From NCBI RefSeq assembly GCF_034314105.1, contig NZ_JAVIWJ010000001.1:312501-376500 (forward strand): a stretch of DNA of 64,000 nt. The letters run 5' to 3'. Origin of the DNA: Pseudomonas sp. AB6. Its GTDB lineage: Bacteria; Pseudomonadota; Gammaproteobacteria; Pseudomonadales; Pseudomonadaceae. A model generated the notes under the pieces. The model was not told the DNA's origin. It did no database searches and was given only the letters and a program-made list of their open reading frames with translations. This document shows, piece after piece, positions 1 through 64,000 of the stretch (within the stretch, counting starts at the first letter, position 1; each line of letters begins with the position of its first letter). The position numbers were made by a program, and so were the translations under genes.

Positions 1-20
1 GGATCGTTGAGCATCGTCAT
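1..20 (-). CDS. leuA: 2-isopropylmalate synthase, first codons only
   Basis: Only the first codons (reading M-T-M-L-N-D-P) lie in the window; the gene runs off the left edge on the minus strand. The start M-T-M-L-x-D-P matches remembered Pseudomonas LeuA proteins, which make 2-isopropylmalate in the first committed step of leucine synthesis. An AAGGA-like ribosome site lies about 7 bases upstream of the ATG. A leucine-rich leader ORF about 75 bases upstream supports the call. With seven residues visible, the identification rests partly on context. Confidence 0.6.
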
Positions 21-96
21 TGGGAAATCCTTTTTTGTTCGGGCCGGAAAGAGGCGGCCTACCGTTGAAATGGAAGAGCGAGCTGAGGCATAGCGT

Positions 97-174
97 TTAG
101 CGTGGCAGTCGTGAACTGACGAGGCTAAGGCAGCTGTGTTGACGCAGTAGAATGAGGGTGTTTGGCGTTTTCAT
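97..174 (-). CDS. Candidate leucine leader peptide upstream of leuA
   Basis: This 25-codon ORF sits in the leuA 5' leader. Leucine is encoded at residues 7, 9, 10, 16, 18 and 23, with Ile at 8 and Val at 19; the first cluster reads L-I-L-L. Density of the end-product amino acid, small size and position just before a leucine-biosynthesis gene are the usual marks of a translational attenuation leader. I see no clear T-tract terminator between this ORF and leuA; the only obvious short stem (GGCCG/CGGCC, about 40-60) has no T run behind it. The ribosome site is weak (GGCGGT). Attenuation is inferred from composition and position only. Confidence 0.5.
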   Translation of the reverse strand: MKTPNTLILLRQHSCLSLVSSRLPR

Positions 175-409
175 ACCGCCAACCGTAACCATTGAGATTG
201 AAGTTGGCAAGCAGTGCTGAAAAATTGAGATAAGTTCTCTATTTTTCGATTTTTAACGAATTTCATAGCGCAATTTTGGCGCAAGCTGCGGTGTTATTGC
301 GCATTTGATAAAGCAGCTGCATGTTTCTGCGGCGCAGTAGTTCATATAGGTCAGGACTGCTTGGAGTCATCAACGCCGAAACGCCCCAATGAAAATAACC
401 GGATTTAGA

Positions 410-1789
410 TCAATCCAAAAGGGAAAGGGTGACCGGTGCCAAATGGTTATCTTCGACCCGTACGTGCAGTTCACCTTCACCGAGCCGCGCCGTTAGTCGC
501 TGCCCGTTATGAGTTTGTTCGGCGCTGCGAATCGCGTGACCGCGCTCATCAAGCAAAATGCTGTAACCACGGCTCAAGGTCGCCAGCGGACTGACCACGT
601 GCAAAGTCTGCACCTGACTTTGGAGCTGTAAACGACGGTTTTTAAGCATTTCACGCATGGCACGCGGCAGGCGTTCGGAAAGACCGTCCAGCCGTTGCTT
701 CAAAAAGGCCAGGGTGCGCCCAGGATGTTGCGCCGCAAGACGGGTCTCCAGATGGGCCAGGCGTACTGCGCGTTTATGCGCGTGCTGTTCGAAGGCTCGA
801 CGTAGACGCATGTCCAAATCATCCAGACGCTGTGCTTGTTGGCGCAGACGTTCGCCAGGATGACGCAAGCGTCTAGACATGTCTTCCAGACGTAGGCGAT
901 CACGCATCAGCCGGTCTTGAATGCGTGCCACCAAGCGGCGCTTCAGACTATCAACTCGCCTATATAAGTCATTGGAGTCCGGGGCTAGCAGCTCTGCGGC
1001 GGCCGATGGGGTGGGCGCACGCACGTCCGCCACGAAATCACTGATTGAGACATCGGTTTCGTGTCCGACAGCGCTGACGATAGGGGTCACACAGGCGTCG
1101 ATGGCGCGGGCCACGGCTTCTTCGTTAAAGCACCATAAGTCTTCCAGTGATCCACCGCCTCGGGCCAGGATCAGGGCGTCAAAACCTTGGGCGTCGGCCA
1201 GCTTTAGCGCTCGGACTATCTGCGCAATCGCCTCGCGGCCTTGCACCGCAGTGGGAATCAACGTCAGCCGGACCTGAGGCGCGCGGCGGCGAAACACGCT
1301 GATGATGTCGCGAATCACCGCGCCTGTGGGCGAGCTGATAATACCAATACGCTGTGGATGCAACGGCAGCGGCACTTTGCGTTCGGCGCTGAACAGGCCT
1401 TCGGCATTGAGCTTTTCTTTCAAGGCGTCGAAGGCCAGACGCAGGGCACCTTCGCCAGCGGGTTCAACCGTATCGAGAATCAGTTGATAGTCGCCACGTC
1501 CTTCAAACAGCGAGACCTTGCCCCGTACCCTTACCGCCAAGCCATCTTTCAATACCTGCCGAACCCGCACTGCGTTCTGCCGGAACAGCGCGCAACGCAC
1601 TTGGGCGCCGCTATCCTTGAGGGTGAAATACACGTGGCCGGAGGCCGGGCGGGACAAGTTGGAGATTTCGCCCTCTACCCAGATATTGCTGAACACGTCC
1701 TCCAGCAGCACGCGCGCACGACCGTTGAGTTGGCTCACGGTAAGGACTTCTCGGTCGAGGCCGAGTCTTGCGAAGGGGTCTTTAATCAT
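410..1789 (-). CDS. xseA: Exodeoxyribonuclease VII large subunit
   Basis: Large subunit of exonuclease VII, which with the small subunit XseB degrades single-stranded DNA into oligonucleotides during mismatch repair and recombination. The protein (459 aa from the chosen start) has an N-terminal OB fold (about residues 20-115, including V-E-G-E-I-S-N and G-H-V-Y-F-T-L-K) and the catalytic core with G-I-I-S-S-P-T-G-A, A-R-G-G-G-S and V-G-H-E-T-D. A long Arg-rich helical C-terminal part follows, normal for the family. I chose the internal ATG (M-I-K-D-P-F) as start because remembered Pseudomonas XseA proteins begin there; an ATG at 1798 would add three residues. Neither start has a strong ribosome site. 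Confidence 0.95.
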   Translation of the reverse strand: MIKDPFARLGLDREVLTVSQLNGRARVLLEDVFSNIWVEGEISNLSRPASGHVYFTLKDSGAQVRCALFRQNAVRVRQVLKDGLAVRVRGKVSLFEGRGDYQLILDTVEPAGEGALRLAFDALKEKLNAEGLFSAERKVPLPLHPQRIGIISSPTGAVIRDIISVFRRRAPQVRLTLIPTAVQGREAIAQIVRALKLADAQGFDALILARGGGSLEDLWCFNEEAVARAIDACVTPIVSAVGHETDVSISDFVADVRAPTPSAAAELLAPDSNDLYRRVDSLKRRLVARIQDRLMRDRLRLEDMSRRLRHPGERLRQQAQRLDDLDMRLRRAFEQHAHKRAVRLAHLETRLAAQHPGRTLAFLKQRLDGLSERLPRAMREMLKNRRLQLQSQVQTLHVVSPLATLSRGYSILLDERGHAIRSAEQTHNGQRLTARLGEGELHVRVEDNHLAPVTLSLLD

Positions 1790-1902
1790 GACTGGCATGA
1801 TACACGCAGCGGATGGGATCGCTAAACCAGGCCGTCAGCTCAAAATCTCTCCATAGCGCTGAACATTGCTAAAGTCAGCGCCCGTACTCAGGACGCTTAT
1901 CT

Positions 1903-2694
1903 ATGCCCCTTTCCGACATCGCTACATTGTTCAATCAGTTGGAATTCACGCCGCTGGATTGGTTGATTATAGAGGTGGGGGTAACGGCGGCTTACATCGT
2001 GTTTGGCATCGCCGGGTTTGGTACTGCGCTGATCGCCGGGCCGATCCTGATCAACTTCATGTCTCTGTCGCGGATCATTCCGTTGCTGGTGTTGCTGGAT
2101 TTCATCGCAGCGTTCGGCAATCTGCTGCCTTCGCGCCAATCCGTGGTCAAAAGCGAATTGCTGCGCCTGCTGCCCTGCATGGCGATTGGTTGCACCCTTG
2201 GCGTGGTGTTTTTGCTTAACTTGAAAGCCAATGTGTTGCTGTTATTGATGGGGCTGTTCATCACCGCTTATGCGTTATATAGCCTATTGGTCAAAGTGCG
2301 CCCGGCTCAACTGGCGGCGGGGTGGGCGATACCGATGGGTACGGTGGGCGGATTGTTTGGGGCGCTGTTCGGCAGCGGCGGATTTTTATATGCGATCTAC
2401 CTCAACAGCCGCTTGGGCTCCAAAGAACAAGTGCGGGCGACCCAGGCCGCGTTGATCAGTTGTAGCACCATAGTCCGTTTAAGCCTGTTTCTGATCGCGG
2501 GCGTATACGCTGAAGTTTCTTTATTTTTGCTGGCGACCTGTCTGTTTCCGGCCATGGTGCTGGGTTCGTGGACGGGCCGCTCGTTGAGCATGAAGCTGTC
2601 CCGTGAAACCTTCGTACGATTGATCATTTGGCTAGTATTGGCCAGCGGAATTGCGCTGATTGCCCGCTACATTTCCCTTTCGACCAGCACTTGA
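1903..2694 (+). CDS. TauE/SafE family (sulfite exporter-type) membrane permease
   Basis: A 263-aa very hydrophobic protein with about eight predicted membrane segments. It has the internal two-fold architecture of the TauE/SafE (DUF81) family: glycine-rich segments G-I-A-G-F-G-T-A-L near residue 35 and G-G-L-F-G-A-L-F-G-S-G-G near residue 150 mark the repeated halves. Family members export sulfite, sulfoacetate or similar anions, or act in cofactor sulfur supply; the substrate here cannot be read from sequence. It is divergent from xseA with about 110 bases between the starts. Confidence 0.8.
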   Translation: MPLSDIATLFNQLEFTPLDWLIIEVGVTAAYIVFGIAGFGTALIAGPILINFMSLSRIIPLLVLLDFIAAFGNLLPSRQSVVKSELLRLLPCMAIGCTLGVVFLLNLKANVLLLLMGLFITAYALYSLLVKVRPAQLAAGWAIPMGTVGGLFGALFGSGGFLYAIYLNSRLGSKEQVRATQAALISCSTIVRLSLFLIAGVYAEVSLFLLATCLFPAMVLGSWTGRSLSMKLSRETFVRLIIWLVLASGIALIARYISLSTST

Positions 2695-2752
2695 CCTGAT
2701 GCCGCGAGGGATTAAGCTGCCTTGTTCTTAACGCGTCGCAACAGGCAGTACC

Positions 2753-3301
2753 ATGAATTCGCAGAGCATTATTGTCCCGAAAATCTCCACGCTGGCGGTT
2801 CACGAACCACGGGCGCGGGCTATTGTGCGCTGGTTGGTGCGCAAAAATATCATCGAAGAAGCGCCGACTACTTGCGGTCGAAGCGGCAATCGCATGGCCC
2901 ACGCCATTGCGCCGGGCGCGGCCAATGTTGTGCTGCATCCTGAAGCGCTTCCCTTCAGCGAGCCAATCAACGGCTTGGAAATAATCACCCATCGCTGCAT
3001 CTACACCCCGGCTAAGGGATTTCTTGAAGAGGCGGGCTGCGCCGAATGCCGTAAAGAAGTGGGTGAGGCGTTATTTGAAAGCCTTGAAGACTGGATGCCG
3101 GGGCGCACCGACAACTTCGTCTGCCCGGAATGCGGGCACGAAGACGACATCAACGGGTTCTTGTTCTTGCAGCCCTGCGCGTTTTCCAACCTGGGCTTTA
3201 TCTTCAATAACTGGGCAGAAGCCGGGTTCCAGCAGAATTTCATCGACGAGTTCGCAGATTGGCTCGACAGTCCCGTGGCTTGGGTCAGGGTCGAGCTTTG
3301 A
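2753..3301 (+). CDS. Conserved Pseudomonas zinc-ribbon protein, function unknown
   Basis: A soluble 182-aa protein without signal peptide. Cysteines C96-x2-C99 and C124-x2-C127 form a likely zinc ribbon in the second half. Pseudomonas relatives are often labelled as sugar ABC transporter ATPases, but there is no Walker A, Walker B or LSGGQ motif, so that label looks wrong. The acidic, Trp/Phe-rich C-terminus suggests a protein-interaction module. It lies between the TauE-type gene and guaB and is separated from guaB by REP-like repeats and a promoter, so it is probably not co-transcribed with guaB. I do not assign a function. Confidence 0.75.
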   Translation: MNSQSIIVPKISTLAVHEPRARAIVRWLVRKNIIEEAPTTCGRSGNRMAHAIAPGAANVVLHPEALPFSEPINGLEIITHRCIYTPAKGFLEEAGCAECRKEVGEALFESLEDWMPGRTDNFVCPECGHEDDINGFLFLQPCAFSNLGFIFNNWAEAGFQQNFIDEFADWLDSPVAWVRVEL

Positions 3302-3320
3302 CCCGGCCCCACACATACAA

Positions 3321-3390
3321 GGAGCCAACTTGTTGGCGAAGCGTTGTGTCAGACAGGCTGCACCAAGCCTCTCGCCAGAAAGTTGGCTCT
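3321..3390. repeat. REP-like inverted pair between the zinc-ribbon gene and guaB
   Basis: Two 19-base arms (3321-3339 and 3372-3390) are inverted copies matching at 16 of 19 positions. Each arm begins near GAGCCAAC and ends TTGGCGA or TCTGGCGA, and the left arm is itself a small palindrome (GCCAA...TTGGC). This is the layout of a REP doublet (REPIN) of Pseudomonas. A related single copy lies at 50376-50394. Confidence 0.6.
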
Positions 3391-3432
3391 ATAGAGATCG
3401 GTGGCAGTGGTAAAAATAGCCTGAGGTTTACA

Positions 3433-3461
3433 TTGAGCCGACAGGCATGTCTGGGTACAAT
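3433..3461 (+). promoter_or_regulatory. Candidate sigma-70 promoter of guaB
   Basis: TTGAGC (3433-3438) and TACAAT (3456-3461) are separated by exactly 17 bases and lie 36 bases upstream of the guaB ATG. The spacing and near-consensus hexamers make this the best promoter candidate for the guaB transcript. Confidence 0.6.
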
Positions 3462-3463
3462 GA

Positions 3464-4966
<1,503 letters not shown>

Positions 4967-4986
4967 AAGCGCTGTTTAGCTGTTCC

Positions 4987-5014
4987 TGTGGGACCGAGTA
5001 AATTCGGTCCCACA
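4987..5014 (+). terminator. Hairpin downstream of guaB
   Basis: A perfect 11-bp stem (TGTGGGACCGA with TCGGTCCCACA) around a 6-base loop lies 20 bases after the guaB stop. There is no T run behind it, so it may act as an mRNA 3' stabiliser or a REP-like element rather than a strong terminator. Confidence 0.5.
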
Positions 5015-5021
5015 ATCTATC

Positions 5022-5041
5022 CGGGGCTGCTAGCAGCCCCG
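5022..5041. repeat. 20-base perfect palindrome between guaB and guaA
   Basis: CGGGGCTGC followed by TA-GCAGCCCCG forms a perfect palindrome centred at 5031/5032, 38 bases before guaA. It could form a stable GC stem only with a strained loop, or it could be a protein-binding site. It is the second dyad in the guaB-guaA spacer. Confidence 0.6.
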
Positions 5042-5078
5042 TGTTGTTCCTGATTTTCCGACGAGAACGAGAAGAGTC

Positions 5079-6656
5079 ATGGCCCTCGACATTCACGCCC
5101 ACCGCATCCTGATCCTCGACTTCGGCTCGCAGTACACCCAACTGATCGCCCGCCGCGTGCGTGAGATCGGCGTGTATTGCGAACTGCATCCGTTTGACAT
5201 GGACGACGAAGCGATTCGCGAATTCAACCCGCGCGGGATCATCCTCGCTGGCGGCCCAGAGTCCGTTCATGAAGCCGGCAGCCCACGAGCGCCGCAAGCG
5301 TGTTTCGACCTGAACGTTCCCATTTTCGGCATCTGCTACGGCATGCAGACCATGGCTGAGCAGCTGGGTGGCCGCGTGCAAGGCTCCGAGATGCGCGAGT
5401 TCGGTTACGCCCGTGTTGATGTGGTCGGTAAAAGCCGCATCCTGGACGGCATCGAAGACCACATCGACCTTGATGGTGTTCTGGGCCTAGACGTTTGGAT
5501 GAGCCACGGCGACAAAGTGACTGAAATCCCGGAAGGCTTCCACCTGCTGGCCAGCACCCCAAGCTGCCCAATCGCTGGCATGGCCGACGATAAGCGTGGC
5601 TATTACGGCGTGCAGTTCCATCCGGAAGTAACCCACACCAAGCAGGGCGGGCGCATTCTGTCGCGCTTCATCCTCGACATCTGCGGCTGCGAAGCGCTAT
5701 GGACTCCGTCGCACATCGCTGACGACGCCATTGCCAGCATCCGCGCTCAAGTTGGCACTGACAACGTACTGCTTGGTCTGTCTGGTGGCGTCGATTCTTC
5801 GGTGGTCGCGGCGTTGCTGCACAAAGCCATTGGTGACCAGCTGACCTGCGTCTTTGTCGACAACGGCCTGCTGCGCCTGCATGAAGGCGAGCAAGTGATG
5901 GCCATGTTCGCTGAGAACATGGGCGTCAAAGTGATTCGCGCCAACGCTGCGGATCAGTTCCTCAACAACCTGGCAGGCGAAAGCGATCCGGAGAAAAAGC
6001 GCAAGATCATCGGTCGCACTTTCATCGATGTGTTTGACGCTGAATCCTGCAAGTTGGACAACATCAAGTACCTGGCCCAAGGCACCATTTACCCGGACGT
6101 GATCGAGTCGGCTGGCGCTAAAAGTGGCAAGGCCCATGTAATCAAGTCGCACCACAACGTGGGTGGTTTGCCGGACGAGATGAACCTCAAACTGGTCGAG
6201 CCACTGCGCGAGTTGTTTAAGGACGAAGTCCGTCGCTTGGGTCTTGAACTGGGTCTGCCGTACGACATGGTTTATCGTCACCCATTCCCAGGCCCAGGCT
6301 TGGGTGTGCGGATTCTCGGTGAAGTTAAAAAGGAATACGCCGACCTGCTGCGTCGTGCCGACCACATCTTCATCGAAGAATTGCGCAAGGCCGACTGGTA
6401 TCACAAAGTCAGCCAAGCGTTCGTGGTGTTCCAGCCAGTGAAATCGGTTGGCGTAGTCGGCGATGCACGTCGCTACGCGTGGGTCGTTGCCTTGCGAGCG
6501 GTTGAAACCGTCGACTTCATGACCGCACGTTGGGCGCACCTGCCTTACGAACTGCTGGAAGTAGTCAGTGGCCGGATCATCAATGAAATCGAAGGCATCT
6601 CCCGCGTCACCTACGACGTGTCGAGCAAGCCGCCAGCGACCATTGAGTGGGAGTAG
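5079..6656 (+). CDS. guaA: GMP synthase (glutamine-hydrolysing)
   Basis: Converts XMP to GMP using glutamine and ATP. The 525-aa protein has a class I glutamine amidotransferase domain with nucleophile Cys86 in F-G-I-C-Y-G-M-Q and the His/Glu pair in Q-F-H-P-E-V. The ATP pyrophosphatase domain follows, with P-loop G-L-S-G-G-V-D-S-S, and then the dimerisation domain ending I-E-W-E. The ATG has GAGAACGAGAAGAG upstream as a purine-rich ribosome site. The 3' end of guaA is a documented integration site for genomic islands in several bacteria. Here the gene is intact and followed at once by AT-rich accessory DNA. Confidence 0.98.
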
Positions 6657-6684
6657 GTATTGGTTGTAACTATTTGATTTTTAT

Positions 6685-6918
6685 CTAAATATCTTCAATA
6701 GTTACGAGTCTTTCTACGTCATTAATGGCGCTGTCCACGGTGTGCAGCGCAGCATCCTCAGCCAGTGTATCGACACCGTGTTCGGTTGGGCGATGCCGCC
6801 GCCACCGATTGATGAGGTCGCTCGGCCTCATCTCACGCTGCATTTTCAACTCGTCAATTTTGACGCTCGCGGCGCTCCCAAGCGATACCTGGCTCACGAG
6901 CCTTAATATAATATTCAT
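6685..6918 (-). CDS. Small hypothetical protein in the post-guaA accessory patch
   Basis: A 77-codon ORF on the minus strand, convergent with guaA, preceded by purine-rich AAGG stretches that could serve as a ribosome site. The product is charged, with M-Q-R-E-M-R and R-W-R-R-H-R-P basic patches in the middle and an acidic C-terminus. I recognise no family. The DNA around it is visibly AT-richer than the flanking housekeeping genes. It could be a real small gene of the insert, a decayed remnant or chance; a plus-strand ORF overlaps it (6725-6964). Confidence 0.35.
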   Translation of the reverse strand: MNIILRLVSQVSLGSAASVKIDELKMQREMRPSDLINRWRRHRPTEHGVDTLAEDAALHTVDSAINDVERLVTIEDI

Positions 6919-6937
6919 CCTTGTTAACCTTATTGTC

Positions 6938-7008
6938 CTTAAGGCTCACGTTGAAGCGCTTTAATTTTATTTGGTGCGCGCTTAATAAGTGCTACCGTGA
7001 ACCTTAAA
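6938..7008. repeat. Inverted repeat in the hipBA promoter region
   Basis: Arms at 6938-6950 and 6996-7008 match in inverted orientation at 11 of 13 positions (core AAGGCTCACG against CGTGAACCTT). They flank 45 AT-rich bases just upstream of hipB. HipB-type repressors bind paired operators upstream of their own operon, so these arms are candidate operators. That role is inferred from position only. Confidence 0.4.
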
Positions 7009-7036
7009 TTATTTAATGCTAATGGTGGTGAGTCTT

Positions 7037-7381
7037 ATGGACGGCTTTTTCCCCGTCGCTTGCGCTGATAGGCTAAGTAAAATCGGGCTTCTAGTTAAAG
7101 CCAAGCGCCTTGCGTTAGGAGTACGCCAATCGGACCTAAAAGTCACACTTGGCGTCTCGGAGCACACGCTCCGCAAGATTGAGGGTGGATCTGAACTCGT
7201 GGATCTTCGGTCGTTCATGTTGGTGCTGTGGAAGTTGGGAATCACAGAAACGGTTTTCGCTTCCCTGGAAGGAATCGAAAAAACGTCCGAAATCACCCGC
7301 TTTACCTACGAAGGCGAATCCCACCACGCCATAGCAACAAAGCGTGTGCGACTGCCTAAATCCAAGCCCGAGGATTTCTGA
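7037..7381 (+). CDS. hipB: HipB-like antitoxin, Xre-family DNA-binding protein
   Basis: A 114-aa protein with a helix-turn-helix of the Xre/Cro type at about residues 15-70 (L-G-V-R-Q-S-D-L ... G-V-S-E-H-T-L-R-K-I-E-G-G), as in HipB antitoxins, which bind both their operator and the HipA kinase. I chose the ATG at 7037 because GGTGGTGAG lies a proper distance upstream; an ATG at 7016 would add seven residues. The stop overlaps the hipA start by one base (TGATG), so the two are translationally coupled. The pair is expected to repress itself through upstream operators. Confidence 0.85.
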   Translation: MDGFFPVACADRLSKIGLLVKAKRLALGVRQSDLKVTLGVSEHTLRKIEGGSELVDLRSFMLVLWKLGITETVFASLEGIEKTSEITRFTYEGESHHAIATKRVRLPKSKPEDF

Positions 7382-8595
7382 TGTCGCGTGCTTACATCTA
7401 CATGGATCATCCCGAAACCGGCGAGCTTCTGACCCTCGGAAGGCTGGCCTTGAGAGGGAGCACCGGTGAGTTTCTCTATGCGCCCGAATTAGTTAAGCGC
7501 GGGGGTTGGGTGCCTGACCCCATCAACTATCCATTGCGCGCCGAGCCTTACACCGGAATTACGAAGAACCGTGGCTTTCCCGGCTTCATCAATGACGCGA
7601 TGCCCGACGGTTGGGGCGAGCGATTGCTCCATCGCGCATATGGAAGAGATCTTGGTCCAATCGATTTTTTGCTCAAGTCGCCGAACAGCGACCGGATTGG
7701 GAACTTGATGGCTGGAACCGCGGCGGCACCGGCACCGGGCTTAGGTGGGGGAGCAGTTCCAACTTTGCGCGGATTGGCAAAATTTGTTGAGGCCTGTGAA
7801 GCCGTTTACGACGGGCAGCTCGAAGATGAGGCGATAATCACGCTCAACATTCGCCAGCAGCGGTCGGCACTCGGCGGTGCGCGCCCGAAACGAACCCTGC
7901 AAGACAACGGAATGTTGATCCTGGCCAAGCCACGAGATCGGTTCGATAACTACGACTATCCATCGATTGAGTATGCGTGCATGACTTTCGCGGCATCGAA
8001 GGGATTGAGCGTCGCGAAGACGGCCCTTCACGCCGAGTCCCCAACCACCCTGCTAGTGGAGCGCTTTGACCGAACTCCGATTGCTGAAGGTGCGAAACGT
8101 ATCCCGATGCTCAGCGCATTGACCTTGCTGAATGCTGATTGGAATGAGCCGTACCATCGTGACTGGTTGTACGCGGGCATGGCCGATGAGATGCGCCGAC
8201 GTGGTGTTCCTGATGAGGACTTGCATGAGCTGTTCAGGCGCATGTGCTACAACGCACTGGTTGGAAATAGCGACGATCACCCGCGTAACCATGCAGTAAT
8301 TTTAATCCACGGCCAGTGGCGCCTTTCACCCATGTATGACGTTCTGCCGATTCTGGAGGAAGGTCCAGCTAAGGCGTTAGCCATGGCGGTTGGAAGTGAC
8401 GGCCCCCAAGTGAGTCGCTCCAACTTACTCAGCCATCACACACACTTTGCGCTTGAGCGTGAGCACGCCGAGCATCTCCTTGATGAGGTAGCAAGCTGGG
8501 AAGAAGAGTTGAAGGACTACTACAGCCAATGGCTTAAAGGTGGAGATCTGCAAATGGCACGCGAAGCCACCAGCTCAGAGCGAATGCTCAGGTAA
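7381..8595 (+). CDS. hipA: HipA-family serine/threonine kinase toxin
   Basis: A 404-aa HipA-type kinase toxin. The E. coli protein phosphorylates glutamyl-tRNA synthetase, stops translation and promotes persistence; the target here is unknown. The N-terminal HipA domain is at about residues 10-110. The glycine-rich loop S-A-L-G-G-A-R-P-K (162-170) includes Ser162, aligned by eye with the autophosphorylated Ser150 of E. coli HipA. The catalytic motif N-S-D-D-H-P-R-N (296-303) and metal-binding Asp320 in M-Y-D-V are present. All kinase residues look intact, so it should be active. A GAGGA ribosome site lies inside hipB. The pair interrupts an otherwise housekeeping order behind guaA. Confidence 0.9.
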   Translation: MSRAYIYMDHPETGELLTLGRLALRGSTGEFLYAPELVKRGGWVPDPINYPLRAEPYTGITKNRGFPGFINDAMPDGWGERLLHRAYGRDLGPIDFLLKSPNSDRIGNLMAGTAAAPAPGLGGGAVPTLRGLAKFVEACEAVYDGQLEDEAIITLNIRQQRSALGGARPKRTLQDNGMLILAKPRDRFDNYDYPSIEYACMTFAASKGLSVAKTALHAESPTTLLVERFDRTPIAEGAKRIPMLSALTLLNADWNEPYHRDWLYAGMADEMRRRGVPDEDLHELFRRMCYNALVGNSDDHPRNHAVILIHGQWRLSPMYDVLPILEEGPAKALAMAVGSDGPQVSRSNLLSHHTHFALEREHAEHLLDEVASWEEELKDYYSQWLKGGDLQMAREATSSERMLR

Positions 8596-8679
8596 GCAAG
8601 AGCTTATGAGTTTGAAAGTGGTTTCCAAGGTTGGGCGCGTGCGGTGTGGTGGCCGATGATCAGACCGCACGAGTAAGCC

Positions 8680-9018
8680 TCAACCCTTCTTTACAAACTC
8701 CGATTTCAGTTTCATCGCGCCGATGCCGTCGATCTTGCAGTCGATATCGTGGTCGCCGTCCACCAAGCGGATGTTCTTGACCTTGGTTCCGACTTTAACC
8801 ACCAGTGACGAGCCTTTGACCTTGAGGTCTTTGATAACGGTAACGGTGTCGCCGTCTTGCAGGGTATTGCCTACCGAATCCTTGATGACTTTGACGTCGT
8901 CAGAGGCATCGGTTGCGCTGTCAGCGGTCCACTCGTTGGCGCATTCCGGACAGACGAATTGGGTGCCGTCTTCGTAGGTGTATTCGGAATTGCATTTGGG
9001 GCACGGCGGTAAGCTCAC
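8680..9018 (-). CDS. yjdM: Zinc-ribbon YjdM/PhnA family protein
   Basis: A 112-aa protein with an N-terminal zinc ribbon (C6-x2-C9 and C23-x2-C26, in P-C-P-K-C and F-V-C-P-E-C) and a C-terminal SH3-like barrel rich in Val/Lys/Asp. This is the standard architecture of the YjdM family, once called PhnA. The family was linked to alkylphosphonate use, but its function is unsettled. Translation appears to start at GTG with GAGAAA upstream. It is convergent with hipA, and its 5' end lies about 90 bases from the decayed multicopper oxidase. Confidence 0.85.
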
Positions 9019-9110
9019 GGCGTTTCTCGCATCTGAAGATAATAGACGCAGGATTATAAGGGTTTTTAAGGGGGTAGGGTGCCGACTCGTGATAAACGCT
9101 CAGCAATAAG

Positions 9111-9322
9111 CAATATCCGATCCACTTGCATGGGATGAGCTTCAAGGTCATCGTCTCGAACCGTAAAGCCATCATTCCGTATTTCACCGATACCTACTTG
9201 TTAGGTAAAAACGAGCGTGCTCGTGTGGCACAGGTGGCCGATAATCCCGGCATCTGGATGTTTCACGTCATGTGATCGATCACATGGAAACCGGGCTTAT
9301 GGCCGCAATTGAGGTGTCCTGA
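9111..9322 (+). pseudogene. 3' remnant of a multicopper oxidase gene, frameshifted
   Basis: Translation from 9111 reads Q-Y-P-I-H-L-H-G-M-S-F and continues to D-N-P-G-I-W-M-F-H. This is the C-terminal copper-binding part of a CopA/laccase-like multicopper oxidase, with the H-x-H of the trinuclear site. At 9267-9268 one base is missing exactly where the H-C-H Cys codon (type 1 copper ligand) should be. After the shift the reading resumes as H-V-I-D-H-M-E-T-G-L-M-A-A-I-E-V-S and stops at 9322. The stop overlaps the tadA ATG (TGATG), so the full gene was once coupled to tadA. All N-terminal domains are gone; a stop lies upstream at 9093-9095. Confidence 0.85.
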
Positions 9323-9804
9323 TGAGGCAGCCACAGATTATTGATCGCAGTCAGGACCAGTTTTTTATGCGCGAAGCGCTGGCCTTGGCCGCCCAAGGCG
9401 GGGCGCTGGGCGAGGTGCCCGTGGGCGCGGTAGTGGTGCAAAACGGCGAGATTATTGGTCGCGGTTTTAACTGCCCCATCAGCGGTCATGATCCTAGCGC
9501 ACATGCGGAAATGGTCGCAATCCGGGCGGCGGCACAGGCCTTGGGTAATTATCGGCTCTCGGGCAGCACGCTCTACGTGACCCTTGAGCCGTGCAGCATG
9601 TGCGCTGGGCTGATCGTGCATTCACGAATCGCCCGGGTCGTATACGGCGCACCTGAACCCAAGGCCGGTATTGTGCAGAGCCAGGGTCAGTTTTTTACCC
9701 AGGGGTTTCTCAACCATAGGGTGCTGTTCGAAGGCGGCGTATTGGCCCAAGAATGCGGCGCGATGTTGAGTGAGTTCTTCAAGGCGCGGCGGGCGAAGGG
9801 CTGA
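9322..9804 (+). CDS. tadA: tRNA-specific adenosine-34 deaminase
   Basis: Deaminates the wobble adenosine of tRNA-Arg(ACG) to inosine, an essential modification. The 160-aa protein has the cytidine/deoxycytidylate deaminase zinc signature: H61-A-E63 with Glu as proton shuttle, and P-C91-S-M-C94 completing the zinc site. The ATG start overlaps the stop of the multicopper oxidase remnant, so decay of that upstream gene may have altered translational coupling of tadA. It is convergent with mltF. Confidence 0.95.
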   Translation: MRQPQIIDRSQDQFFMREALALAAQGGALGEVPVGAVVVQNGEIIGRGFNCPISGHDPSAHAEMVAIRAAAQALGNYRLSGSTLYVTLEPCSMCAGLIVHSRIARVVYGAPEPKAGIVQSQGQFFTQGFLNHRVLFEGGVLAQECGAMLSEFFKARRAKG

Positions 9805-9859
9805 ACCTCACAGAAAACTCTGAAACCAGCTGTTCAGCGGGTGTACAGAATTTTATGGG

Positions 9860-11410
<1,551 letters not shown>

Positions 11411-11510
11411 TTAGGTGACGTCGCACGCCACCGTTTTGGGTGCCGAAAGGGACGGTTTAGGCTAGAATGCACGGCCTCAAAGCACACCCCTTCCCGAGGC
11501 TGTCCCGAAG

Positions 11511-14500
11511 ATGTTGATCCTGCGCGGTGCTCCTGCCCTTTCTGCCTTCCGCCACAGCAAATTACTTGCGCAATTGGAACTCAAAGTTTCAGCTGTAAGT
11601 GGCTTGTACGCCGAATTCGCCCACTTCGCTGAGGTCGCCGACGTTCTTGGCGACGAAGAACAGCAGGTGCTTGCCCGCCTTCTGAAATACGGCCCTAGCG
11701 TGGCGGTTCAAGAGCCTAGCGGTCGGCTGTTTTTGGTGCTCCCGCGGTTCGGCACTATTTCGCCATGGTCGAGCAAGGCTAGCGACATCGCCCGCAATTG
11801 CGGTCTCGCGAAAGTCCAGCGCCTTGAGCGCGGAATCGCCTTCTATGTCGAAGGCCAGTTTAGCGAAGCCGATGCCCAATTGATCTCAAGCTGTCTGCAC
11901 GATCGCATGACTCAGTTGGTGTTGGGTTCGCTAGAACACGCTGCCGGTTTGTTCGGCCACGCCGAACCCAAGCCACTGATTGCCGTCGATGTGCTGGGTG
12001 GCGGGCGCGCCGCGCTGGAAGTTGCCAACGTCCAGTTGGGCTTGGCCCTGGCTGACGACGAAATCGATTATTTGGTGACGAGTTTTGCTGCGTTGGGCCG
12101 TAATCCCCACGACATCGAACTGATGATGTTCGCTCAGGCCAACTCTGAGCATTGCCGCCACAAAATCTTCAATGCCAGCTGGGACATCGACGGCGAGAAT
12201 CAGGAAAAAAGCCTATTTGGCATGATCAAGAACACCTTCCAGATGCATGGTGAAGGTGTGTTGTCTGCGTATAAAGACAATGCCGCCGTCATTGCTGGCC
12301 CGGTTGCTGGGCGTTTTTTTCCGGATCCTGAGACCCGCCAATACGGTGCGGTCCAGGAGCCGGTGCATATATTGATGAAGGTCGAGACCCATAACCACCC
12401 AACCGCTATCGCCCCGTTCCCCGGCGCTGCTACCGGCTCGGGTGGTGAGATTCGCGACGAGGGTGCGACTGGTCGTGGCGCTAAGCCAAAGGCCGGCCTT
12501 ACCGGCTTTACCGTGTCCAACCTGCAAATTCCCGGTTTCGTGCAGCCTTGGGAAGTGCCCTACGGTAAACCCGAGCGTATCGTCACCGCGCTGGACATCA
12601 TGTTGGAAGGTCCGTTGGGCGGCGCAGCATTCAACAATGAGTTCGGGCGCCCGGCACTGACCGGTTACTTCCGTACTTTCGAACAATCGATTAACACGCC
12701 CCACGGCGATGAAGTCCGTGGTTATCACAAGCCGATCATGTTAGCCGGTGGTATGGGCAACATTCGTGACGAACACGTCCAGAAAGCCGAAATCGTGGTC
12801 GGTTCTAAGCTGATCGTGCTCGGTGGTCCAGCCATGTTGATCGGCCTTGGTGGTGGTGCAGCCTCTTCGATGGCTACCGGTACCAGTTCGGCAGATCTGG
12901 ACTTTGCTTCGGTTCAGCGTGAAAACCCTGAGATGGAGCGCCGCTGCCAGGAAGTGATTGACCGCTGCTGGCAGCTGGGTGAAGACAACCCGATCAGCTT
13001 CATCCATGACGTCGGCGCAGGCGGTTTGTCCAACGCCTTCCCGGAACTGGTCAACGATGGCGAACGCGGCGGTCGTTTCGAACTGCGCAATATCCCCAAT
13101 GACGAGCCGGGTATGGCCCCGCTGGAAATCTGGAGCAACGAATCCCAGGAACGCTACGTGATGGCGGTGGGTGCCGCAGATTTCGAGCGTTTCAAAGCCA
13201 TTTGCGAACGTGAGCGTTGCCCGTTTGCTGTCGTTGGTGAAGCCACGGCCGAGCCACAGCTGACTGTCACCGACAGTCACTTCGGCAACAGCCCGGTGGA
13301 CATGCCGCTGGAAGTATTGCTGGGCAAAGCGCCACGCATGCACCGTTCAGCTGTTCGCGAAGAGGCGTTGGGCGATGATTTCGACCCAAGCATGCTGGAT
13401 ATCGAAGACTGTGTGACCAGGGTTCTGCATCACCCGGCAGTTGCCAGCAAAAGTTTCCTGATCACTATTGGCGACCGTTCTATCACCGGACTGGTCGCCC
13501 GCGATCAAATGGTTGGCCCGTGGCAAGTGCCGGTAGCTGACTGCGCGGTGACCGCCACCAGTTTCGACGTTGAAACCGGCGAAGCCATGGCCATGGGAGA
13601 ACGCACGCCGTTGGCGCTGCTGGATGCTCCGGCGTCTGGCCGGATGGCCATTGGCGAGACCCTGACCAACATCGTGGCGTCGCGCATCGCTAAAATCTCA
13701 GATATCAAACTGTCGGCCAACTGGATGTCCGCGGCCGGTCACCCCGGCGAAGACGCTCGTTTGTACGACACCGTGAAAGCGGTCGGCATGGAATTGTGCC
13801 CGGAACTGGGTATCACCATTCCAGTGGGCAAGGACTCCATGTCCATGAAAACCCAGTGGCGCGATAAAGACACCGACAAGAGCGTAACTTCGCCGCTGTC
13901 GTTGATCGTGACCGGCTTTGCCCCAGTGACGGATATTCGTAAAACCATGACTCCTGAGTTGCGCATGGACAAGGGCGAAACCGACCTTATCCTGATCGAC
14001 CTGGGCCGTGGTCAAAATCGTATGGGCGCATCGATTCTGGCACAGACCCACGGCAAACTCGGGCGTGTGGCGCCGGACGTGGACGACGCCGAAGACCTCA
14101 AAGCCTTTTTTGCTGTGATCCAAGGCCTCAATGCTGACGGTCACGTACTGGCTTACCACGACCGTTCCGATGGCGGCTTGCTGGTTACTGCTCTTGAAAT
14201 GGCTTTCGCCGGTCATTGTGGATTGAACTTATTTCTTGATGGCTTGGCAGACGGTCCGGCTGATTTGGCCTCGATCCTGTTCAACGAAGAACTGGGCGCG
14301 ATGATTCAAGTTCGTCAGGACGATACTCCGGATGTTCTTGCACAATTCAGCGCTGCCGGTCTTGGCGAATGCGTTTCGGTCATCGGCCAGCCAGTAAACA
14401 ACGACGAAGTGGCTATCAGCTTCAACGGTGATCCGGTGTTTGGCGGTCAGCGTCGCCTGCTGCAACGTCAGTGGGCTGAAACCAGTTATCAGATTCAACG

Positions 14501-15407
14501 TTTGCGTGACAACGTTGAATGTGCCGAACAGGAGTTCGAAGTACTGCTGGAAGAAGACAATCCAGGCCTCAGCGTCAAGGTCGGGTTTGATGTAAATGAC
14601 GACATAAGCGCGCCGTACATCAAGAAGAATATTCGTCCACAAGTCGCCGTTCTGCGTGAGCAGGGCGTCAATGGTCAGGTGGAGATGGCCGCCGCGTTCG
14701 ACCGCGCTGGCTTTAACGCCATCGACGTGCACATGAGCGATATCCTCGCTGGTCGCGTCGATCTGGGTGAGTTCAAAGGTCTGGTAACGTGCGGTGGTTT
14801 TTCGTACGGCGACGTACTGGGCGCTGGCGAGGGCTGGGCCAAATCAGCTTTGTTCAATACTCGTGCCCGGGATGCGTTCCAAGGCTTCTTTGAGCGTCAG
14901 GACAGCTTCACTCTCGGCGTGTGTAACGGTTGCCAGATGTTGTCCAACCTGCGGGAATTAATTCCGGGCAGCGAGTTCTGGCCGCACTTTGTACGTAACC
15001 GTTCCGAGCAGTTCGAAGCGCGGGTTGCGATGGTCCAAGTGCAGGATTCGCCGTCAATCTTCCTACAGGGAATGGCCGGCTCGCGTATGCCAATAGCCAT
15101 TGCCCACGGTGAAGGCCATGCCGAGTTCGCCAGCGCAGATGCGCTACTTGAAGCCGAGGTATCTGGCTCCGTAGCGATTCGGTTCGTTGACAACCACGGC
15201 AAGGTGACTGAGAAATACCCGGCTAACCCGAACGGTTCGCCACGCGGTATCGGTGGTATGACTTCGCGCGACGGTCGTGTCACGATCCTGATGCCGCACC
15301 CGGAACGGGTATTTCGCGCTGTGCAGAACTCGTGGCGTCCGGAAGAGTGGAATGAAGACGGTGCCTGGATGCGCATATTCCGTAACGCACGGGTCTGGGT
15401 GAACTGA
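11511..15407 (+). CDS. purL: Phosphoribosylformylglycinamidine synthase
   Basis: Fourth step of de novo purine synthesis: FGAR + glutamine + ATP gives FGAM. This is the large single-chain proteobacterial form (1298 aa). It contains an N-terminal PurS-like domain, the linker with N-S-E-H-C-R-H-K, two AIRS-type ATP-binding halves (G-G-E-I-R-D-E-G and D-R-S-D-G-G-L-L) and a C-terminal glutaminase with nucleophile Cys in G-V-C-N-G-C-Q. A TAGAAT box (11463-11468) about 43 bases upstream is a possible -10; I find no convincing -35. It is divergent from mltF and followed by a YqfO-like gene 13 bases downstream. Confidence 0.97.
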
Positions 15408-15420
15408 GGTAGCGTCAGCC

Positions 15421-15732
15421 ATGTATAAGCTCTGCTTTTTTGTTCCACAGAGCCATGTAGACGAGGTCAAAAACGCTGTATTCGCTGCCGGTGCGGGTCG
15501 GATTGGCGCCTATGATCATTGCTCATGGCAAGTACTCGGGCAAGGGCAGTTCTGCCCGCTGGACGGCAGTCAGCCGTTCAGGGGGATCAGGGGCGAAATT
15601 GAGCAGTTGCAGGAATGGAAAGTCGAGCTGGTTGTCGCAGATGAGTTGATCGCTCACGTAGTTGTGGCTCTTAAACAGAGTCACCCCTACGAAATCCCGG
15701 CGTATGAAGTGTGGCGGTTGGCTGACTTCTGA
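15421..15732 (+). CDS. YqfO/NIF3-insert-like (CutA-fold) protein
   Basis: A 103-aa soluble protein resembling the PII/CutA-like domain found inserted in YqfO/NIF3 proteins, here free-standing: Y-K-L-C-F-F-V-P at the N-terminus, G-A-G-R-I-G-A-Y in the middle and S-H-P-Y-E-I-P-A-Y-E-V near the end. The last motif is diagnostic of the family. The fold is a small ferredoxin-like trimer possibly binding metal or nucleotide; no function is established. It starts 13 bases after purL and is probably co-transcribed with it. Confidence 0.8.
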   Translation: MYKLCFFVPQSHVDEVKNAVFAAGAGRIGAYDHCSWQVLGQGQFCPLDGSQPFRGIRGEIEQLQEWKVELVVADELIAHVVVALKQSHPYEIPAYEVWRLADF

Positions 15733-15791
15733 GACACCGCAGATTATCTTCTGATGCCATCTGGGCCGCGAGAGACTCTCAGCGTTAAGGG

Positions 15792-17480
15792 TCAACCCCC
15801 CACAAGCATCGGTCGTATAGCCTTGCTCAATCCTTGAGCTCGATCGCCGACCAGTACATGCCATACGCCATCTTCCAATTGACTCAATCCCAAACATCCC
15901 AGTGCCTTCAGTTGGCTTTCAGCCAGTTGATAGTCCGCATCTATCTGTACGCGCAGACGCGTCAGCGCTATACAATCGACTTGCCTTACATGGTTACCAC
16001 CCAATGCGGCTAGCCATTGTTGCGCTTCTTCATTCGCTACCGGCTGCACCTGTGGCTCTATGGTCGGGGGGGTCACCGGCAGCGGCGATACGCTGGTATT
16101 AGGCAGGGCTATTCGCAGTTCGTCTGCCAGGCTGTCAGCCATGGGTCCGACGACCACCTGCAGACTTCCTGCATTGCCTGGACGCACAATGGCCATTGCG
16201 CCTAAAGCCTTAAGTTCACTGTCGATGGCCTTGCTGCGGTCTACCAGGTTCAAGCGCAGACGTGTAGTACAAGCGTCGATGCTGAGTAGGTTAGCCGCCC
16301 CCCCGAACGCATGAATGTATGCACCGGCGCGTTCGCTTTGAGGTACTAGAGCGTCTCTGTTGACCAGTTGTTCGCGCCCCGGGGTTTTTAAATTGAAGCG
16401 GCGAATGCAGTAATCGAACACTGCGTAGTACACCGCTGCATAGAGCAGTCCCAGCGGAAAAATCATCCACCCATTGGTGGACTTGCCCCAGCCTAGAGCC
16501 AAGTCAATGGCGCCACCGGAAAAGGTGAATCCCAAGTGGATATTGAGCAGGTCAGTCAGGGTCATCGACAACCCCGTCAACAGTGCGTGAATCAGGTACA
16601 GCAGGGGCGCGAGGAACATGAAGGCGAATTCCACCGGCTCGGTGACACCGGTCAAAAAGGAGGTCAAGGCCATCGACAGCAATACTCCGCCGATTAATTT
16701 ACGCTGGCTCGGCAAAGCATTTCGGTACATCGCCAGACACGCGGCGGGTAAGCCGAACATCATTATCGGGAACATACCGGTCATGAACTGACCACCTTCC
16801 GGATCGCCTGCGAAATAGCGAGCCAAGTCACCCGTGACCACTCGCCCGGTTTCCGGGTCAGTAAAGGTTCCGAAGACGAACCACACCAGGTTGTTCAAAA
16901 TGTGGTGCAGGCCGGTAATAATTAAAATTCGGTTCATGACACCAAAGGCAAAGGCGCCAACGCTACCGCTCTCCAGCATCATCTTGCCGAGGCTGTTGAT
17001 GCCACCTTGTAACGGCGGCCATATCAGCCCAAATATTAATCCGAGCACCACGGCGGTTAAGCCAGTGACGATGGGCACGAAGCGCCGTCCGCCGAAGAAT
17101 GCCAAATACTCCGGAAGCTTAATGTCCTTGAACCGGTTATAGAGCGTTCCCCCGACTAGCCCGCTGATGATCCCCGCCAAAATGCCCATGTCAATTTTGG
17201 GGTCCAGCACTTTGAGTGCTGAAACCATCACCAGATAACCAATGGCGCCGGCCAATCCAGCCGTACCGTTGTTGTCGCGGGCGAAACCCACGGCAATGCC
17301 GATGGCGAAAATCAGCGCGAGATTGGCGAAAATTGCGTTGCCAGCGGCATGGACGATGGCGATGTTTAGCAAGTCAGTATCACCGAGGCGCAGCAACAGG
17401 CCGGCGATGGGCAAGATGGCGATGGGTAACATCAGGGCGCGGCCAAGGCGTTGTAAACCTTCGATCAGGTGCTGGTACAT
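15792..17480 (-). CDS. nagE: N-acetylglucosamine PTS permease, EIIC with two EIIB domains
   Basis: Imports and phosphorylates N-acetylglucosamine. The 562-aa protein has an EIIC membrane domain (about 1-360, with I-T-G-L-H-H at 188-193 and G-V-T-E-P-V-E-F at 278-285) and a normal EIIB domain with phosphorylatable Cys404 in A-C-T-T-R-L-R. A Pro-rich linker leads to a second EIIB-like domain (about 485-560). In that copy V-D-C-I-A-L-T-R-L-R puts Ala505 at the active-Cys position. No EIIA is present; NagF supplies it. Start M-Y-Q-H-L is chosen for its AAGGA ribosome site; the longer ORF overlaps nagF. Last gene of the nag operon. Confidence 0.93.
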   Translation of the reverse strand: MYQHLIEGLQRLGRALMLPIAILPIAGLLLRLGDTDLLNIAIVHAAGNAIFANLALIFAIGIAVGFARDNNGTAGLAGAIGYLVMVSALKVLDPKIDMGILAGIISGLVGGTLYNRFKDIKLPEYLAFFGGRRFVPIVTGLTAVVLGLIFGLIWPPLQGGINSLGKMMLESGSVGAFAFGVMNRILIITGLHHILNNLVWFVFGTFTDPETGRVVTGDLARYFAGDPEGGQFMTGMFPIMMFGLPAACLAMYRNALPSQRKLIGGVLLSMALTSFLTGVTEPVEFAFMFLAPLLYLIHALLTGLSMTLTDLLNIHLGFTFSGGAIDLALGWGKSTNGWMIFPLGLLYAAVYYAVFDYCIRRFNLKTPGREQLVNRDALVPQSERAGAYIHAFGGAANLLSIDACTTRLRLNLVDRSKAIDSELKALGAMAIVRPGNAGSLQVVVGPMADSLADELRIALPNTSVSPLPVTPPTIEPQVQPVANEEAQQWLAALGGNHVRQVDCIALTRLRVQIDADYQLAESQLKALGCLGLSQLEDGVWHVLVGDRAQGLSKAIRPMLVGG

Positions 17481-17500
17481 GGCGGTTTTCCTTATTATTG

Positions 17501-20029
17501 TTATACGAAGGCGTGGTGCTTCAAATATTGTTGACATGCCAGACGTACCGCTTGAGCACTGTTCAAGCTGAGCAGCGATCGGCTCCAGGGCTGGCAGTCA
17601 GCCAGGTCTAACATGCGCACCTGCGCCTTGATTTCCCCAATCAATGGTCGGCTGACCGACAGTTCACGCACGCCAAGGCCAATCAGCGCCGCAGTCGCTA
17701 GCGGGTCTGACGCCAACGCCCCGCATACACCTACCCAGCGGTGGTGGCGTGCAGCACCGACACAGGTCATTTCGATCAGTCGCAACAGCGCGGGATGAAG
17801 GGCATCCACCCGCGCCGCAAGTCCTGCATGGTCACGGTCCATGGCCAAGGTGTATTGAGAAAGGTCGTTAGTGCCGATAGACAAAAAATCCGCATGTTCG
17901 GCCAATTGCTCAGCCATTAGCGCCGCGGAGGGCACCTCGATCATGACTCCAAGTTGTGCACGGTGGGCAATCCCGAGCTCGGCGCTCAGCGCCTCCAAGC
18001 GCTGGCGAATGTTCAACAACTCATCCACTTCGCTGACCATGGGCAACAGGATTCGGCACCGCTGCTGCGGGCTCACCCTGAGCAAGGCGCGCAATTGTTG
18101 GTCGAGAAGTTCTGGACGCAGCTGACCGAGGCGAATGCCGCGCAAGCCCAATACCGGGTTGGCTTCGGCGGGCAACGGCAGATACGCCAGTTGCTTGTCA
18201 CCCCCGATGTCAATCGTACGGATAATTACCGATTTATCGCCCATGGCGTCCAGCACGCCTTGATAGGCCGTCCATTGTTCGTGCTCATCTGGCGCGGTGG
18301 TGCGATCAACGAACAAAAACTCGGTACGCAACAACCCTACACCGTCCGCACCCGCCGCATGGGCCTCCGCCGCCTCTGCGCGGGAGGCAACATTGGCGGC
18401 CACTTCAATGGTCACGCCATCCACGGTAACGGCAGGAACATGAGCAAACTGTTGCTGGTTGCGTCGTTGCCGACCCCATTGCTGCTGGCGCTCGATGACC
18501 TGTTGTAGGCGCTGGGTGCTGGGTATCAGTTCCAACGTTCCGTCGTCGGCATTAAGGACAACGGTATTGCCTGGTGGCTGGTTCAGCAATACCGGACCCA
18601 ATGCCACCACGCACGGCAGGCCTTTGCCCCGCGCCAGAATCGCCACATGCGAGGTGGCGCCACCCTCGGCCATGCATAGACCGGCAACCTGATGCTGGCT
18701 GAGCATCAGCAAGTCGGAAGGCGTCAGCTCCTCGGCGACGACAATTGCACCGCTTGGAATATCAAGGCGTAGGGCGTCACCGAGCAAGGCCCGCAACACC
18801 CGCTGACGTAAATCGCGAAGATCGTTGGCGCGCTCGGCGAGCAACGGTTTGCCTAATGCCTGCAACACGTCGCATTGCGCAAGCAGAACCCGGCTCCAGG
18901 CGTGGGCCGCGGCGCTACCTTGATCAATGGCGAGTGTGGCGCCATCCAATAGCACTGGGTCTTCCAGCAGTGCCAAATGAGTGGCGAAGATCGCCGTCTC
19001 TTGCTGGTCACCGCGTTGTTCGGCAGCGTGCATTGTCCCTTGAATCTCAGCGGCTACCTGCTGCAATGCAAGTTGCAGGGCATGACGCTGCTCGCGAGCG
19101 ACATGCTGCCCGGGATCGCTTGGGAGGTGAACCGAGTTCAACCGAAACAGCGGACCGCTCACCAGGCCCGGCGAGGCACAGACGCCTTGCAATACACCGA
19201 CTTTAGACGCTGGGTGATCAGTCACGAGCGGCGCAGGGAGGTGTAGGGGCTTATCGTGGGGTGAAGGGATGGACAATGCGTTAAGCAACGCCTGCAGTGC
19301 AGCCTCACAGTCCTCACCCCTGCAGACGACCTCGACTTCGTCTTGCTCGGCGACCCCTAAACCCATGATCCCAACCAAACTCTCGGATGAGCTGCTGCGC
19401 CCTGAAAAATGCAGTTCGGACTGGCTGATAAAGCCTTGAGCGGTTTGACGCAGCAACGCTGCCGGGCGCGCGTGCAGGCCACCGCTGTGGGCAACACGGA
19501 CGCGTCCACGTACTTGCGAAATATTAGAGCTGCGACCTGAGTCGAGAGGTATTTTCGACAACAATGCGCTGACGTTAAGCAGCGGCTGGCCTAGGGTCAC
19601 CGATGACACGCCCGCGATCGGTATTGACTTGAAGCGGTCACCGTTGACCAAGACCAAGGTGCTGATCAGGCTGGTGGAATGTTGTGCGATGCGGTCCAGA
19701 TCGAAGCGCAGCAGCGCCTGACCTTCGCTGACGCGGGAGCCTTCCTCGACCAGTGCAGTAAAACCGTCACCTGCGAGAGCAACCGTGTCCAGGCCGATAT
19801 GCAGTAAAAATTCGGCGCCGTTGTCCGCGCGCAACGTTACCGCGTGCAGGGTGCGTGCGATATGCACAATGACCCCGGGGCAAGGCGCGCAGAGGCAGTC
19901 GTTGGTGGGGTCAATCGCAATCCCATCACCTAGGGCACCGCTAGCAAACACCGGATCAGGGACTTGCGACAGTGCTATTACCGGGCCGCTGAGGGGCGCG
20001 CTGAGAATCAAATCCTTATTATTATGCAT
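17501..20029 (-). CDS. nagF: PTS multiphosphoryl transfer protein, EIIA-HPr-EI fusion
   Basis: A cytoplasmic phosphorelay in one chain of 842 aa. EIIA of the glucose/GlcNAc type occupies about 1-150, with active His77 in L-L-H-I-G-L-D. HPr follows at about 172-258, with His186 in G-L-H-A-R-P-A-A. Enzyme I covers about 275-842, with phospho-His461 in G-G-A-T-S-H-V-A-I and the PEP-binding barrel. It takes phosphate from PEP and hands it to the EIIB Cys of NagE, so the operon carries a complete private PTS. The gene begins 13 bases after the SIS gene and ends 20 bases before nagE. Confidence 0.96.
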   Translation of the reverse strand: MHNNKDLILSAPLSGPVIALSQVPDPVFASGALGDGIAIDPTNDCLCAPCPGVIVHIARTLHAVTLRADNGAEFLLHIGLDTVALAGDGFTALVEEGSRVSEGQALLRFDLDRIAQHSTSLISTLVLVNGDRFKSIPIAGVSSVTLGQPLLNVSALLSKIPLDSGRSSNISQVRGRVRVAHSGGLHARPAALLRQTAQGFISQSELHFSGRSSSSESLVGIMGLGVAEQDEVEVVCRGEDCEAALQALLNALSIPSPHDKPLHLPAPLVTDHPASKVGVLQGVCASPGLVSGPLFRLNSVHLPSDPGQHVAREQRHALQLALQQVAAEIQGTMHAAEQRGDQQETAIFATHLALLEDPVLLDGATLAIDQGSAAAHAWSRVLLAQCDVLQALGKPLLAERANDLRDLRQRVLRALLGDALRLDIPSGAIVVAEELTPSDLLMLSQHQVAGLCMAEGGATSHVAILARGKGLPCVVALGPVLLNQPPGNTVVLNADDGTLELIPSTQRLQQVIERQQQWGRQRRNQQQFAHVPAVTVDGVTIEVAANVASRAEAAEAHAAGADGVGLLRTEFLFVDRTTAPDEHEQWTAYQGVLDAMGDKSVIIRTIDIGGDKQLAYLPLPAEANPVLGLRGIRLGQLRPELLDQQLRALLRVSPQQRCRILLPMVSEVDELLNIRQRLEALSAELGIAHRAQLGVMIEVPSAALMAEQLAEHADFLSIGTNDLSQYTLAMDRDHAGLAARVDALHPALLRLIEMTCVGAARHHRWVGVCGALASDPLATAALIGLGVRELSVSRPLIGEIKAQVRMLDLADCQPWSRSLLSLNSAQAVRLACQQYLKHHAFV

Positions 20030-20042
20030 GGCGCATTCTCAT

Positions 20043-21053
20043 TCAGTGAGTGAGGGTAACTTTGCTCAAGTGCCGGGGTTGATCAGGGTCCATGCCGCGG
20101 GCCTTGGCCAAATGAGCGGCCATGACGTAGAAGCTTTGTATGGCAAGTATCGGATCCAGGGCGGGATGGGCCGCACGGCTTAGGGTCAAGTCACGTTGCT
20201 CGATGTCGTCCGGTGCGGCCAACAGCACGCGAGCTCCTTGTTTGCGCATGTCTGCGGCAAAGCTCAGCAGGCCTGTCTGCTCAGCACCACGTGGGGCGAA
20301 AATAAGGAGTGGGTAGTCTTCGCCAACCAATGCCATGGGACCGTGGCGCACCTCAGCACTGCTGAACGCTTCGGCTTGAATCGATGACGTTTCCTTGAAT
20401 TTAAGCGCTGCTTCTTGAGCGATGGCAAACCCGGCGCCACGGCCGATCACCAATAGCTGCTGGCAGTCACGCAGCACGTCGACGGCTGCGCTCCAGTCCT
20501 GTTGAGCGGCGTTACGCAAGTTTTCCGGCAGGATTAAGCCGGCTGCTAATAGCGCGTCGTCCTGTTGCCAATGACCAATCAAACGGGCGCTGGCACTTAA
20601 CGTAGCGATGAAGCTCTTGGTTGCCGCGACGCTGCGTTCGGCCCCGGCGCAGAGCGGCAACACATATTCGCTGGCAGCTTCCAGCGGTGATTGTTCGGCA
20701 TTGACCAAAGCAATGCTCAAGGCTCCGCGCTCCCGCAATGTGCGCAAACTGTCTACAAGGTCGGGGCTTTGACCTGATTGAGAGAAAGCGAAAACCGTCT
20801 GCCCAAGAACGTGCATTGGCGAATGCTGCAACGTCACCACTGACATCGGTAACGAGGCCACCGGTACACCGGTCAGTTGCATGGTCAGGTAGGCGAAGTA
20901 GCTCGCGGCATGGTCTGAACTGCCACGGGCGACGGTCATGATCACATTCGGCGCCGCGCCGCGCAGGCGTTTAGCGACTCGTATCAGGGACGGGTCCATC
21001 TTGTGTAATTGGCGCTCGACCGCGTCGCTGGACGATAGGGCTTCTTCAAGCAT
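20043..21053 (-). CDS. SIS-domain glucosamine-6-phosphate deaminase/isomerase (GlmS/NagB-II-like)
   Basis: A 336-aa protein with two SIS sugar-phosphate isomerase domains (A-R-G-S-S-D-H-A-A near 43 and G-R-G-A-G-F-A-I near 200) and no glutaminase domain. In this operon it most likely converts glucosamine-6-P to fructose-6-P and ammonia, the NagB-II role seen in other gammaproteobacteria. Its automatic label in pseudomonads is often aminotransferase. I start at M-L-E-E-A-L because the longer ORF begins inside nagA; even so the start overlaps the nagA end by 8 bases. The C-terminal D-Q-P-R-H-L-S-K-V-T motif is typical. Confidence 0.88.
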   Translation of the reverse strand: MLEEALSSSDAVERQLHKMDPSLIRVAKRLRGAAPNVIMTVARGSSDHAASYFAYLTMQLTGVPVASLPMSVVTLQHSPMHVLGQTVFAFSQSGQSPDLVDSLRTLRERGALSIALVNAEQSPLEAASEYVLPLCAGAERSVAATKSFIATLSASARLIGHWQQDDALLAAGLILPENLRNAAQQDWSAAVDVLRDCQQLLVIGRGAGFAIAQEAALKFKETSSIQAEAFSSAEVRHGPMALVGEDYPLLIFAPRGAEQTGLLSFAADMRKQGARVLLAAPDDIEQRDLTLSRAAHPALDPILAIQSFYVMAAHLAKARGMDPDQPRHLSKVTLTH

Positions 21054-22152
21054 TTTTGAGTTCAATGGCTTCTCCTTCGACCATGACGGCTTGCACATTC
21101 AGTGAACGATCCAGTACGACGCAATCAGCCCAGCTCCCAGTTTGCAAGCGCCCACGCTCTTCCAAACCCAAATAATCTGCGGGAAATTGTGACAAACGTT
21201 GTGATGCTTCAGGCAATGACACGCCGATTTTCACCAAGTTGCGCAGGGCTTGGTCCATGGTCAGGGTGCTTCCGGCCAGAGTGCCGTCTTCTAAACGAAC
21301 GCCACCCAGGCATTTAGTGACCGTGTGGCTGCCGAGTTTGTATTCGCCATCGGGCATGCCTGCCGCCGCAGTGGAATCGGTGACGCAATAGAGCCGCGGG
21401 ATGGCCCGCAGGGCGACGCGCATGGCGCCGGGGTGGACGTGCAACAGGTCAGGAATCAATTCGGCGTAATTCGCGTGGGCCAGCGCAGCGCCAACAATTC
21501 CTGGTTCGCGGTGGTGCAGTGCGCTCATCGCGTTGTACAGGTGAGTGAAGCTGGATGCTCCCGCATCGAGGGCGGCAACACCTTCTTCGTAGCTGCCCAA
21601 CGTGTGACCCAGTTGCAGCCTTATGCCGCGTTGGCTCAGCTCGCGGATCAGTTGTAGATGCCCGGCAATTTCCGGGGCAATGGTGATCACTCGGATTGGC
21701 GCCAGGCTTAGGTAATGCTCTATTTCGGACAGCAACGCGGTGTGGGCGAAATTGGGTTGTGCGCCTAGCTTGCTGGGGTTGATGAATGGCCCCTCCAGAT
21801 GTACACCCAACAACCGCGCGGTGCCGGGTTGTCGTTGCTCGCAATAGCTACCCAGCGCACTCAACACCTCGCTGAGTTCTTCAGGAGGAGCGGTCATGGT
21901 TGTGGCTAATAATGACGTGGTGCCGAAGCGCAGGTGGGTACGGGCAATGGTGTCGAAAGCCTCGCGGCCTTGCATGATGTCTTGACCGCCACCCCCGTGA
22001 ATATGCAGATCGATAAAGCCGGGCAGCAGGTATGGTTTATTGTTGGTTTGCGGCTCGCAATGTTGACCCCGGATAGCGCTCACGCGCCCGTCTTGATGTT
22101 CCAGATGGCCGAGAATCCAGCCCTGTGGCGTGAGAATGTTGTGTTCGGACAT
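21046..22152 (-). CDS. nagA: N-acetylglucosamine-6-phosphate deacetylase
   Basis: Removes acetate from GlcNAc-6-P made by NagE. The 368-aa amidohydrolase has metal-binding H-I-H-G-G-G at about 56, the E-G-P-F motif near 125, H-T-L-G-S near 190, T-H-L-Y-N-A-M near 212 and catalytic Asp in V-T-D-S-T-A-A. Start M-S-E-H-N-I is chosen by family length; twelve further codons are open upstream. It lies 36 bases after nagR and overlaps the next gene, consistent with a single transcript. Confidence 0.95.
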   Translation of the reverse strand: MSEHNILTPQGWILGHLEHQDGRVSAIRGQHCEPQTNNKPYLLPGFIDLHIHGGGGQDIMQGREAFDTIARTHLRFGTTSLLATTMTAPPEELSEVLSALGSYCEQRQPGTARLLGVHLEGPFINPSKLGAQPNFAHTALLSEIEHYLSLAPIRVITIAPEIAGHLQLIRELSQRGIRLQLGHTLGSYEEGVAALDAGASSFTHLYNAMSALHHREPGIVGAALAHANYAELIPDLLHVHPGAMRVALRAIPRLYCVTDSTAAAGMPDGEYKLGSHTVTKCLGGVRLEDGTLAGSTLTMDQALRNLVKIGVSLPEASQRLSQFPADYLGLEERGRLQTGSWADCVVLDRSLNVQAVMVEGEAIELKNA

Positions 22153-22188
22153 CAGTAGCCCCGGCAGTTTACTTTGAAAAAAAGTCAT

Positions 22189-22931
22189 TCAGCGACGAAG
22201 TTCGGCGACGAAATCGTAATAGTCGTCACGGCAGTAGGTGTCTGTTAGCTCGATGGGTGTGTTGTCTTCGAGGTAACCGATGCGCGTCATCAACAGCATG
22301 GCAGTGCCGGTTTCGATGCCGACCAGCGTGGCGAACTCAGCCGAGGCATTGATAGCGCGAATGTGTTGCAGGGCGCGTACGACAGGGCGGCCAATGCTGT
22401 CCAGGTGCGCATAAAGCGAATCACCTACAGCGTGGGGGTCGGGTAACAATTTAGCGGGTAGGGCCGTCATTTCGATGGCCATGACGATTCCGTCGGCTGT
22501 TCGTAAACGCTTGAGGCGCGCGACGTTGTCGATGGGCGATAGGCTCAATCGAATCAATTCATCGTGTGTTGGCAGGGCTATTTCGCGCTTGATCCATTGC
22601 GACCCAGGCGTAAACCCTTTCATTTGGAGCATTTCGCTGAAGCTGGAAGCCGTGACAACGGTTGTTCCAAGCGCGGCGTGATGAACGTGCCGGAGCCTTG
22701 ATGGCGTCGGATCAAACCTTGATCAAAGAGAATTTCCAGTGCTTTGCGTGCAGTAACGCGAGAGATACCAAGCAGCTCGCTCAAGCTGCGTTCAGACGGC
22801 AGGGCCTGCTCGGCTTTCCATTGGCCAGCATGAATGGCGGCTTCGATATTACGAGCAAGCTGTAAGTAGAGGGGAGTTGCCTGGGTGTCGTCTGGCCGTA
22901 AGGCAGAGATCGGGTTCATGTCGCAGTCCAA
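22189..22931 (-). pseudogene. nagR: GntR/HutC-type nag operon repressor, frameshifted
   Basis: Two overlapping reading frames together encode one GntR-family regulator. The N-terminal frame (22931-22620) has the winged helix (L-P-S-E-R-S-L-S-E-L and G-S-G-T-F-I-T-P-R). The second frame (22632-22189) has the UTRA effector-binding domain starting M-L-Q-M-K-G-F and ending near Y-Y-D-F-V-A. Adding one base at about 22646 would join them as S-R-L-T-S-F-S-E-M-L-Q-M, so a single-base deletion splits the gene. The truncated product keeps only the DNA-binding part. The start may be ATG at 22919 or TTG at 22931. A sequencing error cannot be excluded. Confidence 0.85.
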
Positions 22932-22943
22932 AGTCGATATGAC

Positions 22944-22986
22944 GCCAAGCTAATACCACGTCAATACCAATAAAAGACCACTTGGC
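22944..22986 (-). promoter_or_regulatory. Candidate operator/promoter region of the nag operon
   Basis: Upstream of nagR, AATACCA occurs twice (22952-22958 and 22963-22969) exactly 11 bases, one helical turn, apart. On the transcribed strand this reads TGGTATTgacgTGGTATT, similar in style to HutC-subfamily operators. A wider inverted pair GCCAAG (22944-22949) and CTTGGC (22981-22986) encloses it. Autoregulation by NagR at this site is inferred. Confidence 0.45.
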
Positions 22987-23011
22987 GGAGTAAGCGGGAT
23001 ACGCCCGATAG

Positions 23012-23575
23012 TCAGGGACGAATTTCAATCATGGTGCCGTCTTTTACCAAGCTCCAGACTTCTCGCATGTCGATGTTATTCATGGCAATACAGCCATCTG
23101 TCCAATCCAGTGTCTGGAAGTACCATTCCGGGTAGTTCTCATCAACCGGGGTGCCGTGAATCATGATCATGCTGCCCGGACTAACCCCTTCGCGTCGGGC
23201 GCGAGCCGAGTCGTTGATGTTGGGATAAGAGATGTGCATCGATAAGTTGTAGGCGTCGCTGACTTTGCGCCAGTCCAGCCAGTAAAACCCTTCGGGCGTG
23301 TGTCGGTCGCCTTCGCGCAGCTTTTGTCCTTTAGGGAATTTGCCCAGTGAAACGCGATAGGTTTTCAGTGCTTCGCCGTGACTGATCAATTGCAGCTGAT
23401 GCGCGGATTTGAGGACCAGTATTTTGTCGACCGGGCGGTCTGAGATGTCTTGAGTGTCGATGACCTTTTGCCCCAAAAACGCTTGCTCGCTACCCTTTGG
23501 GACAATGCTTTTAATAAATTCAGCCTGCGAAAGCGACGCGAAGCACAAGCAGAAAACGGTGAGCAACCAACGCAT
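23012..23575 (-). CDS. L,D-transpeptidase (YkuD family), exported
   Basis: A 187-aa protein with a cleavable signal peptide (M-R-W-L-L-T-V-F ... S-Q-A) and a YkuD catalytic domain. His in M-I-H-G-T-P and Cys in W-T-D-G-C-I-A-M form the active site. Such enzymes make 3-3 cross-links in peptidoglycan or attach lipoproteins, and related small ones act as amidases of murein peptides. No LysM domain is present. I start at M-R-W because it gives a proper signal sequence. It is transcribed in the same direction as nagR but about 55 bases downstream of the Nudix gene. Confidence 0.9.
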   Translation of the reverse strand: MRWLLTVFCLCFASLSQAEFIKSIVPKGSEQAFLGQKVIDTQDISDRPVDKILVLKSAHQLQLISHGEALKTYRVSLGKFPKGQKLREGDRHTPEGFYWLDWRKVSDAYNLSMHISYPNINDSARARREGVSPGSMIMIHGTPVDENYPEWYFQTLDWTDGCIAMNNIDMREVWSLVKDGTMIEIRP

Positions 23576-23630
23576 TGAAACGGTATCCCTGGGTAAAGTA
23601 AGGGCTGCCTTGGCGGGCAGCACCGTGGAA

Positions 23631-24182
23631 TCAGGTTTTTTTCGTCGGATGCGAGGCCAAAATGGCTTCCGATCGTACTGGATAAACCTGCTCGATCCGG
23701 TCGGCGTAAAAACATTCTAAAGTACGCCTCACCGTCATGAAAGCCAGCTCTGACCATGGAATTTCGGCCTCTTCGAAGAGCCTGACTTCAAGGCTCTCGA
23801 CACCGGCTGCAAAGTCCATATTGACCAGATCAGCGCGATAAAACACGTGAACCTGGCTGATATGGGGCACGTCGACCAGCATGTACAGCGTCATGTTGCT
23901 CAACGTCGCGCAGGCTTCTTCGACGGTTTCGCGGCGAGCAGCCTCTTCAAGGGTCTCGCCGTTCTCCATGAAGCCGGCTGGCAAAGTCCAGAACCCGAGG
24001 CGCGGCTCAATGGCGCGACGACATAAAAGCACCTGTGTCCCCCAAACCGCTACGGCCCCGGCGACGATATTTGGATTTTGGTAATGAACAGTCTGGCATG
24101 TTTCGCAAACGAAACGCAGGCGACTGTCCCCGTCGGGGATGCGCTGGACGACCGGTTTACCGCAGTGGCTGCAGAATTTCAT
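23631..24182 (-). CDS. Zinc-ribbon Nudix hydrolase
   Basis: A 183-aa hydrolase with an N-terminal zinc ribbon (F-C-S-H-C-G-K and F-V-C-E-T-C) followed by a Nudix fold. The Nudix box begins G-F-M-E-N-G-E and continues R-R-E-T-V-E-E-A; the last conserved Gly is replaced by Ala, which is tolerated in this family. Zinc-ribbon Nudix proteins include NADH/ADP-ribose pyrophosphatases; substrate not determined. I start at M-K-F-C-S-H-C, where the family begins; the upstream open frame overlaps the divergent CoA pyrophosphatase start region. Confidence 0.88.
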   Translation of the reverse strand: MKFCSHCGKPVVQRIPDGDSRLRFVCETCQTVHYQNPNIVAGAVAVWGTQVLLCRRAIEPRLGFWTLPAGFMENGETLEEAARRETVEEACATLSNMTLYMLVDVPHISQVHVFYRADLVNMDFAAGVESLEVRLFEEAEIPWSELAFMTVRRTLECFYADRIEQVYPVRSEAILASHPTKKT

Positions 24183-24351
24183 ACGGGCTGGATTCCTGAA
24201 AGCAGTGGCTATCTTGGCTTGACGCATCAAGGTCGGCAAGTCGCTGGTGCAATTGAAGGAGAAGGGCGTCGTGATGAACTGTCTTACAAGGGCTTGGGCA
24301 CTTCGCCGCTTTGGTGCATGATGCCAAACAAGCAACAGAACCGAGATTCCC

Positions 24352-24957
24352 ATGCTGGACGAGCTACTTCGCCGCGTAAGCAGTCACACACCTAACACGC
24401 TTGAGGCGGGCCGAGGCTTTCCCGAGGCCGCGGTCTTATTGCCCATCACTCGCAGCGAACAACCGGAGTTGATATTGACCCTGCGCGCCAGCGGTCTGTC
24501 GACCCATGGCGGAGAGGTGGCGTTTCCTGGAGGTCGTCGTGATCCCGGTGATCCGGACCTGGTGTTCACCGCGCTGCGCGAAGCCGAAGAGGAAATCGGT
24601 TTGCCACCGGGACTGGTCGAGATCATCGGTCCACTTAGCCCGCTGATTTCCAAGCACGGCATTTTGGTCACGCCCTACGTGGGGTTGATTCCCGACTTTG
24701 TCGAATACTGCCCCAATGATGGCGAGATCGCCGCCGTGTTCAGCGTGCCACTGGAGTTCTTTCGTCAAGACACCCGCGAACACACCCATCGCATCGACTA
24801 CCAAGGGCGCAGCTGGTATGTACCGTCGTACCGTTATGGGGAATTCAAGATATGGGGATTGACCGCAATTATGATCGTCGAGTTGGTCAATGTGTTGTAC
24901 GACAGCAACATCAGCCTGCACACACCACCAGACCGTTTTATTACTTTCGATAGCTAG
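24352..24957 (+). CDS. CoA pyrophosphatase, Nudix family (NudL-like)
   Basis: A 201-aa Nudix hydrolase of the YeaB/NudL group, which splits coenzyme A or its oxidised derivatives. The UPF0035 signature region G-G-E-V-A-F-P-G-G-R precedes a Nudix box with A-L-R-E-A-E-E-E-I-G-L. It is divergent from the zinc-ribbon Nudix gene, so two unrelated Nudix enzymes sit back to back. The gamma-carbonic-anhydrase gene follows 39 bases downstream. Confidence 0.9.
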   Translation: MLDELLRRVSSHTPNTLEAGRGFPEAAVLLPITRSEQPELILTLRASGLSTHGGEVAFPGGRRDPGDPDLVFTALREAEEEIGLPPGLVEIIGPLSPLISKHGILVTPYVGLIPDFVEYCPNDGEIAAVFSVPLEFFRQDTREHTHRIDYQGRSWYVPSYRYGEFKIWGLTAIMIVELVNVLYDSNISLHTPPDRFITFDS

Positions 24958-24996
24958 CGCTCCACCCACGGCCAAAGAGCCTTGAGGACAAACAAG

Positions 24997-25521
24997 ATGA
25001 AATTCCGCTTGGGCGATTCCCGTGTAGAAACCGATCCTAAGAGCTGGGTCGCACCCACTGCCACACTGATTGGCAAAGTCAAACTTGAGGCGGGCGCCAG
25101 CGTCTGGTTCGGCGCCGTGTTGCGCGGCGACAACGAACTGATTCACATCGGCGAAAACAGTAACGTGCAGGACGGCACGGTAATGCACACCGACATGGGG
25201 TCGCCGTTGAACATCGGCAAAGGCGTAACCATTGGCCACAACGTGATGCTGCACGGCTGTACGATTGGTGATTACAGCCTGATTGGCATTAACTCGGTGA
25301 TTCTCAATGGTGCGCAGATAGGCAAGCATTGTTTGATCGGCGCCAATTCGTTGATCGGCGAGGGGAAGGTTATTCCTGACGGCTCGCTGGTGATGGGTTC
25401 CCCTGGCAAAGTCATGCGCGAACTCACCGATGTGCAGAAAAAAATGCTTGAAGCCAGTGCCGCACATTACGTCCATAACGCCCAGCGCTATGCCCGTGAT
25501 CTAGCGCCGCAGGACGATTGA
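24997..25521 (+). CDS. Gamma-carbonic-anhydrase-like hexapeptide-repeat protein
   Basis: A 174-aa left-handed beta-helix protein of the YrdA/PaaY/gamma-CA family. It contains repeated hexapeptides ([24 protein letters not shown]) and candidate metal ligands in V-M-H-T-D and G-H-N-V-M-L-H-G-C. Enzymatic carbonic anhydrase activity is possible but many relatives have unknown roles. Start M-K-F-R-L has GAGGA at 24984-24988; the longer ORF has none. The stop overlaps the next ATG (TGATG). Confidence 0.92.
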
Positions 25522-25733
25522 TGAACCCTGAAGGTCGCGTTGCGTCGCCTTGCGTCAGCATCTGTTGCCTGGATGACGCGGATGTATGCCTGGGCTGTCA
25601 GCGCACCGTTGAAGAAATCACCGGCTGGAACCGTATGGACAATGCCGAGCGTCGTGTGGTGCTGGGGTTATGTCATGAGCGGGCGCGGGCCAACGGCGTG
25701 CTTTGGCACGTGGGTGTAAAGCCGGCGTCCTGA
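25521..25733 (+). CDS. DUF1289 small cysteine-rich protein
   Basis: A 70-aa protein of the DUF1289 family: S-P-C-V-S-I-C-C-L near the N-terminus, C-L-G-C-Q-R-T, then W-N-R-M-D, the usual four-Cys metal- or cluster-binding pattern. Function is unknown. It is translationally coupled to the upstream gamma-CA gene through a TGATG overlap, suggesting the two act together. Confidence 0.88.
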
Positions 25734-25861
25734 TTCGGCGGCTCGCTTGTCCGGGCTTGAGCCTCTGCCTGCCGCTTCGTGGTAAATTGCGCGACTTTCT
25801 TCTCATCCGAGTCGTGCGCCACCGTGGGCAAACTCGACGACCTGCTCCACGAGGACCTGAA

Positions 25862-27043
25862 ATGACTCAAATCGGAACGCCGCTGTCGCCTACTGCAACC
25901 CGTGTAATGCTCTGTGGTTGCGGAGAGTTGGGCAAGGAAGTGGTCATCGAGCTTCAACGTCTGGGCGTTGAAGTGATTGCCGTAGACCGTTATGCCAACG
26001 CGCCCGCCATGCAGGTTGCACACCGTAGCCACGTCATTAACATGCTCGATGGTGCGGCTTTGCGTGCGGTGATCGAAGCCGAAAAACCGCACTACATCGT
26101 GCCGGAAATCGAAGCGATCGCCACCGCGACTCTGGTTGAACTTGAGTCTGAAGGCTTCACCGTCATTCCAACTGCTCGCGCCGCGCTGTTGACCATGAAC
26201 CGCGAAGGCATTCGTCGCCTGGCGGCTGAAGAACTGGACTTGCCGACTTCGCCCTATCACTTCGCCGACACGTTCGAGGACTACAGCCAAGCTGTCGAAG
26301 ACCTAGGGTTCCCGTGCGTGGTCAAGCCGGTCATGAGTTCGTCGGGTAAAGGCCAAAGCCTGCTGAAAAGCATCGACGACGTACAAAAAGCCTGGGACTA
26401 CGCGCAAGAAGGCGGTCGCGCTGGCAAAGGTCGGGTGATCATCGAAGGCTTTATCGATTTCGAGTACGAAATTACCCTGCTGACTGTGCGTCACATCGGT
26501 GGCACGACATTCTGTGCGCCAGTCGGTCATCGTCAAGAGAAGGGCGATTATCAGGAATCCTGGCAGCCACAGGCCATGAGCCCTGCGGCATTGGCGGAAT
26601 CGGAACGGGTTGCCCTCGCCGTGACCGAGGCCTTGGGTGGTCGCGGTGTGTTTGGCGTCGAGCTGTTCATCAAGGGCGATCAAGTGTGGTTCAGCGAAGT
26701 GTCACCGCGTCCGCATGACACGGGTCTGGTGACCCTTATTTCCCAAGACCTGTCGCAGTTCGCATTGCATGCGCGGGCGATCCTGGGTCTGCCAATTCCA
26801 TTGATCCGCCAGTTTGGGCCATCGGCTTCGGCGGTGATTCTGGTCGAAGGCAAATCTACTCAAACCAGTTTTGCCAACTTGGGCGAGGCACTCAGCGAGC
26901 CTGACACCGCCTTGCGCTTGTTCGGCAAACCTGAGGTCAACGGCCAGCGCCGGATGGGCGTTGCCCTGGCCCGTGACGAATCCATTGAGTTGGCGCGGGC
27001 AAAAGCCATGCGCGCTTCGAGAGCGGTTAAGGTTCAGTTGTAA
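25862..27043 (+). CDS. purT: Formate-dependent phosphoribosylglycinamide formyltransferase
   Basis: Alternative third step of purine synthesis, using formate and ATP to formylate GAR. The 393-aa ATP-grasp protein has [11 protein letters not shown] at the N-terminus, [12 protein letters not shown] as the nucleotide loop and [12 protein letters not shown] near the metal site. The M-T-Q-I-G start follows an ACGAGGACCTGA ribosome site; the open frame extends 53 codons upstream but has no family match there. It ends at a strong bidirectional hairpin shared with the convergent transporter gene. Confidence 0.97.
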
Positions 27044-27056
27044 TGAGATAAGCCGG

Positions 27057-27105
27057 GAGCCAGTCAAGCCATTCCCGGTGATTTCGGGAACGGCTTGACT
27101 GGCTC
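27057..27105. terminator. Bidirectional terminator hairpin between purT and the MHS transporter
   Basis: A 21-base stem (27057-27077 with 27085-27105) with one mismatch and a 7-base loop (GTGATTT) fills the gap between two convergent genes. The stem begins GAGCCAGTCAAGCC. T runs are poor on both sides, so it may be a REP-like element with a terminator role. Confidence 0.7.
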
Positions 27106-27107
27106 TA

Positions 27108-28427
27108 TCAGGCAATCGTATCCAGCTCCCGTTCCCGGGTTTCTTTCAGGCAAAGCACAGCGATCAAACTAATTAGCGCCGCCGCCGACACATACCCTCC
27201 GACCCAGCTCAAACCACCCATTGCTACCAGCTTTTGCGCAAAAAACGGTGCCACGGATGCGCCGACGATGCCGCCCAGGTTGTAGGCTGCCGATGCGCCG
27301 GTATAGCGCACGCGAGTCGGAAACAGTTCGGGTAGCAGCGCCCCCATTGGCGCGAACGTTACACCCATCAAAAACAACTCGATGCACAAGAACAGCGCGA
27401 CGCCGCCCGTAGTGCCGTGGGTCAGCAGCGGTTCCATGGTGAACCCGGAAAGCACCGCCAGTACGCCGCCAACAATCAACACTGGTTTGCGCCCGAAGCG
27501 ATCACTTGCCCAAGCAGATAAGGGTGTGGCAGCGGCCATGAACAGAACGGCGAAACACAGCAGGGCCAGAAACGTCTCGCGGCTGTAGCCGAGAGAGGCT
27601 ACGCCATAGCTCAAGGAAAATACCGTGGAGATGTAGAACAGCGCATAGCACACCACCATCGACGCCGCGCCCAGCAGCATTGGCCGCCAGTAGTGGGTGA
27701 ATAGTTCAGCAATCGGTAATCTGACCTGCTCATGGCGAGCAATGGCATTGGCAAAGATGGGTGTTTCTTCAAGCTTCAACCGCACGTATAGACCCACCAT
27801 TACTAGCAACGCACTGAGCAGAAACGGAATGCGCCAGCCCCATGAACGGAACTGTTCGTCGGTGAGGGTCATGGCCAGTGCCAGGAACAGCCCGTTGGCT
27901 ACCAGAAAGCCAATCGAGGGGCCCAACTGTGGAAACATGCCAAACCAGGCGCGCTTGCCTTTGGGGGCGTTCTCCGTGGCGAGCAAGGCTGCGCCGCCCC
28001 ATTCACCGCCGAGCCCAAGCCCTTGGCCGAAACGCAACACGCATAATAGCGTCGGCGCCCAGAAACCGATGGTGGCATAGCCCGGTAACACGCCGATCAG
28101 GGTAGTGCAGACACCCATCAGCATTAGCGAAGCAACCAGGGTCGATTTGCGCCCGATGCGGTCACCGAAGTGGCCGAAGAGCGCCGCGCCCAGTGGCCGT
28201 GCCAGAAAGGCGATGCCAAAGGTCAAAAACGCCGCCAGCATTTGCGCTGAACTTGACGTCTGCGGGAAAAATACCGGGCCGATTACCAGCGCGGCGGCGG
28301 TGGCATATACATAGAAGTCGTAGAACTCGATGGCGGTGCCAATGAAGCTGGCGATGGCGACGCGGCCGGTAGAGTTGGTTGGTTTGGTGGCGCAGGTGTC
28401 GTCATTGAAGGTTGTAGAGCTAGTCAT
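27108..28427 (-). CDS. MFS transporter, metabolite:H+ symporter (MHS) family
   Basis: A 439-aa protein with twelve predicted membrane segments, of the MHS group (ProP/KgtP/ShiA-like). The N-terminal I-G-T-A-I-E-F-Y-D-F-Y-V-Y and loop G-D-R-I-G-R-K are diagnostic, as is G-L-G-L-G-G-E-W-G-G-A in segment 4. These symporters import osmolytes, dicarboxylates, shikimate or aromatic acids; the substrate is not evident. It stands alone, convergent with purT and in the same orientation as the CorC-type gene. Confidence 0.9.
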   Translation of the reverse strand: MTSSTTFNDDTCATKPTNSTGRVAIASFIGTAIEFYDFYVYATAAALVIGPVFFPQTSSSAQMLAAFLTFGIAFLARPLGAALFGHFGDRIGRKSTLVASLMLMGVCTTLIGVLPGYATIGFWAPTLLCVLRFGQGLGLGGEWGGAALLATENAPKGKRAWFGMFPQLGPSIGFLVANGLFLALAMTLTDEQFRSWGWRIPFLLSALLVMVGLYVRLKLEETPIFANAIARHEQVRLPIAELFTHYWRPMLLGAASMVVCYALFYISTVFSLSYGVASLGYSRETFLALLCFAVLFMAAATPLSAWASDRFGRKPVLIVGGVLAVLSGFTMEPLLTHGTTGGVALFLCIELFLMGVTFAPMGALLPELFPTRVRYTGASAAYNLGGIVGASVAPFFAQKLVAMGGLSWVGGYVSAAALISLIAVLCLKETRERELDTIA

Positions 28428-28519
28428 GCAGGTGTCCCCGATGAAATTATTATTGTTTTATGGCTGCTTGCTTGCTGGGTGGGGCATTTTAGTACAGCGC
28501 CAGGCAGAAGCGCGAAGGG

Positions 28520-29767
28520 CTAGACCACGGCGCGAGTCATACCGTTGTGCCATATCATCACTCGGGTGACACGATTGTCTTCGGTCTCGAGAATTTCCAG
28601 TCGGTACGGCCCTATTTTCAGGCAAACCGAACTTTCCGGAATAGTTTCCAACGCTTCGGTCACCAGACCGTTGAGGGTCTTGGGACCGTCGGACGGCAAA
28701 TGCCAGCCCAGAATTTTATTCAGTTCACGAATCGAGGCGGCGCCTTCAATGACCAGGCGCCCATCGGCTTGCGGATGGATATGGGGGTTATCCAGGTCCT
28801 GTTCGTTTTCAAACTCGCCGACGATCTCTTCGAGAATATCTTCCAGGCTGACGATACCCTGAACCTCGCCGTATTCGTCTACCACTACGCCAAGCCGACG
28901 CTGTTGTTTGTGGAAATTGAGCAGTTGCAGTTGCAGTGGGGTGCTTTCCGGCACGAAGTAGGGTTCGTAGCACGCCGCTTTGAGGTCGTCTTTGGTGAGT
29001 TGGGCGGTCGGCAGCAGGTGGCTGATCTGACGGGTATTGAGTACGCCCTCAACCTGATTGATGTCATTGTGATACACCGGCAGCCGCGTATGACGGGAAA
29101 TGATCAACTGTTCGATGATTCGCTCGATGGTGTCATCCAGATTAATCCCATCAACTTCGCTGCGCGGCACCAGAATATCGTTGACGGTAATGCTGTCGAG
29201 CGCACGAATCCCCGAGATCATATGTGAGCGTGGTTGATGCTCCTGCGCGCCGTCGTGAAGCATGACCGCAAGGGGAATTTCATCGTCGTCCGCTTGACGG
29301 ATATTCGGTTTGTCGGTGACACCGAAGGGGCGCAACAGTGCGTCGGCAATCGCCGAAAACAGCCAGGCCAGTGGGTAAAGAAGCTTCATTGGCAGGCGAA
29401 GGATGCTGTTGCCCAGCATCAGGATGGCATCGGGATAACGTGCGGCCAGCTTGCGAGGTATGAACTCGGCAAAGATCAGTAGCCCGCTGCTGACCAGAAT
29501 CCATGCCAGCGTTGGGCCGTTGAAGTACCAGGAGTTCAGAGTCAGCAAGGTACTGATGATCGTGATCAGCACTTTGATGAGGGAGTTGCTCAGAATCAAG
29601 CTGGCGAGCTTGAACGCCAGTTTCGGTTTGGCGGCGTCGCTGCTTCGACTGCTGGGGCGTAACGCCTTCATATTGAGGTAAGCGGCTTCTACGGCGGTTA
29701 TCAGGCCGGACCACAACAGTAGCAATACCAATACGCCGAGCATTGGGCCGATGGGCAAGTTATCCAT
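28520..29767 (-). CDS. CNNM/CorC-HlyC family membrane protein with CBS pair
   Basis: A 415-aa protein: DUF21/CNNM membrane domain (about 1-150, with F-A-E-F-I-P-R-K), two CBS domains (about 195-320, with N-D-I-L-V-P-R-S-E-V and G-V-V-V-D-E-Y-G-E-V-Q-G) and a C-terminal CorC_HlyC domain. Members are implicated in magnesium/cobalt efflux or general ion homeostasis. I start at the ATG giving M-D-N-L-P-I; a TTG two codons upstream is less likely. The neighbour upstream is ypjD, 13 bases away, so they likely share a transcript. Confidence 0.92.
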   Translation of the reverse strand: MDNLPIGPMLGVLVLLLLWSGLITAVEAAYLNMKALRPSSRSSDAAKPKLAFKLASLILSNSLIKVLITIISTLLTLNSWYFNGPTLAWILVSSGLLIFAEFIPRKLAARYPDAILMLGNSILRLPMKLLYPLAWLFSAIADALLRPFGVTDKPNIRQADDDEIPLAVMLHDGAQEHQPRSHMISGIRALDSITVNDILVPRSEVDGINLDDTIERIIEQLIISRHTRLPVYHNDINQVEGVLNTRQISHLLPTAQLTKDDLKAACYEPYFVPESTPLQLQLLNFHKQQRRLGVVVDEYGEVQGIVSLEDILEEIVGEFENEQDLDNPHIHPQADGRLVIEGAASIRELNKILGWHLPSDGPKTLNGLVTEALETIPESSVCLKIGPYRLEILETEDNRVTRVMIWHNGMTRAVV

Positions 29768-29780
29768 GATCAAGCGCCCG

Positions 29781-30593
29781 TCAGATGTGCAGAATAAATT
29801 CGCGTACCAGCTTGCTGCCGAAAAACGCCAGCATCAGCAGGCAGAAACCGCCTAGGGTCAAACGGATAGCTTTGTGACCGCGCCAGCCGAGACGATTGCG
29901 CCCCCACAGCAGCACGCTGAACACCAGCCAGGCCAAACAAGCGAGCAGCGTTTTATGTACCAGATGTTGAGCAAACAGGTTTTCGACAAACAACCAACCC
30001 GAGATCAGCGACAGGGAAAGCAAGATCCATCCCGCCCACAAGAAGCCGAACAACAGGCTTTCCATGGTTTGTAGTGGAGGGAAGTTTTTGATCAGGCCCG
30101 ACGGATGTTTGTGCTTGAGGCGATGATCCTGCATCAGCAACAACAAGGCTTGTAAAACCGCAATGGTGAACATGCCATAGGCCAGAATCGACAGCACGAT
30201 ATGGCTCAGAATACCGGGCTCTTCGTTGATGATCTGTACCGTGCCGCTGGGGGCGAACTGGCTCAGAAGCGTCGTCATTAGACCTAACGGGAACACCAGC
30301 ACCAGCAGGTTTTCCACCGGAATTCGTGCACAGGCGATCATCGTCACAACAATGATGGCGATGGCGATCATGCTGGCGGCGCTGAAAAAATCCAGCCCCA
30401 AGCCGATCGGTCGAATCAATTGGGAATAGAGAGCAACCGCATGGGCAATCACTGCAAAGCTGCCGAGCAAGCAAAGCAGCCGTTTATCGGCCTTGGCGCC
30501 TTGCTTCAAACGAAGCGCTTGGTAAAGGGTCGCAGCGGCGTAAAGGAAGGCGGCGGCGAGGCTAGGTAGCAGACTGGGTGGCAAGGGGAGCAT
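29781..30593 (-). CDS. Inner membrane cytochrome-c-assembly-like protein YpjD
   Basis: A 270-aa protein with about eight membrane helices belonging to the CcsA/CcmC-like YpjD family. Conserved H-I-V-L-S-I-L-A-Y-G and W-I-L-L-S segments match the haem-handling domain of cytochrome c assembly proteins. Its true role in gammaproteobacteria is not established. It is divergent from ffh, with about 245 bases between the starts, and followed by the CorC-type gene; the ypjD-corC order next to ffh is conserved in pseudomonads. Confidence 0.9.
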   Translation of the reverse strand: MLPLPPSLLPSLAAAFLYAAATLYQALRLKQGAKADKRLLCLLGSFAVIAHAVALYSQLIRPIGLGLDFFSAASMIAIAIIVVTMIACARIPVENLLVLVFPLGLMTTLLSQFAPSGTVQIINEEPGILSHIVLSILAYGMFTIAVLQALLLLMQDHRLKHKHPSGLIKNFPPLQTMESLLFGFLWAGWILLSLSLISGWLFVENLFAQHLVHKTLLACLAWLVFSVLLWGRNRLGWRGHKAIRLTLGGFCLLMLAFFGSKLVREFILHI

Positions 30594-30700
30594 AAATCCT
30601 GATAGGCAAGCCCGAAAGGCGCTGAGTTTCGCATAGAACCGACATTTGACGAAAGACTACAGAAGCAGACTCCATGGTGTCCGTCCAGCAGAGTCTTCGC

Positions 30701-30706
30701 TATAAT
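30701..30706 (+). promoter_or_regulatory. Candidate -10 box of ffh
   Basis: A perfect TATAAT lies 134 bases upstream of the ffh ATG. I find no good -35 at the right distance, so the start of the transcript is tentative. The rest of the 245-base ypjD-ffh spacer holds no gene. Confidence 0.45.
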
Positions 30707-30839
30707 CCGCCACCTGCTCAAGTCGCAGGCTCGTCGCAGGCTATTTTCAGTAGCCGTTTTAGCCTCTGTTCAGGCGCAGGGCTACCACGAGCCGGGCCGC
30801 ACCAACCGTGGGTTCACCAGGAACCTGAAAGGATCGCAC

Positions 30840-32216
30840 ATGTTTGAAAATCTTACCGAACGTCTGTCGCTGACGCTGCGCCATGTCACTGGCAAGGCCA
30901 AGCTGAACGAAGACAATATCAAGGATACGTTGCGCGAAGTGCGTATGGCGTTGCTCGAAGCCGACGTCGCCTTGCCGGTGGTCAAAGACTTCGTCAACAA
31001 GGTCAGAGACCGCGCCGTCGGCACCGAAGTGTCGCGCAGCCTGACACCGGGTCAGGCGTTCGTGAAGATCGTTCAGGCCGAACTTGAAGCATTGATGGGC
31101 GCGGCCAACGAAGATCTGGCACTCAACGTTACGCCACCGGCTGTCGTGCTAATGGCGGGTTTGCAGGGTGCGGGTAAAACCACCACCGCCGCTAAGTTGG
31201 CGCGTTTTCTAAAAGAACGCAGAAAGAAAAGCGTCATGGTGGTGTCGGTCGACGTCTATCGTCCTGCTGCCATCAAGCAGTTGGAAACCCTGGCCAACGA
31301 AGTCGGCGTTACCTTCTTCGCGTCCGATATCAGCCAGAAGCCAGTGGATATCGCACTGGCGGCGATTAAAGAAGCCACGCTCAAATTCATCGACGTCGTT
31401 ATCGTCGATACCGCCGGCCGCTTGCACATCGATGTCGAGATGATGGGCGAGATCCAGGCGTTGCACGCGGCAGTGAAGCCGGCCGAAACCCTGTTCGTGG
31501 TTGACGCCATGACCGGTCAGGATGCCGCCAATACCGCCAAGGCCTTTGGCGATGCGCTGCCATTGACCGGTGTGATTCTGACCAAGGTCGACGGTGATGC
31601 ACGCGGCGGTGCTGCGCTGTCGGTTCGGGCAATCACGGGCAAACCGATCAAGTTCATCGGTGTGGGCGAGAAGAGCGACGCGCTCGAACCGTTCCACCCG
31701 GACCGTATTGCGTCACGCATTCTCGGTATGGGCGATGTGCTCAGTCTGATTGAGCAAGCCGAGCAAGGTCTGGACAAAGAGAAAGCCGACAAGCTCGCGC
31801 AAAAACTGAAGAAAGGTAAGGGCTTCGACCTCGAAGACTTTCGCGATCAACTGCAACAGATGAAAAACATGGGCGGCTTAGGTGGCCTTATGGACAAGCT
31901 GCCAAGCATCGGCGGCATGAACGTGGCCCAAATGGGTAACGCTCAAGGCGCGGCCGAGAAGCAGTTCAAGCAGATGGAAGCCATCATCAATTCGATGACG
32001 CCTGCCGAGCGCCGAGACCCTGACCTGATCAGCGGCTCGCGCAAGCGCCGGATCTCCCTGGGTTCAGGTACTCAGGTGCAGGACATCGGGCGTCTGATCA
32101 AGCAGCACAAGCAAATGCAGAAAATGATGAAAAAATTCTCTGCGAAAGGCGGCATGGCAAAAATGATGCGCGGAATGGGCTCAATGATGCCCGGCCGCAC
32201 TGGCCCGAAAATGTAA
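30840..32216 (+). CDS. ffh: Signal recognition particle protein (Ffh)
   Basis: GTPase subunit of the signal recognition particle; it binds 4.5S RNA and nascent membrane-protein signal sequences. The 458-aa protein has the N-domain, a GTPase domain with P-loop G-L-Q-G-A-G-K-T-T-T, D-T-A-G-R and T-K-V-D-G-D, and a C-terminal Met-rich M-domain (M-A-K-M-M-R-G-M-G-S-M-M). AAAGGA precedes the ATG by about 7 bases. Followed by hairpins and the rpsP operon. Confidence 0.98.
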   Translation: MFENLTERLSLTLRHVTGKAKLNEDNIKDTLREVRMALLEADVALPVVKDFVNKVRDRAVGTEVSRSLTPGQAFVKIVQAELEALMGAANEDLALNVTPPAVVLMAGLQGAGKTTTAAKLARFLKERRKKSVMVVSVDVYRPAAIKQLETLANEVGVTFFASDISQKPVDIALAAIKEATLKFIDVVIVDTAGRLHIDVEMMGEIQALHAAVKPAETLFVVDAMTGQDAANTAKAFGDALPLTGVILTKVDGDARGGAALSVRAITGKPIKFIGVGEKSDALEPFHPDRIASRILGMGDVLSLIEQAEQGLDKEKADKLAQKLKKGKGFDLEDFRDQLQQMKNMGGLGGLMDKLPSIGGMNVAQMGNAQGAAEKQFKQMEAIINSMTPAERRDPDLISGSRKRRISLGSGTQVQDIGRLIKQHKQMQKMMKKFSAKGGMAKMMRGMGSMMPGRTGPKM

Positions 32217-32232
32217 TTGCAGTGCCCTCATA

Positions 32233-32248
32233 TGGAGGTTCGCCTCCA
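32233..32248 (+). terminator. TTCG-loop hairpin after ffh
   Basis: TGGAGG-TTCG-CCTCCA makes a 6-bp stem capped by a stable UUCG tetraloop in RNA, 17 bases after the ffh stop. A second imperfect stem (AATCCTGC with GCGGGATT, about 32251-32271) follows. T runs are weak, so the pair may be an mRNA-end stabiliser or partial terminator between ffh and rpsP. Confidence 0.5.
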
Positions 32249-32342
32249 GTAATCCTGCTTTTGGCGGGATTGAAATGCCGCTGTTTACAGCGGCTCCATA
32301 GCAGATCTCGATGGCATGGCGGTAGGCGCCTGAAAAAGACAT

Positions 32343-32370
32343 TTGCAAAAGTGCGGATATTCCTTAGAAT
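32343..32370 (+). promoter_or_regulatory. Candidate promoter of the rpsP-rimM-trmD-rplS operon
   Basis: TTGCAA (32343-32348) and TAGAAT (32365-32370) with a 16-base spacer lie 72 bases upstream of rpsP, behind the ffh hairpins. This supports independent transcription of the ribosomal operon. Confidence 0.55.
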
Positions 32371-32442
32371 ATGCGGCCTTTCGGGCACCTATGCCCGTTG
32401 TGCATCTTAGATTTGCAGCACGACTACAGGAACGATGCTTAT

Positions 32443-32694
32443 ATGCTTACCATCCGTCTTGCCCTCGGCGGCTCCAAAAAGCGCCCGTTTTACCATTTGA
32501 CCGTGACCGACAGCCGCAACCCGCGCGACGGTTCACACAAAGAACAAGTTGGTTTCTTTAACCCGGTTGCTCGTGGTCAAGAAATCCGCCTGTCTGTGAA
32601 TAACGAACGCGTTGCCTACTGGCTGAGCGTTGGTGCACAACCTTCTGAGCGCGTTGCTCAGTTGTTGAAGGACAATGCTAAGGCTGCGGCCTGA
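32443..32694 (+). CDS. rpsP: 30S ribosomal protein S16
   Basis: An 83-aa primary-assembly protein of the small subunit. The sequence starts [15 protein letters not shown] and contains D-S-R-N-P-R-D-G and F-N-P-V-A-R-G, all family hallmarks. First gene of the rpsP-rimM-trmD-rplS operon; rimM follows after 5 bases. The start has ACAGGAACG upstream. Confidence 0.98.
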
Positions 32695-32699
32695 GCAAT

Positions 32700-33236
32700 A
32701 TGAACGCGACGCCAACCATTGCAGATGATTTGATCGTTATCGGCAAGATCTACTCGATTCACGGCGTTCGCGGCGAAGTGAAGGTTTTTTCCTTTACTGA
32801 TCCAATTGGTAACCTCCTGGATTACAAACACCTCACGCTTCGGCGCGACGGTGAAGTACGACAGGTAGAGCTGGTCAGTGGACGCTTGCAAAACAAGTTC
32901 CTGGTCGCAAAGATCAAAGGTCTCGATGACCGTGAAGAAGCTCGTCTTCTGGCCGGTTTTGAAATCTGCGTTCCGCGTAACCTGTTCCCTGATCTGACCG
33001 ACGGCGAGTACTACTGGTACCAGCTTGAAGGTCTCCAGGTCATCGACCACCTCGGGCAATTGCTCGGGAAGATTGATCATCTGCTGGAAACCGGCTCGAA
33101 CGATGTAATAGTGGTCAAGCCTTGTGCAGGCAGCCTGGATGATCGCGAACGCTTGTTGCCCTATACAGAGCAATGCGTGTTGGCAGTCGACCTTGGTGCT
33201 GGCGAGATGAGGGTGGATTGGGATGCGGACTTCTAA
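32700..33236 (+). CDS. rimM: Ribosome maturation factor RimM
   Basis: Assists maturation of the 30S head domain, binding S19. The 178-aa protein has the N-terminal RimM barrel ([16 protein letters not shown]) and a C-terminal PRC barrel ([10 protein letters not shown]). Sits 5 bases after rpsP and 5 bases before trmD. Confidence 0.97.
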
Positions 33237-33241
33237 GCGAC

Positions 33242-33994
33242 ATGGCTAGCCTACGCGTAGAAGTGATCAGTTTGTTCCCCGAGATGTTTTCCGCCATCAG
33301 CGACTACGGCATTACCAGCCGTGCGGTGAAACAAGGGCTGCTACAGCTGACTTGTTGGAATCCGCGGGACTACACCACTGATCGTCACCACACTGTTGAT
33401 GATCGCCCTTTTGGCGGTGGTCCGGGCATGGTGATGAAGATCAAGCCTCTGGAAGATGCTCTGGTTCAGGCCAGGCATGCAGCAGGGGACGCGGCGAAGG
33501 TTATTTACCTGTCGCCACAAGGCCGTCAGCTGACTCAGTCGGCGGTACGCGAACTGGCGCAAGGGGAGGCTTTTATCCTCATCGCAGGTCGTTATGAAGG
33601 CATTGACGAGCGTTTTATTGAAGCTCATGTCGATGAAGAGTGGTCGATTGGCGACTATGTACTTTCCGGTGGCGAGCTGCCGGCGATGGTCCTGATAGAT
33701 GCGGTTACGCGGCTGCTGCCTGGAGCTTTAGGGCATGCGGACTCTGCGGAGGAAGATTCCTTCACAGATGGTCTGCTGGATTGCCCGCACTACACCCGAC
33801 CGGAGGTGTATGCGGATCAGCGTGTTCCCGACGTGTTGCTAAGTGGCAATCACGCACATATCCGGCGTTGGCGTTTACAGCAGTCCCTTGGGCGGACCTA
33901 TGAACGACGACCCGATCTTCTGGAAAGCCGCTCGCTTTCTGGAGAAGAGAAAAAGCTGCTGGCGGAATATATTCGCGAGCGGGACGATAGTTAA
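33242..33994 (+). CDS. trmD: tRNA (guanine-37-N1)-methyltransferase
   Basis: Makes m1G37 in tRNAs reading CNN codons, which prevents frameshifting. The 250-aa SPOUT methyltransferase has F-P-E-M-F near the start, [13 protein letters not shown], and the knot motifs G-R-Y-E-G-I-D-E-R and [14 protein letters not shown]. Start M-A-S-L-R-V follows rimM closely; the open frame upstream overlaps rimM and is not used. Confidence 0.97.
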
Positions 33995-34037
33995 CGTATC
34001 GATGGTAGATCTTGATGATCTGCCTTAGGAGCACAGC

Positions 34038-34388
34038 ATGACTAACAAAATCATTCTGCAACTCGAAGCTGAGCAGATGACTAAAGAGATCCCTCCCTTT
34101 GCCCCGGGCGACACTGTTGTCGTTCAGGTGAAAGTGAAGGAAGGCGACCGTTCGCGTCTGCAAGCGTTCGAAGGCGTAGTAATTGCCAAGCGTAACCGTG
34201 GTGTAAACAGTGCTTTCACTGTTCGTAAAATCTCCAACGGTGTTGGCGTTGAGCGTACTTTCCAGACCTACAGCCCGCAAATCGACAGTATGGCTGTGAA
34301 ACGTCGCGGTGACGTTCGCAAAGCCAAGTTGTACTACCTGCGTGACCTGTCCGGTAAAGCAGCTCGCATCAAAGAAAAACTGTCCTGA
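34038..34388 (+). CDS. rplS: 50S ribosomal protein L19
   Basis: A 116-aa protein located at the 30S-50S interface. Hallmarks are [23 protein letters not shown] and [14 protein letters not shown]. It has a strong TAGGAG ribosome site. Last gene of its operon, followed by a classical terminator. Confidence 0.98.
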
Positions 34389-34407
34389 TTTCAGTTTTTC
34401 CCGATGT

Positions 34408-34435
34408 AAAAAAGCAGCCTAAGGGCTGCTTTTTT
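34408..34435 (+). terminator. Rho-independent terminator after rplS
   Basis: AGCAGCC (34413-34419) pairs with GGCTGCT (34424-34430) across a TAAG loop. The stem is flanked by A5 before and T6 behind, a textbook intrinsic terminator that closes the ribosomal operon 20 bases after the rplS stop. Confidence 0.92.
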
Positions 34436-34536
34436 GTTGACCGAATAAAAGTCTCTACAGACATACAGAGAGATCGCTCTACGCTCTCATTTGTGAAAAA
34501 CTCCCGCTATTATTTTTCGCAGAATCCGTCACCCCC

Positions 34537-35433
34537 ATGCCCGCCATCGACCACCCTTTGATCGACCGTTTTCTAGACACCTTGTGGTTGGAAAAAGGCC
34601 TGTCGGATAACACCCGCGATGCGTATCGCAGCGACCTGGCTTTGTTCAATGGCTGGCTTCAGGAGCACGGTATCGAGCTCGATCAGGCCGGTCGTGAACT
34701 TATCCTGGATCACTTGGCATGGCGCTTGGAGAAAGCCTACAAGCCGCGTTCAACAGCTCGCTTTCTTTCAGGGGTTCGCGGTTTCTATCGGTACCTGTTG
34801 CGCGAAAAGATGATTCAGATCGATCCAACGTTACGCATCGACATGCCCCAGTTGGGTCGTCCGTTACCAAAATCAATGTCCGAAGCTGACGTTGAAGCGT
34901 TACTGGCCGCACCGGACCAGAGCGAAGCCATCGGTCAACGCGACCGGGCCATGCTCGAGGTACTCTATGCCTGCGGGCTACGTGTCACTGAGTTGATTGG
35001 CTTGACCCTTGAGCAAGTTAATCTGCGTCAAGGTGTTGTGCGTGTGATGGGCAAAGGCAGTAAGGAGCGCCTGGTGCCGATGGGGGAGGAGGCAATCATC
35101 TGGATTGAGCGCTACCTGCGTGATGCCCGTTCAGAGTTATTGAACGGGCGCCCTAGCGACGTTTTATTCCCCAGTCTGCGCGGTGAGCAAATGACCCGGC
35201 AAACGTTTTGGCATCGGATCAAGCAACACGCTATGGTCGCTGGCATCAGTAATTCGTTGTCACCGCACACCCTACGTCACGCGTTTGCGACTCATTTGCT
35301 CAACCACGGCGCCGACCTGCGCGTGGTCCAGATGTTATTGGGACACAGCGATTTATCCACCACGCAAATCTACACCCATGTGGCGCGCGCTCGGTTGCAA
35401 GAAATGCACGCCAAGCATCATCCGCGAGGATAA
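34537..35433 (+). CDS. xerD: Site-specific tyrosine recombinase XerD
   Basis: With XerC resolves chromosome dimers at dif under FtsK control. The 298-aa protein has the SAM-like N-terminal core-binding domain and a catalytic domain with all six active residues: Arg149 (G-L-R-V-T-E-L), Lys173, His244 and Arg247 (H-T-L-R-H), His270 (L-L-G-H) and Tyr279 (Q-I-Y-T-H). Upstream of dsbC in the same direction, as in other pseudomonads. This is the housekeeping recombinase, not a mobile-element integrase. Confidence 0.96.
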   Translation: MPAIDHPLIDRFLDTLWLEKGLSDNTRDAYRSDLALFNGWLQEHGIELDQAGRELILDHLAWRLEKAYKPRSTARFLSGVRGFYRYLLREKMIQIDPTLRIDMPQLGRPLPKSMSEADVEALLAAPDQSEAIGQRDRAMLEVLYACGLRVTELIGLTLEQVNLRQGVVRVMGKGSKERLVPMGEEAIIWIERYLRDARSELLNGRPSDVLFPSLRGEQMTRQTFWHRIKQHAMVAGISNSLSPHTLRHAFATHLLNHGADLRVVQMLLGHSDLSTTQIYTHVARARLQEMHAKHHPRG

Positions 35434-35594
35434 ACACCCGCTTTCCTCGGTCGGTCCCACATCAGCCGAAGTCGGCCTCACAGCCCTTATGTGATAGGCT
35501 TTGCCGGTTAGCAAATTGGGCATCACTAAAACGCCTTCGGTCCTCCGCGATCGCCGTTATTAGCTCCCCATAGACCATCGCCCGAGGAGTCCCC

Positions 35595-36335
35595 ATGCGC
35601 GTGCCCCAGATTTTCGCCGCTGCAGCTATTGTGTTGGCCAGTTCATTTAGTATGTTTGCCTTGGCTGATGATGCCGCCGATAAAGCCATCCGTAAAACCC
35701 TCGACACACTGAAGCTCGATGTGCCGATCGATAGTATTGCGGCCAGCCCGCTGAATGATTTGTACGAAGTGAAACTCCAGGGCGGCCGCGTGCTGTATGC
35801 CAGCGCTGACGGCCAGTTCGTGATGCAAGGTTATTTGTTTCAGATGCAGGACGGTAAGCCGGTCAACCTGACCGAGAAAGCCGAGCGTCTGGCTATTTCA
35901 AAAACAATCAATGGTATTCCTACAGCTGAGATGGTCGTCTACCCCGCCATCGGTGAAACCAAGTCGCATATCACCGTATTCACTGACACCACCTGCCCTT
36001 ACTGCCACAAACTGCATGCCGAAGTGCCGGAGCTGAACCGCTTGGGCATCGAAGTTCGCTATCTGGCCTTCCCGCGTCAGGGGTTAGGTTCACCAGGCGA
36101 CGAGCAGCTGCAAGCGGTTTGGTGTTCCAAGGACAAGAAAAGCGCCATGAACCGTATGGTTGAGGGCAAAAACATAGACTCGGTGAAATGCGCTAATCCT
36201 GTTTCCAAGCAATACGCCATGGGCCAGTCTATTGGGGTGAATGGTACTCCGGCCATCGTGCTGGCAGACGGCCAAGTCATTCCCGGTTATCAACCAGCAC
36301 CGCAAGTGGCCAAATTGGCGTTGAGCGCAAAATAA
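35595..36335 (+). CDS. dsbC: Thiol:disulfide interchange protein DsbC
   Basis: Periplasmic disulfide isomerase. The 246-aa precursor has a signal peptide (cleavage near A-L-A, about residue 24), a dimerisation domain and a thioredoxin fold with active site C134-P-Y-C137 and cis-Pro in G-V-N-G-T-P-A-I. A second Cys pair (in V-W-C-S-K and V-K-C-A-N) matches the structural disulfide of DsbC. Upstream of hom. Confidence 0.96.
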   Translation: MRVPQIFAAAAIVLASSFSMFALADDAADKAIRKTLDTLKLDVPIDSIAASPLNDLYEVKLQGGRVLYASADGQFVMQGYLFQMQDGKPVNLTEKAERLAISKTINGIPTAEMVVYPAIGETKSHITVFTDTTCPYCHKLHAEVPELNRLGIEVRYLAFPRQGLGSPGDEQLQAVWCSKDKKSAMNRMVEGKNIDSVKCANPVSKQYAMGQSIGVNGTPAIVLADGQVIPGYQPAPQVAKLALSAK

Positions 36336-36402
36336 TCCTGACATGCAGGGATAACCTCTGACGGTCAAGAGCGTGCGAATCATTAGCCGCTTCATTAATA
36401 GA

Positions 36403-36450
36403 GCCACCTCGCAGCAGGTGGCGGTTTTCGCGGCCGGCCTTGCGTCGGCC
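36403..36450 (+). terminator. Two tandem hairpins between dsbC and hom
   Basis: Hairpin one: GCCACCT (36403-36409) with AGGTGGC (36416-36422), then GGTTTT. Hairpin two: GGCCG (36432-36436) with CGGCC (36446-36450), then GTTTT. The first likely terminates dsbC transcripts. The second ends only 7 bases before the hom ribosome site (GGGGAG, 36458-36463) and could influence hom expression. Confidence 0.6.
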
Positions 36451-36469
36451 GTTTTATGGGGAGTTCATA

Positions 36470-37774
36470 GTGAAACCGGTCAAAGTAGGCATCTGTGGGC
36501 TTGGTACTGTCGGTGGCGGCACCTTTAACGTGCTTCAACGTAACGCTGAGGAAATTGCTCGTCGTGCCGGGCGTGGCATTGAAGTTGCGCAAATTGGCCT
36601 GCGTCGGCCAAATCCTAATTGCCAGGTAACCGGTATCCCTACGACCGCTGATGTTTTTGCCGTGGCCACCAACCCCGAAATCGATATTGTTATCGAACTG
36701 ATCGGGGGTTATACCGTTGCCCGCGAACTGGTGCTCAAAGCCATTGAAAATGGCAAGCACGTTGTAACTGCCAATAAAGCCCTGATCGCCGTGCACGGTA
36801 ACGAGATTTTTGCCAAAGCTCGCGAAAAGGGCGTAATCGTAGCGTTCGAAGCCGCAGTGGCTGGCGGCATTCCCGTGATCAAGGCGATTCGCGAAGGCCT
36901 TGCAGCTAACCGTATCAACTGGGTGGCCGGGATCATCAACGGCACGGGTAATTTTATTCTCACCGAAATGCGTGAGAAGGGTCGCACCTTTCCTGATGTG
37001 CTGGCGGAAGCTCAGGCATTGGGCTACGCCGAAGCTGATCCGACCTTTGACGTTGAAGGTATTGACGCTGCGCATAAGCTGACAATTCTTGCGTCCATTG
37101 CTTTCGGTATTCCGTTGCAGTTCGACAAGGCTTACACCGAGGGCATTACCAAGCTGACCACTGCGGACGTGAACTACGCCGAAGCGCTGGGTTACCGCAT
37201 CAAACACCTGGGCGTGGCACGCAGCACCGCCGCAGGTATCGAGTTGCGGGTGCACCCGACCCTGATCCCTGCTGACCGTCTGATTGCTAACGTCAATGGT
37301 GTGATGAACGCAGTGATGGTCAATGGTGATGCGGCAGGCTCGACCTTGTTCTATGGCGCCGGCGCCGGTATGGAACCCACCGCATCATCAGTGATTGCTG
37401 ATCTGGTCGACGTGGTTCGTGCCATGACCTGCGACCCTGAAAACCGCGTGCCGCACCTGGCTTTCCAGCCAGACTCGCTGTCCGCGCATCCGATTCTGCC
37501 GATCGAAGCCTGTGAAAGCGCTTATTACTTGCGTATTCAGGCCAAGGATCACCCCGGCGTCCTGGCGCAAGTGGCGAGTATTCTGTCGGAGCGCGGAATT
37601 AACATCGAGTCGATCATGCAGAAAGAAGTCGAAGAACACGACGGCCTGGTGCCGATGATTCTGTTGACTCACAGTGTGCTGGAGCAACGCATGAACGATG
37701 CCATTAAGGCACTGGAAGCGTTGCACGACGTGGTTGGACCGGTGGTTCGTATCCGCGTGGAGCATTTGAACTAG
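36470..37774 (+). CDS. hom: Homoserine dehydrogenase
   Basis: Reduces aspartate semialdehyde to homoserine, the branch point to threonine and methionine. The 434-aa protein has an NAD(P)-binding G-L-G-T-V-G-G-G at about residue 9, a catalytic domain with N-G-T-G-N-F-I-L and the A-Y-A-E-A-D-P-T-like region, and a C-terminal ACT domain (about 350-434, D-H-P-G-V-L-A-Q-V). The ACT domain suggests feedback by threonine. The start is GTG at 36470, placed after GGGGAG; the upstream open frame is not supported. thrC follows. Confidence 0.96.
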   Translation: MKPVKVGICGLGTVGGGTFNVLQRNAEEIARRAGRGIEVAQIGLRRPNPNCQVTGIPTTADVFAVATNPEIDIVIELIGGYTVARELVLKAIENGKHVVTANKALIAVHGNEIFAKAREKGVIVAFEAAVAGGIPVIKAIREGLAANRINWVAGIINGTGNFILTEMREKGRTFPDVLAEAQALGYAEADPTFDVEGIDAAHKLTILASIAFGIPLQFDKAYTEGITKLTTADVNYAEALGYRIKHLGVARSTAAGIELRVHPTLIPADRLIANVNGVMNAVMVNGDAAGSTLFYGAGAGMEPTASSVIADLVDVVRAMTCDPENRVPHLAFQPDSLSAHPILPIEACESAYYLRIQAKDHPGVLAQVASILSERGINIESIMQKEVEEHDGLVPMILLTHSVLEQRMNDAIKALEALHDVVGPVVRIRVEHLN

Positions 37775-37859
37775 GCAGCAGCAAGCTACAACAAAAGCAA
37801 ATCAACATCGCGGCAAGTTTCACGCCGCAAGCTGCAAGTAGAAGCCAAGCTGCTTTAAC

Positions 37860-37887
37860 TTGTAGCTTGTAGCTTGTAGCTTGCAGC
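37860..37887. repeat. Heptamer tandem repeat between hom and thrC
   Basis: TTGTAGC is repeated three times and followed by TTGCAGC in exact tandem. The repeat lies in a 133-base spacer that also holds scattered reversed units (GCAAGCTACAA near 37780) and a GCGGC...GCCGC hairpin (about 37810-37828). Arms on both sides could fold into a long imperfect hairpin. Similar heptamers occur at 57623-57643. Confidence 0.8.
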
Positions 37888-37907
37888 TCAAACCGAAGGT
37901 TGCCCCC

Positions 37908-39332
37908 ATGCGCTACATCAGTACCCGCGGCCAAGCGCCCGCGCTGAATTTCGAAGACGTGCTGCTTACTGGCCTTGCCAGCGATGGCGGCCTGTATGTG
38001 CCGGAAAACCTGCCGCGCTTTACCCAGGAAGAAATCGCCTCTTGGGCGGGCCTGGCGTATCACGAGCTGGCTTTTCGGGTGATGCGGCCCTTTGTCAGCG
38101 GCAGCATTCCAGATGCCGATTTCAAAAAAATTCTTGAAGAAACCTATTCGTCGGGAGAAAACGGCGTGTTTGCCCACGGCGGTATTGCGCCTCTGCGCCC
38201 GCTGAACGGCAACGAGTGGGTGCTTGAACTGTTCCATGGTCCGACCCTGGCGTTCAAGGACTTCGCCCTGCAACTGCTCGGGCGTTTGCTCGACTACGTG
38301 CTAGCCAAGCGTGGCGAACGGGTGGTGATTCTCGGCGCGACCTCCGGCGATACCGGCTCTGCTGCTATCGAAGGCTGCCGTCGTTGCGACAACGTCGACA
38401 TTTTCATCCTGCACCCGAACAAACGGGTGTCTGAAGTTCAGCGTCGGCAGATGACCACCATTGCGGGCGAGAACATTCACAACATCGCCATCGAAGGTAA
38501 CTTCGATGACTGCCAGGAAATGGTCAAGGCCAGCTTTGCCGATCAGGGCTTCCTGAAGGGGACGCGCCTGGTGGCGGTCAACTCGATCAACTGGGCGCGG
38601 ATCATGGCCCAGATCGTCTACTACTTTCACGCAGCCTTGCAACTTGGTGGCCCGGCGCGGTCAGTGGCGTTCTCAGTCCCAACAGGTAATTTTGGCGACA
38701 TTTTCGCGGGTTATCTTGCGCGTAACATGGGCTTGCCGATCAGCCAACTGATCGTGGCTACCAACCGCAATGACATTCTTCACCGCTTTATGAGCGGCAA
38801 TCAGTACACCAAGGAAACCTTGCACGCGACGTTGTCGCCGTCCATGGACATCATGGTTTCGTCGAACTTTGAACGCTTGTTGTTCGATATGCATGGACGT
38901 AACGGCGCATCTATTGCGGGCTTGATGGATACGTTCAAGCAAAGTGGCGCCTTTAGCGTCGATGCAGAGCGCTGGACCGAAACCCGCAAACTGTTCGATT
39001 CGCTGGCAGTCAGCGATGAAGAGACCTGCGAAACCATCGCCGAGGTGTTTGCAAACACAGGCGAAGTGCTCGATCCGCACACGGCGATCGGTGTCAAAGC
39101 CGCTCGCGATTGTCGCCGAAGCCTGGACACCCCGATGGTCATTCTGGGGACCGCGCACCCGGTCAAATTCCCGGAAGCGGTCGATAAAGCTGGTGTAGGA
39201 AAAGCGCTCGAGCTACCTGCACATCTATCTGATCTTTTTGTTCGTGAAGAAAAGTACACCGTACTGCCAAATGACTTGAAAGCCGTACATGACTTCGTTG
39301 CTCAGCACGGTAATCGCGGAGCACCTCTTTAA
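37908..39332 (+). CDS. thrC: Threonine synthase
   Basis: PLP enzyme converting phosphohomoserine to threonine. The 474-aa protein has N-terminal Y-I-S-T-R-G, PLP-lysine region F-H-G-P-T-L-A-F-K-D-F, and G-A-T-S-G-D-T-G-S-A phosphate-binding loop, all in place. Start M-R-Y-I-S-T matches the family; the nine upstream codons are part of the repeat-containing spacer. A terminator follows. Confidence 0.96.
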   Translation: MRYISTRGQAPALNFEDVLLTGLASDGGLYVPENLPRFTQEEIASWAGLAYHELAFRVMRPFVSGSIPDADFKKILEETYSSGENGVFAHGGIAPLRPLNGNEWVLELFHGPTLAFKDFALQLLGRLLDYVLAKRGERVVILGATSGDTGSAAIEGCRRCDNVDIFILHPNKRVSEVQRRQMTTIAGENIHNIAIEGNFDDCQEMVKASFADQGFLKGTRLVAVNSINWARIMAQIVYYFHAALQLGGPARSVAFSVPTGNFGDIFAGYLARNMGLPISQLIVATNRNDILHRFMSGNQYTKETLHATLSPSMDIMVSSNFERLLFDMHGRNGASIAGLMDTFKQSGAFSVDAERWTETRKLFDSLAVSDEETCETIAEVFANTGEVLDPHTAIGVKAARDCRRSLDTPMVILGTAHPVKFPEAVDKAGVGKALELPAHLSDLFVREEKYTVLPNDLKAVHDFVAQHGNRGAPL

Positions 39333-39357
39333 CGGTATCGTCGTGTAACAACATAAG

Positions 39358-39382
39358 GCCTGCCGTTTGGCGGGCTTTTTTA
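39358..39382 (+). terminator. Rho-independent terminator after thrC
   Basis: GCCTGCC (39358-39364) pairs with GGCGGGC (39369-39375, one G-U) across GTTT, followed by six T, 25 bases after the thrC stop. Confidence 0.85.
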
Positions 39383-39449
39383 TTTCCGCGTGCCACACTC
39401 GTGAGGTATTGGATCCATATGGAATGGAATAGCGGTGAAGGAATTCAGC

Positions 39450-42400
39450 ATGCACCCTGCGGGTGCCCCTAATAGAATTATTTTGTACACAGCCCTTCTG
39501 TTTTGGCTGTTATGTCTAAGTCAAGTGGCGTTCGCAGCTAATAGCTTACCGTTCAGACTCGTCCCGCCCTTTGTCAACCTGACGCCGTTGTCACTCGACC
39601 CAAAAGACAGGCAGTGGTTGGATCAACGCCAGAAATTGCGTGTGGGCATCTCGATTGCTGACTACGAACCGATTGACATCACCAGTGACCGTAATCGCTA
39701 CCAAGGTATCAGCGCGGATTACCTGAGTCTGATTGGCAGTAAGCTTTCTGTCCCCATCCAGGTCGTCGGTTTCGCCCAGCGCAATGAAGCCGTTGAGGCG
39801 TTACGCAATGGCACTGTCGATATGCTCACGACGGCCAACGGCTTTGAGCGTGGGGTAAAAGCGCTTGAGTTTTCTGTTGATTACCTTCCAGACCGCTCAG
39901 TCATTGTTGGGCGAAGCAGTGACTTCACCCTGCCTTTAAAGTTGAAAGGCAAGAAAATCGTACTACTCGATGGTTACGCCGATGCTGAGGTAGTTCATCG
40001 GGTCTACCCGGCAAGTGAGGTGATTCTCGCTCCCAATCTGTTCAGTGCCCTTGAAGCACTGAGCCAAGGCGAGGTTGATGCCTTTATTGGTAACGAAGTC
40101 ATCGTGCGTGCCTACATGGCTTTGCGGCCCTATATGGGGTTGCAGATCAAATCCGAAAGTGCGTTGCCGCCTATTGGTTTTTCATTCGCTACCCGTAAGG
40201 AAGACGCCGCTCTGGTGGCGCTGATCAATCTTGCGCTGGCGAGTATCGATGATTCGGTTCGGCGCGAAGTGCTCGGACGTTGGACTACAGGTCTGGGATC
40301 GGACGTTGCCCGTCAGCGCATTAAGCTGAATACCGCTGAACAAGCCTGGATTCGAAAGCATCCCCAAGTCACGGTCGTGTCCGGGCAACATGCGCCGTAC
40401 CTTTACAAAGACTCAAACGGCCACTGGGTCGGCCTGAACGTGGACATGCTGGAGCGAATTTCACGCATGACGGGTTTGCAGTTTGTGCACAAAGAAGTGG
40501 CTTCTACCGAGGAAAGCATCAATTTGCTGCGAAGCGGTCAAGCCGATATGAGTACAACACTCGCCGAAAATAACGAACGCGAGCGATTTCTTGATTTCAC
40601 ATACTCGTTTGGAGGCAGCAACTGGGTGTTTGTTTCGCGTGAGAACGAGGCGTCACCCATTAGCCTCCAAACGTTATCGGGACGTGTCCTCGCGCTGCCC
40701 GCCCGGCATGCGTTGGAGGACTATATCCGCCGAAACTATTCAGGCATCCGGATCTACTCGGTCAACACTTACGAACAAGCGCGCAGGATGGTTGAAAACG
40801 GTCAGGCCGATGCCACGATCCAGAGCGAGGCTGGCGCTCATCTGCTTCCGCTCGCTACGCTGAAAATTGGCCGCACCGTTGAGGGTCAGTGGTCATCTGA
40901 TCGCTTCTCCGTAGTACGGACGCAACCCGAACTGCTCAGCATTCTGAATAAAGCCCTCGAAGAGTTTCCGGTGGCGGAAATGCGCGCGATTCGCATGAAA
41001 TGGTTGGGGGCAGTTGTCGTTCCGCCGCCGGTGTGGTTGCGAATTCCGGCTTGGGTCTACTGGGCTATGGCGGTCACACTTCTGTTCGGCCTGATCTCCC
41101 TGATCTGGAGCGGCCGTTTAAATGTGCAGATACAGCAGCGCCTCAAAGCCGAGGAACAACTCAACGATCAATTGGCATTCAAGCGGGCCTTGCTCGATGG
41201 TATTCCCAATCCGATCTACGTCCGTGACCTACGCGGTTGTTTGATTTCGTGTAACCGCAGCTACGAGGAAAGTTTTGGCATCAGCTTCGAGCAAATGAGC
41301 GGACGTCGCCTGATTGATGTCGAGTTAATCCCGAGCATAAGCGCCGAACAGATGCATGCCGACTACCTGAAATTGCTTGAAAACCAGCAACCGGTGTTTG
41401 CTGATCGGCGCATGGAACTGTTTGGTCGCTTGATTGATGCCTATCAATGGACCGTACCGTTCTATCGGGCTGACGGTCAATTACAGGGGTTATTAGGTGG
41501 CTGGATTGATATCACCGAGCGCAAACGACTGGAAGCTCAGCTCACTGAAGCACGGCAACTGGCTGAACAGGCTAATGAAGCCAAAAGCGTTTTTCTGACG
41601 ACCATGAGTCACGAAATTCGCACGCCGATGGGGGCGATCATTGGCTTGCTCGAACTCGAGCGCGAACTGATCTTGCAGCGCGGCGAAACACCGTCTCAAG
41701 GGCTGAATCTTGCCTGTCAGTCTGCCCATGAGCTGATCGAGCTGATTGGCGACAGTTTGGACTTGACCAAAATTGAAGCCGGCAGCATGCAATTGGCGTT
41801 GGCGGTGACTTCACTACGGCCGTTTTTTGATGGCATTTTTCGGTTGTTTAAGGTCAGTGCTCGTGAAAAGGGACTCGATGTGCGATTGGAGTTTGCCGAC
41901 CAGGCCGAGGGGGATTTTTGGGTCGACCCTCTGCGTCTGCGTCAAATCATGCACAACTTGCTGGGCAACGCCTTAAAGTTCACCCGAGAGGGGTCAGTGG
42001 TCGTGAGTGTCACGACCTCGGGCTTGCCGCAACGGCCGTGTCTGCGGGTCAGCGTAAAAGACAGTGGAGTAGGTATCGACATCGCGCAGCAATCTCAGCT
42101 GTTTCAGCCTTTCGCACAAGCCACCGACGATACGGCTGCCAAATACGGTGGGTCCGGCCTTGGTTTGAGTATCTGCAAGCAGTTGGTTGAGTTAATGGGA
42201 GGCCACGTCGGCCTCGAAAGTACCCCAGGCACAGGGACTTGCGTGACGGTTGAATTGCCCTTGGTCCGCGTGCTCATAGAGCATGATCGGGCCACCGAAA
42301 CGGATAAACATCTCGCCGCTAGCCGCTCAATTCGGATACTAATTGTTGATGACCTGTCGGCGAACCGACTGGTACTGAATCAGCAGTTAGAATTTCTCGG

Positions 42401-43040
42401 CCATGAGGTGGTATGTACCGGCGATGCAAGGTCAGCCCTTAAGCTTTGGCGACAAGAGACATTCGATGCGGTCTTTACCGACTGCAATATGCCGGTAATG
42501 AGTGGCTATGCGTTGGCCGAAAATATTCGATCGATTGAGATAGAGGAACAACGTCAGGCCTGTCCGATCATTGGTTATACCGCCAACGCCATGAGTGGGG
42601 AGCGTCAGCGCTGCGAACAGGCAGGCATGAGCCAACTATTGATCAAGCCAGTGTCGTTGAGCCGGCTGGCGCAAGTGCTAGCCGAGATTGCACCGATGCA
42701 GTCTTTTGACGTCGATACTCTGCGCAAAATGACCCAAGCCAACGACAAACAGATGCACCAACTGTTGTCAGAACTCTGGAAAAACCTGCAGCAGGAGGTG
42801 GAAGTGCTTGCGCCTGCCACCAAGACGCAGGACTGGAAGGCCCTGAGTGCCTCTGTGCACCGCTTAAAAGGTGTAGCGTGCCTTATCGATGCAGTTCCGT
42901 TGGCGAAGGCGTGTGCCAGTCTTGATGGTAGCGTAAGTCAACAGAACAACGCTTCGCTTGCCGTGCAATGGCAAACGTTGAGTTGCGCGATTGAGCAGTT
43001 GCGTGCGGATATCCAGCATCACCTGTCGCCTCCAGTTTAA
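39450..43040 (+). CDS. BvgS/RocS-like hybrid sensor histidine kinase
   Basis: A 1196-aa unorthodox hybrid kinase. Signal sequence, two periplasmic solute-binding (SBP_bac_3/Venus flytrap) domains (about 55-265 and 300-510), one membrane helix (about 535-555), PAS (about 575-690), HisKA with His721 in M-S-H-E-I-R-T-P, HATPase (N-L-L-G-N-A-L-K-F), receiver domain with Asp1011 in F-T-D-C-N-M-P, and C-terminal Hpt with His1137 in V-H-R-L-K-G. This matches RocS1/SadS, which control fimbriae and biofilm in P. aeruginosa. ATG at 39450 has AAGGA 8 bases before it; a GTG at 39435 is the alternative. The EAL gene follows. Confidence 0.9.
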   Translation: MHPAGAPNRIILYTALLFWLLCLSQVAFAANSLPFRLVPPFVNLTPLSLDPKDRQWLDQRQKLRVGISIADYEPIDITSDRNRYQGISADYLSLIGSKLSVPIQVVGFAQRNEAVEALRNGTVDMLTTANGFERGVKALEFSVDYLPDRSVIVGRSSDFTLPLKLKGKKIVLLDGYADAEVVHRVYPASEVILAPNLFSALEALSQGEVDAFIGNEVIVRAYMALRPYMGLQIKSESALPPIGFSFATRKEDAALVALINLALASIDDSVRREVLGRWTTGLGSDVARQRIKLNTAEQAWIRKHPQVTVVSGQHAPYLYKDSNGHWVGLNVDMLERISRMTGLQFVHKEVASTEESINLLRSGQADMSTTLAENNERERFLDFTYSFGGSNWVFVSRENEASPISLQTLSGRVLALPARHALEDYIRRNYSGIRIYSVNTYEQARRMVENGQADATIQSEAGAHLLPLATLKIGRTVEGQWSSDRFSVVRTQPELLSILNKALEEFPVAEMRAIRMKWLGAVVVPPPVWLRIPAWVYWAMAVTLLFGLISLIWSGRLNVQIQQRLKAEEQLNDQLAFKRALLDGIPNPIYVRDLRGCLISCNRSYEESFGISFEQMSGRRLIDVELIPSISAEQMHADYLKLLENQQPVFADRRMELFGRLIDAYQWTVPFYRADGQLQGLLGGWIDITERKRLEAQLTEARQLAEQANEAKSVFLTTMSHEIRTPMGAIIGLLELERELILQRGETPSQGLNLACQSAHELIELIGDSLDLTKIEAGSMQLALAVTSLRPFFDGIFRLFKVSAREKGLDVRLEFADQAEGDFWVDPLRLRQIMHNLLGNALKFTREGSVVVSVTTSGLPQRPCLRVSVKDSGVGIDIAQQSQLFQPFAQATDDTAAKYGGSGLGLSICKQLVELMGGHVGLESTPGTGTCVTVELPLVRVLIEHDRATETDKHLAASRSIRILIVDDLSANRLVLNQQLEFLGHEVVCTGDARSALKLWRQETFDAVFTDCNMPVMSGYALAENIRSIEIEEQRQACPIIGYTANAMSGERQRCEQAGMSQLLIKPVSLSRLAQVLAEIAPMQSFDVDTLRKMTQANDKQMHQLLSELWKNLQQEVEVLAPATKTQDWKALSASVHRLKGVACLIDAVPLAKACASLDGSVSQQNNASLAVQWQTLSCAIEQLRADIQHHLSPPV

Positions 43041-43125
43041 GACATGTCTTATTGGGAACAGATGCTGACCACTTTAAAGTGCAGAGACCGTTGGCTAAAA
43101 CTGCTCTGACCCGGGAGGCGAAATT

Positions 43126-44379
43126 GTGCGCTCACTTAATGTTTTGATACTTGAAGACAATGCATTTCAACTGATGGCGCTGCATCAAATGCTCAACGCA
43201 AATCAGGTGTTCAATGTCATGACGGCTCACAGCGTTGCCGATGCGCGGCAATCATTGGCTAATCGCGGCGATGTCGATATTGCTATCTGTGATTTGCAAA
43301 TGGAGGGTGCGGACGGGCTTGAGATGATTCGATACCTCGCCGAAGGTCAGCGCGCTCGCGCGATTATTATCCTTAGCAGCAGTGATAGAAGCGTACTCGA
43401 CGGTGCGGCCTATCTAGCGCGGCAGCAGGGCCTGTGGGTTTTAGGCAGCCTGCAAAAGCCAGCGTCCGCTGCGGTGCTTCGGGAATTGCTTGAGTCTTAC
43501 TGCGCCGGCCGACAGGCTCTCGAGCCGTTACCTCTGTCTCCCGGTTGCGCCGTGTTTTCTTTGGAAGAACTGCACCCACTGGCACCCGGTCAGCATATTC
43601 GCGAAATTGATGTTGTCGAGCAGTGGACCGCCCACTACCAACCTAAAGTCAATATTGGAGGTGATGTGCTTGGCGTCGAAGCGTTGATTCGCTGGCAGCA
43701 TCCCCGTCATGGCTTGTTGTCGCCGGGCAGCTTCATGGCCGCCGTCGAGGGCGCGGGGCTTATCGTGCCGCTGACCTGGCGCATGCTGGAGTTGGCATTG
43801 AAATTATCTTCCAAGGTTATGCAGGCAACTGGCAGCGCATTGCCCGTTGCGGTGAATATTGCGCCGACAATGCTTAATGAAGCAGATTTTGTTGAAGGCG
43901 TCGGCGCACTTCTGTCACGACTGGATTTACCGGCCAGCGTCCTCACTCTTGAGATCGTAGAAAGCTCAGCGCTGCAAACCACTACTGCGCAGCTGGAAGG
44001 CTTGCTGCGCTTGCGCATGCGGGGCTGCACTTTGTCTATCGATGACTTTGGGACGGGCGCATCGAATATTCAGCGCCTGCTTCAATTGCCGTTCTCGGAG
44101 TTGAAGATTCCGGCCGAATTCATACGCGGTATGGCCGAAGATGCCCGCAAAGCTGCCGTAGTAGCGGGTGCTTGGGTGATGGCGCGCGAGATGCAAATGG
44201 AGGTGGTAGTAGAGGGCGTGGAGACAACTTGTGATTATGAGGCGGTCAAGGCATTAGGCAGTCCGATGTTGCAGGGATATTTCGTGGCTAAACCTATGAA
44301 CGAGGCGGACCTGTTTGGCTGGATGGCAGGGCGTTCCAGCGTTGATTTCAAGTCAAACCATGTTCCTGCAAATAAATAA
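43126..44379 (+). CDS. Response regulator with EAL phosphodiesterase domain (RocR-like)
   Basis: A 417-aa REC-EAL protein. The receiver domain (1-125) has phospho-Asp56 in I-C-D-L-Q-M-E-G. The EAL domain (about 165-405) keeps E-A-L at 185-187, E-I-V-E-S, D-D-F-G-T-G, L-K-I and V-E-G-V-E, so it should hydrolyse cyclic-di-GMP. The usual Y-S after the D-D-F-G-T-G loop reads A-S. RocR/SadR of P. aeruginosa has the same layout and antagonises the DNA-binding regulator of its locus. GTG start with GGGAGG upstream. Its 3' end overlaps the convergent LuxR gene by 32 bases. Confidence 0.9.
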   Translation: MRSLNVLILEDNAFQLMALHQMLNANQVFNVMTAHSVADARQSLANRGDVDIAICDLQMEGADGLEMIRYLAEGQRARAIIILSSSDRSVLDGAAYLARQQGLWVLGSLQKPASAAVLRELLESYCAGRQALEPLPLSPGCAVFSLEELHPLAPGQHIREIDVVEQWTAHYQPKVNIGGDVLGVEALIRWQHPRHGLLSPGSFMAAVEGAGLIVPLTWRMLELALKLSSKVMQATGSALPVAVNIAPTMLNEADFVEGVGALLSRLDLPASVLTLEIVESSALQTTTAQLEGLLRLRMRGCTLSIDDFGTGASNIQRLLQLPFSELKIPAEFIRGMAEDARKAAVVAGAWVMAREMQMEVVVEGVETTCDYEAVKALGSPMLQGYFVAKPMNEADLFGWMAGRSSVDFKSNHVPANK

Positions 44380-45010
44380 ACAATCCTGCATCATTGCTAA
44401 GCCCTAATTTGCGCATGGCGCTAACTTTATGTGCGCTCACGGTTTGCTTGCTACGGTTGAATTGCGCGGCAATCTCACCTACTGAGCGACCGGCCCCTAG
44501 CAGGCGGAGTACCTCTGACTCCTTGGGGGATAGGTGTTGGTGGGCGATCAATGTGTCCGAGCCGTAATCACCCGCGTCAAGTAGCGTTTTGGCGACCGAT
44601 GCTGCGACGTACTGCTTGCCCTGATGGATGCACTCGATCGCAGCGGGCAATTCCCCCGCCAAGCTTGCCTTGCTCAAAAGTGCCGTGACACCTGACGCTA
44701 GGATCGAGCGAAACAGCCCTGCATTATTGAGCATAGTCACGACGACGATGGGCAGCTGTGGGTAATCACGGCGAACCCGCTCCAGCAATATTAGCCCGTC
44801 GTTCTGCAGATCGATGGGCATCATGAAGTCGGTCACCAGTACATCACAGGGGTGATTTTTCAGTGCCTCGGCGAGCGCCGATGGCGAGTCGGCCTCGGCG
44901 ATTACGGTGGCATGGCTGTGTTGCTCAAGCACAACCCTCAACCCGATCAGGAAAATAGGATGATCGTCGGCCAGAATGACGCGCAACGGTTTGGCAGGAG
45001 CGGCGTTCAA
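44348..45010 (-). CDS. LuxR-family response regulator (RocA/BvgA-like)
   Basis: A 220-aa NarL/FixJ-type regulator. Receiver domain with D15-D16 acidic pair and phospho-Asp61 in V-T-D-F-M-M-P, Thr/Lys switch region, and C-terminal LuxR helix-turn-helix (L-S-P-K-E-S-E-V-L-R-L-L, then N-R-S-K-Q-T-V-S-A-H-K). It likely receives phosphate from the Hpt of the neighbouring BvgS-like kinase and acts as the DNA-binding output. Converges on and overlaps the EAL gene, an arrangement that may allow mutual transcript interference. Confidence 0.9.
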   Translation of the reverse strand: MNAAPAKPLRVILADDHPIFLIGLRVVLEQHSHATVIAEADSPSALAEALKNHPCDVLVTDFMMPIDLQNDGLILLERVRRDYPQLPIVVVTMLNNAGLFRSILASGVTALLSKASLAGELPAAIECIHQGKQYVAASVAKTLLDAGDYGSDTLIAHQHLSPKESEVLRLLGAGRSVGEIAAQFNRSKQTVSAHKVSAMRKLGLSNDAGLFIYLQEHGLT

Positions 45011-45183
45011 TATTGGGGTCCTTTATAAGAGATATCTGCCGTTGTTTTTTATCTGTCATCTTCGGCAGGCATGCTCAGGCGTCTGGTAGCGGGCAATCAC
45101 CCCACTCAGGTGAGAAGAACTTTCTTATCGAACGGATGGTCATTGATAAGCACCTTGCATTCAAACTATCGAGTGGTGACCAG

Positions 45184-45480
45184 ATGGAAAATATCAGCTT
45201 ATTGCTGAGTGAAGCCCTGACACCTTATCAGGCAAACCTAGGGCCAGCGGGCGCGAATGGCGAACGCGTCGTCACTTTGAAAAATGCGGCAGGTGCGATT
45301 GTGATCGAACGCACACTTTGCGTGGCGCAGCTTTGTGACAAACGGCAACTGACGGATGTGGTAGATGGTTTTCACCGGGATCTACTGATTGCTGAAGGCC
45401 GAATTGAACCTTGCGTCATCGCAGCCATGCGGTATGCGACGTCTACTCAGGTTTTTACTTCGTTGCAGGCTTTTAATTGA
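45184..45480 (+). CDS. DUF3509-like small protein
   Basis: A 98-aa acidic protein whose pattern (L-x-x-Q-L-x-D-K-R-Q-L followed by H-R-D-L-L-I-A-E-G-R-I) resembles the Pseudomonas-specific DUF3509 family, function unknown. The open frame extends to 45013, but those codons overlap the promoter region of the divergent LuxR gene. M-E-N-I-S-L-L fits the family length, with M-V-I-D-K-H at 45136 as alternative. Ends before a strong terminator. Confidence 0.6.
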   Translation: MENISLLLSEALTPYQANLGPAGANGERVVTLKNAAGAIVIERTLCVAQLCDKRQLTDVVDGFHRDLLIAEGRIEPCVIAAMRYATSTQVFTSLQAFN

Positions 45481-45591
45481 TTGTTCGGGAACCTTTTTCG
45501 CGCCGAGTGCTCTGATTAATTACGGCAGGTTCAAGCATTGTGCTCCGGTGATTGATACCTGCCGTACTGGTCCTGAGGGATCACGGTTTGA

Positions 45592-45627
45592 CCCCGAGTG
45601 AGTGCCCCACTGCTCGGGGTTTCTTTT
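45592..45627 (+). terminator. Rho-independent terminator
   Basis: CCCCGAG (45592-45598) pairs with CTCGGGG (45613-45619) around a 14-base loop, followed by TTTCTTTT. It lies about 110 bases after the DUF3509-like gene and before the convergent binding-protein gene. Confidence 0.8.
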
Positions 45628-45675
45628 GCCTGAAATTCGGCCAATGAGTCTGATTACTGCAATGAACTCTTCCCC

Positions 45676-46557
45676 TTATGGGCTTTCAAAAAATGCCTTG
45701 GCGTCTTCCAGGTACGCCAAGCGGGAGTTGGGGTCTAGCCAGTCGGCGTAGAAGTCGATGAGTTTGGTTTGACGCAGGACACGCATTTTGCGGTTGATGA
45801 TTTCCATCGCGTCGCGCCCTTGGGCCGTATCCGAGCAACCAATATGGGCGAACTGATATTTAGCCGTGCCCATGATCGGGTAGAACTTTAGATCGTTGGG
45901 GTCGATATCTTCTTGCGTCGCAGTGAATCGTGCCTCAGGCCAGTAACTGATTAGCGCACGCAATCTGCCCACGCGCTCCATCTGTAACAGGCTGCCAACA
46001 GCGTCATTGCCATAGTGCCGGCTGACCGCATCATTTGGTGCGGCCTGAAGTATTTGATCGATCACCGGGCCATAGCTTCGCTCTGCGACGATTCCGAGCT
46101 TGATTTGTCGACTTGCCAACAGCGCCGCTAGATCGACCTGACCCTCCTTGATGAAAGGGCTTACGCGACTGAAGTCATTGCGGCGAATAACTATGCCATT
46201 ACTGATCACTGCGTAGGTTGGGATCGAAAATACAATGGTTTTAGCGCGCTCAGCGGTCCACAGCAATGTCGGGTCACAGGTAAACGACGGTTCATTGAGC
46301 ATCTGTATCCCCCGGGCCCGATTTACACGCAACATTAAATGATCGTACTCAGGCATCCCGGCTATCAGCAAAGGCATTAGCTTATCAATAGCGCCTTGTC
46401 CCTCTTGGGGGCCTGAGCTAATGGTCAAAGGGGGAAAGTCTCGCAGTAACCACATAATTGTGTCTTTCGCCATACCAATGCGCGGAACGCATAAAAGCAT
46501 CAGCGTGATCAGCGCTACCTTTGCGTAGGTTCTGGTAAGTAGTAAGCGGCAGGTCAT
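45676..46557 (-). CDS. Periplasmic substrate-binding-like protein (TIGR02285 family)
   Basis: A 293-aa exported protein with a signal peptide (hydrophobic segment about 13-28, then G-M-A-K). W-L-L-R-D-F-P-P-L near residue 36 is typical of the TIGR02285 group, related to SBP_bac_3 amino-acid-binding proteins but without transporter partners. No permease or ATPase lies nearby. It sits 3' to a sensor kinase that itself has two binding domains of the same broad fold, so it may present a ligand; this is speculative. Confidence 0.75.
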   Translation of the reverse strand: MTCRLLLTRTYAKVALITLMLLCVPRIGMAKDTIMWLLRDFPPLTISSGPQEGQGAIDKLMPLLIAGMPEYDHLMLRVNRARGIQMLNEPSFTCDPTLLWTAERAKTIVFSIPTYAVISNGIVIRRNDFSRVSPFIKEGQVDLAALLASRQIKLGIVAERSYGPVIDQILQAAPNDAVSRHYGNDAVGSLLQMERVGRLRALISYWPEARFTATQEDIDPNDLKFYPIMGTAKYQFAHIGCSDTAQGRDAMEIINRKMRVLRQTKLIDFYADWLDPNSRLAYLEDAKAFFESP

Positions 46558-46796
46558 TCGCTGAATCCATCCGCAAAAAAAAGTGACTGAATTATAGCGC
46601 CATTTAGCTGGCGTTCTGCTTGTCTAGATTAAAATCTGCCTTCCGCTGTCTCTGCCTCAAGCAACGTACCTGCTGAGTTCGGCCCAACGTGCTCATAAAT
46701 AGAGGTGTTCCCAAGTCGTTGGCAGACCATCGTCGTCGTTGAAGAGGTCAGCATCGGGTAGACTTGTCGCCTTTCCCCGTATCTAGAAGCCCGTCC

Positions 46797-47339
46797 ATGG
46801 CCCAGCCGTCCACGACCTACAAATTCGAACTCAACCTCACCGACCTTGATCGTGGCGTGTATGAGAGCGTTAAACAGACTATCGCCCGGCATCCTTCGGA
46901 AACCGAAGAACGTATGACCGTGCGTTTGCTCGCCTATGCCTTTTGGTACAACGAGCAGCTGTCATTTGGCCGTGGTCTGTCAGAAGTAGACGAACCAGCG
47001 CTGTGGGAAAAAAGCCTAGATGATCGCGTTTTACACTGGATCGAAGTCGGTCAGCCTGACGCAGATCGGTTGACCTGGTCTTCGCGGCGAACCGAACGCA
47101 CCAGTTTGCTGGCGTACGGCAGCTTGCGCGTTTGGGAAACCAAGGTGATTCCGGTTGCGAAAAACCTGAAAAACGTGAATATCGCCGCTGTGCCGCAAGA
47201 CATTCTGGAAGTACTGGCCAAGGACATGCCACGGGTTATCAAGTGGGACGTGATGATCAGCGAAGGGACTATTTTCGTCACCGACGACCGCGGCCAGCAC
47301 GAAGTTCAGCTGCAATGGCTTACCGGTGAGCGCGACTGA
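46797..47339 (+). CDS. yaeQ: YaeQ family protein
   Basis: A 180-aa protein of the YaeQ family, which has a PD-(D/E)XK nuclease-like fold. The N-terminal T-Y-K-F-E-L-N-L-T-D and central A-L-W-E-K-S-L-D-D-R-V-L-H-W-I-E-V-G-Q-P-D match well. E. coli YaeQ was linked to RfaH suppression, but function is unclear. Start M-A-Q-P-S is chosen by family length; 11 upstream codons are open. recJ follows 62 bases downstream. Confidence 0.9.
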   Translation: MAQPSTTYKFELNLTDLDRGVYESVKQTIARHPSETEERMTVRLLAYAFWYNEQLSFGRGLSEVDEPALWEKSLDDRVLHWIEVGQPDADRLTWSSRRTERTSLLAYGSLRVWETKVIPVAKNLKNVNIAAVPQDILEVLAKDMPRVIKWDVMISEGTIFVTDDRGQHEVQLQWLTGERD

Positions 47340-47401
47340 TTAGCGCCGTCTCTGACTGCCCGGCCAGCATGGTCAAAAAGTAAAACATCAGCGGAAACCG
47401 A

Positions 47402-49117
47402 ATGCGTATCGAAGCTCGCCTGTTGCCTGACACCTTGCCATTCCTTGGCGACCTGCCACCCTTGTTGACCCGTCTATATGCCGCACGCGGCGTGGTGTCC
47501 GAGGTGGAGCTGGACAAGAGTCTGGCGCGGCTGATCCCGTATCAGCAACTCAAGGGTATTGATGCGGCGGTCGATCTGCTGGTTATTGCGCTGAAAGAGC
47601 GCCAGCGCATTCTGATCGTTGGCGACTTCGATGCTGACGGAGCAACCGCCAGCGCCGTGGGCGTGTTGGGGCTGCGTCTGTTCGGCGCGGCTCATGTCGA
47701 TTATCTGGTGCCCAATCGATTTGAATATGGTTACGGCCTGACCCCGGAAATCGTCGCGGTCGCACTTCAGCGTCAGCCGCAATTGTTGATTACCGTGGAC
47801 AACGGCATCTCCAGCGTCGAGGGTGTGGCGACGGCCAAAGCGGCGGGGTTGACGGTACTGGTCACCGATCACCACTTGCCCGGCCGTGAATTACCGGCTG
47901 CCGATGCCATCGTCAACCCGAATCAGCCCGGTTGTGAGTTTTCCAGCAAAGCCCTCGCGGGTGTCGGCGTTATCTTCTACGTGTTGATGGCCTTACGCGC
48001 TCGTTTGCGTGACACCGGTTATTTCCAGGCCCACCAACAGACTCAGCCGAACCTCGGTGACCTGCTGGATTTGGTCGCGTTGGGCAGCGTTGCCGACGTC
48101 GTGCCGCTGGACGCCAACAACCGCATTCTGGTGCATCAAGGTTTGTTGCGAATTCGTGCGGGTCGCGCGCGGCCGGGGCTCAAAGCGATTCTCGAGGTCG
48201 CACGTCGTGAAGCCTCACGCATTACGTCCACCGACCTGGGCTTCATCATTGGTCCGCGCTTGAACGCGGCGGGGCGTCTGGATGACATGAGTCTGGGCAT
48301 TGAATGCCTGCTCTGCGAAGACGAAACCCTGGCCCGTGAAATGGCCACGCAGCTTGATGATTTGAACCAGGACCGCAAATCCATCGAGCAAGGCATGCAG
48401 CGCGAGGCACTGGCCCAACTCAAGGACTTGCCGTTGGAGTCAATGCCGTTCGGTTTATGCTTATTCGAAGCCGATTGGCACCAAGGGGTGATTGGCATCC
48501 TCGCTTCGCGCATGAAGGAACGTTATCACCGTCCAACCATTGCCTTCGCCAGTGCGGGGGAGGGTGTGCTTAAAGGCTCAGCGCGTTCGGTGCCCGGCTT
48601 CCACATTCGCGATGCACTAGACGCGGTTGCCGCCAAACACCCAGAACTGATCAGCAAGTTCGGAGGCCATGCAATGGCGGCCGGCTTGTCATTGCCAGAA
48701 GCGAACTTCCCCGCCTTTGCCGAGGCTTTTGACGTTGAAGTCCGTCGCCAATTAGATGAAGAAGACCTGACCGGGCGACTGCTGTCTGATGGCACGCTGG
48801 CGGTGGAAGAGTTTCACCTGGAACTGGCTCGCGCCTTGCGTAACGCCGGTCCTTGGGGCCAGCACTTCCCCGAGCCACTGTTCCACGGCGTATTCCAACT
48901 GGTCGAACAACGCATCGTCGGTGATCGACATTTAAAAATGGTGCTAAAAAGCGAATGCGGGTCGCTGAAGCTCGACGGTATCGCCTTTGGTGTTGATCGT
49001 GAGATCTGGCCCAATCCAACCATTCGTTGGGTGGAGTTAGCCTACAGACTCGACCTAAATGAGTTTCGAGGTAATGAAACAGTTCAATTGATGGTTGCGC
49101 ACATCGCTCCGCGTTAG
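47402..49117 (+). CDS. recJ: Single-stranded-DNA-specific exonuclease RecJ
   Basis: 5'-3' exonuclease in RecF-pathway recombination, mismatch and base-excision repair. The 571-aa protein has the DHH phosphoesterase motifs G-D-F-D-A-D-G-A, D-N-G-I-S-S and T-D-H-H, the DHHA1 domain with F-G-G-H-A-M-A-A-G, and the C-terminal OB fold. Normal length. Upstream of the xenobiotic reductase gene, a conserved Pseudomonas order. Confidence 0.96.
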   Translation: MRIEARLLPDTLPFLGDLPPLLTRLYAARGVVSEVELDKSLARLIPYQQLKGIDAAVDLLVIALKERQRILIVGDFDADGATASAVGVLGLRLFGAAHVDYLVPNRFEYGYGLTPEIVAVALQRQPQLLITVDNGISSVEGVATAKAAGLTVLVTDHHLPGRELPAADAIVNPNQPGCEFSSKALAGVGVIFYVLMALRARLRDTGYFQAHQQTQPNLGDLLDLVALGSVADVVPLDANNRILVHQGLLRIRAGRARPGLKAILEVARREASRITSTDLGFIIGPRLNAAGRLDDMSLGIECLLCEDETLAREMATQLDDLNQDRKSIEQGMQREALAQLKDLPLESMPFGLCLFEADWHQGVIGILASRMKERYHRPTIAFASAGEGVLKGSARSVPGFHIRDALDAVAAKHPELISKFGGHAMAAGLSLPEANFPAFAEAFDVEVRRQLDEEDLTGRLLSDGTLAVEEFHLELARALRNAGPWGQHFPEPLFHGVFQLVEQRIVGDRHLKMVLKSECGSLKLDGIAFGVDREIWPNPTIRWVELAYRLDLNEFRGNETVQLMVAHIAPR

Positions 49118-49229
49118 AGCAGGCAAGTAGGCAGGGGTACGAACCCTCGCTACCTCGGGTTGTCTACTAGGCTCTAAGCACGATCGAGAACGTTAATTAG
49201 AGTCTGGAAGTTTAACTTGAGAGGTGCCC

Positions 49230-50336
49230 ATGAGCCTGCTGCTTGAACCCTATACTATTCGCGAACTGACCTTACTTAACCGCATTGCGGTGTCGCCGAT
49301 GTGTCAGTACTCCTGCGTCGATGGCTTGGCCAATGATTGGCATCTGGTCCATTTAGGTAGCCGCGCCATCGGCGGCGCGGGGCTGATTTTCACCGAAGCC
49401 ACAGCGGTGACCGAAGATGGCCGCATAACCCCTGAAGACTTGGGGTTGTGGAATGACGAGCAGATCGAGCCGCTGCAACGTATTACCCGGTTTATTACGG
49501 CCCAAGGTGCAGTCGCCGGTATGCAATTGGCCCATGCCGGACGTAAATCCAGCACGTGGCGCCCCTGGATCGGCAAACATGGCAGCGTGCCGATCAGTGA
49601 AGGCGGTTGGGTGCCTGTTGGCCCTTCCCCGATTGCCTTTGATCCGCAACATACAGCGCCAACTCAGCTGGAAGAACCGCAGATTCAGGAAATCATCACC
49701 GCGTTCGTTGAAGCCGCCAAGCGCGCATTGATCGCCGGCTTTAAAGTGATCGAGCTGCACGCCGCCCATGGCTATTTGCTGCACCAATTTCTGTCGCCTC
49801 TGAGCAACCAACGTCGCGATCAATACGGTGGTTCATTCGAAAATCGCATCCGTTTAACGCTGCAAGTCACCCAAGCCGTGCGTGCGGTCTGGCCGCAAGA
49901 GCTGCCCTTATTCGTGCGCGTCTCTGCGACCGACTGGGTGGAGGATGGCTGGAACCCTGACGAAACCGTCGAGCTGGCACGGCGCTTGAAAGACTTGGGC
50001 GTCGACTTGGTTGACGTATCCTCAGGCGGCACGGCGGCCAAAGCTGAAATTCCGGTAGGACCAGGCTACCAGACGCGATTCGCCGAGCGCGTGCGCAAAG
50101 AGTCCGGCATAGCCACCGGCACGGTGGGCATGATCACCGAACCGGCACAGGCCGAACACATCCTGCGTACCGGCCAGGCCGACCTGATCCTATTGGCCCG
50201 AGAACTGCTGCGTGACCCGTACTGGCCCCTCCACGCCGACGACGATCTCGGCGGCCGCAAAGCCGTCTGGCCCGCCCAATACCAACGCGCCACCCACCGT
50301 GATCAACCGATCCACGAATCCGATTTGCGCGATTGA
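49230..50336 (+). CDS. xenA: NADH:flavin oxidoreductase, XenA/YqjM-like Old Yellow Enzyme
   Basis: A 368-aa FMN-dependent ene-reductase. Motifs: S-P-M-C-Q-Y-S (Cys tunes FMN), Q-L-A-H-A-G-R-K-S, H-A-A-H-G-Y-L-L-H-Q-F-L-S-P and N-R-R-D-like N-Q-R-R-D-Q-Y-G-G-S, all as in xenobiotic reductase A. It reduces activated alkenes, nitro compounds and quinones. Start ATG at 49230 has GAGAGG upstream; a GTG two codons earlier is possible. Ends at a hairpin before the convergent permease. Confidence 0.9.
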   Translation: MSLLLEPYTIRELTLLNRIAVSPMCQYSCVDGLANDWHLVHLGSRAIGGAGLIFTEATAVTEDGRITPEDLGLWNDEQIEPLQRITRFITAQGAVAGMQLAHAGRKSSTWRPWIGKHGSVPISEGGWVPVGPSPIAFDPQHTAPTQLEEPQIQEIITAFVEAAKRALIAGFKVIELHAAHGYLLHQFLSPLSNQRRDQYGGSFENRIRLTLQVTQAVRAVWPQELPLFVRVSATDWVEDGWNPDETVELARRLKDLGVDLVDVSSGGTAAKAEIPVGPGYQTRFAERVRKESGIATGTVGMITEPAQAEHILRTGQADLILLARELLRDPYWPLHADDDLGGRKAVWPAQYQRATHRDQPIHESDLRD

Positions 50337-50344
50337 ATGGACAG

Positions 50345-50365
50345 GCGGCGTGTCCAACACGCCGC
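50345..50365. terminator. Hairpin between xenA and the convergent APC permease gene
   Basis: GCGGCGTGT (50345-50353) pairs perfectly with ACACGCCGC (50357-50365) around a 3-base loop, 9 bases after the xenA stop. No T run follows, so termination strength is uncertain. Confidence 0.55.
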
Positions 50366-50375
50366 TGTGAATCCT

Positions 50376-50394
50376 TCGCCAACAAATTGGTCTC
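50376..50394 (-). repeat. Single REP-like element
   Basis: Read on the minus strand it matches the 3321-3339 repeat arm at about 15 of 19 positions, ending TTTGTTGGCGA. It lies in the short gap between convergent xenA and permease genes, a usual REP location. Confidence 0.5.
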
Positions 50395-50409
50395 TACAGG
50401 GGGTAGATC

Positions 50410-51891
50410 TCAGCTTTTCCCGACCTTGCACGCATCCCCGGCTGGTGCCGTCCCGTGGTCATACGGTTTGCCGAGCCACATGTAGAGCAGGCCCAGGCCG
50501 ATGACGATGGCGGTGGTCAGGGCCATGGCGTAGTTGATGTACCACGCCGCGTCTGGGGTGCGCGGCCAGGCCATGTTGATGATCGCTAGGACGCCATAGA
50601 TCAGCGCACCAAGGTTAATCGGCAGGCCCCATATGCCGAGGCTAAATTGGCCGCTGGGTATCCAGCCATGTGCGCGGGCGAAAAGGGCAGCGGCCACGAT
50701 CATTTGGAACGCAAGGTAAATTCCGATGGCGGCGAAGCTGACGATGGTGGCAACCGCATCCTGCAACACAAGGCCCAGGCAAATGATCAGCGCCGGCAAT
50801 ATACCGGCTACAAACAGTGCCGCGACCGGCACTTGGGTATTGGGCGACAGACGTTTAAGCACGTCGCTGCCCACGATCATTTCATCTCGGGCGTAGGCAT
50901 ACAGCAGTCGGCTAGCGGCGGCCTGTAGGCTTATCACGCAGGAGATAAACGAAATCATTACAACGGCCATGACCACTTTTGAACCGGTGACCCCGAAAGC
51001 GTTGCTGAGAATAGTGGTCACCGGGTCTTTGTCGGTGCCGTTGATCACCGCCGCCATGTCCGGCACGGAAAGAATCAGCGCCAGGCACGCGAACATTGCT
51101 GCGGCGCCGCCGATGTAGATGGTCATGCGCATGGCGCGCGGAATCATCTTGCTCGGGTTGGGTGTTTCTTCGGCCACGTCACCGCAGGCTTCAAAGCCGT
51201 AATACAAAAACATTCCCGCCAGCGATGCAGTCAAAAAAGCCGGCAAGTACGAGCCGTCTATACGGATGTCGAAGGTGTTAAACAGCACGCTGATTGGCTG
51301 GTGGCGCTCGAATATCAACAAGTACAAACCGACGATTACAGCGCCGATCAACTCGCATAAAAAGCCAAACATGGCGATGCGCGACAGTACCTTAGTGCCG
51401 CTTAGGTTAACCAACGTGGCAAACAGCGTTAGCACCAGTGCAATGACGATATTGGTAGTGTTGCTCGGTGCGAAACCCAACATCGCGGCCAAATAAGGCC
51501 CGGCACCCACTGCAACAGCGGCAATAGTCACGCATAAGGCAATCGCGTAAATCCAGCCCACCATCCACGCCCAGCGCTTACCCACTAAACGGCGAGCCCA
51601 CGGATAAACACCACCTGAAATCGGAAACTGGGACACCACCTCACCGAAGATCAGGCACACCAATAATTGGCCGATACCCACCAATAAGTAAGCCCAGAAC
51701 ATCGGGGGGCCGCCCGCTGCCAGGCAAAAGCCGAACAAGGTGTAAACGCCGACGACCGGCGACAAGTAGGTGAAGCCCAGCGCGAAGTTTTCCCACAAGC
51801 TCATGGTGCGGTTGAAGTTAGAGGTGTAACCCAACTTCCTCAGTTGTTCAGCGTCGCTGTCTGCGGCTGAATTAAGGGATGGAACAGTCAT
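50410..51891 (-). CDS. APC-superfamily amino acid/amine permease
   Basis: A 493-aa integral membrane protein with about twelve helices. N-terminal L-G-Y-T-S-N-F-N-R-T-M-S-L-W-E-N-F-A-L-G-F and F-Y-Y-G-F-E-A-C-G-D-V-A-E-E-T-like segments are typical of GABA/choline/amine permeases of the APC family. Its place after a YdcSTUV-PatD-like cluster suggests uptake of GABA, putrescine or a related amine, inferred from context. Start M-T-V-P-S is chosen by its GGAGAA ribosome site; a longer frame exists upstream. Confidence 0.85.
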   Translation of the reverse strand: MTVPSLNSAADSDAEQLRKLGYTSNFNRTMSLWENFALGFTYLSPVVGVYTLFGFCLAAGGPPMFWAYLLVGIGQLLVCLIFGEVVSQFPISGGVYPWARRLVGKRWAWMVGWIYAIALCVTIAAVAVGAGPYLAAMLGFAPSNTTNIVIALVLTLFATLVNLSGTKVLSRIAMFGFLCELIGAVIVGLYLLIFERHQPISVLFNTFDIRIDGSYLPAFLTASLAGMFLYYGFEACGDVAEETPNPSKMIPRAMRMTIYIGGAAAMFACLALILSVPDMAAVINGTDKDPVTTILSNAFGVTGSKVVMAVVMISFISCVISLQAAASRLLYAYARDEMIVGSDVLKRLSPNTQVPVAALFVAGILPALIICLGLVLQDAVATIVSFAAIGIYLAFQMIVAAALFARAHGWIPSGQFSLGIWGLPINLGALIYGVLAIINMAWPRTPDAAWYINYAMALTTAIVIGLGLLYMWLGKPYDHGTAPAGDACKVGKS

Positions 51892-52004
51892 ATATTTCTC
51901 CTGGAAATCGCCAGATTTTGGGTATGGGAATCCGCAGCCATGCACTCAAGCGCGGCCCGGTTCAGTCGTTATTGTTTTGATCCCACTAAAGGCTACGATC
52001 AGTT

Positions 52005-53429
52005 CTAATGCTTAAACATCACATGCCTGACGGTGGTGTAGTCTTCCAATCCATACATGGACATATCCTTGCCATAACCGGACAGCTTTTGCCCGCCATG
52101 GGGCATTTCGCTGACCAACATAAAGTGGGTGTTGACCCACGTGCAGCCATACTGCAAACGGGCGGCCAGCCGATGGGCGCGGCCGACGTCCTTGGTCCAC
52201 ACCGAGGACGCCAGGCCATAATCCGACTCATTGGCCCACGCCAATGCCTGTGCTTCATCGTCGAATGGAGTCACCGTAACCACCGGTCCAAATACTTCGC
52301 GGCGGACGATTTCGTCATCCTGCTGAGCGTCGGCCAACACCGTTGGTTCGAAGAAGAAGCCATTGCCTTCTATCGCCTTGCCACCGGTGATCAGTCGAAT
52401 GTGTGACTGGGCAAGTGCGCGCTCAACGAAACCCACAACTCGATCCCGATGCTGCGCAGAAATTAACGGACCCAATTGGGTTTCCGGATCGTTTTGCAAA
52501 CCCACCTTAATGCTGCTGACCGCTTCGCCGAGTTGAGTGACGAATTTTTCGTAGATGCCTTTCTGTGCATAAATCCGGCACGCAGCGGTGCAGTCCTGCC
52601 CCGCGTTATAGAAGCCGAAGGTGCGAATACCGTCCACGGCGGCTTCAATATCGGCATCGTCAAAAATAATCACCGGCGCCTTGCCACCCAATTCCATGTG
52701 CATGCGTTTAACGCTGTCGGCGGTGCTGGAAATGATGTGCGAACCGGTAGCGATTGAGCCGGTTAGCGAGACCATCCGCACTTTCGGGTGGGTCACCAGC
52801 GGATTTCCCACGGTTTGCCCGCGACCGAACACCAGATTCAGCACGCCCGCCGGGAAGATATCGGCGGCCAACTCGACCAAGCGCAACGCGGTCAGCGGGG
52901 TTTGTTCTGACGGTTTGAGCACCACAGTATTACCTGCCGCCAACGCCGGTGCGATTTTCCAGGCGACCATCATCAGCGGGTAGTTCCACGGCGCAATCGA
53001 GGCAACAACGCCCACTGGATCACGGCGGATCATGGAGGTATGTCCCGGCAAATACTCACCCGCCGCCGAACCGCTCATACAACGGCTGGCGCCAGCGAAG
53101 AAACGGAACACGTCGGCGATCGCCGGCATTTCATCGTTGAGGGCGGCGTGGTACGGCTTGCCGCAGTTATCGGATTCAAGTTTTGCCAATTCTTCTGCAT
53201 GAGCGTCGATGGCGTCGGCCAGTTTAAGTAGCAACAGCGAACGATCCTTGGGCGCGGTCTGCGACCAGCATTCAAATGCGGTCTCTGCGGCCCGCACGGC
53301 AGCATCGACCTGAGCCTCACTGGCTTCGTTGATTTCTACCAATACACGGCCCAACGCCGGGTTGAATATCGATTGGCTAGGGCCTTCGCCCGCGACCAAG
53401 TGGCCATTGATCAACAGTTTGGTTTGCAT
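52005..53429 (-). CDS. patD: Gamma-aminobutyraldehyde dehydrogenase-like enzyme
   Basis: A 474-aa NAD-dependent aldehyde dehydrogenase. Catalytic Cys in [10 protein letters not shown], general base Glu in M-E-L-G-G-K, W-N-Y-P-L-M-M substrate-region motif and E-V-F-G-P-V-V-T-V. Position behind the ABC importer genes matches E. coli ydcSTUV-patD, in which PatD oxidises 4-aminobutanal from putrescine to GABA. About half of the residues look shared with the second dehydrogenase at 57739-59196. It is 24 bases after the upstream permease gene. Confidence 0.88.
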
Positions 53430-53453
53430 GGTTGGCTCCTACAGGGGAATTGG

Positions 53454-54281
53454 TTATTTACCACCACTGCCCGCGACGCTTTCGCCGCCGCGTGTCAGGT
53501 AATACGCGCCAAGGATTGGCAGCATAGTCACCAGCATCACCAGCATGGCGACCACGTTAGTCACCGGCACATCGCGCGGTCGACTGAGTTGGTTAAGCAG
53601 CCAAATCGGCAACGTCCGCTCATGGCCTGCGGTAAAGGTGGTCACGATGATCTCGTCAAACGACAACGCAAACGCCAGCATCCCGCCCGCTAATAAGGCT
53701 GAGCCGAGGCTGGGCATGATGATGTAGCGAAAGGTCTGCCAGCCGTCGGCGCCCAAATCCATGGATGCTTCGATCAAGCTGTGGGAGGTGCGGCGCAGTC
53801 GAGCGACAACGTTGTTGTAGACGATTACTACACAGAAGGTCGCGTGGCCGACGATGATGGTGAACATTCCCGGTTCGATGCCCAACGTCTTGAACGCCGA
53901 GAGCAAGGCGATACCGGTAATGATTCCCGGCAGTGCAATCGGCAGAATCAGCATCAGCGAGATACCGTCCTTGCCAAAAAAATCCCGGCGATAGAGCGCA
54001 GCGGAGGCCAGTGTGCCGAGGACCATCGCAATCAAGGTGGCGATGCAAGCAATCTCCAGCGAGAGCTTGATCGACTCCAGCACATCCGTCCGCGAGAAGG
54101 CCACGCTGAACCACTTGAGAGTGAATCCCCGTGGCGGAAAGCTGAAGGCGGCGTCTTCGGTGTTGAAGGCGTACATGAAGATGATGAAGATCGGAAAGTG
54201 CAAAAATACCAAACCGCCCCAGGCCGCCAGTTTCAAGCCCAGAGGTGCGTGCGCGCTGCCAGTCGAAGAGTTAAAGCGCAT
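53454..54281 (-). CDS. ABC transporter permease (YdcV/PotC-like)
   Basis: A 275-aa inner-membrane permease with six helices and the EAA loop ([14 protein letters not shown]). Resembles PotC/YdcV of spermidine/putrescine importers. Start M-R-F-N-S is inside the previous gene's end (11-base overlap), indicating tight coupling; the longer frame would overlap more and lacks a family match. Confidence 0.88.
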
Positions 54282-55221
54282 CGAAGGCTCCCAGGCGTTT
54301 GACAATGGACAGGTAAATCGCAATCAGCACGATGGGCACCAACGTGAAGGCCGCCGCCATGGGCATGTCGCCAATGGCGCCTTGCTCGGCGTAAACCATG
54401 CTGCCAATGAAGTAACCGGGCGGCCCGATCAATTGCGGCACGATAAAATCGCCCAAGGTCAGGGAGAAGGTGAAAATCGAACCGGCGGCGATCCCCGGCA
54501 CCGACAGCGGCAATACCACGTTCATGAAGGTCTGGCGCGGCGTGGCCCCAAGGTCCGCAGAAGCTTGCAGTAATGAAGGCGGCAAGCGCTCCAGTGAGGC
54601 TTGAATCGGCAGGATCATGAATGGCAGCCAGATATAAACGAAGACCAGAAAGCGCCCCACGTTCGAGGTCGACAAGGTGCTGCCGCCAATCTCGGGAATG
54701 CTCAGGATCAACTGTAAGATCGATTCCAGGCCCAGATGCTGAACAAACCACTGCGCAACGCCGCCTTTGGCCAACAGCAGGGTCCAGGCGTAGGCCTTGA
54801 CGATGTAACTGGCCCACATCGGCATCATCACCGCGATGTAAAAGAACGCTTTGGTTTTGCCGGTGGTGTAGCGCGCCATGTAATAAGCAACGGGAAACGC
54901 GATGATGCCGCTGGCAACCGACACGGCTACTGCCATGCTCAGGGTGCGGGTGATGATGTCGAAGTTGGCCGGATTGAACAGAGCTGCGAAGTTTTCCAGG
55001 GTCAGGACCGGGATGACCGCCATGGTGAAGTCGTCGAAGGTGTAGAACCCCTGCCACAAGAGGTTCAGCAACGAGCCGAGGTACACCGCGCCAAACCAAA
55101 ACAACGGTGGAATCAGCAGCAGAGACAGGTACAGATTGGGTCGTCGATACAGCAGATTGGAAAACCGCCGCAAGGGCGGTTGCCCAGTCGGCATCGCCTG
55201 ATGAGAGATGGCCTGGCTCAT
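54271..55221 (-). CDS. ABC transporter permease (YdcU/PotB-like)
   Basis: A 316-aa permease with six helices in the membrane-spanning core and an EAA loop [14 protein letters not shown]. Pairs with the YdcV-like permease to form the channel. It begins 2 bases after the ATPase gene and ends overlapping the next permease. The N-terminus has a basic cytoplasmic tail ([11 protein letters not shown]) before the first helix. Confidence 0.9.
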
Positions 55222-55223
55222 GA

Positions 55224-56264
55224 CTACGCGCCCTCGCTCAAGGCAGTTTCATGCAGCGTAATCATGGCTTCACGGGACCAGCGGGCCATAAGCCGCTGCC
55301 CCGGTTGGTGCTGCGCCGTGGTGTCCAGCCATTGGCTATTGGCGTGGCTGATGTTCAAGGTCTGGCCGTTATCGAGCGTGAGTTCGTAGCGGGTGGCGCT
55401 GCCCTGATATTGAACGTCGTGCAGCAAACCGCTGACCTCAATCTCATGGCTGCCGGCCTGGCCTTCGGCGAAACGAATATGCTCCGGGCGGATAGAAAAG
55501 GGCAGGGTGGTGCCGCTGAGTTGCAAGGCCAATTCACCGCGCAGCACGTTGGAGGTGCCGACAAACTCGGCGACAAAGGTGGTGGCCGGTTTCATGTACA
55601 CATTGCGCGGGGTATCGACCTGCTCGATGCGACCCTTGTTGAACACCGCCACGCGGTCGGACATTGACAGCGCTTCGGTTTGATCATGGGTGACGAAAAT
55701 GAAGGTGATGCCGAGTTGGCGTTGCAGCTTCTTCAGTTCACCTTGCATCTGCTCGCGTAGTTTCAAATCCAGCGCGCCCAGCGGCTCATCAAGCAATAGC
55801 ACGCGCGGCCGATTGACCAGTGCCCGCGCCAAGGCGACCCGCTGGCGTTGGCCACCGGAAAGCTGCACCGGTTTACGCTCGCCGTAGCCGTCCAATGCGA
55901 CCATGCCCAGTGCGTCCTGAGCGCGATTCAAGCGTTCGGTCTTGCCGACGCCTTTGACCTTCAGGCCGTAAGCAACGTTGTCCCGAACGTTCATGTGCGG
56001 GAACAGTGCGTAATCCTGAAACACGGTATTAACGTCCCGCTCATAGGGCGGCAGGCCTGCGGCTTCCTCGCCGTGAATACGAATCGACCCTGCGCTGGGC
56101 TGCTCGAAACCGGCAATCAAGCGCAGGCAGGTCGTTTTGCCCGAGCCCGATGGGCCCAGCATGGAGAAGAACTCACCGTCCTGAATATCAATAGAAACCC
56201 GGTCAACGGCCTTCACTTCGCCGAACTGACGGGAAACGTTAGTGAACTGGACTGCGAGTGTCAT
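55224..56264 (-). CDS. ABC transporter ATP-binding protein (YdcT/PotA-like)
   Basis: A 346-aa ATPase. Walker A G-P-S-G-S-G-K-T-T, signature L-S-G-G-Q-R-Q-R-V, Walker B L-L-L-D-E-P-L-G-A-L-D and switch His in V-T-H-D-Q-T-E-A. A C-terminal TOBE domain (about 265-340) as in polyamine/spermidine PotA proteins. Drives the importer formed with the two permeases; 162 bases separate it from the binding-protein gene, a space with a REP-like element. Confidence 0.92.
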   Translation of the reverse strand: MTLAVQFTNVSRQFGEVKAVDRVSIDIQDGEFFSMLGPSGSGKTTCLRLIAGFEQPSAGSIRIHGEEAAGLPPYERDVNTVFQDYALFPHMNVRDNVAYGLKVKGVGKTERLNRAQDALGMVALDGYGERKPVQLSGGQRQRVALARALVNRPRVLLLDEPLGALDLKLREQMQGELKKLQRQLGITFIFVTHDQTEALSMSDRVAVFNKGRIEQVDTPRNVYMKPATTFVAEFVGTSNVLRGELALQLSGTTLPFSIRPEHIRFAEGQAGSHEIEVSGLLHDVQYQGSATRYELTLDNGQTLNISHANSQWLDTTAQHQPGQRLMARWSREAMITLHETALSEGA

Positions 56265-56381
56265 GGTTTAAGATTCCGAAATTCGAGAGCCCGGTGGGCT
56301 TTGAAACGCTGTGCAGGCTGTGTGGAACCGAACTCATTCGGGAAGCAAGCGCCACGGTCTATTAGAAAAGCCGCGCAATGT

Positions 56382-56408
56382 CATTCGCCAATGAATTCGC
56401 CCCACAGG
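56382..56408 (-). repeat. REP-like element between the ATPase and binding-protein genes
   Basis: On the minus strand it reads CCTGTGGGGCGAATTC then ATTGGCGAATG, the form of the abundant Pseudomonas GTGGGAGCGAATTCATTCGC family. Placed inside an ABC operon after the high-demand binding-protein gene, where REP hairpins commonly protect upstream mRNA. Confidence 0.6.
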
Positions 56409-56426
56409 GATGCCGCAGATTCAGCG

Positions 56427-57578
56427 TTAGCGGCCGCCCATGATCGCAATGTAGTCCTGGGTCCAGCGGCTGTACGGCACGAACTTGCCGCCTTCAGCTT
56501 GTGGAGTGGTCCAGAACGCGATTTTGTCGAACTGGTCGAAGCCGTTGGTATTACAGCCCTCAGCCCCGAGCAGTTCGCTGGCCTTACAGGCGGCCGGTAC
56601 AGCTGGCAGCGAGCCGAACCACGCGGCTACATCCCCCTGGACTTTCGGTTGCATTGACCAGTCCATCCATTTGTAGGCGCAGTTTGGATGTTTGGCGTCG
56701 GCGTGCAGCATGGTGGTATCGGCCCAACCAGTGGCGCCTTCTTTGGGAATGGTCGAAGCCACTGGCTGTTTGTCGGTTTGCAGGCCATTGACCATGTAGC
56801 CCCATGAACTGGTGGCCGCGACGCCTTCGTTTTTCACGTCACTCATCTGCACGGTCGCGTCGTGCCAGTAGCGGTGGATCAACGCGTGTTGTTCACGCAG
56901 TAGATTCAGCACGGCCTTATATTGGGTTTCGGTCAGTTCGTAGGGGTTTTTGATGCCCAATTCAGGCTGGATGGATTTCAAATACAGTGCAGCATCGGCG
57001 ATGTAGATCGGGCCGTCATACGCCTGCACCCGACCTTTGTTGGTCTTGCCATCGGGCAGCTTTTGTTCTTTGAACACTACGTCCCAGCTCACGGGCGGAG
57101 TTTTGAATACGTTGGTGTTGTACAGCAACACGTTCGGACCCCACTGATAAGGTGTGCCGTAGGTTTGCTTGTTGACCACATACCACGGTCCATTTACCAA
57201 GCGTGGATCAAGGTTCTTCCAGTTCGGAATCAGCGCAGTGTTGATCGGTTGTACCCGTTTACCGACGATCAAACGCAATGATGCGTCGCCGGATGCGGTC
57301 ACCAGATCGTAACCGCCCTTGGCCATCAAACTGACCATTTCATCGGACGTGGCGGCGGTTTTGACGCTGACCTTACAGCCGGTTTCCTTTTCAAAACCTG
57401 TCACCCAGTCATACGCTTTATCACTCTCCCCCCGCTCTATGTAGCCCGGCCACGCCACAATATCGAGCTGGCCTTCACCTGGTCCCACTGTTTTAAGCAT
57501 TTCTGCTGCCTGCACGCCACAACTGCTGAACAAGCTGGTGACAATAGCGCTGAGTACGGCGGTCTTGAGCACTGACAT
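56427..57578 (-). CDS. Polyamine-type ABC substrate-binding protein (YdcS/PotD-like)
   Basis: A 383-aa periplasmic binding protein with signal peptide (cleavage near V-Q-A-A, about residue 25) and the SBP_bac_8/PotD fold. I-V-A-W-P-G-Y-I-E-R-G and Y-D-L-V-T-A-S-G-D resemble YdcS proteins. First gene of the importer operon; ligand likely putrescine, spermidine or a related amine, by context. The C-terminal region has Cys residues at A-C-K-A and E-G-C-N-T likely forming a disulfide. Confidence 0.9.
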   Translation of the reverse strand: MSVLKTAVLSAIVTSLFSSCGVQAAEMLKTVGPGEGQLDIVAWPGYIERGESDKAYDWVTGFEKETGCKVSVKTAATSDEMVSLMAKGGYDLVTASGDASLRLIVGKRVQPINTALIPNWKNLDPRLVNGPWYVVNKQTYGTPYQWGPNVLLYNTNVFKTPPVSWDVVFKEQKLPDGKTNKGRVQAYDGPIYIADAALYLKSIQPELGIKNPYELTETQYKAVLNLLREQHALIHRYWHDATVQMSDVKNEGVAATSSWGYMVNGLQTDKQPVASTIPKEGATGWADTTMLHADAKHPNCAYKWMDWSMQPKVQGDVAAWFGSLPAVPAACKASELLGAEGCNTNGFDQFDKIAFWTTPQAEGGKFVPYSRWTQDYIAIMGGR

Positions 57579-57622
57579 GGAATTCCCTCTTCTTTAATTA
57601 TGGTCGGGGCAGTTTTGCAGGC

Positions 57623-57659
57623 AGCTGTAAGCTGTAAGCCGTAAGAGGTTTCGCTCTTA
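57623..57659. repeat. Heptamer repeat and hairpin upstream of the binding-protein gene
   Basis: AGCTGTA-AGCTGTA-AGCCGTA in tandem (57623-57643) is followed by TAAGAG/CTCTTA hairpin (57642-57647 with 57654-57659). Lies in the 160-base gap between the second aldehyde dehydrogenase and the importer operon. The gap also has reversed GCTTGAAGCTTGCCGCTT near 57723-57740. Related in style to the hom-thrC repeats. Confidence 0.7.
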
Positions 57660-57738
57660 CTATTACGTATAGCCGCAAGATCACAGGGTGTAGCCATTCT
57701 TCTTGTTTTTGATTCAGCTCTTGCTTGAAGCTTGCCGC

Positions 57739-59196
57739 TTATAACGCCACCCCATGTTTGGCCATAATGTGCCGCACTACGCTGTAGTCCTGCAGTGAGT
57801 CGCTGGACAAATCCTTGCCATAGCCCGAGCGCTTCAAGCCGCCGTGAGGCATTTCGCTGACCAGCATGAAATGGCTGTTGATCCAGGTGCAGCCATACTG
57901 CAACCGCGCGGCCACTTGCATGGCTTTGTCCAGATTCTGGGTCCATATCGACGACGCCAAGCCATATTCCGAATCGTTAGCCCAGTCCACCGCCTGTTCC
58001 AGTTGATCGAAGCGGGTCACTGTCACCACCGGCCCGAATACCTCGCGCTGGACAATTTCATCGCTTTGCTTGCAGCCCGCCAGCAGCGTCGGTTGATAGA
58101 AAAAACCCGCGCCGGAATGTACGGCCGCGCCGGTGATTCGCTCAATGTGCGGCTGGCCCAGCGCACGTTCGACAAAGCTGGCCACCCGGTCGCGCTGACG
58201 AGTACTAATCAGCGGCCCCATTTCATTGTCGGCGTCGCGTTTACCGGCAAAGCGCAGGCTGCTGACCGCCGCGCCGAGTTCGGCCACCAAGCGATCATGA
58301 ATACCGGTTTGAGCATAGATTCGGCACGCAGCGGTGCAGTCCTGGCCGGCGTTGTAATAGCCGTAGGTACGAACGCCTTCGACCACGGCCTGAATGTCGG
58401 CGTCGTTGCAGACGATTACGGGGGCTTTTCCGCCCAGTTCCAAGTGTGTGCGTTTAAGGGTTTTGGCGGCGGCCTGAAGAATTTTCTGTCCGGTGACAAT
58501 GTCACCGGTCAGCGAGACCATACGTACTTTCGGGTGGCTGACCAAATGGCTGCCGACGCCTTCGCCACCGCCGCAGATGATGTTGATCACCCCACGGGGC
58601 AATAGCTCGGCCAGGACAGGGGCCAATGCCAATATCGACAGCGGCGTATGTTCTGACGGCTTGAACACCAACGTGTTACCCGCCGCCAGCGCGGGGGCAA
58701 TCTTCCAAGCGGCCATCATCATCGGGTAGTTCCATGGCGCAATGGACGCCACCACGCCAATAGCGTCACGGCGGACCATGCTGGTGTAACCCGGCAGGTA
58801 TTCCCCAGACAATTGCCCCATCTGACAGCGCACGGCCCCGGCGAAAAAGCGGAACACATCGACGGTTGCGCTCAAGTCATCCTGACGTGCCAAGTGCAGC
58901 GGCTTGCCGCAGTTCAGCGATTCTAGGCGCGCCAACAGGTCGGCTTGTTTTTCGATGGCATCGGCAATCGACAACAGAATGACTGAGCGTTGCTGCGGCG
59001 TGGTTCGCGACCAACTGGCAAACGCGCGGTGCGCAGCGAGAATGGCAGATTCAACTTGCTCGGTACTGGCTTCCGCAACGCCGATCAGGACATCTCCGTT
59101 GGCCGGATTGATAATCGGCTCGGCAAAGCCCTGTCCAGCGACCAGTTCTCCGTCGATCAGCAGTGCAGTGAATAATGGAGTCGGGTTACCGGGCAT
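57739..59196 (-). CDS. Second gamma-aminobutyraldehyde dehydrogenase-like enzyme
   Basis: A 485-aa aldehyde dehydrogenase with catalytic Cys in [10 protein letters not shown] and Glu in L-E-L-G-G-K. Closely similar in organisation to the 52005-53429 enzyme, including W-N-Y-P-M-M-M and S-E-M-P-H-G-G, so the pair are paralogues in one locus. Start M-P-G-N-P is selected because the upstream codons are without family match and run into the LysR gene spacer. Upstream neighbour is a LysR regulator in the same orientation, 135 bases away. Confidence 0.88.
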
Positions 59197-59331
59197 TTTC
59201 GCTGTTCTCTTTTTAGGCGGGGGCATCCATGCATAGGCAAGCTCCGTTGCACGCCCGGCCTTAGCTCTGTCACAGAGACTAGTGCGCGGACGTACGGCCG
59301 ACAAATGCTAAATACCGAAAGCAGCGTTCGA

Positions 59332-60246
59332 TTAAATAGATAGCCGGCGTCCTGCGTTCGGTTGCTCTCGGGCAACGGTCAAAAAAGGGTCGACCAATGC
59401 TGGTCTGGCGGTGCCGCGGCGCCATGCCAAACCGACGTCCAGGGTCTGGGTGAGGTCGGCCAGCGGACGGGCCTCGATGATGTCGCCCTCCAGAGACCAA
59501 GGGCGGTAGGTCATGTCCGGCTGAATCGACACGCCCAGGCCTGCGGCGACCAAGCTGCGCACCGCTTCAGTGGAGGCGGTGCGCAACGTGATATGCGGTT
59601 GCAGCCCGGCACGGACCCACATGCGCAGCGCGTTTATGTCCATTTCATCGACATTGAGCTGGATTAGCGGCTCGCGGGCGATGTCCGCAAGGCTAATGCT
59701 GTCGTGTTCCAGCAGTGGATGCTGTGCGGGTAGCCAAACCCGGTGAGGTGAGTGGGTCAATACTTCTGTTTGCAGCGCATGGCGATCTTCCAGGTTCGAG
59801 AGGATCAATACGCCGACATCAATTTCGCCGCTTACCAACAGGTGTTCGATGTATTGACGCTCATCTTCCATCACCCGCAGCTCGACGTTGGGGTAGGCGC
59901 GCTGAAAACGGGTTAACAAGTCCGCCAAGTAATAGCCTGCCACCAAGCTGGTCACGCCGATGATCAACTGTCCCGCCACTTGATCGGTACTCTGTTGCAA
60001 GCTGCGCTTGGCGTTGTCCACCGTTGCCAGAATCAGATGCGCTTGACGCAAAAATTGATGGCCTTGATGCGTCAGGGTCATGCCTTTGGCGTGACGATTG
60101 AACAGGCATACGCTGATTTCCTGCTCCAGTTGTTGAATGGCGAGAGTCAGCGTTGATTGAGATATGAACACCGCTTGGGCGGCCGCCGATATCGAACCGG
60201 TTTCGGCGACCGCGATAAAGTGACGAATCTGACGCAGCGTCATCAT
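59332..60246 (-). CDS. LysR-family transcriptional regulator
   Basis: A 304-aa regulator with N-terminal winged helix (R-Q-I-R-H-F-I-A-V-A-E-T-G-S-I-S-A-A-A-Q) and a LysR effector-binding domain. Lies upstream of, and in the same direction as, the second aldehyde dehydrogenase, so it is the most likely regulator of the amine cluster. The start may be either of two adjacent ATGs (60246 or 60243). The effector is unknown. Confidence 0.88.
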   Translation of the reverse strand: MMTLRQIRHFIAVAETGSISAAAQAVFISQSTLTLAIQQLEQEISVCLFNRHAKGMTLTHQGHQFLRQAHLILATVDNAKRSLQQSTDQVAGQLIIGVTSLVAGYYLADLLTRFQRAYPNVELRVMEDERQYIEHLLVSGEIDVGVLILSNLEDRHALQTEVLTHSPHRVWLPAQHPLLEHDSISLADIAREPLIQLNVDEMDINALRMWVRAGLQPHITLRTASTEAVRSLVAAGLGVSIQPDMTYRPWSLEGDIIEARPLADLTQTLDVGLAWRRGTARPALVDPFLTVAREQPNAGRRLSI

Positions 60247-60545
60247 GAGAATGGCTCTAGTGGGTAACGTTTTTATTGATTTTTTCGAGTGTATATCTTT
60301 TTTATCGATAGGCCCGTTTGCCCTGCTTCAGGTCCGGATAAAGGCTGCAACTTCGCCCGGTTTATACGTTTTGCACTGCATTGGGGCTTTTCTCGAATAA
60401 GCGTTGGAAAAACCTCAAAAGTATGTGGGAAACATCGATCTAAGGCCGAATGGCCTGGGCTATACTCAGCCAGCTTTGGATCGCCTGTCGGTCCACTTCT
60501 TGAACGCGGCAAACGCTGCCGAGTTGAACTCTTGAGGGCAGGACC
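60247..60545. promoter_or_regulatory. Divergent spacer between lysR and wspA
   Basis: This 299-base space holds the back-to-back start regions of lysR and wspA; I see no gene. TATACT (60461-60466) is a possible wspA -10 box, without a convincing -35, embedded in a GGCT...AGCC dyad. The lysR-proximal 60270-60310 segment is AT-rich, as expected for a LysR autoregulatory region. Confidence 0.4.
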
Positions 60546-62168
60546 GTGAAGAATTGGACATTGCGCCAGCGAATATCGGCGAGTTTCGCTGTGATTATCG
60601 CCATCATGTTATTGATGGTTGTCGTGTCGTATACCCGGCTGTTATCGATTCAATCCAGTGAAGAGAAGGTTGAAACCGACGCCCTTCCTGGTCTTTATTA
60701 CAGCACCATGGTTCGCAGTGCTTGGGTAAACAGTTACCTCGCTACCTTACAGTTGTTCAGTGAAGACCAAGGCAGAGTGCTCACGCCTGCCGAAATCAGC
60801 AATTTCAAAGGCTACGAAGATACGTTGGTCGGTGAACTGAATAACTACCGCAAGACGGTTTTCGACGCCGAGGATCAGGCGTCTGTCGATGAGTTTGAGA
60901 AACAGCATGCTGACTATATAAAGATCACCAATGAGGTGCTCGCCCTCTATCAAGCCAATGATTTTGTTAAGGCACACAACCTGTTTGCCTCACAAATGGA
61001 ACCCTCGTGGAACCGGGGCCGCGCGTTGCTGACGTCGTTGATCGTCCAAAACAAACAATCGGCAGACCGGTCGATGGCTTCAATCGCGTCAACGGTGCTT
61101 TCCGCGAAAATCAGCATGGGTGTCTCCTTGCTGATTGCCATCATTGCCGCAGTTTTCTGCGGACTACTGTTGATGCGCGCGATCATGGCGCCAATGCGGC
61201 GGATCGTCTGGGTGCTCGACATCATGCGCGCCGGTGACCTTAGCAAGCGCTTGAACCTGGGACGTAAAGATGAGTTTGGCGCAGTAGAAACTGGTTTCAA
61301 CGACATGATGGCCGAGCTGACCGGTCTGGTCTCACAGGCCCAGCGATCATCAGTACAAGTCACCACCTCGGTCACTGAAATCGCCGCTACGTCCAAGCAA
61401 CAGCAAGCTACGGCTACCGAAACCGCTGCCACTACCACTGAAATTGGCGCAACGTCTCGAGAAATTGCAGCAACGTCTCGGGATCTGGTACGCACCATGA
61501 CGGAAGTCACCACCGCCGCCGATCAAGCTTCGATCCTCGCCGGATCTGGCCAGCAAGGCTTGGCGCGTATGGAAGAAACCATGCACTCGGTCATGGGCGC
61601 CGCCGATCTGGTAAATGCCAAGCTGGCGATCCTTAACGAGAAAGCCGGCAACATCAATCAAGTGGTTGTGACCATTGTCAAAGTCGCCGACCAGACCAAT
61701 CTGCTCTCACTTAACGCAGCCATTGAAGCGGAAAAAGCCGGCGAGTATGGGCGCGGATTTGCGGTGGTTGCGACTGAAGTTCGGCGTCTGGCTGACCAGA
61801 CGGCTGTGGCCACCTACGACATTGAGCAAATGGTTCGCGAAATTCAGTCCGCAGTGTCTGCGGGCGTGATGGGTATGGACAAATTCTCTGAAGAGGTCCG
61901 GCGCGGCATGTTCGAGGTGACCCAAGTCGGCGAGCAACTCTCACAGATTATTCATCAAGTGCAGGCGCTGGCGCCGCGCGTGTTGATGGTCAATGAAGGT
62001 ATGCAGGCCCAGGCGACGGGTGCCGAACAGATCAACCAGGCGCTGGTGCAATTGGGTGACGCCAGTAGCCAGACGGTTGATTCGCTGCGCCAAGCCAGCT
62101 TCGCTATCGACGAGTTGAGTCAGGTGGCGGTTGGGTTGCGAAGTGGCGTGTCGCGTTTCAAAGTTTGA
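60546..62168 (+). CDS. wspA: Methyl-accepting chemotaxis protein WspA (surface sensing)
   Basis: A 540-aa membrane receptor of the Wsp system that responds to surface contact and raises cyclic-di-GMP. Helices at about 10-32 and 190-212 flank a four-helix periplasmic domain; then HAMP (about 213-265) and the signalling domain with the hairpin tip E-K-A-G-E-Y-G-R-G-F-A-V-V-A near 393-406. GTG start with GAGGGCAGGA upstream. wspB and wspC follow in order, confirming identity. Confidence 0.92.
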   Translation: MKNWTLRQRISASFAVIIAIMLLMVVVSYTRLLSIQSSEEKVETDALPGLYYSTMVRSAWVNSYLATLQLFSEDQGRVLTPAEISNFKGYEDTLVGELNNYRKTVFDAEDQASVDEFEKQHADYIKITNEVLALYQANDFVKAHNLFASQMEPSWNRGRALLTSLIVQNKQSADRSMASIASTVLSAKISMGVSLLIAIIAAVFCGLLLMRAIMAPMRRIVWVLDIMRAGDLSKRLNLGRKDEFGAVETGFNDMMAELTGLVSQAQRSSVQVTTSVTEIAATSKQQQATATETAATTTEIGATSREIAATSRDLVRTMTEVTTAADQASILAGSGQQGLARMEETMHSVMGAADLVNAKLAILNEKAGNINQVVVTIVKVADQTNLLSLNAAIEAEKAGEYGRGFAVVATEVRRLADQTAVATYDIEQMVREIQSAVSAGVMGMDKFSEEVRRGMFEVTQVGEQLSQIIHQVQALAPRVLMVNEGMQAQATGAEQINQALVQLGDASSQTVDSLRQASFAIDELSQVAVGLRSGVSRFKV

Positions 62169-62177
62169 GAACGAGCG

Positions 62178-62711
62178 ATGATTGAGCAATCGGCCAAGCG
62201 GGGCGCCTCACCGCCACGGAGCACCTTATTTCTGCTGTTTCTCATCGGCCAAGACCGTTACGCGCTGGAGGCGGTGGATATCGCAGAAGTATTACCGCGC
62301 CTGCAGCTCAAACCCATTGCCCAGACACCGCATTGGGTGGCGGGCGTGTTCGCGCATCGGGGCACTATGGTGCCGGTTATCGACCTTAGCGCGCTGACCT
62401 TCGGCCATCCTGCACAGGCTCGGACCAGTACTCGGCTGGTGTTAGTGAACTATCGACCGGACGCCGATCGTCCTAGCCAACTGCTTGGCCTGATTCTCGA
62501 ACAAGCGACCGAAACCTTGCGTTGCCTTCCTGCCGAGTTCAAACATTACGGGTTGGATAACCCCCAGGCGCTTTATCTGGGGCCAGTACGTGAGGATGAA
62601 AAAGGCTTGTTGCAATGGGTGCGAGTGCAGGACTTGCTCAGTGATCCCGTGCGCGAACTGCTTTACCCCGTGAAGTCTTCGGACATCGAGCTTTTTGAGG
62701 GTGAACCATGA
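62178..62711 (+). CDS. wspB: CheW-like coupling protein WspB
   Basis: A 177-aa CheW-domain protein that links WspA to the WspE kinase. The CheW signature region includes D-R-Y-A-L-E-A-V-D-I-A-E-V-L-P, G-V-F-A-H-R-G-T-M-V-P-V-I-D-L and the C-terminal L-L-Y-P-V-K. Starts 9 bases after wspA; its stop overlaps the wspC ATG (ATGA). Confidence 0.92.
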   Translation: MIEQSAKRGASPPRSTLFLLFLIGQDRYALEAVDIAEVLPRLQLKPIAQTPHWVAGVFAHRGTMVPVIDLSALTFGHPAQARTSTRLVLVNYRPDADRPSQLLGLILEQATETLRCLPAEFKHYGLDNPQALYLGPVREDEKGLLQWVRVQDLLSDPVRELLYPVKSSDIELFEGEP

Positions 62712-63985
62712 GCAGTGACCAACACTTTTTTACCTTCCTTAAAAACCGGATAGGTCTGGACGTCGCGTCTGTGGGCGAGGCCATTATCGAGCGTGCGGTG
62801 CGGCAGCGCAGCATTCTGGCAAAGTCCCAGAGCATCGAAGATTATTGGCAACTTTTGCTCACGTCGGCCACTGAACAACAAGCGTTGATTGAAGCCGTAA
62901 TCGTGCCTGAGACATGGTTTTTCCGTTATCCGGAATCGTTTGCGACCTTGGGCAAGCTGGCTCAGGCACGCTTGGCTGAACTCATGGGTGTGCGGCCGTT
63001 GCGCATTCTCAGCTTGCCGTGTTCCACAGGCGAAGAGCCTTATTCAATCGCCATGGCGTTGTTCGACACCGGGTTGATGCCGCAGCAATTTCAGATTGAT
63101 GCCGTAGACATCAGCCCGCTATCAATCGAGCGCGCCCAACATGGCATTTACGGAAAGAACTCCTTTCGCGGCGAACACATCGAGTTTCGCGACCGACACT
63201 TTAGCGCCAAAGACGACAGCTGGCTGATCAGCGAGCGCGTGCAAGCGCAGGTTAGCTTTCAGCCTGGCAACGTGCTTGATCCCGGTTTGTTTTCCGCTCA
63301 GCCAGCCTATGATTTTGTGTTCTGCCGCAATCTGCTGATCTATTTCGACTTGGCGACTCAACAGCGGGTGTTCAACGTGCTCAAAGGCTGGACCCGTGTG
63401 GACGGAGTGCTGTTTATTGGCCCTGCTGAAGGGAATTTGCTGGCTCGCTTGGGGATGCGTTCGATCGGCGTTGCGCAGTCGTTCGCCTTCAGTCGCCATG
63501 CCGACAACGTTCCGGAGCCAGTCGCCACTGGGGTGGCACCGCCGCTTTCGCGGCCGCTCACGCCCGTGACGTGGCCGTCGACGCCACGCCCGCTGGTAGC
63601 CAGGCCGTCAATCACGACCCTGACGCAGCGGTCATCCATTGAACCCGCCGCCGTGGATACCGACGCTGCCAGTCTACTGAGCACCATCGCAGCCCTCGCG
63701 AACCAGGGTAGAAGCGCGGAGGCTCGTGCGGGCTGTGAGCGTTTTCTGCAACTGTTTGAACCCTCGGCGCAAGTGTTTTATTGGTTGGGCCTGCTGAGTG
63801 ATCTTGGTGGTCAGCGCTTAGAGGCGCAAAGCTTGTATCGCAAAGCGCTGTACCTGCAACCGCAACATCCCGAAGCGTTAGCGCAGCTTGCGGCGCTACT
63901 CACCTCCCAGGGTGATCTCGCGGGTGCGCGACGATTGCATGAGCGGGCAACTCGGAGCTTGGGCAAGGACGGACATAAACCATGA
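62708..63985 (+). CDS. wspC: CheR-type methyltransferase with TPR tail, WspC
   Basis: A 425-aa methyltransferase that methylates WspA glutamates. CheR N-domain (1-80), catalytic domain (about 85-275) with S-L-P-C-S-T-G-E-E-P-Y-S-I-A and F-C-R-N-L-L-I-Y-F-D, then a Pro/Thr-rich linker (about 275-320) and C-terminal TPR repeats (about 320-415; Y-W-L-G-L-L and Y-R-K-A-L-Y-L-Q-P). Overlaps wspB by 4 bases and its stop overlaps the next ATG. Confidence 0.93.
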   Translation: MSSDQHFFTFLKNRIGLDVASVGEAIIERAVRQRSILAKSQSIEDYWQLLLTSATEQQALIEAVIVPETWFFRYPESFATLGKLAQARLAELMGVRPLRILSLPCSTGEEPYSIAMALFDTGLMPQQFQIDAVDISPLSIERAQHGIYGKNSFRGEHIEFRDRHFSAKDDSWLISERVQAQVSFQPGNVLDPGLFSAQPAYDFVFCRNLLIYFDLATQQRVFNVLKGWTRVDGVLFIGPAEGNLLARLGMRSIGVAQSFAFSRHADNVPEPVATGVAPPLSRPLTPVTWPSTPRPLVARPSITTLTQRSSIEPAAVDTDAASLLSTIAALANQGRSAEARAGCERFLQLFEPSAQVFYWLGLLSDLGGQRLEAQSLYRKALYLQPQHPEALAQLAALLTSQGDLAGARRLHERATRSLGKDGHKP

Positions 63986-64000
63986 GCGCCCCGCAGAATG
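63982..64000 (+). CDS. wspD: Start of wspD (second CheW-like protein), truncated by the window edge
   Basis: Six codons beginning M-S-A-P-Q-N are visible, overlapping the wspC stop (ATGA). In the conserved wspABCDEFR order this is wspD. Identity rests on synteny only. Confidence 0.65.

Follow-up and report, generated by a model that had tools for sequence, protein, structure and literature searches.

The window, that is the whole stretch of 64,000 nucleotides from Pseudomonas sp. AB6 that was analysed, contains a three-gene signalling unit that consists of an unorthodox kinase, a REC-EAL protein and an RcsB-like LuxR regulator, all intact, and that is flanked by hom-thrC on one side and by DUF3509-yaeQ-recJ on the other. 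The features are, in window coordinates:

39355..39378, forward strand: intrinsic-terminator-like hairpin in the thrC-kinase interval (10 pairs, T-rich tail; in the scan as a whole such sites were no more numerous than in shuffles)
39450..43040, forward strand: unorthodox hybrid sensor kinase, 1196 aa, VFT-VFT-TM-PAS-HisKA-HATPase-REC-Hpt
41193..41528, forward strand: kinase PAS domain, residues 582-693 (Pfam)
41583..41783, forward strand: kinase HisKA domain, residues 712-778 (Pfam)
41925..42266, forward strand: kinase HATPase_c domain, residues 826-939 (Pfam)
42336..42680, forward strand: kinase receiver domain D1, residues 963-1077 (Pfam)
42759..43004, forward strand: kinase Hpt domain, residues 1104-1185 (Pfam)
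43126..44379, forward strand: REC-EAL response regulator, 417 aa, GTG start
43141..43482, forward strand: receiver domain of the REC-EAL protein, phospho-acceptor D56 (Pfam and alignment)
43627..44295, forward strand: EAL domain of the REC-EAL protein (Pfam and alignment)
44348..45010, reverse strand: RcsB-like LuxR-family response regulator, 220 aa, TTG start
44348..44379: tail-to-tail overlap of the EAL and LuxR genes, 32 nt with both stop codons counted

The kinase frame starts with ATG (an in-frame GTG also lies at 39435), and its transmembrane helix was read from the sequence. All three proteins are domain-complete according to Pfam, with matches over the cut-off to SBP_bac_3 (two stretches), PAS, HisKA, HATPase_c, Response_reg and Hpt in the kinase, to Response_reg and EAL in the REC-EAL protein, and to Response_reg and GerE in the LuxR protein. 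The Roc-like three-component layout proposed in an earlier sequence-only reading (one unorthodox VFT kinase, one REC-EAL protein, one LuxR regulator) is borne out by these domains, as are the three genes and their 32-nt overlap by the open reading frames. The best PDB match of the kinase is the periplasmic part of BvgS (E 6e-63), the best solved relative of the REC-EAL protein is RocR, and the LuxR protein scores 165 bits against the curated RcsB model, below the curated cut-off of 235. The same reading had remarked that no fimbrial genes lie nearby, which holds for ushers, the only such genes checked: the one usher match of the genome (PF00577) lies outside the window, about 110 kb upstream. 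An Rfam scan of 39000-47000 gave no match at gathering scores, and in the openly licensed papers searched no description of the locus was found, nor was any title on degenerate EAL domains or phosphate sinks, kinase-less sensors or DUF3509 about it.

By our reading of the search, the EAL clade is present in 43 of 249 sampled genomes of the genus, while among 119 genomes drawn from the family the window genome alone had a match beyond E 1e-75. Of the 42 thrC slots with an EAL gene, 38 conserve the order and orientation of the kinase, EAL and LuxR genes. Upstream of LuxR there is a strongly conserved element, which was considered as a LuxR site and rejected as such: its distance to DUF3509 (57-191 nt) is steadier than that to LuxR (-3 to 522 nt) and it persists in loci without LuxR, and it is therefore assigned to DUF3509.

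Each of the three proteins forms a clade of its own. Specifically, the EAL clade (44 rows, support 98/97) stands apart from RocR, the LuxR clade (37 rows, 96/98) lies beside RcsB and is separated from the RocA rows by a 100/100 branch (E. coli RcsB and EvgA being long branches in this tree), and the kinase clade (41 rows, support 100) is sister to EvgS and the Roc kinases in a quick tree. In a second kinase/sensor tree the Roc rows form one clade (100), again apart from the window clade; the EAL and kinase clades are also separate from loci L113-L115, which were called Pvr-like from their layout. All trees were midpoint-rooted, and those of kinases and sensors came from quick searches and have long branches; L061, which is from the same genome as L040, was removed from all counts, the second kinase/sensor tree left out L061, L062, L066, L073 and L113-L116, and the LuxR trees left out incomplete LuxR rows, L039 and L067 among them. 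Two relatives (G015 and G089) carry roc1 orthologues as well as the window-type system. Since both systems occur together in these genomes and the three proteins form their own clades, the unit is, as judged from sequence, a paralogue of P. aeruginosa Roc1, and the candidate relation of Roc1 orthologue was rejected. Membership of Roc/Sad proper (the name Sad coming from the sequence-only reading), which that reading had suggested, is thus not upheld, given also that the LuxR protein groups with RcsB rather than RocA and that the gene order is different. Its placement of the kinase in a RocS/BvgS clade survives in part: the quick tree puts the kinase in an EvgS/RocS superclade but outside the RocS clade proper, and BvgS was compared by PDB search alone.

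At the thrC-recJ slot many relatives carry reduced copies. Sixty EAL-less slots were examined, from among the 207 genomes whose slot gave no EAL match, and as they were taken from the best thrC matches listed the following counts are not genus frequencies: the kinase is cut before HATPase in 36 of the 60 (within a few residues of the PAS end in 26 of these 36), a stand-alone receiver is present in 12, and nothing was recognised in 11. The leftover sensor and receiver pieces mostly have low dN/dS (Nei-Gojobori, chosen pairs), and omega lies between 0.03 and 0.35 in almost every pair computed, whether full, cut or stand-alone; the recJ control pair L170/L202 (0.512) was disregarded, as unlike genes had been compared. 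The kinase cut probably arose several times, and the leftover pieces appear to be under selection in related species, from which we infer that the sensor and receiver roles are separable from kinase and EAL activity. It is quite conceivable, though we hold it tentatively, that the slot represents a natural deletion series in which the two ends of a phosphorelay last longer than its middle. In several independent events, usually at the PAS end, the VFT-TM-PAS sensor would have been severed from the kinase core; it would live on in the membrane as a sensor without a kinase that has its own function, and the receiver would persist as a stand-alone protein without EAL, often without phosphorylation residues. 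If so, a single chromosomal site would hold species with (i) the whole relay, (ii) a probably dead EAL, (iii) no EAL domain, (iv) a kinase-less sensor and (v) a receiver only, such that the function of a VFT-PAS sensor without its transmitter could be tested directly, as could the question of whether REC-EAL antagonism requires c-di-GMP hydrolysis or the receiver alone.

The EAL domain itself presents a mixed picture. In RocR numbers, the window copy retains E175, N233, E265, E268, D295, D296, K316, E352, E355 and Q372; D318 is replaced by Pro and Y301 by Ala, with further changes in loop 6. Across the 44 EAL rows of the clade (L112_728m being left out of the residue counts), D318 and the loop-6 Tyr are present in none, the catalytic Glu E352 is retained in 22 and lost in 22, and D295 is retained in 22, whereas the receiver phospho-site D56 is retained in 43 of 44, the remaining row being a gap. 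All four EAL positions are kept in the comparison rows (7 RocR, 3 Pvr-like and 12 others); among the 12 others, Phe replaces the loop-6 Tyr in 8. The EAL domains that lost E352 remain under purifying selection (omega 0.03-0.20 in 12 pairs, vs 0.08-0.21 in 9 pairs with E352), and in P. batumici the EAL domain is lost while kinase, receiver and LuxR are retained. With ten catalytic-site residues present the window protein may be an active phosphodiesterase, and with D318 and the loop-6 Tyr absent its activity is uncertain; as the EAL family is degenerate, the c-di-GMP link of the unit is likewise uncertain. A structure model of the domain, built on an alignment of three sequences (window, L039 and L040), had a mean pLDDT of 57.9 and was set aside.

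On balance we lean towards an intact phosphorelay in which the REC-EAL protein acts as a second receiver in competition with LuxR, the EAL activity is weak at most and the overlap is not regulatory. The two periplasmic Venus-flytrap domains of the kinase would probably sense a small ligand, and phosphate would pass along H1-D1-H2 and then to the receivers of both the RcsB-like LuxR protein and the REC-EAL protein. The former would be the transcriptional output, with targets elsewhere, and the latter may compete with it for Hpt phosphate, its EAL domain being probably non-catalytic in half of the relatives. Published work on Roc proteins speaks for this view: RocR, a negative regulator, has a receiver able to bind the Hpt domains of both RocS1 and RocS2 (PMC3083521), and RocR3, altered in one essential catalytic residue and in loop 6, still lowered cupB and cupC expression on overproduction (PMC12051241).

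If the window EAL were active, the unit could instead work by c-di-GMP antagonism, a single kinase driving a LuxR activator and, as its antagonist, a protein that lowers c-di-GMP, as reported for RocA1/RocR and RcsB/PvrR. The ten retained residues and RocR as the best solved relative speak for this, as does one published criterion by which an EAL counts as inactive only if the catalytic residue of EGVE is lost, other deviations being uncertain (PMC12900916). However, the loss of D318 and the loop-6 Tyr throughout the clade, the loss of the catalytic Glu in half of it with no visible relaxation of selection, and the deletion in P. batumici make such antagonism rather unlikely. Simple decay, in which the kinase, EAL and LuxR genes serve no function and are on their way out, the window copy being one that has not yet decayed, would explain the many reduced or empty slots and the broken members (an EAL in two frames in L058, an inner stop in the LuxR of L067, a cut kinase with a stop in mid-gene in L185, parts of the unit missing in L073, L051, L054 and L056). 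In addition, 2 of 13 cut-sensor pairs (0.24 and 0.27) lie above all 8 full-kinase pairs and are thus less constrained, and a putative rocS3 is described as eroded at the roc3 locus (PMC12051241). Against decay, frames are mostly intact, omega is low in nearly all pairs and the phospho-site is almost invariant, and we regard it as improbable.

Least probable of all is the model of the sequence-only reading, namely that antisense 3′ ends arising from the overlap couple EAL and LuxR expression. The overlap is real and, in a simple scan, no terminator-like hairpin was found at the junction on either strand, so that transcripts of the two genes may overlap; the pair is also convergent in all 40 loci compared. 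Yet it overlaps in 26 of these only, the remaining 14 being at most 87 nt apart; 7 changes are needed on the LuxR tree (which holds 37 of the 40 loci); overlap lengths such as 4, 28, 32 and 77 are dictated by conserved LuxR C-terminal codons; and synonymous difference is 0.477 in overlapped vs 0.472 in upstream LuxR codons, with no sign of added constraint. For these reasons the overlap looks incidental, and the candidate explanation that selection keeps it was rejected. In the favoured phosphorelay it would be no regulatory device: the EAL frame may have run into the LuxR tail, stopping at an antisense stop from a conserved LuxR Tyr codon. An overlap of 32 nt is common to distant clades, and ancestry plus loss could also account for the pattern. 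Across 464 kb of this genome, the gap between convergent genes has a median of +74 nt (50 pairs), and 2 of these pairs, the EAL/LuxR pair included, overlap by at least 30 nt; the genes were called with a crude home-made caller that allowed limited overlaps, and the second case (L139) may rest on a false gene. Such a length is unusual but not unique. The locus is also a caution against taking short convergent overlaps for antisense devices, as here a conserved protein tail fixes the length.

Among known systems, E. coli offers partial likenesses, as EvgS and the Roc kinases together form the sister group of the window kinase clade, and RcsB is near the window LuxR by search and tree, although in the stretches fetched no REC-EAL gene is annotated beside EvgS/EvgA or RcsB. 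Bordetella BvgAS-BvgR combines a BvgS-type kinase (BvgS being compared here by PDB search), the LuxR-type regulator BvgA and an EAL protein. BvgR is classed in PMC11537037 as a class III EAL-domain protein with its catalytic residues lost; E352 is lost in 22 of 44 relatives of the window REC-EAL protein and kept in the window copy. P. aeruginosa Roc1 (RocS1-RocR-RocA1) shares the VFT-VFT-TM-PAS-H1-D1-H2 kinase with adjoining REC-EAL and LuxR regulators, but rocA1 is divergent from rocR-rocS1 (L117, and as described for roc1 in PMC12051241) whereas here the LuxR gene converges on kinase-EAL, the proteins fall in separate clades, the LuxR protein is RcsB-like and the EAL has neither D318 nor the loop-6 Tyr. 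Finally, PvrSR/RcsCB on PAPI-1 of P. aeruginosa likewise pairs an RcsB-like LuxR protein with a REC-EAL partner, which opposes it according to PMC2696094, and has two sensors, with PvrR described as a phosphodiesterase in PMC3842833; L113-L115 also have two kinases each, whereas the window unit has one kinase, an EAL from a degenerate clade and another gene order.

The hybrid sensor kinase, REC-EAL and RcsB-like LuxR genes are found on the window sequence where the sequence-only reading placed them, and the latter two share 32 nt (both stop codons counted):

39450-43040, + strand, kinase gene (position as in that reading)
43126-44379, + strand, REC-EAL gene (Pfam: receiver and EAL)
44348-45010, - strand, LuxR gene (Pfam: receiver and GerE)

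Neighbouring genes encode homoserine dehydrogenase, thrC and recJ (NCBIfam), DUF3509 and YaeQ (Pfam) and one TIGR02285 protein. The gene for this periplasmic binding protein (45676-46557) adjoins the system in most thrC-recJ intervals of relatives (slots), including those in which the system is reduced or missing, and is therefore more likely to flank the system than to belong to it. A strongly conserved element of the type GAGCATGC-N9-ATGACAGA (LuxR strand, 45011-45183) lies upstream of DUF3509 and in the equivalent interval of loci L040-L089; it is kept in the LuxR-less loci L051, L054, L056 and L073, and its spacing to DUF3509 is steadier than that to LuxR.

By our reading of the search output, EAL proteins of the window clade occur in 43 of 249 sampled genomes of the genus; in the family draw, one of 119 genomes passed E 1e-75, namely the window genome itself. 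Genome G232 carries its clade EAL outside the slot, and G089 a second copy there. LuxR accompanies the EAL gene in 38 of 42 EAL-holding slots and kinase sequence in 39, and the order thrC, kinase (+), EAL (+), LuxR (-) holds in all 38 LuxR-bearing slots, including damaged members (EAL split over two frames in L058, an inner stop in LuxR in L067, a shortened kinase ORF in L084). Three slots (L051, L054, L056) hold the EAL gene with neither partner, and L073 holds it with a cut kinase and no LuxR. Clade EAL genes in L062 and L066 are located away from the thrC slot, with other Roc-like or kinase/LuxR genes next to them, which would fit a change of partners by the REC-EAL.

The EAL domain is degenerate throughout this clade. 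Specifically, D318 (RocR numbering) is lost in 44/44 proteins (Pro 36, Ala 6, Thr 2), as is loop-6 Tyr301 (Gly 20, Ala 17, Val 4, Asp 3), and E352 and D295 are each lost in 22, the two losses coinciding in a 20-row clade plus L056 and L054. The comparison rows (7 RocR, 3 Pvr-like, 12 other RocR-type) all keep D318, D295 and E352; position 301 is Tyr in every RocR and Pvr-like row, and Tyr (4) or Phe (8) in the RocR-type rows. As excerpted, PMC11537037 lists 13 EAL signature positions and places BvgR in class III, inactive; D318 appears to be one of the substrate-contacting Asp residues of that list. Parts of PMC12900916 treat loss of the catalytic residue of EGVE as inactivating and other changes as uncertain. 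The phosphodiesterase activity of the window protein, judged from its residues, is uncertain: it keeps E175, N233, E265, E268, D295, D296, K316, E352, E355 and Q372, and differs from RocR at D318, Y301 and the further loop-6 positions 299 and 303-305. For the EAL domain, the 12 pairs lacking E352 give dN/dS values of 0.03-0.20 and the 9 pairs that retain it 0.08-0.21, with 0.28 for the sole EAL-only pair; constraint is thus about equal on probably inactive and possibly active EAL domains.

In the intact system, phosphate would be relayed from the Hpt domain of the kinase to two receivers. According to portions of PMC3083521, RocR counteracts cup output and, through its receiver, binds the Hpt domains of both RocS1 and RocS2; RcsB is described as opposed by PvrR (in part of PMC2696094) and modulated by PvrS and RcsC (in part of PMC3842833). 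Overproduced RocR3, predicted to be enzymatically compromised, still lowered cup expression (PMC12051241, in excerpt). We favour a REC-EAL protein that would act mainly through its receiver, since the EAL domain is degenerate clade-wide, probably dead in half of the clade and deleted once, while receiver site D56 is kept in 43/44 proteins (the remaining one being a gap). The EAL of the window may nevertheless be active, which we consider the less likely reading.

Reduction extends to whole slots. P. batumici (L041/L175) keeps kinase and LuxR with a 143-aa receiver without EAL domain, and in P. guariconensis, P. cremoricolorata and P. entomophila the slot holds only a 144-164-aa receiver-like protein, which, read by eye, lacks the acidic pair and Lys; the single one scanned scored 27.4 bits, below the cut-off of 30.2. 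Sixty of 207 slots without in-slot EAL match, from the best thrC matches listed, were examined: 26 hold a cut kinase (a remnant without HATPase) alone, 8 a cut kinase and receiver, 2 a cut kinase and LuxR, 12 a receiver alone and 11 nothing recognised, and the one remaining slot is that of P. batumici. Among the 36 cut kinases, 26 match the window kinase up to residue 687-698, 7 up to 708-731 and 3 up to 766-792, into HisKA. Queried with the kinase C-terminal part, these slots yielded the whole part only in L175; L149 and L152 gave HisKA-like fragments, and L148 a weak, distant match. The two cut kinases checked showed only SBP_bac_3 and PAS families over the Pfam cut-off. Five contain a stop within the match (near its end in L149, L153, L159 and L182, mid-gene in L185). 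In L150 and L151 a cut kinase and a diverged LuxR (43-44%) are convergent, and no kinase core or EAL gene was found in the slot.

A quick-search tree of the VFT2-TM-PAS part was built from 40 full, 36 cut and 18 Roc sequences; on it, the cut state requires 6 changes, of which starred branches force 3. We read these as repeated losses, since it is implausible that kinase core, EAL and LuxR were regained. The dN/dS of this part is 0.05-0.27 in 13 cut-sensor pairs vs 0.04-0.11 in 8 full-kinase pairs, two of the former (0.24, 0.27) being looser than every full-kinase pair, and that of stand-alone receivers is 0.04-0.35 in the 8 of 9 pairs that were usable. A smaller published precedent for such erosion is the roc3 locus, where, in the excerpted text of PMC12051241, a lost rocS3 was inferred from leftover H1 or Hpt fragments. 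A degenerate EAL clade together with kinase-less sensor and receiver remnants, mostly of low dN/dS, at one syntenic site is the more interesting result.

The overlap had been proposed to couple the two outputs by antisense interference. A home-made gene finder, run on 464 kb of the same genome, gave 50 convergent pairs; their median gap is 74 nt, and two of them, the window pair included, overlap by at least 30 nt; the overlap is thus unusual, not unique. In the 40 loci compared that have a convergent LuxR gene (window and the P. batumici REC-only gene included, a duplicate genome excluded), it measures 32 nt in 12, 28 in 5, 34 or 36 in 2, 77 in 2, 183 in 1 and 4 or 8 in 4; in the other 14 the two genes lie 6-87 nt apart. 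Loci with and without overlap have similar LuxR tails (FIY-L/V-QEHGL-like). In the antisense reading of this tail, the first stop of one frame lies at 32 nt in 26/40 loci and at 77 in 12, and that of another at 28 in 22 and 4 in 14, so that an EAL gene, having run in, ends where the LuxR codons dictate. Overlap of at least 28 nt requires 7 changes on the LuxR tree (37 rows), and overlap of exactly 32 nt requires 6. Synonymous differences in LuxR codons are equally frequent in the overlapped and upstream parts (0.477 vs 0.472, 21 loci); in the 14 non-overlapping loci the tail varies less than the upstream part (0.233 vs 0.389), and in the four with 4-8 nt it varies more (0.630 vs 0.357, few comparisons). 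A hairpin scan found no terminator-like hairpin at the junction, hence overlapping transcripts are possible; neither synonymous differences nor overlap variability in the compared loci gives any sign of selection for them, which leaves antisense coupling unsupported.

The AB6 genome has 25 EAL matches and one usher cluster, ~110 kb upstream of the locus. Its one usher match lies within a chaperone-usher-like cluster (L127, C1 ~235-241 kb), a candidate target of LuxR. A second Roc-like pair at ~1.68 Mb (RocA-like 55%, RocS-like 43%; L126 9012-14051, C1 ~1.683-1.688 Mb) stands beside a stand-alone 138-aa receiver, also without EAL, and the two systems may engage in cross-talk.

The best solved relatives are RocR for the EAL protein (5e-62), RcsB for LuxR and the BvgS periplasmic part for the kinase. 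An authentic P. aeruginosa roc1 region was located in CP109682.1 (L117), where, unlike here, rocA1 is divergent from rocR-rocS1. Two genomes (G015, G089) carry roc1-like loci (RocR 66-68%, RocA1 71-74%) alongside the thrC-recJ locus, and the two systems are therefore paralogous. On the trees, LuxR falls within a 37-row clade (96/98) on the RcsB side, with RocA across a 100/100 branch and E. coli RcsB and EvgA as long branches; EAL within a 44-row clade (98/97) separate from RocR and Pvr-like proteins; and the kinase within a 41-row clade (100) sister to EvgS and Roc kinases, in a quick search with long outgroup branches and rows without BvgS. Of the suggested Roc/Sad-like unit, the Roc-like layout stands and Roc membership does not, as LuxR, EAL and kinase each belong to a clade of their own.
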